Below are positions 1 through 64,000 of a stretch of 64,000 nt of DNA, one piece after another. The DNA lies in the NCBI RefSeq assembly GCF_037975245.1, contig NC_092576.1, positions 26,363,611-26,427,610 of the forward strand. Reading direction: 5' to 3'. The notes beneath the pieces were generated by a model. That model had not been told where the DNA came from. It made no database searches and saw nothing but the letters and a program-made list of their open reading frames with translations. The DNA comes from Apostichopus japonicus (lineage: Eukaryota; Echinodermata; Holothuroidea; Aspidochirotida; Stichopodidae). How positions within the stretch are numbered: position 1 is the stretch's first letter; every line of letters starts with the position of its first letter. Both the position numbers and the translations under genes were made by a program.

Positions 1-1690
1 ATCATATCGGACTGATATAGTTGCACTACTCATTCATTTTCCAGAGCGCTGTATTTATCTGTACTTGAACAGGAGCGTTAATCAAGTCTTGCCTAATACT
101 TTTTTCTAATGACATGTGGTATTTAAAAAAAAAAATTATGGCTAATATGGAAGTTGTGGAATGTTGTGTAACAGAATGTATGTTACCCTTGTCTAGTACA
201 CTATACAACATAGTGGTAAATTTGTTGTAACCAAGCGAGAGGTGGGAAGTTTGAATATGCTTCCTTATATACTTTATTTATTTGTTTATACTATTGTTTA
301 CAAAATACACTTGGTATGGTTTGTAGGCTATTGCCTTTGGAAAATTTTGATGGTTGTTAAATCCTCTGACCTCACATATATGTATCATGTGAGGCCCTCA
401 ATCACTAGGGTCATGTAGTCTTAATGCTCTATCCATCCATAAATAATGATGGTAAAATCATTCCCCTGCTGAGAGGGTCGCATGAGAAAGTGTCACGAAC
501 ACATGCATACAATATGCCTATTAGAATGGGGTACCCCCTCTCCTCTGGTTCAGTCAATTGATTTTCCATTAGTTTCTAGCGTAAACCATTTCATTGTATG
601 TGTATTTTAAATTAATTGCCATGAATTGTGATAATTTCCTCATGGGGAAAAGGTTTGTTAAGTTGTTTTATTAGAAAAGAACGACATCATCACTGGTTTG
701 ATGGTGTTTCAAAGAATATTTGTTATAATAATCCATTTCACATTGTTAACTGCATCTATAGTCTAAGTTTGTTCTTAGTTGTTCAATTAACTGATATGTA
801 ATGGCATGTATGGTCTACTACTTTCATTTTGTGAAAATGGTGCAAATGTAAAAACAAGATTGTTTCTACTTTGTTTTTAGCTGCTGCTAGGAATCACTTT
901 TACAATGTTGATATATATGGTCAGTTGTTATACTGTTTAGTTATCACCAGGCCTGGATGAAACTAATAAAATCTTAATGCAGCTCTTACTTTTCTATGTA
1001 TTAAAAAAATTGTAAAGTTGATTACTTTGTAGCAAAGTGAGAATTTTAACTTTTCATTTTTGTTTTAGTAAAATGCAGTTCTTAAATATATTTTTTAGAA
1101 AGAATTTCATTTCATTTTCATTGTTGCATTTATTTGTTTTATAACATAACAGTACAATTAAGTCAAAGAACAAATACGTGAATGGACGTGACCTTAAAGA
1201 AGAGAAGCAACATAGTAGGAAAAACCCCCAACAATATAGACAAGAAGAATTTCATAAATGTACCCTACCCCACCATCCCTATGTCACCATAAGGCTACAA
1301 AAGCTCACATGAACATAGCGCTTGAGATTAATGAAATGGTTCAAGATATATTTAACTTGTGATAACAGCTTTCTGGAAAAACTTAATGAGATTCCACAAT
1401 GTATGCTGCTGTCAAAAAAACACATGAGTGATCACCCACTCCCCCCTTCCCCTCCCCCATATGTAATAGTGTGACAGGGTAGTACATCAAGACACCAATA
1501 TAACTTTCCACATAATCAAGTGAATCAGTGAAGTTTATCAATTGTATTTGCCAGCACAAGCTTGGTTGAGTAACCAGGACATAAACCAAACTGATGTTAG
1601 GGAAATATGCCAGGATACAGAACATTAGAAAAACGGTTTTAATTGCTGACTATTTTGAGCAACTCCCATTTTGATTTCTTGCCTGTATAG
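1..1690. other. No gene seen
   Basis: AT-rich sequence with poly-A/T runs and only short open frames without recognisable motifs. I see no coding, RNA or repeat feature that I can support here. Confidence 0.6.
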
Positions 1691-1699
1691 GCTCAAGGA

Positions 1700-1905
1700 A
1701 TCTATGTGTTCGTGATAGCGCGCGTGTGTGTGTGTATGAAACGCCATTGGCCCGTAAACATGATAACTCACCAATGGCAAGTGGGATTGAAGTCATTCCT
1801 TGGACATAGATGCACCATACTGTATGGAAGAACCCTCCTGATTTTGTTGCTCATTCTCATGAATAATTATGAGGTCACAGGGTCAAGCCAAAAAAAATCT
1901 TAAAA
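1700..1905. repeat. Fragment of an AGGTCA-containing dispersed repeat
   Basis: The stretch reads (GT)n, then a 'gtaaacatgataactcac' type block, 'ggattgaagtcatt', and 'gaggtcacagggtcaa' near 1871. The same ordered blocks occur in reverse complement in the 61.6-62.2 kb repeat, and a related layout is seen in the inverted-repeat arms at 11.6-13.1 and 14.8-16.3 kb. This is a dispersed repeat, not a gene, although a 65-codon frame crosses it. Confidence 0.55.
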
Positions 1906-2158
1906 TAGTAACTCTTTAAGCAAAAGTCATAACTTATTTATACTTGTTATTAATATATATAACTTCACACACCCCTCCCCCCCCCTTCACCTTGTACGTG
2001 CACGACTATGGTACATTCTTGAACACTATTACTAAGCATTCAGTCTACAAGTGCTGCATCTCCCAATTGAAAACCTTTATACCTTCCATCATCGGGAGGA
2101 TAGCGCCCCCTGATTTTCCACACACAGCATGCAGGAATGACCAGTCGTCTGTGTGCTC

Positions 2159-2542
2159 CTAGCCGTCCATGTTGCCAGTAGATGTATTGACGATACGCAT
2201 AATATCTGAAGTTGGCATTTGACCTATCTGGGGTGTCTGCAAAAGTGTCCTCATTTGCACTCTTGCAACGTCGAGTATGTTTCCATTGAGACAGATTTCA
2301 GAAAATATGCCTCCTGTTGCCAAGCATATATTTCTGTTCCCACAGCATCTCTGCTCAATAGCACTGTTCATGTCATGGCAATTCCCACAAACACACCAGG
2401 ATGGAGCTTCTTCAACTTGAAGTGAGGCACTCACATCCTCGTTTGCCTGCCTCGTTATAATATCTTGGTATGCACCAGGATTTCTCATTAGCTGTGCAGC
2501 TATCTCTTCTAGACTGGAGCTGTCCAGATCCTGGAGGAATGT
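2159..2542 (-). CDS. P2X7 C-terminal-domain-like exon (last exon, 127 codons)
   Basis: On the minus strand an acceptor (ttgcattgtag) precedes an open phase-0 exon that ends in TAG. The protein begins TFLQDLDSSSLEEIA and has the zinc-ligand pattern APSWCVCGNC, then EQRCCGN, then EICLNGNILDVARVQ. This matches the first half of the cysteine-rich P2X7 receptor C-terminal ballast domain, which occurs in many invertebrate proteins that have no channel part. The usual second half (a W..R block and a PSCCVW.IR motif) is missing; the frame runs into 30 unrelated residues and a stop. That second half is found in separate copies at 14.1 and 31.5 kb. Upstream exons at 3181-3270 and 4653-4853 join in phase. 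A multi-exon relic or short isoform is possible; function unknown. Confidence 0.6.
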   Translation of the reverse strand, partial: TFLQDLDSSSLEEIAAQLMRNPGAYQDIITRQANEDVSASLQVEEAPSWCVCGNCHDMNSAIEQRCCGNRNICLATGGIFSEICLNGNILDVARVQMRTLLQTPQIGQMPTSDIMRIVNTSTGNMDG

Positions 2543-3180
2543 CTACAATGCAAAGAGAATGAACCAGAAAGTCAAAATAAGAGGCAAATTTGTATACTTT
2601 CCAAACTCATGTATAGTTGATGGTAGATGACCTTTGTCCTCCAAGAAAAGCAATAGGTGTCAGCCACTCACGAATAGCTAATTGCAGACCTAGTTTAAAG
2701 TTTTAGCAAATCTCAGTTGCTCAGAAACCATGTTTGCCAAAAAAAAAAAGCAAATAACAATAATGTTTTATTGACATACCAAGTTGAAAGACAACATCAT
2801 TGCCTATTTTCACTTAATGGTTTGGAGTTTATGAAACTTACACCTATATTTACCTGAAATAATATTTGATCCTCGTGAAAAACAAAATAGAAAATTAACT
2901 CACAGGTTTCGAGACTATTTGAAACTCCCGCCCCGTAATGTTATGAATTGTATATTGCACTGCTCCAGACAGAAGCAGATTAAAATTACAGTTTTAATTA
3001 ATGATGTGTAGAACAGGTGACAATCTTTTGTGTGGCAAATGTAAGAAATCCACAATACCATCTGCATAGCATGAGTAACATAGAGATGGCAACCAGATAA
3101 CTCTATTATGTAGACCTGTATGAAGACTAAGATTTCAGGCACTGAAAAAGGAGGATTTAGGCCTGTGACTTTTTATTTAC

Positions 3181-3270
3181 CAGAATAACTTCGTCTCGAT
3201 TTTTGGAAGGTTGTTCGTCTTGATTTGTAGTTGGGGATTGCTCTATTTCTTCTTCCTCACTGGAGTCATC
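3181..3270 (-). CDS. Acidic linker exon of the P2X7-C-like gene
   Basis: Thirty codons in phase 0 between a 'ttttgccag' acceptor and a 'gtaaataa' donor on the minus strand. It encodes a serine- and glutamate-rich stretch starting DDSSEEEEIEQSP. Acidic linkers commonly sit between the Cys-rich and P2X7-C exons in invertebrate members. The assignment rests on splice signals, phase and position between two recognisable exons. No domain is visible. Confidence 0.45.
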
Positions 3271-4652
3271 CTGGCAAAATGAGATTTTCGAAAAGAATTT
3301 TCAATCTGGAGCTATTTTTAAGGAAGCGATCATTAGTTGGTGAGCAAGTCCCTAATATTTTAATCATTTAGTTTGAACATTATTATTGCAGAGATTACAA
3401 CTGTCATGCAGTTACCCAAGAACACTTCTCAACTGGCAATTACTGGCACAAAAGCTTGAAGAATATATTGGAGAATTGGGTTTTCGGATATTCATCGACA
3501 ATTGCTTCAGTTGTGGCAAACAAAAGTAGATGAATGAAAATTTTCTTTGACAACTGGTTAGTGGGCTATCATGCATTGTGATTTACAGTGTACATTTATA
3601 AAGTATTAGAAGAGGATCAAATCTATTTGCAAACACAAATTAATGATAAATTGATAAGTAAATGACACCATAGCCTTAATGCCTAGCTCTTACATATAGT
3701 TTTGGGATTGCTGAGCAAGCTGCATATTTCTAAAATATATAAGGCTCTTGGAACAGCAAACTGCATTTTGTGGCGGCTTACTCCTTGGTAACACTGTTTC
3801 GGCCTGTTTAATAAGTAAGATGGTATGTTAAAGTTTCATGCTACTAAGCCCCTGTAACTGTACAATTCTTTGACTAAACACTTCTGCATTTGATGATCAG
3901 TCTTCTTGGACCTGAAACAATTTAACCACCTGTGCAATTTCGTACAAAATAGCTCAAACTAAGAAAGATTTTCAATGACAGTGGTTTTTGTAGTCTTCTT
4001 ATTTGGTGCTCTAACAGTTTGCATTCCCCCAAAATCCATGAAAACATAAATATATGCTTGTTTTCAGGTACAGTAGAACGAACCCTTGGTAAACATTCCC
4101 GATGTTACAGACGATAATCTGTTTATTGTTGTTGAACAGAATCAGTTAAACACTTATCATTCTACCTTAGTTTCCTCTGACAGGCTTAGAAAGACGCTTA
4201 GGCTTATACCCTATGTGCTTATAGTATCGACTAAACAATGGGAATAAGTTTTCAGTGTTATGGAGCATATTTATACTACGCTATCCATTCTGTAGTGAAA
4301 GGAAAGCACTTTATGTCAGTGCTGCTTATATTACACGTCAAGTAACCGATACTGTCAGACAGTGCCTAGATGTAGTATATTTTGCCAGATGACTGCATTG
4401 TATAAAATGTGTACAAGGTCACTCTTGTGATCCATTAGTTGCAAGTGAAAAATAATTATGCTGTTTGTTTCGTGAGCCTATAATTGATCATTGTAAACTA
4501 GGTCTAGGCCCTAAAGTGCTAAGTAGAAGTTACCGCTACTTTCTCCACTTAAACATTGTAATCTTCTATTATTTAGCCCTTGTAACTTGTAGTGCTGATT
4601 GGGCTTACTTACTTCGTTGTTAATATTTATAAGACAGAAAAGATATACTCAC

Positions 4653-4853
4653 TGATTCATAACGGTTCCTGCACGGCTTACGATTGCTTCCACATCTACA
4701 ACTAACGCCACAGGACTTCTCATCTACTTTGCACGGACAAGCCCTTCGTCCCCTTTTCCTTGAACAAGTTCACCGGCAACGACAAACTACAGGGTCAGTT
4801 GTAGTTGTAAACCTCTCACTCGATAATTCAGTTTCTGATTGCGTGGCTGACAT
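4653..4853 (-). pseudogene. Cys-rich (CXC-type) first exon of the P2X7-C-like gene, with one in-frame stop
   Basis: Minus-strand frame from an ATG at 4853 to a donor (gtgagtat) after 67 codons, phase 0. After an acidic start (MSATQSETELSS) it has a Cys-rich block: VVCRCR, stop, TCSRKRGRRACPCK, CGVSCRCGSNRKPCRNR. The CPC...C...CRCG...PC spacing is the tesmin/CXC-like motif seen next to P2X7-C domains in other invertebrate genes, presumably metal binding. Codon 28 (4770-4772) is TGA in a place where CGA (Arg) would fit, a likely CpG transition. Translation from this ATG would therefore stop after 27 codons, so the gene looks inactivated unless another first exon is used. Confidence 0.5.
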
Positions 4854-5370
4854 TGTAAGGACAAGCTGAATTCGCAAATAAAATGATCTTGAGGGTCAGC
4901 TAATCGCCCGGCGTAATTTTCAGTAGCGTCTTATTACATTAAGCACACGTACTCATATAAATGCAATGATGTATTGAATAGTATTGTGTCAAGAAGGGCC
5001 CCCCATATCCACAGGTTATGACAAAACTTTTGCAACCAAGCTGCTTAGATGGCGCTATTGTTTGCATATAACGGTAAACTTTAAGAGATGTGATAGCGCC
5101 GCCGGTTTCTTGTACGCGAGCGCGTCTTTAAGATACACATTATAGCTATATAAGTATAACGGCTGGCTATGATTAGGAAAACATAGTTAATAGCCCTGGC
5201 AGAAATGAGCAGGTTGAGAAAGGATGAGCTCAACAAACAGGCACCGAGGATCCAACCAGAGAACTGTCTATGACATGGCCTATCAAAGGTTCCTCCCACC
5301 CCCCCCCCCCTCCCTCATCACCTTGAAATTCATCATTTGAAGCTGATCTTTTTCAAATCTATACAGTATT

Positions 5371-5715
5371 GCTGTCCCTAGGGATGCACCGGATCCGAAT
5401 TTTGGATCCGACCGGATCCGGATTTTACCGGATAGTACATGAAATCCGCCCGGACCGGATTTTTTCATTACACAGAAGAAAATCATTAATAAGAAGTAGA
5501 AGTATGAAACAAGGTGCAAATCTTAGGTCAGACCATTGAGAAAACTAAATTAAACATGTTAAAACTGAATTTTTCCTTACTTTGAATATTTTTATGTAAT
5601 TTTTGGAAGTAGTTTACATTGATTTAAGTTAACACCAACACCTTTTTAAGGAATAATTGAGGCCAGATTTTGAAAAATATCCGGCCGGATAGTCCGGTGC
5701 ATCCCTAGCTGTCCC
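5371..5715. mobile_element. hAT-type MITE with terminal inverted repeats and 8-bp target duplication
   Basis: A 329-bp element (5379-5707) starts TAGGGATGCACCGGA and ends with the exact reverse complement. It is flanked by perfect 8-bp direct repeats GCTGTCCC (5371-5378 and 5708-5715). The terminus and the 8-bp duplication are those of hAT superfamily elements. The subterminal parts are rich in repeated CCGGAT blocks in both orientations, as expected for transposase binding sites. There is no coding capacity, so it must have been moved by a transposase in trans. Confidence 0.9.
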
Positions 5716-7356
5716 CCCCCCCATTTTTATTTGTATCCCCTTGCCCAGGAAGCAATCCTCTCAGCTGTTTCATAATCTTTTATGATTTTTTTTTATGATC
5801 TAATAAGGACTTTATTTGATCTGCTTTATTTTTGATTGCATGCAGGTAATTTGTGGTGACAAATGCCACTTCCATTTAATCTCCGGATTCGCCTCGTGAA
5901 GCCGGCATACTGTGGTCATGAAGAATTTTAAACTGTCTGCACAAGGTATTACCTAATTGAGAGACAACCGAATTTTTCTTTTGTTCTCTTTATTTGAAAT
6001 ATGCATTGACTGTTATAAGTTCAAGCTATAATACCATGAATATAATTGCCATTTATTTGCTGTAGTTTCAAATTGTACTACTGATATTGTACAATTTAGA
6101 ACTGGGGTTCCTCTTTCAGCTTGAAAATTTGTTGTTGGATTTTCAAAATAGCAATAGGTCTGAGAATTTCACTATTATAATAGTGTAATGGAAATATATC
6201 CATTTAAGTAATTTGTTAGTGTAATGATATCGTCATAGCATTGAGCGATCCCTCAGTTGTACCCGTCGATGGCCCCCACAAGTCTGTAACTGTATCTCTC
6301 CCAAAATATGTGTAGAGCTGTTGCGAGTTGCAGGTGGGGAGAGCCAATGAAAATCTTACTCCTGTTTGTTTGTAAACTTTGTTGAATCAGCACCCGAATT
6401 TCGAGATGTTTCCCCTTGTTAGTGTTAGCAGCAGACTGTTTAATTAGTTTTAGCTCACCACGCTCACGAGGTATTCATAGATTGGCCCCTGACAGAGAAA
6501 AGACTGAGCGGGGTTCGATAATCGTACTTTCGAATTCACTAGGGGGCTCACAAACGCTAGACCATGTGTTTCATTTGGGCGTATGTCTTGTATATCTTTC
6601 ATGTTTTTTAATCAAAGCAAGTAGTGAGAAAGAGTAGTGTCAACAAACGCTAGTATTATCCTTCATCTGTACATTCTGTTCATTTACCCACTTAATGGTT
6701 CGGTTGTGATTCGAAAAGAGATGTTTTATTTAGTAATCTAAAATGTTTAAGCCTGTTGTTGAGTGAGTCTCAACAAAATATCTCATGAGTATCCAAGTTA
6801 AATGCCTATAAGATCTAGTTTCATTTTTTCATCTCATTTCTGCAACTAAAGAAGAGCTGTGATAACACTGGAAATACTCATTTAACGTTTTAAGCAATAC
6901 AGTTGGAAATAAAAGTGAATTTTTTTTCCTTTTGGATATATGTTACTCTGCTACACACGCCAGATATATATCTATATATATTTATATATATGTGTGTGTG
7001 CTTGTTACACATATTCTATATATTACATATTCTATACTTGATATTACATGATATGGGAAAGTAGGTTAAGATGGAGCATCGGGTAAGACGGACAACCACG
7101 CTCATCTCGAATACGAAAGCCAGTGACACCTTTTTGACAACGAAATAGTTTAATGAGCCTGGTCTCATGATTGCTGGATCATCGCGTTGGTCAACAAGAA
7201 TGACAACGAATTCTCAAGAAGAATTTATGGACCCAATGACCAAAAACGTCTGTAAATATAGCCCAAATAAATTATCACAACGCCATCCAAAGGATGTAAA
7301 TTCTCATTCATTTCCTTCGCATTGTAAGTGTCCTAATCATATATAGCTTATATATA
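5716..7356. other. No gene seen; AT microsatellite
   Basis: No supported gene. An (AT)n/(GT)n simple repeat lies around 6961-7001. A GGTAAGACGG motif near 7081 also occurs around 17.8 kb and may be a transposon terminus, but no partner end was found. Confidence 0.5.
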
Positions 7357-7807
7357 TAACGCTGAGGAGATCGCTCTACGTATAGACTTTATCCTCAGAC
7401 ACAATGTTTTTGCGTTCATGGACAGATTATACATTCAGGCTAAGGGGACAAAAATGGCCCAGCGTATGCTAATCTATTTATGGCTGATTTTGAATCTACA
7501 TTTCTCGAAAGTTCTAATCTTCTACCATTTCTGTACTTACGTTACATTGACGATATCTTTGTTTTGTGGTCTCATGGGGAACAGTCTCTTGATGCGTTTG
7601 TAGATGCGCTCCACCCTTTCATTAAATTCACCATGGAGAAATCAAAATCTCATGTGGCCTTTACTGGACACTTTGGTCACTCTATCTAACGGTCGGATTA
7701 ACACGTCTTCATATTTTAAACACATTGACCGTCAGACATATCTACACTTTCATAGTTTTCACCCACTTCATATTAAAGAGTCAATTGTCTTTGGCCAAAT
7801 GCTTCGC
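7357..7807 (+). pseudogene. Penelope-like element reverse transcriptase, 5' part
   Basis: From 7357 one reads an RT segment ending FMDRLYIQAKGTKMA; a 1-nt shift near 7460 then gives AYANLFMADFE, LRYIDDIFVLWSHGEQ and HPFIKFTMEKS. The order (YxQxxGTxM, then YANLFM, then YIDDIF with the catalytic Asp pair, then the IKFT block) is that of Penelope-like RTs. The following block with HIDRQTYLHFHSFHP and IKESIVFGQMLR is the conserved connector after the RT core. Reading needs at least two frame changes, so it is a relic. It is broken at 7807 by an ORF1-only LINE and resumes at 9638. Confidence 0.75.
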
Positions 7808-7976
7808 GTTCAGTTCAGTTCTCGTGGAGTGCGGACGTGTTTTCGGCTGCTCTCCACCCTTCGTTGACCACACCTTTGTGTTTTTACGTTGGCCCTTCAT
7901 TAGTTTACAGTTGTTTTGGGTTTGTTTCGTTTTGGTTTGTGTATAGGTGCGTGGCTTTGCCACACCCCTAGCTGTC

Positions 7977-9269
7977 ATGGCGGCTCGCCGTGACAGCAAA
8001 ATCGTATTGCTGAGTTTTTCGGGGGAGGCTAAGGTCGTCCCCGTACAAGTTTTTTCAGTTTTGCGTTCTGTTGGTTTAAAGGTCCCTGGAGAGGTTGACG
8101 CGCTTCAGCGTAAATCTCTCCGGGGTATGAATTGTTTTGATGTACGGTTTACCTCGGAGGCTGCCCGCGTCCGAGGCGTCCATGTGTTGGAGGGAGTTGA
8201 GGGACTGAAGGTCACACCGTATGACAGTTCGGTGTGGGTGACAGTCCTCCACCTCCCTCTGGACATGTCTGAACAGGTTGTTGTGCGGACACTGGGGCGT
8301 TTTGGGAAAGTGACCGGCTACGAGGAGCCGGAATTCCTTGAATGTAAAGGTGTCAAGACCGGGACTAGACGAGTTAGAATCGAACTCAAGTCCGATATCC
8401 CCTCTACCTTGTGGGCTAATGGGCACAGGGCCCACATTGCATACCCGGGCCAGCCTCGCACTTGTTGGAGGTTTGGGCTGGAAGGGCATGAGGCCAGGTT
8501 GTGCCCGAACAAGCGGTGTAGCCGCTGTTTACAGGTTGGGCATACCCTGGCCGAGTGTAAAGGGGATATCGTTTGCAACTCGTGTGGGAAAACGGGCCAT
8601 CTCGCCCGTTTATGCCCAGACCGCTCATACGCCGCGAGAGTGGCTACGGGCGTGGTTGAAGCGGTCCCTGTCCCGGCCTCTGACACCGTACCATATGATG
8701 CTCCTGTCATCGCCCCAGTGTCCGACACTAGCGCCCCGATGGAGGCTTTGTTCCCCCTTTCGTGTCCGACCTCTCCCCTGATCGAACTTGCCGAGACTGC
8801 CAGCCTGCCCGCTGAGGCAGAGCAGGACAAAACGGCGGAGATGGTACTAGCGGAGTGGCACGCGGCGCAGGATGCCGCTTGTACTGGTTCACCGGTAGCT
8901 ACGCCCGCTATCGGTGATACTAGTCGGGCCCCGAGTCAACCGGCCCAAGAGACATTAAGTGGCCCAGATTCTGACTCGCCAATGGAGGACTGCACTACAG
9001 CCTTATTAGTTGTGGCTAAGGAGTCCTCCGATTGGTTTGATGAGACAAAACAGGCCACTGATCTCATTGACTCGAGTGGCCCTTCCACCCTACCCGCAGC
9101 CGCTTCCGCTATACCGGACACGATGGTCGCTAGTGGACCTCCTGTTCCCGACAGGGAGGTCCACTCGATCAAGGTTGACGAGGAGTTAAGAACTCTGCTC
9201 CCTCGTAAGAAAAGGGGGAATACTGTTAGGGGCTTGAAAAGACCCGTATTGGGAAAATTTCGCAGGTAA
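7977..9269 (+). CDS. LINE ORF1 protein with three CCHC zinc knuckles (430 aa)
   Basis: Nucleic-acid-binding ORF1 protein of a non-LTR retrotransposon, open from ATG 7977 to a TAA. The first 110 residues (LLSFSG..., CFDVRF, VTVLHLPL, LGRFGKVTGY) look like the RRM-like part of LINE ORF1 proteins. Three zinc knuckles follow at residues about 163-176, 181-194 and 200-213. In the first knuckle the second Cys is replaced: CWRFGLEGHEARLC, Phe166, where copy B has CWRCG. The C-terminal 200 residues are Pro/Ser/Thr/Ala-rich and acidic, ending in a basic tail (KKRGNTVRGLKRPVLGK). The frame also opens upstream at a GTG, but ATG at 7977 is the conserved start in the other copies. Confidence 0.8.
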   Translation: MAARRDSKIVLLSFSGEAKVVPVQVFSVLRSVGLKVPGEVDALQRKSLRGMNCFDVRFTSEAARVRGVHVLEGVEGLKVTPYDSSVWVTVLHLPLDMSEQVVVRTLGRFGKVTGYEEPEFLECKGVKTGTRRVRIELKSDIPSTLWANGHRAHIAYPGQPRTCWRFGLEGHEARLCPNKRCSRCLQVGHTLAECKGDIVCNSCGKTGHLARLCPDRSYAARVATGVVEAVPVPASDTVPYDAPVIAPVSDTSAPMEALFPLSCPTSPLIELAETASLPAEAEQDKTAEMVLAEWHAAQDAACTGSPVATPAIGDTSRAPSQPAQETLSGPDSDSPMEDCTTALLVVAKESSDWFDETKQATDLIDSSGPSTLPAAASAIPDTMVASGPPVPDREVHSIKVDEELRTLLPRKKRGNTVRGLKRPVLGKFRR

Positions 9270-9630
9270 TGCGCAAGCCTGTCGTCTGCTATCGGGACGG
9301 CGTACCCCGGATGAATTTTGGAGTTAGTTGTTATGTGTGGGGTGGGGGGTTTGTGTGGTCCTTACATAATATGGGTTGGGTGTTTTCTGTTTGTGGTTTG
9401 GTGTTGGCTTTTTGAGGCTGGTTTGTGGAGCTTTATTGTTTTGGTTCTCTTAGCCTTTGGGTCCGTGTCCTTTTCACGTCACGTTAAACGCTATATTTTA
9501 TACATTTGTGGATTAGTGAGAGATTTCTGTTTGTGGGTTTTCAGTTGGGTTTTGGTGGTTGTTAAACAGACTGTGATTGTTTTTGGTTTTGTTGACCTTT
9601 GGTCCGTGTCCGTTTCTTTGCACGTAAAAA
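9270..9630 (+). repeat. 3' region of ORF1-only LINE copy A
   Basis: A G/T-rich 3' region with two tail-like blocks: 'tttgggtccgtgtcc' followed by cacgtcacgttaaacgc near 9460-9491, and 'tttggtccgtgtccg' followed by CACGTAAAAAGC at 9599-9632. The second is the real terminus. Only the last dozen or so bases are shared with the ORF2-bearing copies at 33.2 and 60.0 kb. The short open frame across it (9318-9662) shows no protein motif. Confidence 0.6.
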
Positions 9631-9637
9631 GCTTCGC

Positions 9638-10290
9638 TTCGCTACAAACGCATCTATTCTGATAACCTACAGTTTCGTAGTCAGGTAACTTTTTTGATTG
9701 TAATTATCCCTACAAATTATTGAAGAGAACCCGTCATAAGGTCTTTAGAATTCCCAAGTAGAAACTGCTTCAAAATCAACATAGGGAGGTGGAAGAGCAT
9801 CGTATTCCATTTGTCGTTACACAGCGATAAGGTCGATTCATTCATTAGTCTGGTGAAAAGGAATTGCACACGTTGAACTTGGGTGACGATATGGGTGACA
9901 TTTTAATAACCCCCTGTAGTTGTTAGAAGACAACCTCCGAGCCCCAAGGGGAATATTAAATGTGGTAAACCACGGTGTAAGGTCTGTCATCACATGATCT
10001 CGGACCCTGGCATTCAGCTCTCTCCTTCAGGGGTGTGTGTGTTTATCTCCAGGTCCATACAATTGTGACACTCCCTTCGTGATATATCTTATTTCTTGTG
10101 TTCTTTGTCCTGATATAAAATACATTGGCCAAACCTCCACTCCTTTTTCGTTTACGACTTAATAATCACAAAAGCACATTGAGACTAAACAAAACCAATT
10201 TTCCAGTACGTTAACACTGTCATGGTCTTGGCTTTTCTTTCCGGGTTCAAGCACTTTGAGCAGTCTGGGACTAACGTGATTTCAATCATT
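9638..10290 (+). pseudogene. Penelope-like element, 3' part with GIY-YIG endonuclease domain
   Basis: Downstream of the LINE the Penelope frame resumes as LRYKRIYSDNLQFRSQ, then decays. At about 9955-9995 there is a zinc-ligand block, ILKCGKPRCKVCHHM, followed at 10057-10180 by CDTPFVIYLISCVLCPDIKYIGQT and, one frame over, RLRLNNHKS. VIYLI...YIGQT is the GIY-YIG core, with the C..C linker typical of endonuclease-bearing Penelope-like elements. Several frameshifts and stops make it inactive. The element probably ends shortly after 10290; no terminal repeat was identified. Confidence 0.7.
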
Positions 10291-10299
10291 CTTTTATAT

Positions 10300-11563
10300 A
10301 AATATAAATATTTACATATATTTAATACTAACTTTTAAAGTAGGAAGACACGTCTACAGTTACAAGTGGGGTTATCCAACGAACGTTGAGAAGACAAATA
10401 CAATACGCGGACATATTCGTGTCTCCACGTTGTTTTACCACTTATTTACTGTGCTTAAATATGCGTTGTTCAACTTCCCATTCCAGCACAGTAACATCGT
10501 TCAATACAATGCAAAGTTGGAATGTTGCACTATATTTTGGTTGTTGTATATATATATTTTTAGACAAATACATCCAAAAACGGGATGATGTTTTTATTAA
10601 GTTACCACCATTACATTTAAAATGTACTTCTTTATTCGTTCTCGTGATCATTTCTCCCGAGTTCACCTGTTGTGAGTATATAAGTAAGGTTGTATCACCC
10701 ACCCCTCGGCTATGAATTTTAACTGTAGAGTAGCAACAGCCTAGGCATAGTCCTAAGCAGTGAGTAGAAGCTTACAATGGCCGAACTCAAGGCGGACTAT
10801 ATTGGCAGCCTGGGTTACACTAGACTACGCCCTTTTTTCAACGTAGGCCACAATTAGGGGGCCGTGTCATTCCACCATCGGCAAAGCACTTGTATGGCGG
10901 AAAAGCTCATTTACTGTAGGTGTAGCCTACAATATGCACTGTATATGTTTCGCTATACTCTACCTATACCATAGGCCTGCCAAATCCACAAAATCGGTCA
11001 TTTAATAATAAACAATGAACCACAAGTAATTCGATTTATTCAAACAACTATTATATATTTGAAGACAGTGTATCGATTCTTTCGAACTTACCATTAAAAC
11101 TATTAAATCAACATATAGTAATGTACAATAAAGACTGTATTTATTCCCCGATCTTGTCTTAACCATAACTCAGTCTATCCAGCGGACTGTAATAAGCCCA
11201 CAGAATTATTTAAGTTATTCTAGAGCAGAAATATTTGCAGATTCTAAAAATGAACATTATTTTCCACGAAATACAATCATTTTCCAGATATGATCCAAAG
11301 TTTGAGGCTTATGGGAGCCGCCATATTTGATCATTTTGTTTTTTCATACCTTTTCTGTTGCCAACTTATAGAAGACAAATAATCTTTGTAACCATTGTTT
11401 TTTTTATGAATATAATTGCGTATTTACTTCCTTGTAAATTAGAATATTTGTATTTGTGCTTTTTCCATCGATATAATTTGTTTCACTGCTTGAAAAGAAT
11501 AGAATACGGTGGAAAACAAATACTCTTACTCTCGATAAGATCGTCATCAGTTCCGCGAAGAAA
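10300..11563. other. No gene seen
   Basis: AT-rich sequence with overlapping short frames on both strands (about 10386-10715) that carry no recognisable motif. I can support no gene or repeat here. Confidence 0.5.
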
Positions 11564-13052
11564 AACCAGAATGCAAAATGCATTGAGGTTTCGATGACTT
11601 CAATGCACTAGACTTCTGCTTGTTAGTATAACCAGAACTAGCTGTTACAATAACACTATGGCATGCTAACACAGGTCAGTCTGTACGTGGTTATACACAC
11701 CTCCATCAAAAACAGTAGGGTTCTTGTACTCAATTTTATGAATCCGCACACCAAGTATTACAAACCAAACCAAATCTCTAATAACTTCGCACATTAAGGT
11801 TGCAGAGGAGTCTACTTATGGACAATTTAGATTGGAATATGCCCACAAAACTTCAAAGAATCAACTTGAAAGAAGCTAATACAGGTCACTGGAGGTCAAC
11901 CTGAGGTCAAAGGTCACCCAAATGCAGGTCTACTATTGTATTACAATAGCTTAACTCCCAACCTTAATGGACATTTGGTTCTCTAGTTATTGCAAAAATA
12001 CTAGTTTTTGACCCCTGATTGACCTTTGTTGACATTGGATCACATGACTGTTATGTTTTGAAACAATCCCTTACCCCATTCACAACTAGTCCCAAAATAT
12101 CAACCTTGTCACACCCTGTCAATGGTAGTTTCACAAATTATTGAGAAAAACTAGGCCAACATTACAGCCAACTCCATGGAGTGAAAGCAAATCTCAAGTT
12201 CACAGGTGCTTGACCTAGTTTCTCCTTGGCAGCTGGCCAAGAAATGTTTTGAAATTCGTGGTACCTGTGCAACTTACATCCAACCAGAACTACCAATGAT
12301 CTACAAATATTTTCTAGAGAAGGCATGCTTCGCCATTCAAGTGCACTATTCCATCGAAATCACATCAACTCTTTAGCAAAATATCCATACGGATGAGTCA
12401 CAAGTGTTGAAGTAGCTCTAGCACTTTTATATATCTATGGTCTGCAAGCAAGCCTTGGAAGACACTGTACATGTATGTAGATATGTACATAGCAATTCAG
12501 GACTTCTAGCGACACACTTAAGTCAATGGGGATATTGTCGCGAGTTCAGATTCAAATCTACGGATGCCCGTACGATCATTTTCAATTGTCAGTAGGCTCT
12601 CCTTTTCTTATGAGGCGAATCGCCCATGTCATATACTTATAGGCTGGACGATGGGAGATACCGTATATTATGAAAAGGTTTTAACAAGTTGACCCCTGGT
12701 GACCCTAAATGACCTTCGATATCCACCAAAAACGATAGGCTTTTTGTACTTAATGTGGTCAACCTATATACCAGAAATGAAATCAATCCAAGCTTTGCTT
12801 CTTGAGATATCATGTTTACAAGCTTTTCACTATTTGACCCCTGGTGACCCCAAGTGACCTTTGACCTACACCAAAAACAATAGGCTTCTTGTACTCAATA
12901 AGATACTCCTATGTACCAAATATGAGAACTGTCCAAGCTTCCCTTCTTGAGATATCGTGTTTACAAGCTGGGCGTCACAAACGCACACACACACACACAC
13001 ACATACATACACGCATGATTGCAAAGGTTACGATTATCATCGAAACCAAAAA
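11564..13052 (+). repeat. Left arm of a large inverted repeat (about 1.49 kb)
   Basis: Starts at 'aaccagaatgcaaaatg' and runs to 'cgaaaccaaaaa'. It is the near-identical reverse complement of 14810-16310. The arm contains related internal units of about 170 bp, each built from 'gaccyctggtgacc', 'caccaaaaacratagg', 'tgtacyyaat', 'cttcttgagatatc' and 'gtttacaagc', and ends with a (CA)n stretch. Perfect AGGTCAAAGGTCA direct repeats lie at 11904-11916 and, reversed, at 12855-12867. No coding capacity. It is either half of a foldback-like element or one of two inverted copies of one repeat. Confidence 0.85.
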
Positions 13053-14809
13053 CGATAAACAACTTGAAGCGTACCTCGAAGAAACGAACTTCTAACCTCG
13101 AATTCACTGTTTCATTGGTCATATTTCGTAAAAGCAAACATATTTTTTGGCTTATGTTTTATATTATTTTTGGCTTGCAGACATAAGTTTTGGAGCTTGC
13201 TTTCCAACAATTTATTCGACACAAAAAGAAACTGCCACTTGCAGCCCGGGCTCAAATGAAGAACAGGTGAGGTTTATCTTAATAATTGCTTTTTAACAAT
13301 TAAAAGTAGGCAACCCTACACTACTTTCATGTTGCTGTCTATCTTGCTTTTAATTTTGAAAAATTATTCTCAGTCACCACGTTCCTTTAAACGTCAATTA
13401 AGCGAGGTTTACATAAGTGATTATTGATCCATAATACTTTTTAGAAATCTTTCTTTGTTTATATCGTTAACACTGATAACTTCATTATTTTCCTTCTTTA
13501 GGGAGTGGCTCTACTCGATAAGCCTTTCAGGTTTTTAGATCACTTCCTTTCTCTTTATACTCAATTTCATATCTGTAAACGTTTGTATGACATACAATGT
13601 ACCGTATATTGAGATGAAATGAAATTTGTAATAGGAAGTGAAAACTGAGTTTCTTCATAAAATAAACCATTTCTTATAAATTTTTGTATGATTGACATGA
13701 TTAATGAGTTTCTTAGTTAATAAAAAAATGTAAAAGGCTATTCAATCTATGTACCCTGCATGCTTTCAGTTCTGCAGGTTTTGGAAGAGTTTAACGAATA
13801 TGCGCAGTAAATCAACACAGCATTTACACCGTTGCACTCTATCAAATACTGCTTTACATTTTCAAGTTTTCTTCATTCAAGACACATTTAGCCCATGGAT
13901 CTCCACTTTGAAGATCTTCGAAATGTGGTGCATAGAATGTATCCAATTTTGAAGCTGCAACAGCTCAGTTGAGCACTTTTCCAACAGCCAAGCTCAATGC
14001 AACATAAAAGCAATGGAATCCTAAAATAATCCTATTCAATATGTTAAATATGATTGTTTTCCTTTTATTTCAACAGGCAGAAAAGACGCATGGCTTATTG
14101 ACAGATAAATTTGTGGGCAAGCAGAGGTCAACCCTTAGGAAAAAGGAAAGTCTTACCTTCTTGCTGTGTCATGCGAATCAGGGCAGAATTTCCAGATGAC
14201 ACCTACTCGGGGTACCTTGAAGTACAAGAGGCATTAACTATGGATTAAAAGGTGATTTTTCTTTCAATTTTCTATAATGGTGTATAGCCCTGCTTGTGTG
14301 TGTGACTTTATTTTCTTGAAAGAATTGTATAAACAATTATTTGGTTCAAATTTAATATCAGTTCTACTGTACTGCACATTTAGAGAGCTGCATTTAGGTA
14401 AATCATGACGCAGAAGAACTACATGCCATTTGGCTGGCAATAATAGGTCGGATAAAAAATGCCAAAGTATTCCTTTTAATTGAAACATAATTAACAGTGA
14501 GGCATCCTTGCTAAACATGAAATTTATTTGTTTTTCTGTTATAATTTTGGTGTTATCAGAGGAATTTTTCTTGCAGATCAGAAGATATCGCATTGGTTCA
14601 CATGAATTCTTGAATTATTATAACTCAAGATTTGGGTTTCTTTCATATTTAGTGATAGCTGTGTAACTGACTGATGACAAAGGACAGCACAGTATGTCTT
14701 TTATGACATTGGGAGCTTTTAATTTAAATTCATTGTTATCATTTTATTGCAGCTGATCGGGACAGAAAAAGCACTGTATGTTAAATTGCCTACAACAAAA
14801 TCGACAGCA
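13053..14809 (+). repeat. Spacer of the inverted repeat, with a copy of the P2X7-C-like segment
   Basis: About 1.76 kb of unique loop. Its 13310-13350 and 13797-14655 parts are homologous, in opposite orientation, to 31090-32045. Relative to that copy about 450 bp (13352-13796) is extra here. It includes the P2X7-C-like exon at 14077-14248. The inner edges of the arms are sharp, so the arms flank this segment rather than share sequence with it. Confidence 0.65.
14077..14248 (+). pseudogene. P2X7-C-like exon, second half of the domain, with one stop
   Basis: An acceptor (tttcaacag) at 14068-14076 opens an exon reading QKRRMAY, stop, QINLWASRGQPLGKRK, LPSCCVMRIRAEFPDD, YSGYLEVQEALTMD, then TAA. 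LPSCC..(I)R..FP...YSG matches the end of the P2X7 C-terminal domain (PSCCVW.IR..FP...YTGF). The TGA at codon 8 corresponds to CGA in the reverse copy at 31.5 kb, so it is a private C-to-T change. The first half of the domain is not seen next to it. Role unknown; such domains are frequent in invertebrate repeats and multicopy genes. Confidence 0.55.
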
Positions 14810-16310
14810 TTTTTGGTTTCGATGATAATCGTAACCTTTGCAATCATGCGTGTGTGTATGTGTGTGTGTATGTATGTGTGTGTGTGTGTGTGTGCGTTTG
14901 TGACGCCCAGCTTGTAAACACGATATCTCAAGAAGGGAAGCTTGGACAGTTCTCATATTTGGTACATAGGAGTATCTTATTGAGTACAAGAAGCCTATTG
15001 TTTTTGGTGTAGGTCAAAGGTCACTTGGGGTCACCAGGGGTCAAATAGTGAAAAGCTTGTAAACATGATATCTCAAGAAGCAAAGCTTGGATTGATTTCA
15101 TTGCTGGTATATAGGTTGACCACATTAAGTACAAAAAGCCTATCGTTTTTGGTGGATATCGAAGGTCATTTAGGGTCACCAGGGGTCAACTTGTTAAAAC
15201 CTTTACATAACATACGGTATCTCCCATCGTCCAGCCTATAAGTATATGACATGGGCGATTCGCCTCATAAGAAAAGGAGAGCCTACTGACAATTGAAAAT
15301 GATCGTACGGGCATCCGTAGATTTGAATCTGAACTCGCGACAATATCCCCATTGACTTAAGTGTGTCGCTAGAAGTCCTGAATTGCTATGTACATATCTA
15401 CATACATGTACAGTGTCTTCCAAGGCTTGCTTGCAGACCATAGATATATAAAAGTGCTAGAGCTACTTCAACACTTGTGACTCACCCGTATGGATATTTT
15501 GCTAAAGAGTTGATGTGATTTCGATGGAATAGTGCACTTGAATGGCGAAGCATGCCTTCTCTAGAAAATATTTGTAGATCATTGGTAGTTCTGGTTGGAT
15601 GTAAGTTGCACAGGTACCACGAATTTCAAAACATTTCTTGGCCAGTTGCCAAGGAGAAACTAGGTCAAGCACCTGTGAACTTGAGATTTGCTTTCACTCC
15701 ATGGAGTTGGCTGTAATGTTGGCCTAGTTTTTCTCAATAATTTGTGAAACTACCATTGACAGGGTGTGACAAGGTTGATATTTTGGGACTAGTTGTGAAT
15801 GGGGTAAGGGATTGTTTCAAAACATAAGTCATGTGATCCAATGTCAACAAAGGTCAATCAGGGGTCAAAAACTAGTATTTTTGCAATAACTTGAGAACCA
15901 AATGTCCATTAAGGTTGGGAGTTAAGCTATTGTAATACAATAGTAGACCTGCATTTGGGTGACCTTTGACCTCAGGTTGACCTCCAGTTACCTGTATTAG
16001 CTTCTTTCAAGTTGATTCTTTGAAGTTGTGGGCATATTCCAATCTAAATTGTCCATAAGTAGACTCCTCTGCAACCTTAATGTGCGAAGTTATTAGAGAT
16101 TTGGTTTGGTTTGTAATACTTGGTGTGCGGATTCATAAAATTGAGTACAAGAACCCTACTGTTTTTGATGGAGGTGTGTATAACCACGTACAGACTGACC
16201 TGTGTTAGCATGCCATAGTGTTATTGTAACAGCTAGTTCTGGTTATACTAACAAGCAGAAGTCTAGTGCATTGAAGTCATCGAAACCTCAATGCATTTTG
16301 CATTCTGGTT
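14810..16310 (-). repeat. Right arm of the large inverted repeat (about 1.50 kb)
   Basis: Reverse complement of 11564-13052 with few differences, for example a longer (GT)n run at 14849-14895 and scattered single-base changes. It carries perfect AGGTCAAAGGTCA at 15011-15023 and its reverse at 15960-15972, mirroring the left arm. Confidence 0.85.
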
Positions 16311-16920
16311 GAAAAAGGTAGGGGAGATTTCTTCGCCTGAATCTTCTCAAAAGAAAAGATATGACAGAGGCTTGATATGTCCAAGGCTCTGCTCGAAGCC
16401 CATGTATGCAACAATGGTAAGATTCTTAGGTTAGACCTGGGCCTAAATTTAGCCTATGCTATGTTAGGTCATAGTATTCTATGCTTAGTCTTCACTGTAT
16501 ATGAAATTTGGAAGGATATGAAGGTCTACGTTTTATTTGGACATGTTGTTATTTATCATAATTGCCTACAAGTAAAACAGGGCTATACTCCCCTTCCCCC
16601 AGGCCTATCAAATCAAATGCATGATTGTGGATTATGAGTACCGGTACTGTAAAACAAATTGTGGGGAAAAATATTCTGATGCAGTCCTGCTAGTAGTCAG
16701 TGTTCACCACTTCAAATGTACTTGCCAACTGCATGTACCACCCCCATAGAATTTCAGCAGGCTTAGGCCTATGCTAAACAATGACTTTTCTTTTACATTT
16801 TTTATAGGGTCCCTTCGAATAATGGCAGCAAAATTGACCTTGTCTGCTCCGAGGGCAAAACAGGGACACCCTTTCGGACTTCTTGCAAAAGCGCTTTTGA
16901 TAAATCGTTCGATATAAATC
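16311..16920. other. No gene seen
   Basis: Short open frames on both strands without motifs. The minus strand has an open run next to the LINE fragment (from 16920 downward), but it no longer matches ORF1 after EEPEFL. Confidence 0.5.
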
Positions 16921-17380
16921 AAGGAATTCCGGCTCCTCGTATCCGGTCACCTCCGGACCTTCATGGCGGGTCACGTAAAAAGCACTTCCGGACCTTCACT
17001 CCCTCAACTCCCTCCAACACATGGACGCCTCGGACGCGGACAGCCTCCGAGGTGAATCTTACATCAAAACAATTCATACCCCGGAGAGGTTTACGCTGGA
17101 GCGCGTCAACCTCTCCAGGGACCTTTAAACCAACAGAACGCAAAACTAAAAAACTTGTCCGGGGACGACCTTAACCTCGCCCGAAAAACTCAACAATACG
17201 ATTTTGCTGTCACGGCGAACTGCCATGACAGCTAGGGGTGTGGCAAGCCACGCACCTACCAAAGCCAAAACTACACTAAACAAACTACAAACTATTGAAA
17301 GGCCAACGTAAAAAACACAAAGTGTGTGGTGAACGAAAAGTGGAGAGCAGCCGAAAACACGTTCGCACTCCACGAAAACC
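16921..17380 (-). pseudogene. LINE ORF1 fragment, copy C
   Basis: On the minus strand, from about 17380, the leader and ORF1 start are seen (LATPLAVMAVRRDSKIVLL, then SVGLKVPGEVDALQRK, MNCFDVRFTSEAV, HVLEGVEGVKV). The frame then jumps to VTGYEEPEFL, so the region between residues about 78 and 112 of ORF1 has been deleted. Homology ends after that. A frameshift lies near 17145. The deletion joint holds a separate tiny insertion (16963-16986). No 3' end of this copy is present. Confidence 0.75.
16952..16997 (+). mobile_element. 24-bp LINE insertion consisting only of the 3' terminus
   Basis: Between two perfect 11-bp direct repeats TCCGGACCTTC (16952-16962 and 16987-16997) lies a 24-bp insert. 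It contains CGGGTCACGTAAAAAGCAC, exactly the last 19 bases of the ORF2-bearing copy ending at 33281. It sits in the opposite orientation to the ORF1 fragment around it. A direct repeat plus a 3'-end-only insert is what target-primed reverse transcription leaves when it stops almost at once. Confidence 0.75.
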
Positions 17381-17439
17381 AATTACCAATTGACAGATTC
17401 AAGATGATGTAATGGCTTCAATAGGTAAATTTGAAATGC

Positions 17440-17720
17440 TTTTTGTGCCAAAGAACACTTGTCTATGTTTCCTAACCTCTCAGTACTGGCCAAAATATAC
17501 AAAACTATCCCTCCACACACAGCTGACTGTGACCAAGGGACTTCATTAAAATGAAAATGGTGAAAACTGATCACAGGAACAAAATGAGAGAGGACACACT
17601 AGAATGTCTCATGAGAATCACCATTGCTGGTCCAGCTCAAGAGAACTATCCATTTTTGGATGCAGTCAAACTATGGGCCACCAACAAAGAGAGGAGATAC
17701 AGGCTGAAACTGTACCACTT
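17440..17720 (+). pseudogene. hAT transposase C-terminal fragment
   Basis: Reads PNLSVLAKIYKTIPPHTADC, then, after a 1-nt shift near 17550, MKMVKTDHRNKMREDTLECL, MRITIAGPAQ and DAVKLWATNKERRY. This is the C-terminal dimerisation block of hAT transposases and of host proteins derived from them (pattern L.P..TA.CE.GFS..K..K...RN.M....L..L..I...GP). Only this block is present, and the frame change plus the lack of upstream domains mark it as a relic. It is unrelated in position to the hAT MITE at 5.4 kb. Confidence 0.65.
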
Positions 17721-18229
17721 TACCTGTCCACTTGGCATCTTTATTAATGCCATAATGAACAAGAAAACTTGTAGTATAGTCCGTCTATCCCCGCAATTGG
17801 GTCCGTCTTACCCCCCCCCCATGGGGCAAGACGGTCACAGGAGGCCTTTTTAACTTTTTGGAAATATCTCCAATTAAAAGTTCATAATCATCAAACCAAC
17901 TTTGGTATGAAGTTGCTGTTTTACTCCTGAAGACGAATACGCCGAAGAAAACTGTCACATCTGAGCTTTAGCCTGTATAAGAAGTACATGAGAGATTGCA
18001 TGCTCAAAAAGTGCTATAACGATGACAAAGAAGATATATCAACAAAGAAGACGTGTCAATTAAGGGTACAGAACGGTACGACGAAAGCGCCGCTACTAAC
18101 CGGATATGTAACGATAGACAGTCAGAAGAAGAGACTAATGATCTGGTTCTATTTCAGGTGCGTGAGATTATCCACTTCTCCTGATACCACAGACCATGTA
18201 GAACGCTAAAATTTAACGTGCACAGATGT
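17721..18229. other. No gene seen; G/C-tract motif
   Basis: No supported gene. Around 17780-17835 there are clustered copies of 'gtccgtcttaccc' and its inverse 'ggggcaagacgg' with a poly-C run, similar to the motif near 7081. This could be a transposon end; I could not find matching partners. Confidence 0.4.
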
Positions 18230-19418
18230 CTTCCGATGATAGGTCGTGGAATATGTAACAGTGGTAACTCATGTTGGTTTGCAGATATCATCTAGGCTAT
18301 TAAAATTACAGACACTGGACAGATATTGAAGAACACCTTCCCCGACGATTGGCACATTTGCTGACGGAATCAGGCGGTTCCTTTTTGAATTAGAAGAGGA
18401 CATTAGGCGACGTAATAGTTAGGCACGCAATAAAGGCGATTGCTAAAGAAGACCGTGGTCCTTTGACCAATATTTCGATTCAGCAGGATGCCAGTGAGTT
18501 TTTTCGCACGCTGCGTTAGTGATGCCATTCAAAGGGGAAATGTCGAAAGTAACACACCACTCATGACAAGGACTTTTCATTCTGAAATAATCTCTTCTTT
18601 GAATTGTGGCAACTCAGAGAGGCGACAGCAGTCACTTCCTATGCTCTCACACAGATAGCACAGAGGCTGAGAGAAATGTTAGCGCTGTATTTCAAGACGG
18701 GGTTCGAGAGGAAGTATTGTGCGATGAATGTAACCAGGTGAAAGGAGCATACAGCTATGAAATTCACAAACTTCCTCCATGTCTTGTTCTAAATGGAAAT
18801 CGTACCAGGGCAGGTGGACGAAAGAGCAAAGTTTCTGTAACTTCTTTAATATCGCTGGAGATTGCAGACTCTCAATTGAATTTTTCCCATGCATGTTACG
18901 CAGGATATCATTATAAACTGGTATCTGCGGTCGGATACCAAGACGAAGATTGCAGGAGCGGTCATTACTATATCTATACGTTTAGGTGCAACGGAGTGGT
19001 CCGTCATAACGACGAAGCGATCGCAGACATAGCGGTGAATGACGTAATTCTCTTCTATGAGCTTTCGTCTGAGAGCAGTGACACAACATGGTTCACGGAG
19101 AAAGACGAAGAAATACCTAAGTTGGAAGAGGAGAATGTTCCACTGTCGGAAGGTAAAACTGCGGACAACAGAGTAAACGGTACTACTGAAAAACCGCAAG
19201 TAAAGACACTTGATAACGCCGAGGTGCTTGAAAAGACGATTGGCCAGGAAGACGAGTCTGGGCATGTCCCAATCAGTCTGGAAACGCTTTACTCGTTAAA
19301 TGCTTGCCAGGTATATGGCAAATATGTTTCGATTGACGAAAACGATTGGAAAAACAGGCAAAAGCAGGCAAAAGGACAAGCAGGCAAAAGGGTACACAAT
19401 TATCTTTACAATGGGTAA
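18230..19418 (+). pseudogene. Ubiquitin-specific protease (USP, C19) domain, frameshifted
   Basis: Three USP signatures occur in the right order but in three frames. The Cys box GRGICNSGNSCWFAD (18242-18286) has the catalytic Cys. The QQDASEFFRTLR block is at 18481-18516. A long open part (18606-19418, 270 aa) has the zinc pair LCDEC, YEIHKLPPCLVL, GRKSKV, SGHYYIYTF with the catalytic His (residue 120), VVRHNDEAI and ILFYEL. That covers nearly a complete USP catalytic domain of reduced length. Stops and shifts near 18290-18600 inactivate it. The acidic tail after residue 155 leads into a degenerate transposase-like region, so the two may have been one gene. It has no introns in the part read. 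Confidence 0.75.
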
Positions 19419-19689
19419 AAATTTTTATAGGGCTCCGGCAATCAAACCTATTCTGTACCTTGATGTTCAAGAGACACCGTGTTTCCAAGAAGGGCAGCAA
19501 GACTGTTTCCGATAACATATTAAATGCTTACGCATATTGCTCTCAACGACCGACATGGACCGTTTCGGCAAGACTCTCGATGGCCAGTAACCTAAAGTGC
19601 ATGGTGTTATACAGGCCGGGTCAAACACGAAACAGATGAGACATCACAGCGTCCCGATGAACGGTAAACGCTGCTAAATGAATTGTGGA

Positions 19690-20460
19690 TTAGCCATTGT
19701 CCATCGCGTTTGCACACGGAACGTCTCGAAAACTTGACGAGCATACATTGGCTAGCGGAAACCTCACCGGAGTATGTGTCGATGGCTCTGCCTCTCCGAG
19801 CTATATAGTCTCCTTTACGGACGCTGGGGTTCGCCTCTGCCATGAGCTCGCAAAGACAGTGCCATTGCACTGGGATGCAACGGGTTCAGTGGCATGGAAA
19901 GATGGCAAGAAGGAACATCTGTACTATGCTATTGTTTCCCAAATCCATGTCCCATAGCAGAGCTGATTCAACTGATCAGTCTGAGCCAACTATATCGACC
20001 TGGATTCAGTTGTTAAGATACAGAGAGAAGAGCATGTACGGGTTTAGAAACCTAACAAACTCTTGTTTAATATCAAGCGATTGGAGCCTTCCATTGTTTG
20101 TATCTTCACTTAAGGTTTTCTCGGGAGAAACGATGATGCAGTACCTGGAGAGAAGCTGGAGAATCGTGAGCGGTGTGTTGCTTCTGACGAAGACTTGAAC
20201 GGCATGGCATGGTGGTACACAATGGCTTTTGCCACTTCGTGAAGGACGGCAAAAAGTACTTCCGTAAGTACTATAAGAAAGAAAACTCGTGGTTTGTCAT
20301 GTGCCTGTTTCGTCTTCTCGCAGAAATTCGCTTGTTGGGAAAAAAAAATCGATTTGCATTGTCCTTCGAGCGGAACTCTATCACCGATCTGTCAACTGCT
20401 CATGCAGTAAATGTTCTTCACCCTTCGCAGTCGAGATTCCTCGGAAATCACATTGACTGA
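19690..20460 (+). pseudogene. Degenerate DDE-type transposase-like reading frame
   Basis: Scattered over frames one reads VPLHWDATGSVAWKDGKKE and LYYAIV (19859-19940), then DQSEPTISTWIQLLRY, KSMYGFRNLTN, LISSDWSLPLFVSSLKVFS and YLERSWRIV (to about 20170). The D in the HWDATGSV block and the D in SSDWSLP fit the first two acidic residues of an RNase-H-like transposase core known from multicopy invertebrate proteins. Its superfamily I cannot name with confidence. Many stops. It follows the USP relic on the same strand with no clear boundary. Confidence 0.45.
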
Positions 20461-21158
20461 AACTAGGAAGCAGAAATCAATCCTTTGAAGCAGACAAACG
20501 AGAAGATGCACAGAAGAGGATGCTTTCATTCAGGAAGTGTCGAATTTCAAGACACTATGTAACAAAATAGACAACGACGTGAAGGAATTTTTTTAAAGTT
20601 AAGAGACGCAGTGTGCAACGAGACAGGCTAGCGAAGCGCCATACGGTGTCTTGTAATGGCCATTAATTATTATAAGTCTGACAAGAGGTACATTAGTTTT
20701 ACATTTAATTATAATCATAATTATCTCATTTTAAAATAACCTCGCAATTTAAAGAAGAAAAAATCGTGGTTTGTCATGTGCCTGTTTTGTCTTCTCGCAG
20801 AAGTTCGCTTGTTGGAAGACTTTCGAGAACTGATATATTGGATTTGCATTGTCCTTCGAGCGGAACTCTACTCACCGATCTGTCAACTTCTCATGAAGTA
20901 AATCTTGTTCACCCTTCGCAGTCGAGATTCCTCGGAAATCACATTGACTGAAAACGTTGTCATTGACAACGAGTACTAGGAAGAAGAAATCAATCCTTTG
21001 AAGCAAACACAAAGGAGAAGATGCACAGAAGAGGATGCTTTAATTCAGGAAGTGTCGAATTTCAAGAAACTGTCACAAAATAGACGCAATTTGCAACAAG
21101 ACAGGCTAGCGAATCGCCATAATCATAACTATCTCATTTTAAAATAACCTCGCAATTT
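20281..21158 (+). repeat. Imperfect tandem duplication inside the transposase relic
   Basis: 20281-20752 and 20765-21158 repeat the same sequence: 'tcgtggtttgtcatgtgcctg', 'gattcctcggaaatcacat', 'agaagaggatgctttcatt' and 'ctcattttaaaataacctcg' occur in the same order in both. Indels distinguish them: the second copy has an extra 'gttgtcattgacaacgag' block, and part of the first is missing from it. The duplication adds to the decay of the coding frame. Confidence 0.75.
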
Positions 21159-21159
21159 G

Positions 21160-22630
21160 CATTTTGTCCCCCTCTTTTTAAGGCTCAAACTATATCAGCT
21201 TCGTGATGGAAGAGAATCACAGTTGGACGCTTTTCGACAAGAAACGTGCACCTACAGTCCCTTTTCTTAGCCTGCATAACTCTATTCAGGGCCGTCACAT
21301 TTCAGTTAAAGAGAAGGCATTTGTATTCTGGATTCAGACCTATCTGTTTCAGACCTATCTGTTAATGCACACTAAATTGTATTTCAAAGTCATTTTGAAA
21401 GTCCTTGCATTAGTGAGGGCGTACACCCCTTTAACATAAAAGTATCAATTTCGTCCCTTCGGATCCTTGAAGATGACAAGATTACCGTTCGGTCAATGTT
21501 AAATTCAATATGATTGGTCAATATTAAAGGCTGTCGTTTCTAACATCCAATGACAAGCTTTGTAAGAATTTCGACAACTCAAGGTATCTACTTTGCAACG
21601 TTTAGTGTGTGGAATCGATATTATAAACCTACGAACGGCAGAACTTTTTCCTCAGATTCCGCTGCAAATCCATCCATGTTTCTACCAGATTGTGTTTTAT
21701 AAGGAGGAATTAAGTCGGTAAGTTCATATGAAATCAATATTTGGGGAATAAAAGGTCGAGAAATGACTTAAATTTATGACTATATTCGACTACATTTGTT
21801 CATAGGCATATCTCTCTGCACACAATGCAAGGCTTACGCATAGTCCACTATGTACATAGGGGTGAATATATTTAGCGATGAACTGTGAACTTGCACAAGC
21901 ATGCCGTGTTTACATGTTGAATAGTACCAGTGGTAGCCTACACTGTGTGTACTGACAGTGTTAATGATTACTGTGTCAGTGTGTGTACAAACAGTGGTAA
22001 TGATTATAATAGCCTAGCCTATAGCCAGCCTGGATTAGTAGTAATTAGCTAGGCTAGGCTGATAATGAGATTGTATCAAGAGTGGGTAATGCAGAATGGG
22101 ATATGGGTAGTATGGGGATAGTGATACAAAGTGGCAGCGCCACGGGGGGCTTTTCTGGACCTGCCACGTCCCCAGCCGGGGGCCTCGGTCCCCCTAGTCT
22201 GGCAAATCCTGACGCCGCCCCTGTGACATTGGTTTACGCTTGATTATCATGAGCTACAGTATGCTACAGGTTGAAGGCTGAATAACTAGACAACACTTAA
22301 TCTTTTAGCTACATGGGCTCGAACTGGGAACCCCACATAATGATAATACTGATCAGTTTTATATAGCGCATTACACATGACGTAAGTCATGCGTGTTACA
22401 TCCATTACCACTGGTCATTGGTATACTAGAGTACTGGGGCCAGATTTAGGCTATAACCACCATATGGTACTCCATGTGATTATGCATGAGAGTGTAGGCC
22501 TCTACTGATCCAGCGGTTATAAGTTTAACCACCCCAGTACACTACGATGCTATTTAGTCGCTTTTTTCTGACTGCGTACTGTACTCCATACTCCAGATAA
22601 CAAATCTCGCCCTCCATCCAAAGATCTGAC
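21160..22630. other. No gene seen
   Basis: One 78-codon frame at 21203 shows no motif. A G/C-rich block at 22130-22225 ('ccagccgggggcctcggtc') stands out in base use and may be a repeat end, but nothing more can be supported. Confidence 0.45.
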
Positions 22631-22644
22631 CATGTATTTTTCAT

Positions 22645-23522
22645 TTGACTTTGTAGGCAATATTTATGGAGCTAAGGAAGACTCCAAAAGTTGACTACAG
22701 GAAGCTTGACCGTGGACCAACAGTGGATGTAATACTGAGGCCAGAAAAACCTGGTCAACTAAACAATTTTTCAAGTTACAAGTGCTACACTCTCGTTTAG
22801 TGAATAATAAAGAGGAACTGTTTGTCCACCATCGGGGATGGGATAAAAAATTTGATGAGTGGCGAGCAGCAGCAGACAAAATTGTCAGTACCCCACAAGA
22901 ATTTGTTAATGGCTACATATTGACTTTTTTCAAAAGCCAGCTACTAATGTCTGTTAAAGAAAGCTTGACATCGGTAAGAAAAACAAACAGTGAAGTTACA
23001 CTCCATATAGCAGTTCAACGGAAAATCTTTGAAGAGTTTGCAGCTTCCTGTGGCTTGAAGACAGACTCCAAATCACGGCGAGGATACCTCATTTATAGAT
23101 TTCCTAGTCCTAGTGTAGGAAAGTTGGCATTTCCTCAAAATAGCTGGTGGTATAGAATAATGAATAGTGCTGGAGATTTTGCAGCAATTAACTTTAAAAC
23201 ACTTCAATTCTGGCTTGATGAAAGAATTCCCCTCAAAGATTTCACTGAAACAGGCGAGGAAATATTCATACACAGGGGATTTCAAGCTGTAATTCGCTTT
23301 GTTAAAATTGAAGGAAACCGGGATGATATCAAGTTGATGGTGAAGGCTGGAAGTCTGGTCAGCACTATGGCGACTTCTGTTAAAGGAGACACAAACCCAC
23401 AACATTTCCTTAACCCTTATGATGGAAAGATATATTATAAACACTATACACGCCTTAGTTTATTTATAAACTGTAATATCATATTTTGTTCGATTTTTGA
23501 AAACATTTTTTCGCTACTATAA
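22645..23522 (+). pseudogene. Chromo-barrel/Tudor-knot-like protein of a multicopy invertebrate family
   Basis: An ATG at 22664 opens MELRKTPKVDYRKLDRGP...EKPGQL. After a 1-nt shift near 22760 the frame continues FFKLQVLHSRLVNNKEELFV, HHRGWDKKFDEW and stays open to 23522. The HHRGWDKKFDEW block matches the aromatic-cage end of chromo-barrel domains (MRG/MSL3-like HY.GW...DEW). The rest (VRKTNSEVTLHIAV, SWWYRIMNSAGDF, IFIHRGFQAVIRFV) resembles a family of uncharacterised multicopy proteins in echinoderms and cnidarians, recognised only by general pattern. A frameshift makes this copy probably dead. Direction and spacing do not tie it to the THAP gene downstream. Confidence 0.45.
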
Positions 23523-23699
23523 TCAAATGTATGGGGCGCGCCATTTTGTACACCCGCCCTCAATTTAGTGACGTAGTAGATTCACTTCGTTTCTCAGAAA
23601 CCAATCACTCACACAGTACATTCATATGCAGATTGTGTGTTGACAATGGTGAAAGAAAGTTAGGAAAAAGTTTCTCAAGTTCGAAAAAAAGTTTAAATT

Positions 23700-24026
23700 A
23701 TGCCGGAATGCCAAGCTTATGGTTGTACAAATCGTAATGGTGCTGGAAAATCTAAGGGGAAGCGATTTTTTGTTATTCCTGACGGAAAAACGGAGAAGAG
23801 AGAACTTTCCCAGAAATGGCTACATCAGATCGGGACTGGCCATACCGTGGACAACTTTACGTTCCACAAATACAAAGTTGTTTGCGAGGACGTTAAAGCA
23901 AGACTAATGGGAACTAAACCGAGAAAGAACTTAAAACCCGGCTCCTTTCCAACCATTTTCGTCCATCGTCGCCCGAAAGAAGGCCACGGTCGAGCACTGC
24001 GCCTTCTGAAAAGATCAGCGAAACAG
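23700..24026 (+). pseudogene. THAP-domain exon of a Kolobok-type transposase gene (exon 1)
   Basis: Starts MPECQAYGCTNRNG with C4 and C9, then W40 (SQKWLHQ), VVCED with C62, and ends in the TIF motif region (LKPGSFPTIF), before a clean donor CAG|gtgagg at 24026. This is a THAP (C2CH) DNA-binding domain, as carried at the N-terminus of P- and Kolobok-type transposases. The last ligand is missing: the expected C-x2-H reads CEDV and runs straight into KARLMGTKPRK, so a stretch with the His and the usual HF..CF block has been lost. Phase 0 at the donor agrees with exons at 25381, 25907 and 27208. Confidence 0.7.
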
Positions 24027-25380
24027 GTGAGGCCTAACGAAAGTCGTTTGTTTATATCGCGCAGTACATCGGAGTACAACATCAGGCCGCCGATTTGTGA
24101 ATGATGTGGGGTTAAAAGTTGGATATTTATATATGAATTAATGTAGAAAAAATCATTTGTTTTGCATATCGTCACGTATTCATGAAAATAATACCCCGAT
24201 ATAATTCTAATATTAACGCAAAGATAACAGTAACTTAGTACAGTGCATAGCTTCTCATGGCACTAGTACAATAGGCCTACATTAATTCTGTTAGTAGTAT
24301 AGTACAGTGCACAGCTTCACATGGCACTAGTAGTACAATAGGCCTACATTGATTCTTTCAATTGAAAGGTGTGAAAACAAATCAAAGAAAATCATTGAAA
24401 ACTTAACAAGGGCTTATCTTATGTTGTCTGATGTACAACTTTAAGCATTGTTAATACAAGTTTGTCTAAGTTTTTGATTGTGTAATGTACCACAGGTGAA
24501 AAGAGTTTACTTTTTGGGATCATTTCCTGTGAAGGGTGTATTATAATTGAGCAGGGGTGGGATCATGCTACTGTATCTGAGGATAATGTAAGATATTTAC
24601 TAGAAATATCGTCCATAAATATGGGTAGCTCTCTTAGGGAGGTGTTGGAATAGTTGACTGTGTTTGTTCCCCAAGTTAAAAATGAGCAATGTCCATGTAG
24701 GTGGTTCAAGGGTATCCCCAGTCCATCGCTTATCTTCGATGGCCGTGGGTTCACGGCACATTATGATTTCACAAAATTTGGCTTACAATAAAAAAAAAAA
24801 CACGAGCTTTATTGGGGCGACGTTCCCCCTCTGCCCCCCCCCCTCCCTGGAGGTGGTACACTAGTTACAACAGCCGTGGATATAATGATATATCCACGGA
24901 GATGATCGACCAGTGCTTTTGGCAACAACAAAGGCTTCAAAGTTTGCTATTAAATATCATTTAAAATTAATTTTGATGTGAATTGAGAGCTAGTATAACT
25001 AATACTAACATGTTAAGAATTCATGCTCTCTCTGTTGGTAATCTTAAAATTAGAGTAAAAATATCGGTGCCGTGGATTTAATGTGCACCAAATTTTTATA
25101 TCCACTGTGCAGCTGCCGTGGATGTAATGTGCACAAAATTCTTATATACACAGCCACCTTTGTTGCGTTCCCTCAGTCGCTCCTCGATTAACTGTCTTCA
25201 AGCCAAGTATTGAATTTTTTTCCCTTATAGAAGTTTGTGGACCATTTTTTATGTCGTCTTCCTTCTCCTCATACTTCTCCCATAATTTGTAACCCATAAA
25301 CTGCTCCTACTTTACCATATGTTTCATGTTTTTTTTCCAGGAAATTTTTCTAATGTTTATGTTTTCATACTTTTTTGTAG

Positions 25381-25458
25381 GAAATCAATCAACTTTTGAC
25401 AGCAAAGGATCAGCCACCTTCAAAGAAACTGTGTCAGCCATTACACTGTTAACCTAAG
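25381..25458 (+). pseudogene. Exon 2 of the THAP/DDE transposase gene
   Basis: Acceptor 'tttttgtag', 26 codons in phase 0 reading EINQLLTAKDQPPSKKLCQPLHC, then TAA (25450-25452), two codons and a donor AAG|gtatta. The stop is in frame with the flanking exons, so it is probably a nonsense mutation. Alternatively, this copy makes a short THAP-only protein. Low-complexity linker, no domain. Confidence 0.45.
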
Positions 25459-25906
25459 GTATTAGAATTTCTTTTGTTTTATGTCAAAGTTACTGCAGTA
25501 CCATAATCAGACTGATTTTTTTTTTTGGGGGGGGGGGCACATGTATACAAAATTGAAAACAAATGGTCACCAGAGCTAATTCTTCCAAAAAACTAAGTAT
25601 TAGCTGATTAATCAAATATAAAAATTGATTATGCTGTAATCATTCGATGTTTAAAAGTGGTTAAATTCAAACAAAACTATTGTTATCATATTTCAAAATT
25701 AAAAAACTTCTCAGATTTTATCACCCTCTTGAAACATTTCTACATAGCACTTTAAGCTGACACACATGAAAATTCAACAATATATTAACAATTTATTACT
25801 TTGACTGCAGTTAATGGAAATTTCATACTTGTTCCTGGAATTGAGGTTTCATTAGTTAGTGATTTTGTATTGAAACTAAATGTTGTTTTAATTCTCTTAT
25901 CAACAG

Positions 25907-26002
25907 GGAGTTTCCAGTCTGATGGATCCACCTGCTGAGGTTCTTTCCCCTGCTGTCACACCCACAACTGCTGTAACACGGATCACTCAGCAATTCATAC
26001 CT
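25907..26002 (+). CDS. Exon 3 of the THAP/DDE transposase gene
   Basis: Acceptor 'ttatcaacag', 32 open codons in phase 0 (GVSSLMDPPAEVLSPAVTPT, then TAVTRITQQFIP), donor CCT|gtaagt. A Pro/Thr-rich linker between the DNA-binding and catalytic parts. Phase and strong splice sites support it; no domain. Confidence 0.5.
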
Positions 26003-27207
26003 GTAAGTTTGGCTTGTACTTGTTCTGAGATTTACACTATGGGTGTATTGTTTGCACCCCTAATAAGATTCTCAAGTTTGAAATAAAGTAGGGAATGTCA
26101 CTGAAAAATTAAAATAAACACAACAGCCCTCAACTCGATTTCAAAAAGGGGCCCTCCAATAGTGGATCCAGAAAATCATCTAAGGGTGATAATTTCCAAA
26201 GTTTTGTAAAGCGCTCAAAAAAAAAATGTCACCGCATTTAATACTGGTTATGAATTCACAATTTCAGATTATATTTTCATGGGCTGTAAGTGGGAAAGTC
26301 TCCCGTGGATCTACCCACTAGGCTCGCTAGTTAATCTCTGAGCTCGTTTTAAATCTCAGAAAGAAACCATAAATAATAAGGTCATCCTTAAAATATTGTA
26401 AGCATGGAGTAGCCCAGTCGGTTGAAAAATGTGGGTACGTAGGCAATTTTTTTTTGTAACCAACTTAAAAATTTAGTATGCTTTTTTGCACACTGTAAAA
26501 TGTACTTATTTTTTTGGTTTAAAGAAAATGTCTTTGAGAAGGTAGGAATTTTTTTAGAAGGTAGAGTTACTCCAAACGTACACTTTTATTATGATAGCCT
26601 AAGGGCCATTCATGTACCAAACAGGAAAACTTCTTTTTTCCTTATTTTTGTTAAGGTTGTTGCAAGGTATTTTTTTTAAGTATATACATAAAACAAATTC
26701 TGAGGGATGGGGGGAAAACAAATGAGGGCAGGCAGGTTGCCCCTATAAACAAGTACTGTAAAGGTAGAGCACTGCACATTTCTAAATGCAAATCGGTTGA
26801 AAAGACAATTTAAAATTTTCTCATTTCTTTCCTATGTTTTTACATTACATTAAGTCAAAATACAGTTTTGCACTCACATAGTAAAACTGGGTGTCAAAAT
26901 AAATTAGTAGATATGTGACTGCCTTAAATGTTGTACCAATATTTTTGGTACAGTTCAATCCTTGAAATTAGATAGCAGTCAGTTATGGACCAGAGAATTT
27001 GTTCTTTACAAGCAGGTTTTGGAATACATGCATGAGAATTTTTCAAACCCTTTTACTCTTTTCTCATTTTTTCAAGCTTAATTCTAAGGCCTACCTTTAT
27101 CATTTTTAATGTATGAAATTTTGTTTCTTTTTGGCAGATTTAAATCAATGTTTATCTTATGTTAGTCTAACTCGAGTGTTTATGCTCTTTTATTTATTCT
27201 TGTACAG

Positions 27208-28964
27208 GATGCCCTTTCCAGTGTTTGCGCATGAACTCAGACATATACTGACGTTACAGAGATGGGATGCCAAGCTGGTGTACCACAAGTCAAAACCCAC
27301 CATACTTGTACAGTGGAATTGGACCACCCATACAGCTTGTTATCAGCGGATGTGTCCTCTGAGGGAATGGCTCCACACCAGGAGACCCCACAGCAGCAAG
27401 AGACATTGCCACCACAGAGGTCCTTGAAACACAAGTCCCCCCTTAAAATTGAACAAGGTGAGGACAACAGTGATGGCAGCGATAAAGGATGCCAGGATGA
27501 TGAAAAGCGAGATCCACACTATGAACCGGACGCAGACCTACCCATCTTTTCAATCACTGACTCCTTTGCAACAAAGGCTGTAGAGGAACAAAAGTATATA
27601 GTATTTGAGGCGAACATAGAACAGCTTTGTTATCATATTCAATGTTCCCAATGTTCAAGTAGTGTTACAGATATAGAAAAGCAAGTTGTTGGGTCAGGTT
27701 TGCTTGCAACATTGAAGTGTACTTCTGGCCATGTTGTGTTGAAGTGGACCTCCCAGCCCTTAGATGGTAGGATGCCCATTGGTAACCTCCTATGTTCTGC
27801 GGCTACCATGTTCTCTGGACTGACATATGAAAGAGTTGCTCAATTCATGAAATTTTTAAATTTGCAGTTCTTTTCTGCCACTACATTTTATGACCTTCAG
27901 AAGATGTACCTCATCCCAGAGATTAACAGTTACTGGGATGCACATCAAAAGGCAGTGGTTGACCAATTGAAAGGATCCCCAACTGATCTTATTGGTGATG
28001 GGCGTTGTGATTCGCCAGGGTTTTCAGCCAAGTATTGTAGCTACTCTTTGATGGATGTCAGTTCAGAGAAGGTGGTAGACATGGAACTGGTGCAAGTTTC
28101 AGAGACTGGGGCATCTCAAAGAATGGAAGCAGTGGCTTCCAGAGGTGTATGGATAGAGTCCTTAATGACTATAAACTTAATGTAAAAAGATTTGCTACTG
28201 ACCGTCACACAGGAATAATAAAATTAATGCGTACTAAGTACAGTTCTGTAAAACATAATTTTGATATATTTCACCTAGCGAAAAATATCAAAAGGAAATT
28301 GCGCAAAGCGGCAAAGAAAAAGGGAAATGAAGAATTGGAACCTTGGATCAAATCCATTATCAACCATCTGTGGTTTTGTGCCAGGGCTTGCAACAAGGAC
28401 CAGGAGCTGTTGGTGCAGATGTGGTCATCTGTGGTCTACCATGTACTAGGACAGCATGAGTGGTCAGATGATCCAAACTTACCACTATTTCAGAAATGTG
28501 GCCATGATCCACTGACAGATCTGCAGCAGAGAAAGAAAATATGGCTCAAGGCAGGATCATCTGCCCACGAGGCACTGAAGAAGGTAGCCCTGGCTAAGCG
28601 ACTTTTGAAGGACATTAGAGTTCGGTTATTCATCAATGACAGCTCGCTGAAGTTAGCTGCAATTGACCACAACCAGAATGTTGGACGGGCAAAGGCCGTT
28701 GTGAAGAAGCCTCACAAAGGCTCATCCGCACGAGGGGAAGTACAATACAAGAAGGTATTTACAAAAATGACGAAGAGTTGGGTGCTGAAGGCGAGGTATG
28801 AAGCCAAGAACTATGATTATGTCAAAGATTTAATGAAAGGGGTTGTATATCGAAGACGGACAAGAACAATTGACCCTGTGCCAGCAGCGCCTACAAAAAA
28901 TATTGCACCAACTGAAGCCCCCTCAAAAGAAGAAATGTTGAAGAGCCATGCTTCTAGGTTTTAA
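27208..28964 (+). pseudogene. Catalytic exon of a THAP/DDE (Kolobok-type) transposase
   Basis: Acceptor 'cttgtacag', phase 0. The acidic N-part leads to a Cys pair block (HIQCSQC), KWTSQPLDGRMPIGNLL, ALLFSG-like region, then IGDGRCDSPGFSAKYC, FATDRHTGIIKLM, HNFDIFHLAKNIKRKL and a basic end (WVLKARYEAKNYDYVKDLM). The D residues in GDGRCDSPG and in ATDRH and the HNFD.FH.AK block are the conserved core of this transposase family, best matching Kolobok. Lesions: TGA at 27232-27234 and a 1-nt frameshift near 28130 (before GFQ/GVW), after which the frame starting 28149 carries the rest to TAA. A second, more decayed copy lies at 49.5-57.2 kb. Confidence 0.65.
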
Positions 28965-29490
28965 ATTTTGTATTGTTTAAGTTCAGCATTTTCTTCTTAA
29001 TTAAGCTTATTTCTTTTAATTTGGATTACTGTATATCTTTTGTAACAGCAAAATTTGGTGGTAAACTAATCACGTTTTTATCAGTTATGCTTCGTTTGCT
29101 TTACAAGAAAGTGCAATAATGTTTGAAAGCCGAGGACTACAAACTTGCCAATTAATTTTATCAGCAGCTTGTTAATAAATATTTTTGCATATTTGAGCAA
29201 AAAATTTACTGCCAAAGTTAGAAAGAGAACCTTGAAAAATAAAGTTATTCATAATAAAAAATATATAGGCCTACTATAATTTTTTTTAATTTTTCATAGT
29301 ACTTACCTTGGTAATGGTGCATTTTAATTTTTAAAGATAAATACCCAGAAAACTTTTCAACTGTATGCCTTTCACCTATGCAATATTACATATTGAATTC
29401 CATGTATTTGCTTTTTTATGATCTCATTAACTTTTTGTTTCATTGGATTATGTTGGGCTTCGTATACTATCCATTGTAATGATTAGTCTT
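28965..29490. other. No gene seen
   Basis: AT-rich 3' flank of the transposase gene. No terminal inverted repeat could be matched to the 5' flank near 23.5 kb. Confidence 0.5.
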
Positions 29491-29735
29491 TCATCAATGA
29501 TCAGTTGAAATGTTATTCAACTATGAACCCTGTTATTGTTTCTAAGGTCACCTTGCTTATAATGCTAAGAGTTATGTACAACAAAATGAAACATTCTCTT
29601 TTTATGTATTCACTAATGATGAGTTGAAATGTTATTCAACTATTAACAATGTTATTGTTTGTAAGGTCACCTTGCTTGTAATGCTAAGATTTATGTACAA
29701 GAAAGTGAAACATTGTCTTTTTTATGTATTCATCA
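29491..29735. repeat. Two-copy tandem repeat, period 119 bp
   Basis: The block 'agttgaaatgttattcaact' to 'tttatgtattcatcaatga' occurs at 29503 and again at 29622 with about 10% differences. Both copies include 'taaggtcaccttgctt'. Function unknown. Confidence 0.8.
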
Positions 29736-29835
29736 ATGACTGTCACAGTTGTTGCTGCAGTAAATTTTCATAATTTTGTGTATATTGTTAACGTTTTATT
29801 TAAACATGTGTACAAATTATTCTTAACTATCGTAA

Positions 29836-29912
29836 ACCTCCCTGGTTTAGTGGTTAGTGCTTCGCCTATTTGCAACAACTTCCCAGGTTCAATCTCCAGT
29901 GTCCAACTAGTT
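29836..29912 (+). repeat. tRNA-derived SINE head (A and B box)
   Basis: Reads 'ctccctggtttagtggttag', like the 5' half of a tRNA-Glu/Asp with an A box, and 33 bases later 'cccaggttcaatctccagtg', like a T arm with a B box. 'ccctgg' and 'ccag' ends could pair as a short acceptor stem. The anticodon region does not fold well, so this is a tRNA-derived repeat rather than a working tRNA gene. Confidence 0.45.
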
Positions 29913-31089
29913 TTTACAACTGTTTTATGAAATGGCTGTTGTATCTTTATATGACCTTTGGGATGCAAAATACCCATTCAAACCAAACAAAATATTCTGA
30001 AGATTAGATAAATTTTCATATCTTTCATGATTTGGTTTGTGCAAGATAAATTTGTTCAATCATTTATCCATTGTGTGATAGTCTCATATTATTATCATAT
30101 AGTTTCATTTGTAACAGAGATGTTGCTTTTTTCAACTCATGCGATTTTGCAAACTGTTTTCACCATTTATTTGAATAGTTGTGTCACCATTTCATCATAT
30201 ATTGTGTTTGATGTTTATAATTTCTTTATATAGACCTTGTGCTTGTGATATTTTGTGGAAATATATTTTTTTTGACAATGACAAACATTATGGTATGTGC
30301 ATTTTTTTACTTGAGACAATACACCACAGGTATTTGCTTGCTTTATCCACTTGATATGCTTCTCTGTAAAAATTAAGTCGGTGAAATATTTTACAACTTA
30401 TATTGTATGTTCAAATAGTATTTTACATAATTGAGGATGCTACAGTTAAGCAATGCAAGACTAGTGGTTGATATCTTCCTGTTGCAATAAGATCTTTTTC
30501 ATGCCAAGGCTAGACAGATCTACTATGCTATTGAAAACCTACCAATCATATGAAAGGGGATGAATACTGATATGTGGTAAATGAATGTGTGGGGTAGGAG
30601 TCAAAGCCCTTCACTACTTTGAATGAGTGGATAGATGTTGGATCCCACAAAGGACTTAATATCACAATATGAAGAATGGAATAGGGTGGAAATAGTAGCT
30701 TGACAAACTCTGAAGTTTGTGGGTCATGTATCTAAATTTTACTTCAGTTTCAGGCCATTCATGGGGGTTAAGCTGGTGTTCCTCCCTGGTGGAAGCAAAT
30801 GGAAATATGCTCCTCTTTGTCTCTTCCAAACACATTTTTGTCAATAATTTAAGTTAGTTACTGGCCAAAAAATATTATGCAGTTACAGCAAAAAATTTAT
30901 CTGCTTATATTCATCAGACCTGAAAATATAATTAGAGTAAAACACATACAGTATATTTTCTCTTTCGGGCCTTTATTCTTTGCAAAACCTGAAATCCTTT
31001 ACAACATTGTTTAATAGATGCCTCTCAGTATTTTTCATGAGGAATGGATAAACAATTTGTACTACAGGTATAGTAAAAACAAAATTAAA
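29913..31089. other. No gene seen
   Basis: AT-rich sequence with no motif-bearing frame and no repeat I can match elsewhere in the window. Confidence 0.5.
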
Positions 31090-32045
31090 TAAATATGAAA
31101 AATCCCAAATCTTCACTTATAATCATTCAAGAGTTACGCATCCTTCCCTCTCATATGAACAAATCCGATATCTTCTGATCTGCAAGAAAAAAAAAAACCT
31201 CATAAATTCCTCTGATAACACAAAAAATTATAACATAAAAACAAATGAATTTCATGTTTTGCAACGATGCTTCACTGCTTATTAAATTTCAATTAAAAGG
31301 AATACTTTGGCATTGTTTATCCCACCTGTTATTGCCAGCTAAATGGCATTGAAAAGGATGCAGTTCTTCTGCGTCATGATTTACCTAAATGTGCTGTACA
31401 GTAGAACTGATATCACATTTTAACCAAATAATTGTTTATACAGTTCTTTGAAAAAAATAAACTCACAAACATAAGCAGGGCTGTATACCATTAAATAGAA
31501 AATTGAAAAATCACCTTTTAATCCATAGTTAATGCCTCTTGTACTTCAAGGTACCCTGAGGTGTCATCAGTAAATTCTGACCTGATCCGCATGACACAGC
31601 AGGAAGGTAACTCTCTCCTGTTGCCTTTTCCTAAGGGTTGACCTCTGCTTGCCCACAAACTTATCTGTCGATAAGCCATGAGTCTTTTCTGCCTGTTGAA
31701 ATAAAAGGAAAACAATCATATTTTACATATTGAATAACATCATTTTAGGATTCCATTTCTTTTATGTTGCATTAAGGTCGGCTGTTGGAAAATTGCTCAA
31801 CTGAGCTGTTGCAGCTTCAAACTTGGATGCATTCTATGCACCACATTCCGAAGATCTTCAAAGTGGAGATCCATGGGCTAAATGTGTCTTGAATGAGGAA
31901 AACTTAAACAAAACTGTGTCTGGTCTTAAAATTGTAAAGCAGTATTTAATAGAGTTCAATGGTGTAAATGCTGCATTGATTTACTGCGCATATTCGAATG
32001 AAAATCAAGATAGACAGCACCATAAAAGTAGTGTAGGGTTGCCTC
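31090..32045 (-). repeat. Inverted copy of the P2X7-C-like segment at 13.3-14.65 kb
   Basis: Reverse-complement homology to 13797-14655 and 13310-13350, roughly 85-90% by eye, with about 450 bp missing near 32000. The end of homology is at about 31090. It is not flanked by the AGGTCA-rich arms here, so the segment exists independently of the inverted repeat. Confidence 0.7.
31518..31692 (-). CDS. P2X7-C-like exon, second half of the domain
   Basis: Minus-strand acceptor (tttcaacag) then an open exon: QKRLMAYRQISLWASRGQPL, GKGNRRE, LPSCCVMRIRSEF, TDDTSGYLEVQEALTMD and stop. It keeps CGA where the 14.1-kb copy has TGA, so its frame is unbroken, but it has lost a Tyr codon in the YSGY motif region. 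The PSCC...IR motif identifies the family. No first-half exon is visible nearby, so it is a partial gene copy at best. Confidence 0.5.
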
Positions 32046-32593
32046 ATTTTAAAGCCCTAACTATGGAGGCAATTTTTGTTGGGGGGGGGGGGATTTTCCA
32101 TTAATTTAGGAATTTACATACCCATAATCGACATGTGTAAAAAATAATCTTCGAAAACATACTATAACCCATCAAAAAACGACCACGAAAATGGACATTG
32201 TAGGTAGTCACGTGACATGAACCTTTGGAATGTCTGAAAACAGAGATTGACCCAAAGTAGCCTCTGGTCACCGTGTGATGTCATTGTTTGTATACCGCGA
32301 AAATCAAACGCTGATATAGTCAGTGTTTGTACACAGATAGCGATCAACTGTACATTTTTTGACTTCCAATTTCGAGCGTTTTAATATCCAAAAGTACAAA
32401 CACAGAAAAAGTATCCTTTCAATAAACAAAATTAAGCAGTGAATATCCAAATCCACGTTCTCGTTCAATCCTGGGCGAAATACCGTGACTCTTGTGTAAT
32501 TCCATTGAGACAGTCACTAACGAAATAAAACGTCCGATCGCTACATAGAACCGTTTTTATTCAACTCCTTGGACCATGCAGATGCCGGAATAA
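32046..32593. other. No gene seen
   Basis: A poly-G run at about 32082-32091 and unremarkable sequence; nothing supported. Confidence 0.5.
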
Positions 32594-33306
32594 ACATAAC
32601 GGACAATATAACACAATGCATGGAGAATTGCACACGGTGCCTTGGTGACCAATCTGAAAAGGTATCACTGGCGATTGGGCGATGGACTGTGCCCGAGGAC
32701 CGGCTGTGACAGCTTAGAGAGTACTGCCCATGTTTTTTGGCATTGCCCCTTTGTTTTGAACTTGTGGGAGTGGTTTCAGTCCTGGACCGACCGTTTAACG
32801 GGAGACCGTTCCTGGTCGGTAGGACAGGGTTTTGTTTTATATGGATTAGATCCTCCAGTTTGTTCCGTTGCTGTGTCGCAGCGTATTATTTATGTTTCTT
32901 CTGTTGTAAAAAAACTTATTTGGAGGAATAGATGTGATGTTGTTTTTAGGGGGAAATTTGCCAGTTGGCAGGCAGTCCTGGAGGCGGTGAAGTCTGACAT
33001 TCGCCTTCAGGTCGAAGGCGATTTTCGCCGTTTATCTAGGGCTGCCTTTTTTGGACGGTGGTGTGCTGGGGAAGGGTGTTTTGTTTCGCTGCGTGCTGGT
33101 CGTCCTTTTGTAGTTTTTAAATATTTCAGTGGGGGGTTAGGCGTTTTGTCTCTGCAGGTCGGTGAGCATATGTACTTTTTTGGCTCGCTTGACCTGAGGT
33201 TCGTTTGTAAGCATGGGATGGTTTGGTAGTGCCGTTTGGCCGTGACGTTTTGTATCCCGTATGACGGGTCACGTAAAAAGCACATAACGGACAATATAAC
33301 ACAATG
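32594..33306 (+). mobile_element. 5'-truncated LINE insertion (ORF2 C-terminus and 3' end) with 25-bp target duplication
   Basis: A perfect 25-bp direct repeat (32594-32618 and 33282-33306, starting ACATAACGGACAATATAACA) brackets 663 bp of LINE. The insert holds the end of ORF2, a short 3' region and the terminus CACGTAAAAAGCAC. There is no poly-A tail. The long perfect duplication shows a 5'-truncated target-primed insertion that is fairly young. Confidence 0.85.
32642..33229 (+). pseudogene. LINE ORF2 C-terminal fragment
   Basis: 195 open codons ending at the true stop. The start resembles the zinc-ligand region after the RT of non-LTR elements: LKRYHWRLGDGLCPRTGC, ESTAHVFWHCPFVLNLWEWF (C..C...E...H.FW.C....LW). 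The remainder (VKKLIWRNRCDVVFRGKFAS, VLEAVKSDIRLQVEGDF) is the usual basic tail in Tx1/L1-like ORF2 proteins. A second copy at 60.0-60.6 kb (minus) has the same sequence with a frameshift. RT and endonuclease are absent here through 5' truncation. Confidence 0.75.
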
Positions 33307-33570
33307 TATCACGAACTCACGATACTGGAATACAACAAAGGAAATAGATAAATGCGATGAAATCCTATAGCATGACTATTTACACATGCTGTGAGCGATA
33401 CATGTACTAACAATGCTACCCTATAGGCACGGTATATACACGGTCATCTCTTACGGTAAATATTATACTGTCAATTGCGTGATATAATGTTACATGTAAG
33501 GACGCCCAGAGTTTGTTTACGGTCAATTTCACATTAGCTATGTCCGGCCATGGTCCGACACAGCTATCGA
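33307..33570. other. No gene seen
   Basis: Host or unidentified sequence between two LINE fragments. Confidence 0.4.
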
Positions 33571-33572
33571 CA

Positions 33573-34076
33573 GAATAAGGGCCTGAAAAGAGCCGTATTG
33601 GGAAAACATCGCAGGTTATGACACCAGACACCTTATCCCTCGTCACCCTTAATGTGAATGGGATGAGGGGTACCCCAAAAAGGCGACGGATTTTACAGTT
33701 CTGCAAGTTGCTCCAAGTGGATGTGGTCCTTTTGCAAGAGACCCACATATCTTGTGAGAGTAATGTTCATCTTTGGTCCTTGGAGTGGGGGAGGAGGCCT
33801 TTATGCCTCCTTTTTGGATCAGGGGCATCTTGCGGGACTGTAATTTTGGTGTCCCCAAAACTGTGTCATTGTGTGGCAAATGTGGAGAAAGACCATGAAG
33901 GTCGGGTGGTGTGCATACACTTAAGGCTCACGCGGGGTGAGTTGGTGGTTTGCAATGTGTATGCCCCCAACCGGCCAGCATGTAGGAAAAATTTCTTCAC
34001 GGTGTTGCCATCCTTAGTAGCGGGTAAGGCAAATTGTATCCTTGTATTGGTGACGACCCACCGACCTATTTTGTAA
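33573..34076 (+). pseudogene. LINE ORF1/ORF2 junction with APE-type endonuclease N-terminus
   Basis: The first 45 bases match the end of ORF1 (GLKRAVLGKHRRL then TGA). ORF2 begins at ATG 33618, overlapping the ORF1 stop as ATGA. ORF2 reads TLSLVTLNVNGMRGTPKRR, VDVVLLQETHISCES, GTVILVSPK and VVCNVYAPNRP. LNVNGMR, LLQETH and NVYAPN are the first motifs of the apurinic-type endonuclease of non-LTR elements, with the catalytic Glu in QETH. The GDFN motif and everything after it are missing; homology stops near 34060. This is the only place in the window that shows the junction of the full-length parent LINE. Confidence 0.75.
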
Positions 34077-35395
34077 TTTGCTATGCCTTTTCTACCATGA
34101 CTCAGAGAATAAAATATGGGTAGGGTGCCGTTAAAATAAAGACTGGTTCCACGAAGAATGCGTGGGAGGAGGAAGGGATGTACGTTTCATGTTAAAGGAC
34201 TGTGCATAATGTTGTTTGTTCCTCTGAGATTTTAGTACACTTTCAGACTCATGTGATTTTGTTTTTGTGTACTTTGCCAGTAACTTCAGATCATAATAAT
34301 ATAGTTTGAGTTTTTCCTGATGGTGATCAGTCTCTCAATTTTAGCAATTTCTTTTTACTTGTTTACATTTTTATACCTTGTAAATAACTAAATAGCCATT
34401 ACTGAGGCAAGATTACCTACAAGTCATCATTAAGAGTTGAGAAAAATGATGGGGTCCAAATAACATGCACAAGTCATCGTAATTGGCTTGCATCATGCCC
34501 TTGTCATGTACCCATAAGAGAAGATTGAGCTAGAGTTCATATGCAGAATTTGATAAGCTCAAAGAGCCTTAAGTTGTCCATATTCCCTTCAGTTACCCCA
34601 TTATGTGTTGGAGCAATAAATATTGCACTAAATAAATAAATAAGAAATGTCGAGGTGGTTTTACCACATCAGCAGTAACAAGACGCAGCTTAACTAACCT
34701 ACGAAGCTAAGACCAACGTCTCTGCACAAAATGCTACAAAATTCGTGGGGAAAAGTATGAAAGAATCTAGTTCATATCTCAAACGGTTCAAAACCCGTGG
34801 CAAGAAAAAGCGCAGTTACGTTTATAAAGGACTTCATTAACTAACTGGGTTTACATTTTAAGGTTAATAAAGAGTTTTCTATGTTATTTGTGTGTAAAAG
34901 TTATTTGTGTAAAGTAACTAATAGTAAGTAATAGTTTTTTGTAAAAATCGAATCCCCCCCCCCCAAGATTTTGTTATTCCTTATTAAATTATGGTCTAGA
35001 AAAAAACATATTTTTACCTATTTGTGTCAAATGTAGCCACTGGTATTTTTTCCTAATAAATGCCCCCTCCTATTAAGAACCCCACATTTTCGGGGAGTGC
35101 ATTCAGGATTTGTGTTTTTTTTACCCAGGATATTCTTATTCTACAAAAACCAAATGGGATCAATCCTCCTTCCAGGTGATACCTAGCTCATTCATAGCCT
35201 GGTCTGTGCACCTGCACAGTGTCTGTGCACCTGCAGAGACTTCACCGAGTACGACATAGTCCACCAGACCTGTTTACAAAAATCTTCCAACCAGCTATAA
35301 ATTACACCCTAGATCCACTGAGTAGTGTGCTAAATCAAGATGTATGCACGAGAACAAGATCTTTCCTGGGTTACTTGTTCTTATAAAAGTACCAG
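34077..35395. other. No gene seen
   Basis: AT-rich sequence. Inverted copies of 'ctttcctgggttactt' at about 35362-35377 and 35416-35433 bound a 38-base loop next to the U2-like repeat. A short direct repeat 'gtctgtgcacctgca' lies at about 35205-35238. Otherwise nothing supported. Confidence 0.45.
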
Positions 35396-35399
35396 TGTA

Positions 35400-35576
35400 G
35401 CAGATACTTTTTAAGAAAAGTAACCCAGGAAAGGGCACGGATACCGAACGACTGATCCGCTCTCAATCCCAGTCTCCTTGCATCATGACCGTGTGATCAT
35501 CGTCAGGCGTGTATCACGGTTCCCCTCGAAGGGGAACAGATAATACACATGATCTTAGCCAAAGGGCCGAGCAGCT
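35400..35576 (-). repeat. U2-snRNA-like repeat (candidate U2-derived SINE)
   Basis: On the minus strand 35572 to 35535 reads CTCGGCCCTTTGGCTAAGAT, CATGTGTATTATCTGTT, which is the 5' part of U2 snRNA with a few changes; the branch-site region GTAGTA reads GTATTA. Instead of the rest of U2 there is a perfect hairpin (GTTCCCCTTCGAGGGGAAC), closed by GTGTAT/ATACAC, then about 100 bases with no U2 likeness ('gcctgacgatgatcacacgg'). A working U2 gene is excluded. A U2 pseudogene fused to something else, or a SINE whose head comes from U2, are the options. Confidence 0.55.
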
Positions 35577-35580
35577 GCAC

Positions 35581-36180
35581 TGCTTAACTGAGAAACTAAT
35601 CTTACCAGCGTGAATTATTTTTTTTTTAGCTTTATATACCTTTGTAGCATTATCTATTATTTTCTTATTTGGCTATCACTAATTTGAGTTCAGCATTCAT
35701 TAATTCAAATGAATGACAGAGGAGAGAAAGCGGCTGTACCAATGATGTGATTCGCATGCATAACCGAGGTGAGGTTTCCTTTGTTTTATCCTCTAATTGC
35801 AATGATAATGGTTAAATTGCAATTTGCCATTATTTTAATACAAGTAGCCTCCATGTGTAGGGGATGCGACTTAAATCCCTACTAAATTGTCTTTGACACA
35901 CTTCAATTAAGGTAGGAGTTCTTCAAATATTATGATCCCTGTCTAGAACAAGGACTTCCTTTGTTGTAATTAACTTGGATCCATCTGCATCCTGTCACAT
36001 TAACCATTTCCCTCTTTAATGAAACACATTTTCCCCTCACGCGTTCTCTTCTGTTCTGGTTCTCTGACTGTTAACACATATCGAGTTACCTGCTCTGGTT
36101 ATTGTCTTTGGAAATATCTTCTGGCGGGATACTCCTCCCAGGAGTGTAAGGTCCTAGTCTAACGGTCACCATTAAAGTAG
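35581..36180. other. No gene seen
   Basis: Nothing supported; the last part may belong to the LTR of the Gypsy relic downstream, but no paired LTR was found. Confidence 0.4.
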
Positions 36181-37480
36181 TTTCCATCGCCCTTGTATTT
36201 TGATTTCATTTTGTTGTGAAGCAGTTGTGTGTATAAAGTGACAAATTGGCGGTGGAATCGAAGAAGTTACCCTGTTGACGACCTTGGCTCTTGATTGTGA
36301 CGATTACTGAAATGGAAGCCATGCAGAAGCGTTTGGATCCTCTGTCTACTCCCCAAGGATCAGAAAGTAAAAACAATCAGTGGCTGAAGCCACAACTTCT
36401 TGGCTGTCAATGAGTTTGTAGAGGACGTTCAAAATCCAATAAAGTTGAGGCACATGCTGCTGCTGACAATTTTATTCTGGCTCATTTGGGGGAGGGGGGG
36501 GGGCAGTAAGACAAGAACTCAAACAGAGATATCGTAATTTCTATAGACCTACAAAAGATAACTGAAGTCCTTGTAGAAAGGACCTTGGAAATGTAATGCG
36601 GGACATATGCAATAAGGCCAAAGAGAGGACGAGTCTATTACTGATTTCGCCTATGCGCTTATGACACTGGCAGATAAATTAAGTGACTTAAGCGGTGGGG
36701 CAGATAAGGATGAAACCCTTAAAGAGCAATTTCGAGACGGTCTTGCAGATGGCAGCTTACGGAGAGAGATGAAAAGGCTTCTGAAAGATAAGCCAACCAC
36801 CTCTTTTATTGATCTTCGAGACTGTTGGCGGAGGATGAGAATGGTGTGCACCGACCTCAGAAAATGCGTAAAGTGTGGCAGTATACCATGGAAGCCCACC
36901 ATGTTTCGGAAGCCCTGCTGGGTCCTGTCCTCAGTTGTAAAGAGCCAGGCGGACGTTTTGGAAGCGATCCAAAAACAGTAAACGGATTTCCAGACTCGCT
37001 TAGAAATAGTACAGAGGGTAGGAACTACAACCGTACTCCACGAAACACAGAACAGAACAGAACGACAGAATCGGGAAATATCACAAGTGCAATGTTATCG
37101 TTGCCATGAGAGGGGCCATTTTGCCAACCAATGCAATGGTGCCGGAACCAATTCTAGTCAGGAAAACTAGAAACACCGCTTCTGGGTGTGAAGAAGGGCT
37201 GAACCTCTGTAGATTCTCATATTGTTGTTAGTTGTCCTACAGTAGATGTAAGGTTGGGAGTTGGGGAGGTCACAGCAGTTATGGACACTGTGTCCCAGGT
37301 CACAACAATCAGAACATGTTTTCAACCAGTGTTTTTCTAACATAATATTAAGTGACCTATGCTGGTTGACCTTAACCTCAGCCAATGGAGCAAGGATACC
37401 CTATAAAGGTTATTTTGAGACCGACGTTTGCTTCTCTGCTGTTGCAGTACCGGGTCGGGGAATTTCGGTCCTGTAAGATG
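36180..37480 (+). pseudogene. Gypsy-type gag and protease relic
   Basis: A TTGGCGGTGGAATCG block at 36245-36260 could be a primer-binding site. A gag start MEAMQKRLDPLSTPQ at 36312 breaks quickly. Further on: LADKLSDLSGGADKDETLKE, FRDGLADGSLRREMKRLLKD (gag capsid end), a CCHC knuckle CYRCHERGHFANQC at about 37091-37132, and a protease-like RLGVGEVTAVMDT.SQVTTI at 37249-37310, with the Gly of the DTGS site replaced by Val (DTVS). Frameshifts are frequent. No RT or integrase follows, so only the 5' part survives. Confidence 0.65.
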
Positions 37481-38335
37481 ACGTCTAGGTGATACCCAGT
37501 AATTCTGCTTCAGCCCGTAACAAATTTCAACAAGTGACAGTGAAATTCGATTTGCTTTCTCTTGTTTTATTAACGCTGTGGAGTTTGACTAGTTGGCCCC
37601 GTGGCGTTACACATTTACTACTTACAACAAAATTCGTTATACATCGTTGAAAGGGTTGCGACAAATTTCATGTACCAAGTATTCTACTGTAGCTGGATGT
37701 GATATAGGCCTTGCCAACAATGCAATTCCACTATTGAAAGACATCAGGACATTTAAGGCTTCCTTCATCAGGGTTTGGCATGATCGGAAGAGGTGACAGT
37801 GGGGAGGATGGAGGGAAGGTGGGGGACGTGGTCTGGCGGCAGCGTAGGTAAATCATGTACACATATGATGGTTTAGTGTGAGCTAAGGAGACAGGGAAGG
37901 AAGGGTTCTATTGGATATCCTAGATGGATCCAATGGTGAATTATCATACAAAAAAATCTTACCCATAACCGATTGGAATCTTCTGTATTTAACACATATT
38001 CAAGAGTCAATTTTGTCTCCAAAACACTCTTTTATCTTGAAATATATTTTTCGGCGAGGCATTGTTTTGTTTTTGCCATATAATCTGCCAACAATGTCCA
38101 AAAGAGACAAATTACCCGTCAATTTGAAAATGGTCTATCGTACAATTTTGTAAGTGAAACAAGCATTTTAATTTATCTAATTCTGTTCAATTTACTATCT
38201 TTATCAGATTTAAACCAATCATAGCTCTTGTTATATATACGAATATAGTTTGTGTTGTAGCAGAACTGCTCCATACAGTATTTACCGCATTTTTGTGCAC
38301 ACAAACAGAACAACGTTCGTTGTATTATTAGTAGA
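37481..38335. other. No gene seen
   Basis: Possible further decay of the Gypsy relic (37590-37800 has an open frame without motif). Nothing else supported. Confidence 0.4.
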
Positions 38336-38340
38336 CATTC

Positions 38341-39335
38341 CATGAAACAAAATGCCGAGAAAAACAGCAGAAGGGACAAAGTCTTTGGTTTGAAGAGGAA
38401 GAAAGGACCAATGAGTGGAAGAAGTGAGTATGATATTTCAAATTTTGATGTCAATTAGCCTGATAAAAAAATTGGGCCCAAATAACAGGCAGCCTATGAC
38501 AGGCAGGCGAGGCTTTACTGTGGGCTAATCCTCGTGTATTAGTACAGCACTAGCCAGGTAATAACGACAGATGATATAGTAGTACTGCTCTGGGGAAGGT
38601 AATGGGATTTGCTAGGGGCCCACGTCATCGACATACCTGTGTGTTAGGAAGGAAAGGGGTCCGATGTTTCTATCAGTATTATTTTAGAGCTCTAGAAATG
38701 TATTAGAATCAGTGCCCGGAAGTATTATTAATACAGTACACGTCGTGCATTGTTACATGCATATCTCTCTACTGCCGGTCACCAATTCTGATTTAGTACC
38801 CAAACAATGTAAGATAGGCATGAACATTTCAGAACCCCCCCCCCCCAAACACACCATACATACACACCAACCCTCAGTACAACTGCAAAGTCCCGAAAAG
38901 CTTCCCACTGTGGACCTTGCGACGTAGTTGTAGTTTTTGTAATATTTTGAAATATTTTAATATTTCTTTCTAATTTTCAGGAAACTCAACAGTTCCTAAT
39001 CAAGCTGCAACTAGTGAGCCATGCCGTGCCCAGGCAGATCCGATACCCACAACAACATTCGAAAGGAAAAGGGACAGCTTTGCAGCTCAAACCCCAATAT
39101 TGAATGACTCAAACCAGTACCTCTTTTTCCATAAGTCAGCAATAGACAAAGTGAAATTCTGTTCTTGTTCTGCATGTCATTCAAGATGACATTAGTTGGT
39201 ATACGGTTCCACACAAGCAGTTGGTATGAGAAAATTTGCTGATTCTAATCTGCGTATGGTCACGGCTATGCGCAATATAGGTCGAGGACATGCTGGTGTC
39301 CAGGAGTTTTGTACATATTTGATGTATGAGGTATC
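38341..39335 (+). pseudogene. Mutator-like transposase gene, 5' exons
   Basis: Exon 1 starts at MPRKTAEGTK (ATG 38351) and, one frame over, KRKKGPMSGR, with a donor near 38421. Exon 2 (acceptor 'aattttcag' before 38981) reads GNSTVPNQAATSEP, then, after stops, ADSNLRMVTAMRNIGRGHAG and VQEFCTYLMYEV. The MPRKT start and the R.V.AMR.IGRGHAG..FC..M block are typical of the multicopy Mutator-like transposase-domain proteins of marine invertebrates. At 39336 the reading is broken by LINE copy B and resumes at 41162. Frameshifts inside both exons make it non-functional. Confidence 0.65.
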
Positions 39336-41174
39336 GTGCTTTTTACGTGCAGAGAAACGGACACGGACCAAAGGTCAACAAAAGCAATCCCAGTCTGTTT
39401 AAGAACCACCAAAAACCCAACTGACAACCCACAAACAGAAATCTCTCACTAACCCACAAATGTATAAAATATAGCGTTTAACGTGACGTGAAAAGGACAC
39501 GGACCCAAAGGCTAACAGAACCAAAACAATAAAGCTCCACAAAAAGCCAACACCAAACCACAAACAGTAAACCCCCAACCCATATTATGTAACGACCACA
39601 CAAACCCCCCACCCCACACATGACAACTCACTAACTCCAAAATTCATCCAGGGTACGCCGCCCCGATAGCAGACGACAGGCTTGCGCAATTTTCCCAAAT
39701 TTTCCCAAATTTCTGCGAAATTTTCCCAATACGGGTCTTTTCAAGCCCCTAACAGTATTCCCCCTTTTCTTACGAGGGAGCAGAGTTCTTAACTCCTCGT
39801 CAACCTTGATCGAGTGGACCTCCCTGTCAGGAACAGGAGGTCCACTAGCGACCATCGTGTCCGGTATGGTGGAAGGGCCACTCGATTCAATGAGATCAGT
39901 GGCCTGTTTCGTCTCATCAAACCAATCGGAGGACTCCATAGCCACAACTTATAAGGCTGTAAGTGCAGTCCTCCATTGGCGAGTCAGAATCTGGGCCACT
40001 TAATGTCTCTTGGGCCGGTTGACTCGGGGCCCGACTAGTATCACCGATAGCGGGCGTAGCTACCGGTGAACCAGTACAAGCGGCATCCTGCGCCGCGTGC
40101 CACTCCGCTAGTACCATCTCCGCCGTTTTGTCCTTCTCTGCCTCAGTAGGCAGGCTGGCAGTCTCGGCAAGTTCGATCAGGGGAGAGGTCGGACACGAAA
40201 GGGGGAACAAAGCCTCCATCGGGGCGCTAGTGTCGGACACTGGGGCGATGACAGGAGCATCATGTGGTACGGTGTCAGAGGCCGGGACAGGGACCGCTTC
40301 AACCACGCCCGTAGCCACTCTCGCGCAGTATGAGCGGTCTGGGCATAAACGGGCGAGATGGCCAGTTTTCCCACACGAGTTGCAAACGATATCCCCTTTA
40401 CACTCGGACAGGGTATGCCCAACCTGTAAACAGCGGCTACACCGCTTGTTCGGGCACAACCTGGCCTCATGCCCTTCCAGCCCACACCTCCAACAAGTGT
40501 GAGGCTGGCCCGGGTATGCAATGTGGGCCCTGTGCCCATTAGCCCACAAGGTAGAGGGGATATCGGACTTGAGTTCGATTTTAACTCGTCTAGTCCCGGT
40601 CTTGACACCTTTACATTCAAGGAATTCCGGCTCGTAGCCGGTCACTTTCCCAAAACGCCCCAGTGTCCGCACAACAACCTGTTCAGACATGTTCAGAGGG
40701 AGATGGAGGACTGTCACCCACACCGAACTGTCATACGGTGTGACCTTCAGTCCCTCAACTCCCTCCAACACATGGACGCCTCGGACGCGGGCAGCCTCCG
40801 AGGTAAACCGTACATCAAAACAATTCATACCCCGGAGAGGTTTACGCTGAAGCGCGTCAACCTCTCCAGGGACCTTTAAACCAACAGAACGCAAAACTGA
40901 AAAAAACCGGGGACGACCTTAGCCTCCCCCGAAAAACTCAACAATACGATTTTGCTGTCACGGCGAGACGCCATGACAGCTAGGGGTGTGGCAAAGCCAA
41001 GCACCTATACAGAAACCAAAACGAAACAAACCCAAAACACACAAACTACACTAAAACAAACTGTAAACTAATGAAGGGCCAACGTAAAAACACAATAAAG
41101 GTGTGGTCAACAAAAGGTGGAGAGCAGCCGAAAACACGTCCGCACTCCACGAGAACTGAACTGTATCAGGTATC
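39323..41174 (-). mobile_element. ORF1-only LINE derivative, copy B, inserted in the Mutator-like gene
   Basis: The insert is 39336-41161 on the minus strand: 5' start GTTCAGTTCTCGTGG, ORF1, 3' region and terminus CACGTAAAAAGCAC. The flanks TGTATGAGGTATC (39323-39335) and TGTATCAGGTATC (41162-41174) match at 12 of 13 positions and form the target duplication. Its layout is the same as copy A at 7.8-9.6 kb, including the same ORF1-to-3'-region joint with no ORF2. Total length is also nearly equal (about 1826 and 1823 bp). Confidence 0.85.
39631..40975 (-). pseudogene. LINE ORF1, copy B, two frameshifts
   Basis: Same protein as copy A. The start codon region (about 40973) is out of frame with the body because of a short deletion near 40912. 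The body (40894-39917) carries all three knuckles intact: CWRCGLEGHEARLC, CSRCLQVGHTLSEC, CNSCGKTGHLARLC. Another shift near 39945 separates the C-terminal part (ESSDWFDETKQATDL to RGLKRPVLGKFRR). That part then reads through into NLGKFGKIAQACRLLSGRR owing to a duplicated 'aattttcccaaatttt' stretch at the end. Confidence 0.8.
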
Positions 41175-42124
41175 TCTTGACTCGTGCTCGACATGAAGTA
41201 CGGAGAGCATATGTAGAACTTGACCCTAATCTCAAAGGCAAAACTACGATTGATGTAACAGTTACATATGATGGAACGTGGCACAAGAGGGGGCATACCT
41301 CACATCATGGTGTGTTTGTTGTTATTGATATTTTTGTTATTGACTGGATTTGTTATCGATTTTGAGGTACTTAGTAATTACTGTTCAGTGTGTGCATATG
41401 GGAAGGCTAGACTTGGGGAAGAGACTCCAGACTTGTAAATTTGGTTTGATGGTCACTGTCAAAAGGTCACTGTCAAATCAACCACCAAGCAGCAGGGGCG
41501 ATGCAAGGAATTGCAGCCCAACGTTTGTGGAAGAGGAGCATTGATTTGTGATATGAGTTACACCATAGTTCTGAGTGATGGGGATACCAAGACTGTGGGG
41601 TACCTCAATAATGCAAAGGTGTATGAAGAGGAATGCGTGAACCACATAAGCAAGAGGATGTATACATCGTTGAAGAAATTTGTAGACCAGAATAAGGGTA
41701 CTGGAGGAAAGGGAAAGCTTACTCAGTTAAGAATGAAGAAATGGGGCTCCTACTATCGCAATGCGATCACCCAAAATGAAACAGAAGCAATGCAAAAATC
41801 AATTTTTGCAATATTCATGCATAGCTGAAGCTCTGATGAAAGGCCAATGCATCAGCGGTGTCCAACCGGAGAACAATTTTGGTGTTTCTACCAACAGGCT
41901 GATGCATCCAATGGGGATGTAATGGCTCCTAAAAGTCATCAGCCACCGCCAAAGGCCATCACAGAACTGCCTCTCCCATTGTTTCACCGACTCTCTAATG
42001 AGTCTGTCTTGAAGAGATGCATGAGAAAAAAGACGCAACACGCTAACGAGTCGTTTGTGCACTTGTATGGAAGAGATGCCCAAAGACGCACTTTGTCTCA
42101 CAGACCGTTGTAAAAACTGCTGCC
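41162..42124 (+). pseudogene. Mutator-like transposase gene, catalytic part
   Basis: Resumes after LINE copy B: VTVTYDGTWHKRGHTSHHGV (first Asp, codon at 41270), a shift, TGFVIDFEVLSNYCSVC, then YTIVLSDGDTKTVGYL (second Asp, about 41577), CVNHISKRMYTSLKK, NKGTGGKGKLTQLRMKKW, IFAIFMHS, another shift, HQRCPTGEQFWCFYQQA and CMRKKTQHANESFVH (Glu, about 42048). The spacing DGTW, SDGD and NESFH is the DDE core of the Mutator-like transposase domain. At least three frame changes. The continuation after 42110 is lost or spliced; a candidate C-terminal exon is at 47.8 kb. Confidence 0.75.
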
Positions 42125-44757
42125 AGCATGGGGGTATGTAAATAGCTCTATTTCTGTTACTACTTCTCCCATATCAAAGTGGTAATGTAATAGGTATGCC
42201 TATACTCTTCCACATCCTGTGCTCATATTCCCCTGTATCATTAGTAGTGAGCCAGTAGCCAACAGTACTTTCTTTGTTCTGCCAAAGTTGCTGGTTGCAG
42301 TAAATATCTTCTTCCTTTCTTTTCTTAGATAAGGGATGCTTTGTCTTACTTGTTTCAGTTATAGGATAGACATTTGTATGCAGATTAGTCTGTGTAATTA
42401 GCTCTGATTGGTTCTGAGTGCTACTCTTGGTATCTAGGGTGTGTATAGATCAATGAGAGGTGTTAAGAGGGTCACATGTTACCGTGTGGTTTAGGTGCGT
42501 CCTTCAAGGTGTCTTCCGAGAGAGGGGCAGTTTGGTTGTCAGCCAGTCAACAGGGCATGTTTGTATTTGAGCCACTCTTGACATAATGTAGTCTATACAC
42601 TACAGTTATATATATAGAAAATAGTTAATAAGTTGTCTACAGTATCTTGTGCTTTGAGAATATATATCTGGGTCATTTATGTGGGTACCAACAGCCTACG
42701 GCTTGAATGTCATTTTATTTACCTAGCTACACAAGAATTTATACCGCTGATGAAAATCTATTCTATGTATTAGTTTGTACAACATATTGCTCTATCTGTT
42801 AACACCATTTCAAGTTTTTAAAAAAAAAAGCAGAGGTTGGACAAATTAATATAATATAATTCATGTCCCTCCTATTTTTCAGGTATTTCTGTGACATTGA
42901 CATTAGTATTAAGTTTGTGTGAATAATTTTGTATATATAACTTGAATGAAATCATCTGTATTTTATATTATAACAACAATGAATGGTCTTGAAGTATTAT
43001 ACGTCGTCATTCTTCAATTGAGTTCATTCACGCCTAAACCGAGCATACAAAATACACATCACATCGTAACTTTTCATGTCCTAACTATTTACGTATGAAA
43101 CCAGCACTTGCACTGTACTATAATACAATTTGTAAGCTTCCACTTTTGCAAAAGAGTTAGGCTGGTGATAAGATTCCCCGAAAGCAAAAACATACAGCAA
43201 TTGCCTATTATTTACGAAGCAACTTTTTGAAGCATCGGACATTTCATGATCTGTTACAAAAAATCATGTCCCGCGAAATAATTACGTCGTTACTTTTCTA
43301 GTGTCGATGATTTGTTTAAATAAACTGTATATGACTAAATCATAAAGTGCAAACAACAGCGGAGTCTCTGTTCTCACAAGATAAAGAAATGTTAGCATCA
43401 CAATCTTCGACAGTGAATAATATGATCAATTGGAACTTTTATGTCCCCGCATTTACGAACTTACGATTATTACGTCGTGCAGTGTAATCAGGTGTTAATT
43501 TTGGTAAGTTTTACGTGATTTTTTCGCTCTTTCTAACTAATTGTTTCTTGTGAAATATAATGTTATTACAATTTGGTGAAACGATTGTGTGTTCACCGTA
43601 ACTCGCATACTAGCTCAGTTTGTGTCATGTGCAAAATGAGGGACGTCAAAATTTGACCGTCCCCGAATTACGTTGTGACAGCTTAACGCTTAGGCTCGTA
43701 AGCGCGTACCTACAGCGTTGCTGTTAGGCTAGGGCAATACTAGTTCATACGTACATTGTTATTTAATAGGCCTTTTCTTATAGTCTTACGTTATAGTCTG
43801 ATACGACTTTGAGACTAGCCCTAAGTTATGCTTAGGCCTAAATTATTAAAATTGATGTGTGTAGATGCCTATCGACGTTCAATCTGTAGAGTTAGGGGCC
43901 TAGGCTAGGCCTAGGCTTGGTGCAATATTTCACATGTGGGAGTAGGCTAATGGTATTTACCCTGTGGCTGAACATTTTTCAAGACATTAGCTGGTTAAAA
44001 ATATGTCTAGGAAATTAATGTGCCAGTGCTCTAGCTGTAAACAATACACTTATTGCTTTGGTAACATGCAGGGAAGGGGGTAAACCTGCAGGGGAAGGGG
44101 GACCCCAAAGGTCAAGATGAGTGGGCGCACAGGTGTTATTCGTGCCTGTGAACGATTTAACAGTGCCCATCAGCACAGAAATTGAAGGTACATCAGGGCG
44201 CTACTTTTTTTCACTTGGGGGGGGGGGGGAGGGCAGGGATCGTCTCTTATTAGAGTGTTCTCTTTCAGGTTTAGAATTTAAGAACGTGCAAAAATATGAT
44301 TTAATCAACCTTTTATTGACGAAGAAAACAAACAAAGTAAACTGTACCCCAGGCTGGCTTTAACCAAATATCCCCCGTTTCCATAAAAAATCCTGTGGAC
44401 CAGTGGCTAGGTGTATGATCTCTTTTCTCAACCCCTGTGGGGGGGGGACCCCTCCTAGATATGTTTTTTTTTCCTAAACCTATAAATATTTTTTGGAAAG
44501 CGATTAAAACATAACCAAATGTTTATTTCGCCCTTCTAAAAAGATTTTTGTTTTAAAAATTATTTTGCCCTCTCAGGATACATGGTCTGGCTATACGGGC
44601 CTGTTATTTTTTTTCCAACTTTATATTTTAAATAATATAGACAGGATAAAACCAAATTTAAACAAACAGTTTATTTCTCTTGCAGTTAATATAGTACATA
44701 TCATAGAGATTGCTGTAGCTTTGATATGTTGATCGGTTGGTTCTTTTCCCTGTACAG
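42125..44757. other. No gene seen
   Basis: Long AT-rich stretch, perhaps an intron of the Mutator-like gene or later insertions. Short frames only. Confidence 0.4.
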
Positions 44758-45730
44758 CTGATGTCAAGGTCTCTTCTCATCACGATGCTGCTGTTTCAGC
44801 CCAATCTGGTGGCGACAAAGGTGATGTGACTATCCAGCCTGACGGTAACCTGTCTAACCAGCCCAGTGTTGACTTGTCTACCCAGTCCGGCGGTGATGTG
44901 ACTATCTTGCCTGATGGTGAGTTTTTAAATACATTTGATGGGCTAACAGATACCAGCCAGGGGTGCATAACCTGCAGCCCGCAAGCCAAACAAACTCATT
45001 AATCTTCAAATATTACACACACATACACATCTCTATCAAGCACTTATGAGAACTATTCATTTTTCACCTCAGAGTTCCTAAATTTATTGATTTCTTTGGT
45101 ACATGTGGTTTAGATGGAGAAACTCTCAGAAGATCTGGCTGTGGGTGAATATGTCGCCGTGCAGTTTTCAGGGTTCAGCTCCAAGTACATCAGTGGTCTA
45201 CAAGGCAATTGTAAGTACATTATGCTGGTTAATAAAGGCTATAAAGTTTGTATTATGGGGCTGGAAATGGAGGACACATATTGTTTTGTGTCCTTGCTGA
45301 CGGAGCTCGGAAAATACCAGAAATTCTAGCGAGGAGAAAGTAATTTCTAGCAAAGAGCCAATAACTCTTTAGCAGTAGCAAATTATTTTGAAATTTTCAG
45401 GAATGAGCTTTTGATTTCCAGCCTTTCTCGTCGTGATAACCTTGAACCCCATCAACCATCCTCTATCATACAGGTGGTGGAGAAATTGCTGACTTGAGAG
45501 AACATGACAATTTGTCTATAATCAATGATAATAATTTTTTGCATTTTTTTTAGGTGTTGGAGAAACTTGAAGACGACGTTGTGCTAAAGTTCATGGACTG
45601 TTTGACAGTGACACCGGCTGTTACCACGTCTTTCCAGAAGAGGAGCAGCCATTCACCCATCCAAGGAACGACGTAATCTGTGTAGTCAGGCCTCCGGAAC
45701 CATCGTTCCAGGAATCAATATGTTTTTGCT
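44758..45730 (+). pseudogene. Exons with a Tudor/SH3-like module, decayed
   Basis: Exon 44758-44917 (acceptor ctgtacag, donor gtgagt) encodes a Gln/Ser/Asp-rich linker with a repeated SGGDxGDVTIxPDG unit. Exon 45115-45228 reads MEKLSEDLAVGEYVAVQFSG. A third part from 45556 reads VLEKLEDDVVLKF, then, shifted, LFDSDTGCYHVFPEEEQPF and DVICVVRPPEPSFQ. The VGEYVAVQF...KVLEK...DDVVLKF pattern looks like the small beta-barrel module often at the C-terminus of multicopy invertebrate transposon-derived proteins. Phases between exons 1 and 2 do not agree. It could belong to the Mutator-like gene around it or be separate. Confidence 0.4.
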
Positions 45731-45879
45731 CCTGATGATATTCAGATAATTCGCCATTCTATTCATGGCAACATTTGTTTATAATAGAATCTATACTAAT
45801 TTATGATTTGAGTTTGCAAGTAACTTGATATTAGAAAAGTTTGTTTGAAGAGGCAATTAGTAGTTCTGGATGGCAAAAG

Positions 45880-46050
45880 TTTTTGCATTCTTTAGTTAAA
45901 CATTAATTAGTTAAACATTATATTCAAAATATTCAAATTACAACATAAGCTGAACATTTTTTTTTTTAAATATTCAAAATAGCTGAACATTATTTCAAAA
46001 TATTCAAATTACAATATTAGCTGAACAATATTAGCTGAACATTGATTAGT
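45880..46050. repeat. Short scrambled repeats of 'tattcaaaatattcaaatta' and 'agctgaacat'
   Basis: The two phrases recur several times in varied spacing just upstream of the 201-bp tandem repeat, and also inside it. They look like degraded copies of the same unit. Confidence 0.6.
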
Positions 46051-46612
46051 GCTGTTATGTGTGTTTGGCAGGCATGCAAGTGTTGTAACAAAGGTTTATA
46101 TTGTTAAGAACATAAGCAGTATCATAAAAAACACATTGACTTGTAAAATGTTCCCCGTGTAAATGGGACACAAAAAATTTCATGTCCCCTTTACACGGGG
46201 AACATATATTCAAAATATTCAAATGACAACATTAGCTGAACATTTATTAGTGCTGTGATGTGTGTTTGACAGGCATGCAAGTCCTGTAACAAAGGTTTAT
46301 ATTGTTAAGAAAATAAGCAGTATCGTATAAAACAAATTGACTTGTAACATTTTCCCCGTGTGAAGGGGACACCAAAATTTCCATGTCCCATTTACACTGG
46401 GAACAGATATTCATGCCTGGGTAAAATTAAACATTAGCTGAACATTAACAATTGCTGTTATGTGTTTATTTGTCCATGAACATGGTACAACTTTCTTTCT
46501 TTGTGAATATCAACGACATAGTTACCAGATATGATACATAAACCTGTTTTGTGTTCCCTGTGTAAAGGGGACACCAAAATGTTCATGTCCCTTTTACACG
46601 GGGAACATCATT
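46050..46612. repeat. Three tandem units of about 201 bp, each ending in a strong hairpin
   Basis: Units share 'gctgttatgtgtgtttg', 'ggcatgcaag' (46071, 46272) and a hairpin: 46150-46203, 46352-46404 and 46553-46606. Each hairpin has arms like GTTCCCCGTGTAAAGGGGAC and GTCCCCTTTACACGGGGAAC around a 12-14-base loop. The third unit has diverged in its left part while its hairpin is kept. No coding frame. Confidence 0.8.
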
Positions 46613-47764
46613 GTCAGGTTTGGTTATTTGTACCCATATTCCCTATATTACAATACTAATTAGATGAATGTTTCCAAGGAAGTTTCTATGCAACTATGCA
46701 ACTATTTGAAATGCATTTTATTTGGGTTACAGCCGAATGGGTTTAAAAATAGAAAAAGATGGCCACAAAGACCAGAATATGGCGATTTCCTGCTCAAATT
46801 GCTAAAATGTAGATGTCGTTAGTATGGATTTAGTTCAAATAAACCAGAAACATTTGATGTTAAGAAAGTACAAAAGGTAAAAACTTAACTGTATTCGAAT
46901 GATTTGTTTTGTTATGGCAGAGTGGTAATGAATTCATGTCCCTGCTCCCATTTTAAGAAATGAGGCTGTTTATGGAAAGTTTCATTTTTTTCTTAAGAGT
47001 CATATTTTACCAACTTTAAAGAGATATATATTATTTAAAGAGATTTAACCTTTTTGAAATTTTGGTACCAATGTCACAGGTTGGTACCCAAATAAATGAA
47101 ATCACCCATCTACTTAACTTTTACTGGAGGAATTATTTCCTTATATTCGATTCAATGGAACTGAGAGCTGTGTTCTGCTAGTTGCCATTTTGTAATTACC
47201 TATCTTGTACCTGGACTTTATACCTACTCTCCTTGGGAAGAACATTTCTTTGATCTATCTATTTTCGCTGGAGTATTCCTGGAACTCTCACCCATATCTA
47301 TTTTCACTGGAGTATATTACTGGAACTCTCACATCACTCACCTTCTATTTAATTTCGTACTATCGGACATTTATTAAACCTTTCATCAACTACATTCACT
47401 ACATCAACTACACTACATTCAGTACATCAACTACCATTCATTCAACTACATTGCTGTGCCGTGCTGCTGGACAATACAGACCCGCCCGCCAGATAAGCTT
47501 TATCCTTTGTTTTATTAATGTTCACATGTATTAGTCTTGTGGCCACTTGATACCCATAGTTGTTTATATTCATTATCTCTAGTTTTAATTGTTAATACCC
47601 GACAATTAAGTGTACTTTGAGCCCTTTCCTCTTTTAAGTGTAATTGTGTAACAGTAAAGAGTACTTTACCAAGATTCATTATGTTCCATAGTTTCATGTG
47701 TGTTAAGGCCGAGCAAATATAGCTACTTTTATACCTAAAAGCCAGTCTTATTCTTGTTTTTAGC
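46613..47764. other. No gene seen
   Basis: AT-rich; a microrepeat of 'ctacattcactacatcaact' occurs at 47390-47450. Nothing supported. Confidence 0.45.
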
Positions 47765-48144
47765 CTGTTGTATTTGTAATACAACATATGGGTCAGTTGT
47801 CCCACACATCGTGACCACTAGGGGGATTCCCAATATTCCTGTTGTACAGCTAGCTGCTGTCAAGAACCCCATATCCCGCAACTCTTACAGGTACAGAGGG
47901 AGCAGAGTCAACGCTCAGGCACATGTACAATTTGAAACTAACATTTGGAAAAGAGACAATATCTCTTACAAAGTCGAAGGATCAAAAGCGTCTACTACAA
48001 TCACAAAAAGCAGCTTCAGAAATTGCAAAGCGTCAAAGAAAAGCAAAGACTTTTGCTCAGGCGAACAAGGAAGGGGTGCAGTATGCTTCTGGAGAGTTCC
48101 GTGAGACTGAAGCTATTCCTGGACCATCCACAGTGACCAGTTGA
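47765..48144 (+). pseudogene. Candidate C-terminal exon of the Mutator-like transposase
   Basis: One reads LKLTFGKETISLTKSKDQKR, SQKAASEIAKRQRKAKTFAQ and ANKEGVQYASGEF, then PGPSTVTS and stop (frame 47923-48144). A basic KRQRKAK stretch followed by EGVxYxxGEF is the usual end of Mutator-like transposase-domain proteins of this kind. It lies on the same strand as the catalytic part but 5.6 kb downstream, so either a large intron has been filled with repeats or this is an independent fragment. Confidence 0.4.
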
Positions 48145-49480
48145 ACTGTCAAAGTACTAAGTGAACTTTTTTTCAGTGCATCCTATGTTTATTGTTGATT
48201 ATCTCCTTTATGGCAGAAATAGTTAACCTGTACTTGGGCCACTGATACCCATCAGTTTCATATTTGGGCAGAGTATATATTATATAACAAAGTACAGAGT
48301 GACATTGTTATTTTTCATTAATTGTTCCCCGATTGTATATTTTTCTTACTATAGCGAACATTTACAATGAATTATCTTAACGGAATATTTATCAAATGAA
48401 GGGAATAGCTGGAAAAATATTACTATCATTCCCTAGATCTATATGCAAGCTTTAATTTGAGCTATCAATCATCCCTGTAGCACTTTGCTAACGGGAGATA
48501 GAGCTTTCCCAAATTTGTTAATTAATTATGGAAATTAGCGCTAATCAATATGCAAAATAGTAGAAAATTAGCATAGACATAATTCTCCTGTCAACCTTCA
48601 GCCATATTTATGTTTTTGAAGTCATGTGTAATTACTTAAGAGAAAATTCATTGTAGACCACAGCCTCCCCCTTAACTAGAATGTTTACTGGAATATATTT
48701 CTATATGGGTTTGGTCCAGATGCCATCAGTAGGTTGTAATTGGCAGTCTGATAGACGACTCATTTGCATGTGATAAACATGTGTGTGATGCATAAACATG
48801 CATGTGATAAAAAGATGTGGCTTTGAATTGAAGGCCATGGATAGATGACCTGATTGAAACTTTTCTACTGTCAGCCATGAAGAGAAGCTTTCAACAGTGT
48901 TTGTTGGTTTGCCGCATGCAACTAATAAAGTAAGGATTTTTTGGGAAAGTTCTACTTTCAAGAAGTCTCAAAATGATCTACATCAAGTTCTTTTCACTTT
49001 CCATGAGGATGTAGGTAACATTTCATATTATAGTGAAACAGGAAATGAATTCCACAAGAGGAAAATAACATTGAACTTCAGATATGGGGGTGCCTTTGTG
49101 GAAGATGAGCCACATTCGATGTTTTCTTCTTGTAGAAATCTACTTTTCAAATCCACAAGTTTCTCACCAAAAGCAGCGTTTGGTCGAACGCATCAACTTG
49201 GTCAATGACGTAGTGCTTGCAAATAGGCAAAACGAGCGACTTGAAGGTAGCAGTACCATTTCCGCAACAAATATACTCTAGCATGCATGCGCACAGGTGA
49301 TTGCCTATCATTTCTTACGTACGCATTGCGATCGTACTTATACAGTCTACTATACCAAGTTGTAACGTATATATGGCATTGCACATTAATACACACTCAC
49401 GCTAAAACCACATTTCATAAACCGTTTTTCGAAATCGCTGATAATTAATTCATTGCAGGATTCTAGGAGAAGTTACGTGA
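48145..49480. other. No gene firmly seen
   Basis: A 103-codon frame at 48897 and one of 65 codons at 49084 show no motif I can name. They may belong to the 5' part of the THAP/DDE relic that follows, but no THAP domain was found. Confidence 0.35.
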
Positions 49481-49499
49481 TCAAGCCAGCCCTTAAGTA

Positions 49500-49827
49500 G
49501 CAGTTCTTCATCAGTACCTGCATCTATTCCGTTCTATGCACCCTCAGAGGGAGAAGAACATGCAAGTTCGAGCAACACGTCTGAAGAAGGGTTCAGTAGC
49601 AGGGAGGATAGACTCATGAAACAGAGGAATTTCATTGTATTTGAAAAGTTTTTGGATGATCTTATCGGGAAAGTTCGATGCAACAAATGTATAACAACCG
49701 CTGTTGAGACGACAAAGTATGTGAAGGGCACAATGGTGTCCGTACAAATAACAACATGAAATAACAACATAGTCTTCACAACTACTTGTTAGGGATACAC
49801 CTTGTGGAAATTTGTTACTGGCAGTGG
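49500..49827 (+). pseudogene. Second THAP/DDE (Kolobok-type) transposase copy, 5' part
   Basis: Reads FYAPSEGEEHASSSNTSEEG, LMKQRNFIVFEKFLDDLIGK, VRCNKC. This aligns with KYIVFEANIEQLCYHIQCSQC of the copy at 27.6 kb, including the Cys pair. The continuation (HSLHNYLLGIHLV...ICYWQ) is out of frame. At 49828-49831 (CTAG) the LTR retrotransposon is inserted, and the gene resumes at 55991. Confidence 0.6.
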
Positions 49828-49831
49828 CTAG

Positions 49832-50502
49832 TGTTATGTAACCCACTTATTCATCTACCCTATTTCGTAATATAAGTTACCATTCAAGTCTCCGAGTCTT
49901 CCGATTGTTACTATCCCAGATGCGCTCACGCATTCTACATAACTGGAACTCGCCAACAAAGTGTTTCTGCGGACTTCATGAATATTCATAACTTACTGGA
50001 ACATTCCTTTACACTCCGGGGATAAAAGCCACAGACGCCCGATTGAGCGCCCTCTCCGTTTTCTCCGTTCGTTCCGTTCAGAGGTTGCCACAACTCTGAT
50101 GTTTCCTTGGCATTGATTACTGTGCCCATTTTAAACACAGTATATATTTAACTCTATACTTTTGTCGGAACTCCGACCTACTCACTCTAATGGATTCGCG
50201 TCGCTCTATCTGAACTTTATCTACATCCAGCCGAACTACTTCTAAAGCAAACCTGGACACTATCCGCCTAGCACTATAAGGTAACTCAAGAAATAAGCAG
50301 AAACTCTCCCCCCGGTTCTCCAAGTCCAGAAAGACGTTAATTGAATTAAGAATCTATAGTTATGTATTATGTTCATATTTATACTTTGTTCTGCCATGTA
50401 AATAGCTTATTAAATGCTTTAAACTTACTTTCATCCTCGTGTTCTCCTTTTTATGTCACGTGATCTGTTCTCCACATTAAGTCTGAGAACGGTCACGTAA
50501 CA
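49832..50502 (+). repeat. 5' LTR
   Basis: 671 bp, TG...CA ends. A TATA-like GATAAAAG at 50021-50028 and an ATTAAA at 50409-50414 are candidate promoter and polyadenylation signals. The same sequence recurs at 55316-55986. A 68-codon minus-strand frame in both LTRs is only a by-product of the identity. Confidence 0.92.
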
Positions 50503-50506
50503 TAAT

Positions 50507-50524
50507 TGGGGGCCTGTCCGGGAA
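50507..50524 (+). promoter_or_regulatory. Primer-binding site, tRNA-Pro-like
   Basis: Four bases after the LTR end comes TGGGGGCCTGTCCGGGAA, which would pair with the 3' end of a tRNA beginning with CCA. It is very close to the tRNA-Pro-type site used by several retroelements, differing in the middle. The exact tRNA must be checked in the host. Confidence 0.7.
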
Positions 50525-50562
50525 GTCGAATTAGACGAACTTCCTTAATCCAGACATTCATT

Positions 50563-51612
50563 ATGTCTTTCGATTTGAAAAAGTTTATCGATAAGCCATC
50601 TATTGATGAGCTAAATTCCCTTAAGAAATCTGACATTATTCAGATTGCGAAACATTATCAAGTTGACTTCAAAACGAACATGAGAAAGGATGAAATTAAG
50701 AAGTTAGTAGCAGAACATTTGGTTGATGAAAATGAATTAGAGGAATCGGAACTTGGGGATTTGTCCTATGTGAGCTTCAATGAGGGTGCAAGCACGTTAG
50801 AGTTGAGAAAATTAGAGCTACAAGCCCAAAAAGAGATTAAATTGATGGAAATTGAAATGGAGAAAGAAATCAGATTGAAGGAATTAGATTTAAAATCATC
50901 GGCTGCAGACCCTGGCTCACCCATTTCCCTGGTTTCTGGTTTACACATTAGTAAATATTTGTCTCTAATTCCTAAGTTTAAAGAAGTTGATGTAGACAAT
51001 TTCTTTTGTCATTTTGAGAAATTGGCGCATTCGTTGTTATGGCCAAAAGATAAATGGGTATTGTTGATTCAAAGTTCTTTTGTTGGCAAGGCACAAGAAA
51101 TTTATTCTGCATTATCTCTGGCAGATAGCCTTGATTATGATATTGTAAAAACAGCGGTTCTTAATGCTTATGAACTTGTACCTGAAGCGTATAGGCAAAA
51201 GTTTCGAAATTTCAAGAAACAACCAAATCAAACTTATGTTGAATTTGCTCGGGTGAAAGAAACTCATTTCAATCACTGGTGTTCTTCTAAAGAGGTTCAG
51301 GAATTCGAGGAACTGAGACAACTTATGCTGGTTGAAGAGTTCAAAAACTGTCTAAGTAACGAAATTAGAGTTCACCTTGATGAACGCCAAGTTGATTCTT
51401 TATCTAAAGCTGCTGTAATGGCAGACGATTATACCCTCACTCACCAATCTTTTAGAAATGTAACAAATAAGTCGCATCTTAATTATGTTAGGGCTAGTAA
51501 TCCTTCCCAGTCGTATGATTCTGTTAACAAACGGCAATCATACCCAAGTCGCAGTAAAGACGACTATGTCAGCTCTAACAGCTCTAATGGCAAATTGTTT
51601 CAAATTGGCTAG
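50563..51612 (+). CDS. gag polyprotein (349 aa) of the LTR element
   Basis: Structural protein. ATG at 50563 is the first after the primer site (the frame is also open upstream without ATG). Residues about 14-53 (SIDELNSLKKSDIIQIAKHY and KDEIKKLVAEHL) look like a SAP-type helix pair. Residues 75-115 form a charged helical stretch. Residues 125-310 are the capsid-like retrotransposon gag region, with PKDKWVLLIQSSFVGKAQEI and YRQKFRNF. It ends SNGKLFQIG. A CCHC knuckle is expected here but not seen; the overlapping pol frame has only NCFKLARKRE, like the end of one, so a small deletion probably removed it. Confidence 0.8.
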   Translation: MSFDLKKFIDKPSIDELNSLKKSDIIQIAKHYQVDFKTNMRKDEIKKLVAEHLVDENELEESELGDLSYVSFNEGASTLELRKLELQAQKEIKLMEIEMEKEIRLKELDLKSSAADPGSPISLVSGLHISKYLSLIPKFKEVDVDNFFCHFEKLAHSLLWPKDKWVLLIQSSFVGKAQEIYSALSLADSLDYDIVKTAVLNAYELVPEAYRQKFRNFKKQPNQTYVEFARVKETHFNHWCSSKEVQEFEELRQLMLVEEFKNCLSNEIRVHLDERQVDSLSKAAVMADDYTLTHQSFRNVTNKSHLNYVRASNPSQSYDSVNKRQSYPSRSKDDYVSSNSSNGKLFQIG

Positions 51613-52069
51613 AAAGAGAGAACGGGAGAGGGAAATGTCACCAAATGCATTAGCAATTGTAGATAGATCACCCCATAAGCTTGTAACACCTGTGAGAACT
51701 GGCAAAATTACTAGGCGTACTAATGAAATCCAAGACGAATTTTTACCATTTGTCTCTGATGGTTTTGTATCTCTTAACGAGGATCTCCCGCCAGTGAAAA
51801 TTAGGGTATTACGGGACACGGGTGCTGATCAATCTCTGCTATTGGAAGGCATATTGCCACTGTCTGAACAAACATCAGCTGGCGGAGATGTATTGCTTCA
51901 GGGGGTGGGGTGTATTTCTATTCCTGTGCCAGTTCATAACATCCATCTTCAATCAAACATTGTATCGGGTATGGTTATGGTGGGTGTTAGACCATATCTT
52001 CCTGCAAAAAGGGTGCAGTTTCTCTTAGGCAATGATTTGGCAGGTGGCAGTCAATCCAATTGTCACTGA
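51485..52069 (+). pseudogene. Protease region of pol
   Basis: Frame overlapping the gag end by 128 bases. After a basic NCFKLARKRERERE stretch it reads PPVKIRVLRDTGADQSLLLE, with the DTGA active site of retropepsins, and VQFLLGNDLAGG, the typical LLGxDLAGG end. It then hits a stop at 52069, while the integrase frame (52032 onward) picks up with NPIVTDKPSTC. The change near 52045 looks like a small deletion in this copy rather than a programmed shift, because the LAGG motif is directly followed by the break. Aspartic protease that would process Gag and Pol. Confidence 0.75.
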
Positions 52070-54641
52070 CAAGCCGAGCACTTGTGATAACACAGAGCAG
52101 TTACAGAAAGAAATTCCTAATCTCTTCCCTGCATGTGCTGTGACTCGCGCTATGTCTAAAAAACTTCAAGAAGTTTCAAATTCGGATCATTCTTCCTTTT
52201 CAAACGAGACTAACTCCAAACATAGGGAGTCTCCTAAGAAATGTCCTCCAAAAGAGGCTTTCCATAATTCCCAAGCGGAATTTAATTTGGCTGATACCTT
52301 TTTGGGTCGCCTTTATAATGATCCCGACCCTCCTTTGGGTCCCCTAAGTTCGTTACCAAACGGTGTGAACCCAGAACAGTCAAACTCTGTTCCTTTTGAG
52401 GTGTTCTCTTCTGATTCCCTGTCAAGAGAACAACTCCTGTTAGAGCAGGAAAAAGATCCTGAACTAACCTTGCTGTGCGACAAGGCAATCACCGAGGACG
52501 AAGCAGAAAACGTCCCGGTTTGTTTTTACCTTAAAAAGGGTATATTAATGAGAAAGTGGAGACCACCAGATGTATCCGCATTTGATGAGTGGCGAGTTTA
52601 TCACCAAGTGGTCGTTCCTAAAGTCTATAGGTCTGATGTATTAAGTTTGGCACATGAGACGCCTTTTTCTGGTCATCTTGGCGTTAACAAAACATACCAT
52701 CGTATTTTTAATCACTTCTTTTGGCCAAATCTTAAGAAAGATGTTTCTTATTTCTGTAGAACATGTCATACATGTCAACTAGTGGGTAAACCGAATCAAA
52801 CAATCCCACCAGCACCACTTAAACCAATTCCCGCTTTTGAAGAGCCTTTTAGTAGAGTGATCATAGATTGCGTCGGTCCTCTACCGAAAACTAAATCTGG
52901 TAACCAGTATATGCTTACTATAATGTGCGCATCGACAAGGTTCCCCGAAGCTATTCCTGTTAGGGATATTAAGGCTAAGACCGTGTGTAAGGTTTTGATT
53001 AAATTCTTTACTTTGGTTGGTTTACCAAAGTCTGTTCAATCCGATCAGGGTTCAAATTTTATGTCAAGAGTTTTCCAACAAGCTATGTATCAGTTGAATA
53101 TTAGACAAGTTACATCTAGCGCTTATCATCCACAAAGCCAAGGTGCGTTGGAAAGATTCCACCAAACATTGAAGAGTATGATTAGGACATATTGTTTTGA
53201 AAATGTAAAAGATTGGGATGAAGGTGTTCATTTCTTAATGTTTGCTGCCCGAGAGTCAATTCAAGAGTCATTAGGGTTTAGCCCGTTCGAGCTTGTGTTT
53301 GGTCACAGAGTTCGTGGTCCACTAAAAATGTTGAAAGAAAAGTGGATGTGCGAGACAGAAGACCTGAATATTCTTGATTATGTCTGTAAGTTCAAGTACA
53401 GACTTCACAGAGCATGTGAGATTGCCAGAGAAAACCTAAAGAGTGCTCAAAATAGCATGAAACTTAGATATGACAAACGTGCGGTAGATAGATCATTTTC
53501 ACCTGGAAACAAGGTATTAGTGTTTTTGCCAGTTCCTAATTCACCATTGCATGCTCGATATTTTGGCCCTTATGTTATTCACAAAAAAGTGAGTGACACT
53601 GATTACATTGTTTTGACTCCGGACAGACGTAAATCCAAGAGATTGTGTCATATTAACATGCTTAAGAAATATTACGAGAGAAACTCTAAGGATAATAGTT
53701 TCAAGATTACGTCATCAATTGTTACTTCTGAAGTAGATTGTGAAGATGAGGTCGAAGGTCAAAATGTTCCAGAAATGTGTATTAAATTGCAAAATTCTGA
53801 TGTAATGTCAAACCTTGATAAGAAGTTATGCCATTTGTCAACTGCTCAAAGTGAGCAAATCGGTTCATTGTTGCGAGATTTTTCACATCTATTTTCAGAC
53901 AGTCCGACCAGGACTAATCTAGTGTATCACGATGTTGATGTGGGTGATTCGAAGTCAATTAAGCAACACCCATATAGAATGAATCCTGTAAAATCTAAGC
54001 ATCTGCGTGATGAAATTCAGTATATGTTGAAACATGATATTATTGAACCTAGCGACAGTGAGTGGTCTTCTCCATGTATTTTGGTTCCCAAACCAGACGG
54101 AAGTTTTAGATTTTGTACCGATTATCGGAAAGTAAACACCGTTACACGGACCGATTCATACCCCATCCCTAGAGTGGATGATTGTATTGATAGAATTGGT
54201 AATGCAAGGTTCGTAACGAAGTTTGACTTGCTAAAAGGGTACTGGGAAATACCACTCACTGATCGAGCTAAGAGAGTGTCGGCATTCGTTACACCCGATG
54301 GGTTATTTCAATATAAAGTAATGCCGTTCGGAATGAAGAACGCTCCAGCGACATTCCAACGTTTGTTAAACAATATAACTGCCAGTTTAGAAAATTGTGA
54401 AGTTTATATTGATGACATTATTGTGTATAGCAACTCGTGGTATGAGCATGTAACTCGTATTAGATCACTTTTTGAGAAGTTAACTGAGGCAAATCTTACT
54501 GTAAATCTTGTCAAAAGTGAGATTGCACATGCAAATGTTATTTTTCTAGGTCACGTGGTTGGTCAAGGCGAGGTAACACCCGTCAAGGCCAAGGTTGAGG
54601 CTATTGACAAATATCCAGTCCCAGCTACGAGAAAGCAATGA
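52032..54641 (+). CDS. Integrase and reverse transcriptase (pol, 869 codons)
   Basis: Residues about 200-250 have the HHCC zinc finger (LAHETPFSGHLGVNKTYHR, then FCRTCHTC). Residues 275-380 hold the integrase core with D279 (VIIDCVGPL), D338 (SDQGSNF) and E374 (GALERFHQTL). A GPF/Y-type module follows (FGPYVIHKKV, 511-520). Only then comes the RT: WSSPCILVPKPDGSFRFCTD, FDLLKGYWEIPL (D732), MPFGMKNAPATFQ and VYIDDIIVYS (D794, D795). Integrase before RT is the reverse of ordinary Gypsy order. The frame ends in TGA (54639-54641) just before RFLGMAGYYRRFC, clearly a nonsense mutation in a continuous protein. Confidence 0.9.
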   Translation: MIWQVAVNPIVTDKPSTCDNTEQLQKEIPNLFPACAVTRAMSKKLQEVSNSDHSSFSNETNSKHRESPKKCPPKEAFHNSQAEFNLADTFLGRLYNDPDPPLGPLSSLPNGVNPEQSNSVPFEVFSSDSLSREQLLLEQEKDPELTLLCDKAITEDEAENVPVCFYLKKGILMRKWRPPDVSAFDEWRVYHQVVVPKVYRSDVLSLAHETPFSGHLGVNKTYHRIFNHFFWPNLKKDVSYFCRTCHTCQLVGKPNQTIPPAPLKPIPAFEEPFSRVIIDCVGPLPKTKSGNQYMLTIMCASTRFPEAIPVRDIKAKTVCKVLIKFFTLVGLPKSVQSDQGSNFMSRVFQQAMYQLNIRQVTSSAYHPQSQGALERFHQTLKSMIRTYCFENVKDWDEGVHFLMFAARESIQESLGFSPFELVFGHRVRGPLKMLKEKWMCETEDLNILDYVCKFKYRLHRACEIARENLKSAQNSMKLRYDKRAVDRSFSPGNKVLVFLPVPNSPLHARYFGPYVIHKKVSDTDYIVLTPDRRKSKRLCHINMLKKYYERNSKDNSFKITSSIVTSEVDCEDEVEGQNVPEMCIKLQNSDVMSNLDKKLCHLSTAQSEQIGSLLRDFSHLFSDSPTRTNLVYHDVDVGDSKSIKQHPYRMNPVKSKHLRDEIQYMLKHDIIEPSDSEWSSPCILVPKPDGSFRFCTDYRKVNTVTRTDSYPIPRVDDCIDRIGNARFVTKFDLLKGYWEIPLTDRAKRVSAFVTPDGLFQYKVMPFGMKNAPATFQRLLNNITASLENCEVYIDDIIVYSNSWYEHVTRIRSLFEKLTEANLTVNLVKSEIAHANVIFLGHVVGQGEVTPVKAKVEAIDKYPVPATRKQ

Positions 54642-55208
54642 ATGCGATTTTTAGGTATGGCTGGGTACTATAGGAGATTTTGTCGGAATTTTTCCGATGT
54701 TGCTGCTCCGCTCACGAATTTATTGAGTAAGAGCACAATGTTTGTTTGGACAGAGAGTTGTCAAAATGCTTTTGATAAAATCAAGGCAATCTTAATGAGT
54801 TCCCCTGTTTTAAGAGCTCCAAATTTTTCTAAGCAGTTTACGTTAGCAACAGACGCAAGTGATTTTGGTGTAGGCGCTGTTCTCTTACAAGTCGATGATC
54901 ACGGTGTCGATCACCCAGTGTGTTATTTTTCTAAAAAGTTCAATTCACATCAAAAGAATTATTCCACCATTGAGAAGGAAACGTTATCTTTGTTGTTAGG
55001 ACTTCAACATTTTGATGTTTACTTAGGCACTACTTCATTTCCAATTATCGTGCTAACCGATCATAATCCTTTAACGTTTTTGCAAAAGATGAGAAACAAG
55101 AATCAAAGATTGATTCGATGGAGCTTATTTTTGCAACAGTATAATTTATGTATTAAGCACATTAAAGGAAAAGAAAATGTCATTCCAGATGTATTGTCAA
55201 GAGCATAA
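54642..55208 (+). pseudogene. RT thumb end and RNase H of pol
   Basis: Same frame as the upstream pol, after its single TGA. MRFLGMAGYYRRFCRNFSDV is the RT tail. RNase H follows with TDASDFGVGAVLLQ (first Asp), STIEKETLSLLLGLQHF (Glu), LTDHNPLTFL (Asp) and IPDVLSRA at the end. All catalytic residues are present. No integrase follows, in keeping with its upstream position. Translation would need stop read-through or reversion. Confidence 0.85.
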
Positions 55209-55304
55209 AATGCATTCGAATATTTATCTTCTCCAATGTGTAATTCCTTAAAAAAGGATCTTCATTGTATTAAAGCTTTGTTCTATGGACCAAACCTTTT
55301 CCCC

Positions 55305-55315
55305 AGGAGGGAGAG
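55305..55315 (+). promoter_or_regulatory. Polypurine tract
   Basis: AGGAGGGAGAG lies directly before the 3' LTR (TGTTATG), the position and composition of a plus-strand primer for reverse transcription. Confidence 0.85.
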
Positions 55316-55986
55316 TGTTATGTAACCCACTTATTCATCTACCCTATTTCGTAATATAAGTTACCATTCAAGTCTCCGAGTCTTCCGATTGTTACTATCC
55401 CAGATGCGCTCACGCATTCTACATAACTGGAACTCGCCAACAAAGTGTTTCTGCGGACTTCATGAATATTCATAACTTACTGGAACATTCCTTTACACTC
55501 CGGGGATAAAAGCCACAGACGCCCGATTGAGCGCCCTCTCCGTTTTCTCCGTTCGTTCCGTTCAGAGGTTGCCACAACTCTGATGTTTCCTTGGCATTGA
55601 TTACTGTGCCCATTTTAAACACAGTATATATTTAACTCTATACTTTTGTCGGAACTCCGACCTACTCACTCTAATGGATTCGCGTCGCTCTATCTGAACT
55701 TTATCTACATCCAGCCGAACTACTTCTAAAGCAAACCTGGACACTATCCGCCTAGCACTATAAGGTAACTCAAGAAATAAGCAGAAACTCTCCCCCCGGT
55801 TCTCCAAGTCCAGAAAGACGTTAATTGAATTAAGAATCTATAGTTATGTATTATGTTCATATTTATACTTTGTTCTGCCATGTAAATAGCTTATTAAATG
55901 CTTTAAACTTACTTTCATCCTCGTGTTCTCCTTTTTATGTCACGTGATCTGTTCTCCACATTAAGTCTGAGAACGGTCACGTAACA
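55316..55986 (+). repeat. 3' LTR
   Basis: 671 bp, same as the 5' LTR with no difference found by eye. Followed by the target duplication CTAG (55987-55990). Confidence 0.92.
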
Positions 55987-55990
55987 CTAG

Positions 55991-57180
55991 CTTATACAGT
56001 GGATGTTCCTTCTTACAATGCATGAACTTTATGGGGGTGCATTGCATTGGAAATTCAATGTTCTATACTACGTTGATGAACACCCTAATACCTGTGGTGA
56101 GTCACACGTACCTCCAGCACCAGAAGTAAATCTTCCAGCAACACCATGGGCAAGGCGTTCGGCTGTCAGGTGATGGGAGATGTGACTCTCCAGGTTATAA
56201 TGCGAAGTAGTGTTAATAAACATTCATGAATTGTAAAACAGAAGAGATTGTTCATACAGAGCTAGTGCAAATCTCTGATACAAGCTCTCTTGCCATGGAG
56301 AAGATGGGATTTGAAAAATGTGCTGACACTATTGAGTCAAACGGAACAGAAGTAGCTCTTCATGCAACAGATCGGCATGCTGGAATCAGGAAGCTTGTAA
56401 GAACTGAATATCCGCACATCACCCACAATTTTGATGTTTGGCACTTTGCCAAATCTGTGCGGAAGAAGTTTAACCTCCAAAGCTAAGAAGAAAGACCATG
56501 ATGCATTGTCACCTTGGATCCATTCTGTGTGCCTGCACTTAGAGTGGTGCTGCCAAAACTGCAACCAAGATCCACAAATGCTACGTGAGAGGTGGACATA
56601 AATTCTTAAGCATATTGTTAATGTTCACACATGGGTTGATGCTGAAAAGTTTCACCAGTGTGGGCCGCACCCCACTTTCAGAAGATGAAAGTCGATTAAG
56701 ATGGTGGCTGAAGCGTGGATCCCCAAGCCACATTGCTCTCCAAGAACTCATCCTCAACATAACTATGCCACACTGGTGCATTCGAGGTATTCCACAACAG
56801 TTTGCTGAAGTTCTGTCCGAAGAGGATACAGTATTCTTACCCACATATGCAGGCTCGTACGCATGTTGCTGTATTGGTGACAAAATATTTTCCATGTCAT
56901 ACTCAAAATCTCAACGTAAATGGGTCGTCAAGAGAAGGTCTATGAAGGAAAGTCATATACTTATGTGCAGGAGATGGTGCCAACTCCATACGTTGGTTTG
57001 AAGGAAATATTGCCTACGAGGACATACAGAACCCTGTCAGACCACAAAGCATTGCCAAAGTGCCCAAGCCAGCAAAAGGAGTGTTTTAGTTTATCAGCTG
57101 AAATCCCGGTTTTATTTAGCTACATCAAGTGTGGCTCCAGAGATTCACTTTCATTCGGATGAAAACACAGAAGATTCACT
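55991..57180 (+). pseudogene. Second THAP/DDE (Kolobok-type) transposase copy, 3' part
   Basis: Downstream of the LTR element: GDGRCDSPGYNAK at about 56172-56211, EIVHTELVQISDTS, MGFEKCADTI, LHATDRHAGIRKLVRTEY and HNFDVWHFAKSVRKKF. Then, in other frames, FHQCG, LRWWLKRGSPSHIALQELIL and YSKSQRKWVVKRRSMKESH. Block for block this matches the 27.2-29.0 kb gene (GDGRCDSPG, ATDRH, HNFD.FH.AK, LKAGSSAHEAL, WVLKARYEAKN). It keeps the acidic residues of the core but has many frameshifts and a deletion between the Cys pair and GDGRCDSPG. It is older than the LTR insertion that splits it. Confidence 0.65.
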
Positions 57181-59985
57181 TGAATCGGAAGCGAAGTGAC
57201 ACGGTTGCTATGTGTATTACCTTATTTTCTCTATGAGATCTTGTATTTACATATGGACCATTGATCGCTGTCTTTATGGTCTACCATCAGTTGGCATAGT
57301 CAAATTATGTGTTTTCTAAAGTTGATCTCAATATTTTCATTTGTTTTAAAGTAACCTTGAGAAATAGGAAATATAGGGTGAACAATCCAATTTTACCCTG
57401 ATTGTAGGGTTCATATGTACAAATTTCTCAACCAGGTAATAAAAGTTATTCAACATCGATATCATGACGGCTTGATTATGCAGAGGCAACTCCTACACAG
57501 TACAGTTTAGGACTAGCAGCCCCGGTATCGACTACTAAATATGAGTAGGGTAAAATTGGGTTCGTTAACGCAAAAATGTGTTAGTCAGAATAACAAAACA
57601 GTCAATGTGGCTGAACATCTCGTAAATTATTCCTTACGGCATTTCTAGAGGACATCATGCCCAAGTATACATCATTCTTAAGGAGTTAAATATGCTGTTA
57701 TTGCTTCTATTTTGGCCAAATTTCTTCAAGCAGGTGTGAATGGAAGGTAGATGCTCTTTCAATCTTTAGTTGCGTAAAAGATCGCTTTAGTGTCATAGGG
57801 AAATTGAAATATTTTGCAAACCAGACTGCAGCCGAAAGATGAGATTAATAATTTGGAAAATGTATGTAATCACGCTAATGGAGTAGCGGTTCAGAGTAGC
57901 AGTGATGTAGAATATTTGTTGAGCGGTTGGCTTTGGTAACAGAGATCCCATGTCATATGATAAATTGTATTTTGGTAATTGGCCTAACAGGTCTTCCAGT
58001 GAATGATAAAGATTGATCATCGATACTAAAATTGACCCATACTGAGTATCCTTATGTAATTTTACCATCAGAAAAGTTACTGACCTCCATTACGAAATAT
58101 TTCATACTTTCAGAGACTCTAGTAATGTTAAGCATAATAGCACTATTATAGCAGGGTGACAATACACGTTTAGTCATATTATCTTGTGGGCAAACCTGAA
58201 TATCTAATATACTGTAGTATACTTTTGGTTTGTTTAAGGGGGAGGGGGTATTTTAAATTTTATGTGGTCATGTTTCCTTAGAGAGAATTGTTGAACAGAC
58301 TTTATTAACATTTCTTTGCAGTGGGGGTCTCTTTAGATACTGCTGCACCTGGTCAACTAAGAAAGGTCCAAATCTATTTGTGTAACTGTTTAAACACAAA
58401 TTCGCACATAGACCTTAGACCTATCATAATTTAAAATGTCTTTTTGAACTAGATATTGGTGAACAGGTTTCATGAAAGATGTCTCTCTTCTCATTCAATA
58501 TCTCTCACCATCACCAAACTTCCATTTAAATGTGCACCTCCTGTTTGTTTGAAATACATTTTGAAATGAAAATTCTTCTTTGACAAAGGGAACGCCCCTA
58601 CCCTAATAAAATATGTGTTTATAAATTCATATCAGATGGAGACGAAGTCCACGTGTTATGCTGACATGGGATCTTTGTGTTCTGTAATGTTTAAGTAGAA
58701 TTGAAACGTAGTACTGGTAAGCTATCTTTGAAGAAGCTGCAAAGAGTAATGAGTGGAAGTGTGAAACTGGTCATTGCACTTGCCAGTGAAACATTGCAAA
58801 ATAAGAAGCATAAGTTTGAACAGGTTAGGCTAATAGGTAGTGCAAGTGGCCTGCCCTTCCACTCCCTTGCAAAAAAAATGAATTGAAGACTTCTATTCAC
58901 CTAGACTGGTCATGGGATCTATTGTCAGCATCTTGATATTTTGGATTCAGACTGTGGCAAGATAACTGTCGATGAGTGACTTAGATTAGCTGGATATACG
59001 ATCTGCATATGTCTCTCAATGTATTGATAACCTACAGATGCCATTTTATTAAGTGGATGTGTAAGATGCAAGAAGCATGGTTCTGAAATAATCAGATCGA
59101 AGCACGATTGCAGTTGTGCAGCAAGTGTTTCTCTCTACATTGATCTGTCGCTCTGTTGGGATCGAATGTGATGGCAGTTTGGCTTTCCTAGAAGGCTTGT
59201 ACACAGCCGGCATTCAAGGAATGGAATGATCATCCTGAATTCTCAAGACTCTTTTTCGACCTCAGGACATGACAAATCTGACTCGGCGTGGCTTCAGATA
59301 ACCCCACACTTGACCCTTTATTAAAGACTTGTGGAACACACATTTATTTCCAAATCAGAATTACAGAGCAAATATACAAAGGACAGTATTAGAAACTATA
59401 AAGGGATTTGTGCATACGAAAACTATACAGTTCCGTCTGGTTCTGGAAACTTCGATTGAATCTGGTACACAGAACATGATGGAATAGGCCTTGTATTTCC
59501 TTTTCCCAGGCGACCCATGCCCCCATAGTGTAAACATCATGTAGGCGATGAATCTGTATTGCCGGTATATCGTTAGAAAGAATTCAGAAGTGATCAATGA
59601 GGCAAGAGTGTTCTTGCGTTGAAACAACGGCTGACATTTATTACAAACTCTACACAATATGAAAATGGAAATATACAAATGAACAATATACAATGGCTCA
59701 ATAGACTTAAATGGCTTAAAGGACTCTTTACTCTTATTTAAAACTATCCTTACTTGGGGGAAATCTATACCCAATACTACGAAATATTCACAGAACCTAT
59801 GCTCCTTCTGTGAAATACCAATTACAGAACTGTGTACCATAAATACTCAAGCTACAAAATAACTCTTGTACTCTTACAATGGTGTATAAAAATGTATAAA
59901 GCGTATAAATAACAATGTAAAATGAACATTATGAAATAATCTGCATAAATAATATAAAACGTTTGCCAACAGGCGAGGAATTTTA
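57181..59985. other. No gene seen
   Basis: 2.8 kb without a recognisable frame. A 61-codon frame at 58701 (TGKLSLKKLQRVMSGS) and a 159-codon minus frame at 59361-59840 have no motif I can name and are probably chance. Confidence 0.45.
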
Positions 59986-60582
59986 CACCTTCGTGCATTT
60001 TTACGTGACCCGTCGAACGGGATACAAAACGTCACGGCCAAACGGCACTACCAAACCACCCCATTCTTACAAACGAAACTCAGGTCAAGCGAGCCAAAAA
60101 AAAAAGTACATACGCCCACCGACCTGTAGAGACAAAACGCCCAACCATCCACTGTAACATTCAAAAAACCACAAAAGGACGACCAGCACGCAGCGAAACA
60201 AAACAGCCTTCCCCAGCACACCAGCGTCCAAGAAAGGCAGCCCCAGATAAACGGCGAAAATCGCCTTCAACTTGAAGGCGAATGTCAGACTTCACCGCCT
60301 CCAGGACTGTCTGCCAACTGGCAAATTTCCCCCTAAAAACAACATCACATCTATTCCTCCAAATAAGTTTTTTTAGAACAGAACAAACATAAATTATACG
60401 CTGCAACACAGCAACAGAACAAATTGGAGGATCTAATCCATATAAAACAAAGCCCTGTCCTACCGACCAGGAACGGTCTCCCGTTAAACGGTCGGTCCAG
60501 GACTGAAACCACTCCCACAAGTTCAAAACAAAGGGGCAATGCCAAAAAACATGGGCAGTACTTTCTAAGCTGTCACCTTCGT
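59986..60582 (-). mobile_element. 5'-truncated LINE insertion, copy D (ORF2 end and 3' end)
   Basis: Insert 59995-60573 on the minus strand, with the same ORF2 tail as 32.6-33.2 kb (LWEWFQSWTDRLTGDRSW, WRNRCDVVFRGKFAS), a frameshift near 60165, and the 3' region ending cgggtcacgtaaaaa. The direct repeats CACCTTCGT (59986-59994 and 60574-60582) are the target duplication. The break point in ORF2 is a few codons from that of the 32.6-kb copy, but the insertion sites differ. Confidence 0.8.
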
Positions 60583-61599
60583 AATGGCCAGCCTAGGGCA
60601 ACACATTATAGGCCTTTTCACCATACTGTTCCTAGACAGCAGGAATTTCAACCTCCTGAACCCACAAACTCTCAAGAGACTTGGCACTCTATAGCTATCC
60701 ATAAAGGCTAAGATTAAAAGGACAAGCTCTGAGACAACTCTATAGTAACAACAGTAAAAATAATGTTCAAGATACAAAATACAAATACAGTATACGCTCT
60801 CTACACTGCGAGCAGTACAATACTCAAAATACAGGTACAGTAAAATAATAATCTCTCAATACAACTCAACTGTCAATACAGTACAATACACGTAACTGTT
60901 AATAACTCTTGGTAAACTGAAACCCAACGTAACCGGTATTGTCACTCTACAGTATAAAGGTACGCAATACTATACACCCACGTGCTTAACGATACACAAG
61001 ACACGCTATACACCCATAGGACCAAGGTCCAAATACAACCTAACAAATGTACTTTATACAACAAAGTACAGCCTAGCCAAACACTTAAAAACTGATTCAA
61101 TTAATTAACAATAAGGGTACGTACGGCATTTAACAATAATAATATATATTACTTAATCCCTTACTATACTGAAGTCAACTCGCTCGCGGATAACATGACG
61201 AAGGAGACTCTTCGCTCGCGGTACAGGAAGCTCGCGGACATCGAGACTCCATCGACGGTAGCCAGCTCGCTATACAGTATGTTGGTATGATCCGCCATCT
61301 TGGAAACCAATGACTTCGAGCCAGAAGCCGAACCATCCAAAACCTGAGGCATCCTGCCTCTAAGAAGGGTGACATCTCCTTCCTGACTTCAGGCAGTAAA
61401 GATATAGAGTAAATCTGGGCTATTGACGACCCAAGATTAAATGAAATATGACCAAAATATGAAAGGGATAACGAGACGAGGCGAGCCCCGGAGCCTGCAG
61501 GGACGATGTTCGCCATACAACAACGTGTACAGAACTGGAGAAATACACGTGGAAACAATTAACGCTACAAACTGACTGTTACGGCATATTACATAATAT
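60583..61599. other. No gene seen
   Basis: Rich in 'acaatac' and 'cagtac' like words (60720-61060) and a short direct repeat of 'cgctcgcgg' near 61190-61235. Minus-strand frames here have no known motif. Confidence 0.45.
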
Positions 61600-62190
61600 A
61601 TGCAAATACAATGGGTGCACACAACAAAATTTCACTTTACTACATTAACACCGAGTATAAATAAATTCTGACTATTGGATGCGGAGTTATTACCATTTGG
61701 AGGTTTGACCCTGTGACCTCATAATTATTAATGACAAAGGAGCATCAAAATCAAGTATGACTTCAATCCATCTCCGTTGTTCAGTTACCGTGTTTACAAC
61801 TATTTTAGTGAAAATAAACTTTAGCCCCGCCCCTGCAAGATATGCATAATATAAACTTGAAGATATATCACCATGTACCCAATTTCTACCAACATATTAA
61901 TAGCATAGCACGTATGAATAAATTTGGACATTCGGTTACAGAGTTATTAGCATTTGGTGATTTTCACATTTAACCCCGTGACATAAAACTTATAATAACA
62001 TGAGCACCAAAATCAATAGCGGAATATACTCACTGTGGTGCATCTATGTACCAAGTATGACTTAATGAAGTCTGTCATTGTTCAGTTGCCGTGTTTACAA
62101 CTATTTTAGTGAGAATCAACTTACTAGATATGCATATCAACTTTAAGAAATATCACAATGTACCTGCTATCTACCAACATATTAATGTCG
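61600..62190 (-). repeat. Two units of about 300 bp of the AGGTCA-containing repeat
   Basis: 'gttcagttrccgtgtttaca' and 'actattttagtga' recur with a shift of about 301 bases (61791 and 62092), with matching upstream ('aagtatgactt') and downstream ('ctaccaacatattaat') words. Read on the minus strand it carries 'gaggtcacagggtcaa', as in the 1.7-kb repeat. Confidence 0.65.
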
Positions 62191-64000
62191 TTGTAACGAA
62201 TACTGCTTTCTATATTACTAAGTTATTTATGGTGGCGCTTATCCACTAACCAGAATGTGCGACCTGTGGGAAATTCCCGCAGGATAGCCTGGTCGCAGAA
62301 CCACGTTGCTCGAGGCACAATATGATCAACCATCAAGGGAACATACTTACTATTACCAACCAGCATACACCATTAGTCCTACACAGCAAGAGATAAGAGC
62401 GCGAGTTTGGTAAAAGATTACTTACCTATAGGCTAGCAATACATAATCCACTATACTGCCACTTAGGGAGGAACATTTCGGAAGGGCTCGTTTTTGTTTT
62501 CTTGGTCGGTAGCGGCTAATCTGATCATATCTTTATTGGCTGTACCTGTGGTGCTAGTAACGGTCCTTACTCACTAAGGGCCCGAACCGTATCCGGCTAG
62601 TAGTATAATACCCGTAGGAGAAGGAAAACCAGATACCACCGTGAGGAGGGAGGTAATCATTTCAAGCAGTTTTCTAGGCACCGAGGATGGTGGATATTTT
62701 TAAAGAAGCAGGAAGGGTCTGATAGTACACAAATATTATTTATTGACAACCGGGCGGAGTTCGAAGAAACTGCCTATATGCTTATGTAGCAGAGTGCTAT
62801 TTTAGCCACTGTTACTATATCTTCCCCATGTGGTCAAACTCCTCCATTTGTGTTGATAACTATGTCATGTACATGGGTCATTTGACTTTCTAATACAATG
62901 GATGTCTGTTGGGAGTAAGTAGTGGTTGGCTAGAGAGAGTCGAGAAGTCTCTGGTCTGACTGTTTATCTTTTATCCACTTTTCTTTCTTTGTTTCCCTTT
63001 ATTTATTTTCTTGGCTCTGATTACTTCTGAGCTTCCTGTTCTCACCCCTTAAGCATTCCTGCGCTCCCAATATGTGTTTTGTGGTAACACCCCTTATATT
63101 ATACCTGTAAGGAAGCAGCATCTGGCTTCCTCGACTCTCATTTGTTTGTGGTCATCGGCCACCCTATAATTCTAAGGGTGAAGTTAAGATGTTTAGGGCT
63201 TAAAAACCTAGCTACATCCGATGGATGCATCTCTCATCTGCCGACACAAGCAGAGGCAACACCGTTACTACTCCTGAGAGAGAGAGAGTTGAAGACTATT
63301 TCTTATGTCTTCATGTATTCCTGCATATTGTGATTATTCAGGTAAGTGTATATTTTATACTTCTTGCAACTGCTTCCTAGGTTAGAGATATTAGTGTAAC
63401 TTAGGCTTATTTAATTGCCATGTACAGGTCCTTTAAATACTAATTTCCTATATTGAGTTTACCCCTGAAACTCCTTGTGAATGTGTTTTTTTTTATATTA
63501 TTTCTTTTACTATTTAAGTTGTGTTCTTTGCAAGTAACATTGCTGTATTATTGTTCAGTTTGCTATCGTAATGCTCACTAAATAATTATAATCCCATAAT
63601 ATTTAGGTGTCACATGGAAATTGAGTATTCTTCTGTATTGAGTATTCTTTAGTATTTAGTACATGTGCTACAGTACTGTACATATATTGCTCTTATCTAC
63701 TTTGTGACAGTTAACATGGTGCACATTATTTCTAATTAATATTCAATATTATTGTTAGTAGTGATCACCAAGGTCACTTTGCATACATTTTAATTGTTAA
63801 CAAGTTCTGCCATAAGAGCTGCTACTTCGAGTCCCTGAGGGGCTCTGTGCATGGTATCTTGCGTTACCATGGTAACAGAACCACAATGGGCAATGATACA
63901 TGGGCAGTATTGTTCATTTATACTGGAGAGTCATATTAAGGCAATTGTTTGTATACCTGTACTGTAAAACTTGTATTAATGTGTTGTATTAGTGATCTGC
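62191..64000. other. No gene seen
   Basis: AT-rich sequence with a 13-base GA run at about 63277-63289. No supported feature up to the end of the window. Confidence 0.5.

Follow-up and report, generated by a model that had tools for sequence, protein, structure and literature searches.

A LINE derivative with ORF1 only that has propagated in the genome of the holothurian Apostichopus japonicus, probably with a borrowed reverse transcriptase

The genome of Apostichopus japonicus contains a family of LINE derivatives that have retained ORF1, have lost ORF2 and have multiplied in this reduced form. We consider, with a probability of roughly three in four, that they represent a half-LINE lineage that would supply its own ORF1p and use an ORF2p in trans. 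The best reading is that this half-LINE works like the mammalian HAL1 and the HeT-A of flies, being neither of them by descent. What is new here is the purifying selection on ORF1 along the internal branches of the ORF1-only tree. The analysis followed up a sequence-only reading of a stretch of 64,000 nucleotides (the window), in which two such copies, A and B, had been described. The existence of the ORF1-only derivative is real, and the earlier observation as a whole was partly confirmed.

Copy A (7805-9632, plus strand) is a full-length member of the young wave of the family, as judged from its sequence and the genome-wide comparison, and copy B (39338-41163, minus strand) aligns with it end to end over ~1.83 kb in a pairwise alignment. 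The two copies have, as originally described, the same build and nearly equal length: a leader, ORF1 and a ~360-nt 3' region ending in CACGTAAAAAGC, with no ORF2. On the plus strand of copy A, the 5' leader (7820-7976), assigned by diagnostic-site comparison to the parent-like side of the mosaic described below, is followed by an open ORF1 of 430 aa (7977-9269). At the deletion joint (9269-9274) the ATG of the parental ORF2 (9269-9271) is fused directly to the ORF2 tail (from 9272), and the 3' region (9272-9632) consists of an out-of-frame leftover of the last ORF2 codons plus the parental 3' UTR. The three zinc knuckles attributed to ORF1 are all present in copy B, where ORF1 is interrupted; in copy A the first has lost one Cys (to Phe) and CCHC knuckles 2 and 3 are intact. 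With the Pfam CCHC model the ORF1 of copy A fell slightly under the cut-off and that of the parent was over it, and the predicted structure of ORF1 (four input sequences) had a mean pLDDT of 32 and was set aside. At base level the joints of A and B differ, the right side being the same and the left side of B carrying a local duplication of ~20 nt. The target duplications ascribed to the two copies (GCTTCGC at 7801-7807 and 9631-9637, plus strand, the right one overlapping the terminal GC of A; GATACCT at 41168-41174 on the 5' side and 39329-39335 on the 3' side of B, minus strand) have 7 nt each, weak by themselves and near chance, and the claim stands for the family (see below) rather than for A or B singly. 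A further member of this LINE/half-LINE group in the window is a degraded 5' fragment (16919-17379, minus strand), 90% identical to bases 14-409 of copy A. At 9440-9632 the terminal motif (GGTCCGTGTCC...CACGT...) appears in two imperfect copies, one internal and one terminal.

The 28-mer at the joint of copy A was found at 169 places in the 671.6-Mb genome at up to three mismatches, the reversed 28-mer giving none in the whole genome. Seventy-nine of the places are exact, and the joint of A is thus that of the family. The parental ORF1-ORF2 joint pattern appeared at 41 places genome-wide (control 0), four of which adjoin copies of a second ORF1-only form (see below), leaving 37. Most joints therefore do not continue into ORF2 (169 ORF1-only versus 37 ORF1-ORF2 places, a rough ratio, since the two patterns may catch unequal shares of their families), and this, together with flank sharing well above chance, sustains the proposal that the ORF1-only form itself was copied in the manner of HAL1. 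A genome search with copy A produced 614 candidates. The best 40 were scored (39 fetched, with A as the fortieth), a sample hence biased toward full-length and intact copies, and 35 of the 40 extend at least from base 8 to base 1828 (of 1,828). Other copies were chosen by their joint, all from the first 100 listed of the 169 places: one part comprised 16 listed copies of the C variant and two without mismatch (L066, grouped with the older wave, and L067, grouped with the young wave), and the other 40 of the 41 remaining listed copies without mismatch. The numbers of 5' ends (189 places) and 3' ends (193 places) had been read as little truncation, a reading that we dropped: the 5' pattern also fits parents sharing that leader, the 3' pattern differs from the end of the parent by a single mismatch, and the ORF1 start is kept in 34 of the 58 joint-sampled copies.

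The exact ORF1-only joints are clustered, 75 of the 79 being located in two blocks (C17:15.4-25.7 Mb and C16:26-31 Mb) that make up ~2% of the genome and may be pericentromeric or poorly recombining. A sister LINE family, whose 3' end is found in the window at 32641-33284 (plus strand), has 84 of its first 100 listed places (of 494, in contig order) in the same blocks, the remainder falling in small blocks on C11, C12 and C7. At 52032-55208 the window contains an LTR-type element with integrase domains (residues 195-546) ahead of the reverse transcriptase (685-842) and RNase H in the following frame. Gypsy elements usually have the opposite order, integrase before reverse transcriptase being that of the Gmr1-like ones. 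One 36-mer from the reverse transcriptase of this element has nine genomic places, three of them in the C17/C16 blocks, including the window's own.

The fragment at 33578-34044 (plus strand), with the end of ORF1, the ORF2 ATG and the start of the endonuclease domain, had been taken to reveal an ORF2-bearing parent, and it is indeed 90-98% identical to 39 other scored genomic places. Five ORF2-bearing parent loci were fetched. The parent L022 has an ORF1 of 426 aa and an ORF2 of 1,144 aa that overlap by 4 nt, and the ORF2 frame is open across 1,153-1,158 codons in four of the five copies. The endonuclease and reverse transcriptase of the parental ORF2 were over the Pfam cut-offs and zf-RVT was under it (E ~4e-5), so that the parent has the domains that define the L1/Tx1 group (APE-type endonuclease, reverse transcriptase and C-terminal zinc motif) with the last of them sub-threshold. 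The best solved-structure matches of the parental ORF2 are L1 ORF2p, to which it is related as judged by best solved match and not by a tree. Among solved structures the parental ORF1, which has CCHC knuckles, gave no L1 ORF1 match. In a comparison of the 5' ends of L022, L023, L108 and L109, copies of the parent show two unlike leader types, one of them resembling the leader of the sister LINE, and the proteins of parent and sister are only ~45-56% identical despite the like leaders; leaders seem to have been swapped between LINE families.

Comparison with the five parents locates the deletion precisely. The joint of the derivative reads ...CGCAGGTAATG/CGCAAGCC... (the slash marks the breakpoint), and the parent reads ...CGCAGGTTATG/ACACC... 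at the left breakpoint and ...GACGCTGG/CGCAAGCC... at the right one. The segment removed starts just past the ATG of ORF2 and reaches into its last codons, which amounts to 3,371 nt for L022. At the joint there may be microhomology of one base, and there is no GT-AG. ORF1 stops, in the 24 copies scored as intact, at a TAA overlapping the former ORF2 ATG. Three copies (L045-L047, with a GTAATG joint) were considered as a closer parent, a role that we rejected on recognizing them as a second ORF1-only form, in which the first ~60 nt of ORF2 are kept and are followed by the 3' region. The right end of this second joint, found at six genomic places with an exact two-anchor pattern, lies within ~5 nt of that of the first. 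The two deletions are apparently independent, because copies with the first joint keep joint-adjacent parental bases that those with the second lack.

A way to recognize how the copies were inserted is to compare the sequences on both sides of them. Among 59 copies examined, 41 had both ends, and in 24 of these the flanks share at least 9 nt (up to 24 nt), compared with 6 of 1,640 mismatched flank pairs, whose median shared stretch is 5 nt. The flanks of the remaining 17 share nothing clearly over chance. Flanking sequence differs from copy to copy, and the ORF1-only copies sit with their target duplications at chromosome-interior positions. Copies end in GTAAAAAGC, mostly followed by AC(A) and then the flank, and no poly(A) tail was present in those whose 3' ends were inspected. 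These marks indicate that the family is copied by retrotransposition. The 5' ends of four young copies (L009, L010, L014 and L021) carry variable runs of TTCAG repeats, which perhaps reflect slippage or template jumping as cDNA synthesis ends.

The 3' region of the derivative (~360 nt) is homologous to that of the parent over its whole length. Its identity, with gaps counted, is 74-77% to five recent parents and 83% to the older parent L048, and between majority sequences, over aligned bases, 88% and 92%; the last ~45 nt of derivative and parent 3' ends are nearly identical. The sequence-only reading had held that only the last dozen or so bases are shared with ORF2-bearing copies, and this is true only of the sister LINE, the 3' region of which (32641-33284) is unlike that of copy A apart from CACGTAAAAAGC. 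The suggestion that this short match reveals how the partner's reverse transcriptase recognizes the derivative consequently lacks support in the form in which it was put, since what parent and derivative have in common is the entire region. The sister LINE is a different family. The C-terminus of its ORF2 in the window is 41% identical to that of the parent, and in the longer copy L109 the identity to the parental ORF2 is 54% (residues 1-915) and 46% (residues 959-1125) and that to the parental ORF1 56% (residues 1-225). When four 3' ends and one internal repeat were folded, small hairpins resulted that did not surpass those of shuffled sequences (z -0.18 to -0.67).

Copies with the first joint belong to more than one wave. 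The older wave, sampled through the C variant (16 copies), has longest matches to A that are ~82-93% identical. Identity to the majority of their own group is ~98-99.6% in the sampled parents and in the sampled young wave (a sample biased toward good copies) and 95-97% in the older wave, which indicates that the sampled parent and young-wave copies are of similar young age. The young wave has a mosaic structure, in which the 5' end resembles that of the parent. Over the first ~350 nt, 13 diagnostic sites agree with the parent and 5 with the older wave; beyond that point the numbers are 2 and 59, respectively (Fisher p=3e-9, with a boundary picked after inspection of the data); in copy A the switch is located near 8150. 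Acquisition of the parental 5' end by template switch or recombination would fit this pattern, a replacement in the older wave instead being a possible alternative.

In order to assess whether ORF1 has been maintained, we have used a FastTree phylogeny of 86 sequences with at least 800 nt of ORF1 in one match, 79 of them ORF1-only; 12 of the 40 joint-sampled copies without mismatch, 8 of 17 of the older wave, two of the three second-joint copies and one of the two old parents were left out. Rooted on the parents, the 79 ORF1-only sequences form one group. Parsimony counts on its internal branches gave 102 nonsynonymous and 94 synonymous changes, a dN/dS of 0.46 (p=7e-8), compared with 0.84 on the terminal branches (Fisher p=8e-5 for the difference), and two wrong-frame controls gave 1.10 and 1.96 on the internal branches. 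The internal value was 0.50 without CpG sites, 0.47 on branches with support of at least 0.7, 0.54 with both filters, and 0.53 once changes toward alleles that parents or outgroups carry were removed; by region, it was 0.35 for codons 61-230 and 0.60 for codons 231-430. A first count within the family had given 13 nonsynonymous and 13 synonymous shared variants, and dN/dS between the majority sequences of the groups is not significantly below 1. Stops on terminal branches (24 versus 23 expected) fit neutral decay after insertion. An ORF1 of at least 420 aa ending at the normal stop was found in 26 of the 99 copies examined, namely 24 of the 41 best-scoring ones (A and B included) and 2 of 40 and 0 of 18 in the joint-chosen samples. 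ORF1 is thus under purifying selection during propagation, significantly so only in this tree-based parsimony test, which is not a codon model.

Taken together, the data point to the following sequence of events. An internal deletion of ~3.4 kb took out ORF2 from behind its start codon up to its last codons and spared the leader of the parent, ORF1 in functional form (with three CCHC knuckles) and a complete 3' region. The RNA of the derivative is probably bound and packaged by its own ORF1p, which would act in cis, and the parental ORF2p probably accepts its 3' module, which has the conserved ~45-nt terminal block ending in CACGTAAAAAGC. This ORF2p would nick the target and make the DNA copy by target-primed reverse transcription; the resulting insertions have target duplications and lack a poly(A) tail. 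Since ORF2 is missing in the derivative and open in the parent, we infer mobilisation in trans by the reverse transcriptase and endonuclease of a full-length LINE, and this ORF2-bearing parent is the most likely donor. The sister LINE is a live rival for that role owing to its 494 3' ends, compared with 41 places for the joint pattern of the parent, and to its identical terminus; it also occupies the same chromosome blocks (among its first 100 listed places), and the common terminal dozen bases might suffice for recognition. We regard it as a rather unlikely main donor, given that the derivative retains the entire 3' region of the direct parent, with ~45 nt of near-identical end, that the mosaic represents an exchange with the direct parent's own 5' end and that the 3' region of the sister is otherwise unalike.

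The remaining explanations concern the role of ORF1 and the origin of the copies. The derivative could be a passive parasite, its RNA being mobilised wholly in trans by parental ORF1p and ORF2p as in a SINE and its ORF1 being open only through recency. SINEs have no protein-coding capacity, while here ORF1 is open in a quarter of the examined copies; nevertheless, the other 73 of the 99 lack an intact ORF1, many insertions are young and the majority-level dN/dS is not significant, all of which would suit a passenger. The difference between internal and terminal branches and the absence of a nonsynonymous deficit in the wrong-frame controls speak against it, selection on ORF1 arguing against a passenger that is purely passive in the manner of a SINE, and make this explanation unlikely. 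The single precise joint directly past the ORF2 ATG might suggest a retrotransposed spliced transcript. Deletions of the SpIRE type are bounded by splice sites with the GT-AG consensus, and the segment removed here is ACACC...CTGG (or shifted by one base); the second joint is likewise not GT-AG, and a splicing origin was rejected as most improbable. The concentration of the copies in two chromosome blocks could, in turn, be produced by segmental or tandem duplication of DNA instead of retrotransposition. The distinct flanks among copies, with copy-specific shared stretches of 9 to 24 nt in 24 of the 41, leave this origin hardly any credibility, and it was also rejected.

The most familiar half-LINEs are those of mammalian L1. 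In mammals, HAL1 forms emerged on more than one occasion, and the recurrence that we describe is therefore not new in kind; the primary paper on HAL1 is reportedly that of Bao and Jurka in 2010. HAL1 is described as a LINE derivative with ORF1 only and target duplications, which needs the reverse transcriptase and endonuclease of a full-length LINE, carries a poly(A) tail and has nearly 2,100 human copies (PMC5322556). As far as that description goes, the half-LINE found here resembles it in the retained ORF1, the deleted ORF2 and the target duplications, and differs in having no poly(A) tail. Its parent is also a different LINE, with a CCHC ORF1, and not a mammalian L1, and a mosaic leader and selection on internal branches are shown for it. 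HeT-A of Drosophila is presented as a Gag-only non-LTR element that must take its reverse transcriptase from others, is added to chromosome ends in head-to-tail arrays, never in the interior, and exists beside a rarer two-protein relative, TAHRE (PMC5537684). The likeness to that account lies in an element with gag/ORF1 only and a close relative bearing the reverse transcriptase, and the difference in copies that are chromosome-interior, with target duplications, instead of terminal arrays. Other cases appear more remote. The EKA genes of powdery mildew, whose homologues number more than 1,350 and go back to a portion of a LINE ORF1, are reported as truncated LINE copies co-opted as effectors, and share with our family the derivation from a LINE ORF1 (PMC4641428). 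The SpIREs of human L1 are described as internally deleted copies, likewise inserted by retrotransposition, that result from splicing within the 5' UTR or between 5' UTR and ORF1 and are generally dead ends (PMC5860796), unlike the half-LINE, with a joint that is not GT-AG and a form that propagated. In Hebe of bdelloid rotifers, LINE copies are described as internally deleted at microhomologies, with inactivating deletions (PMC2861651), whereas here a single joint is common to 169 places. Among the titles and abstract openings of the matches listed, which covered few subscription papers, there was no half-LINE of a CCHC-type LINE, weak evidence for novelty.

More tentatively, and with the odds rather against it, the family could be a hyperparasite that outnumbers its host LINE by means of a short RNA with a cis-acting ORF1p; the two deletions, ~5 nt apart, would then bound a minimal 3' module of ~360 nt for the partner's reverse transcriptase, and template switching to the parental 5' end would renew the promoter. 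The half-LINE lineage itself is a recurrent one in a LINE with a CCHC-type ORF1, in which selection on the retained ORF1 has been measured directly. It is an argument that ORF1p is able to work on the RNA encoding it with a borrowed reverse transcriptase, separating the cis-preference of the two LINE proteins, and the two natural deletions with a near-equal right edge, together with the conserved terminal block, provide a concrete candidate for the minimal substrate of a tail-less LINE reverse transcriptase.
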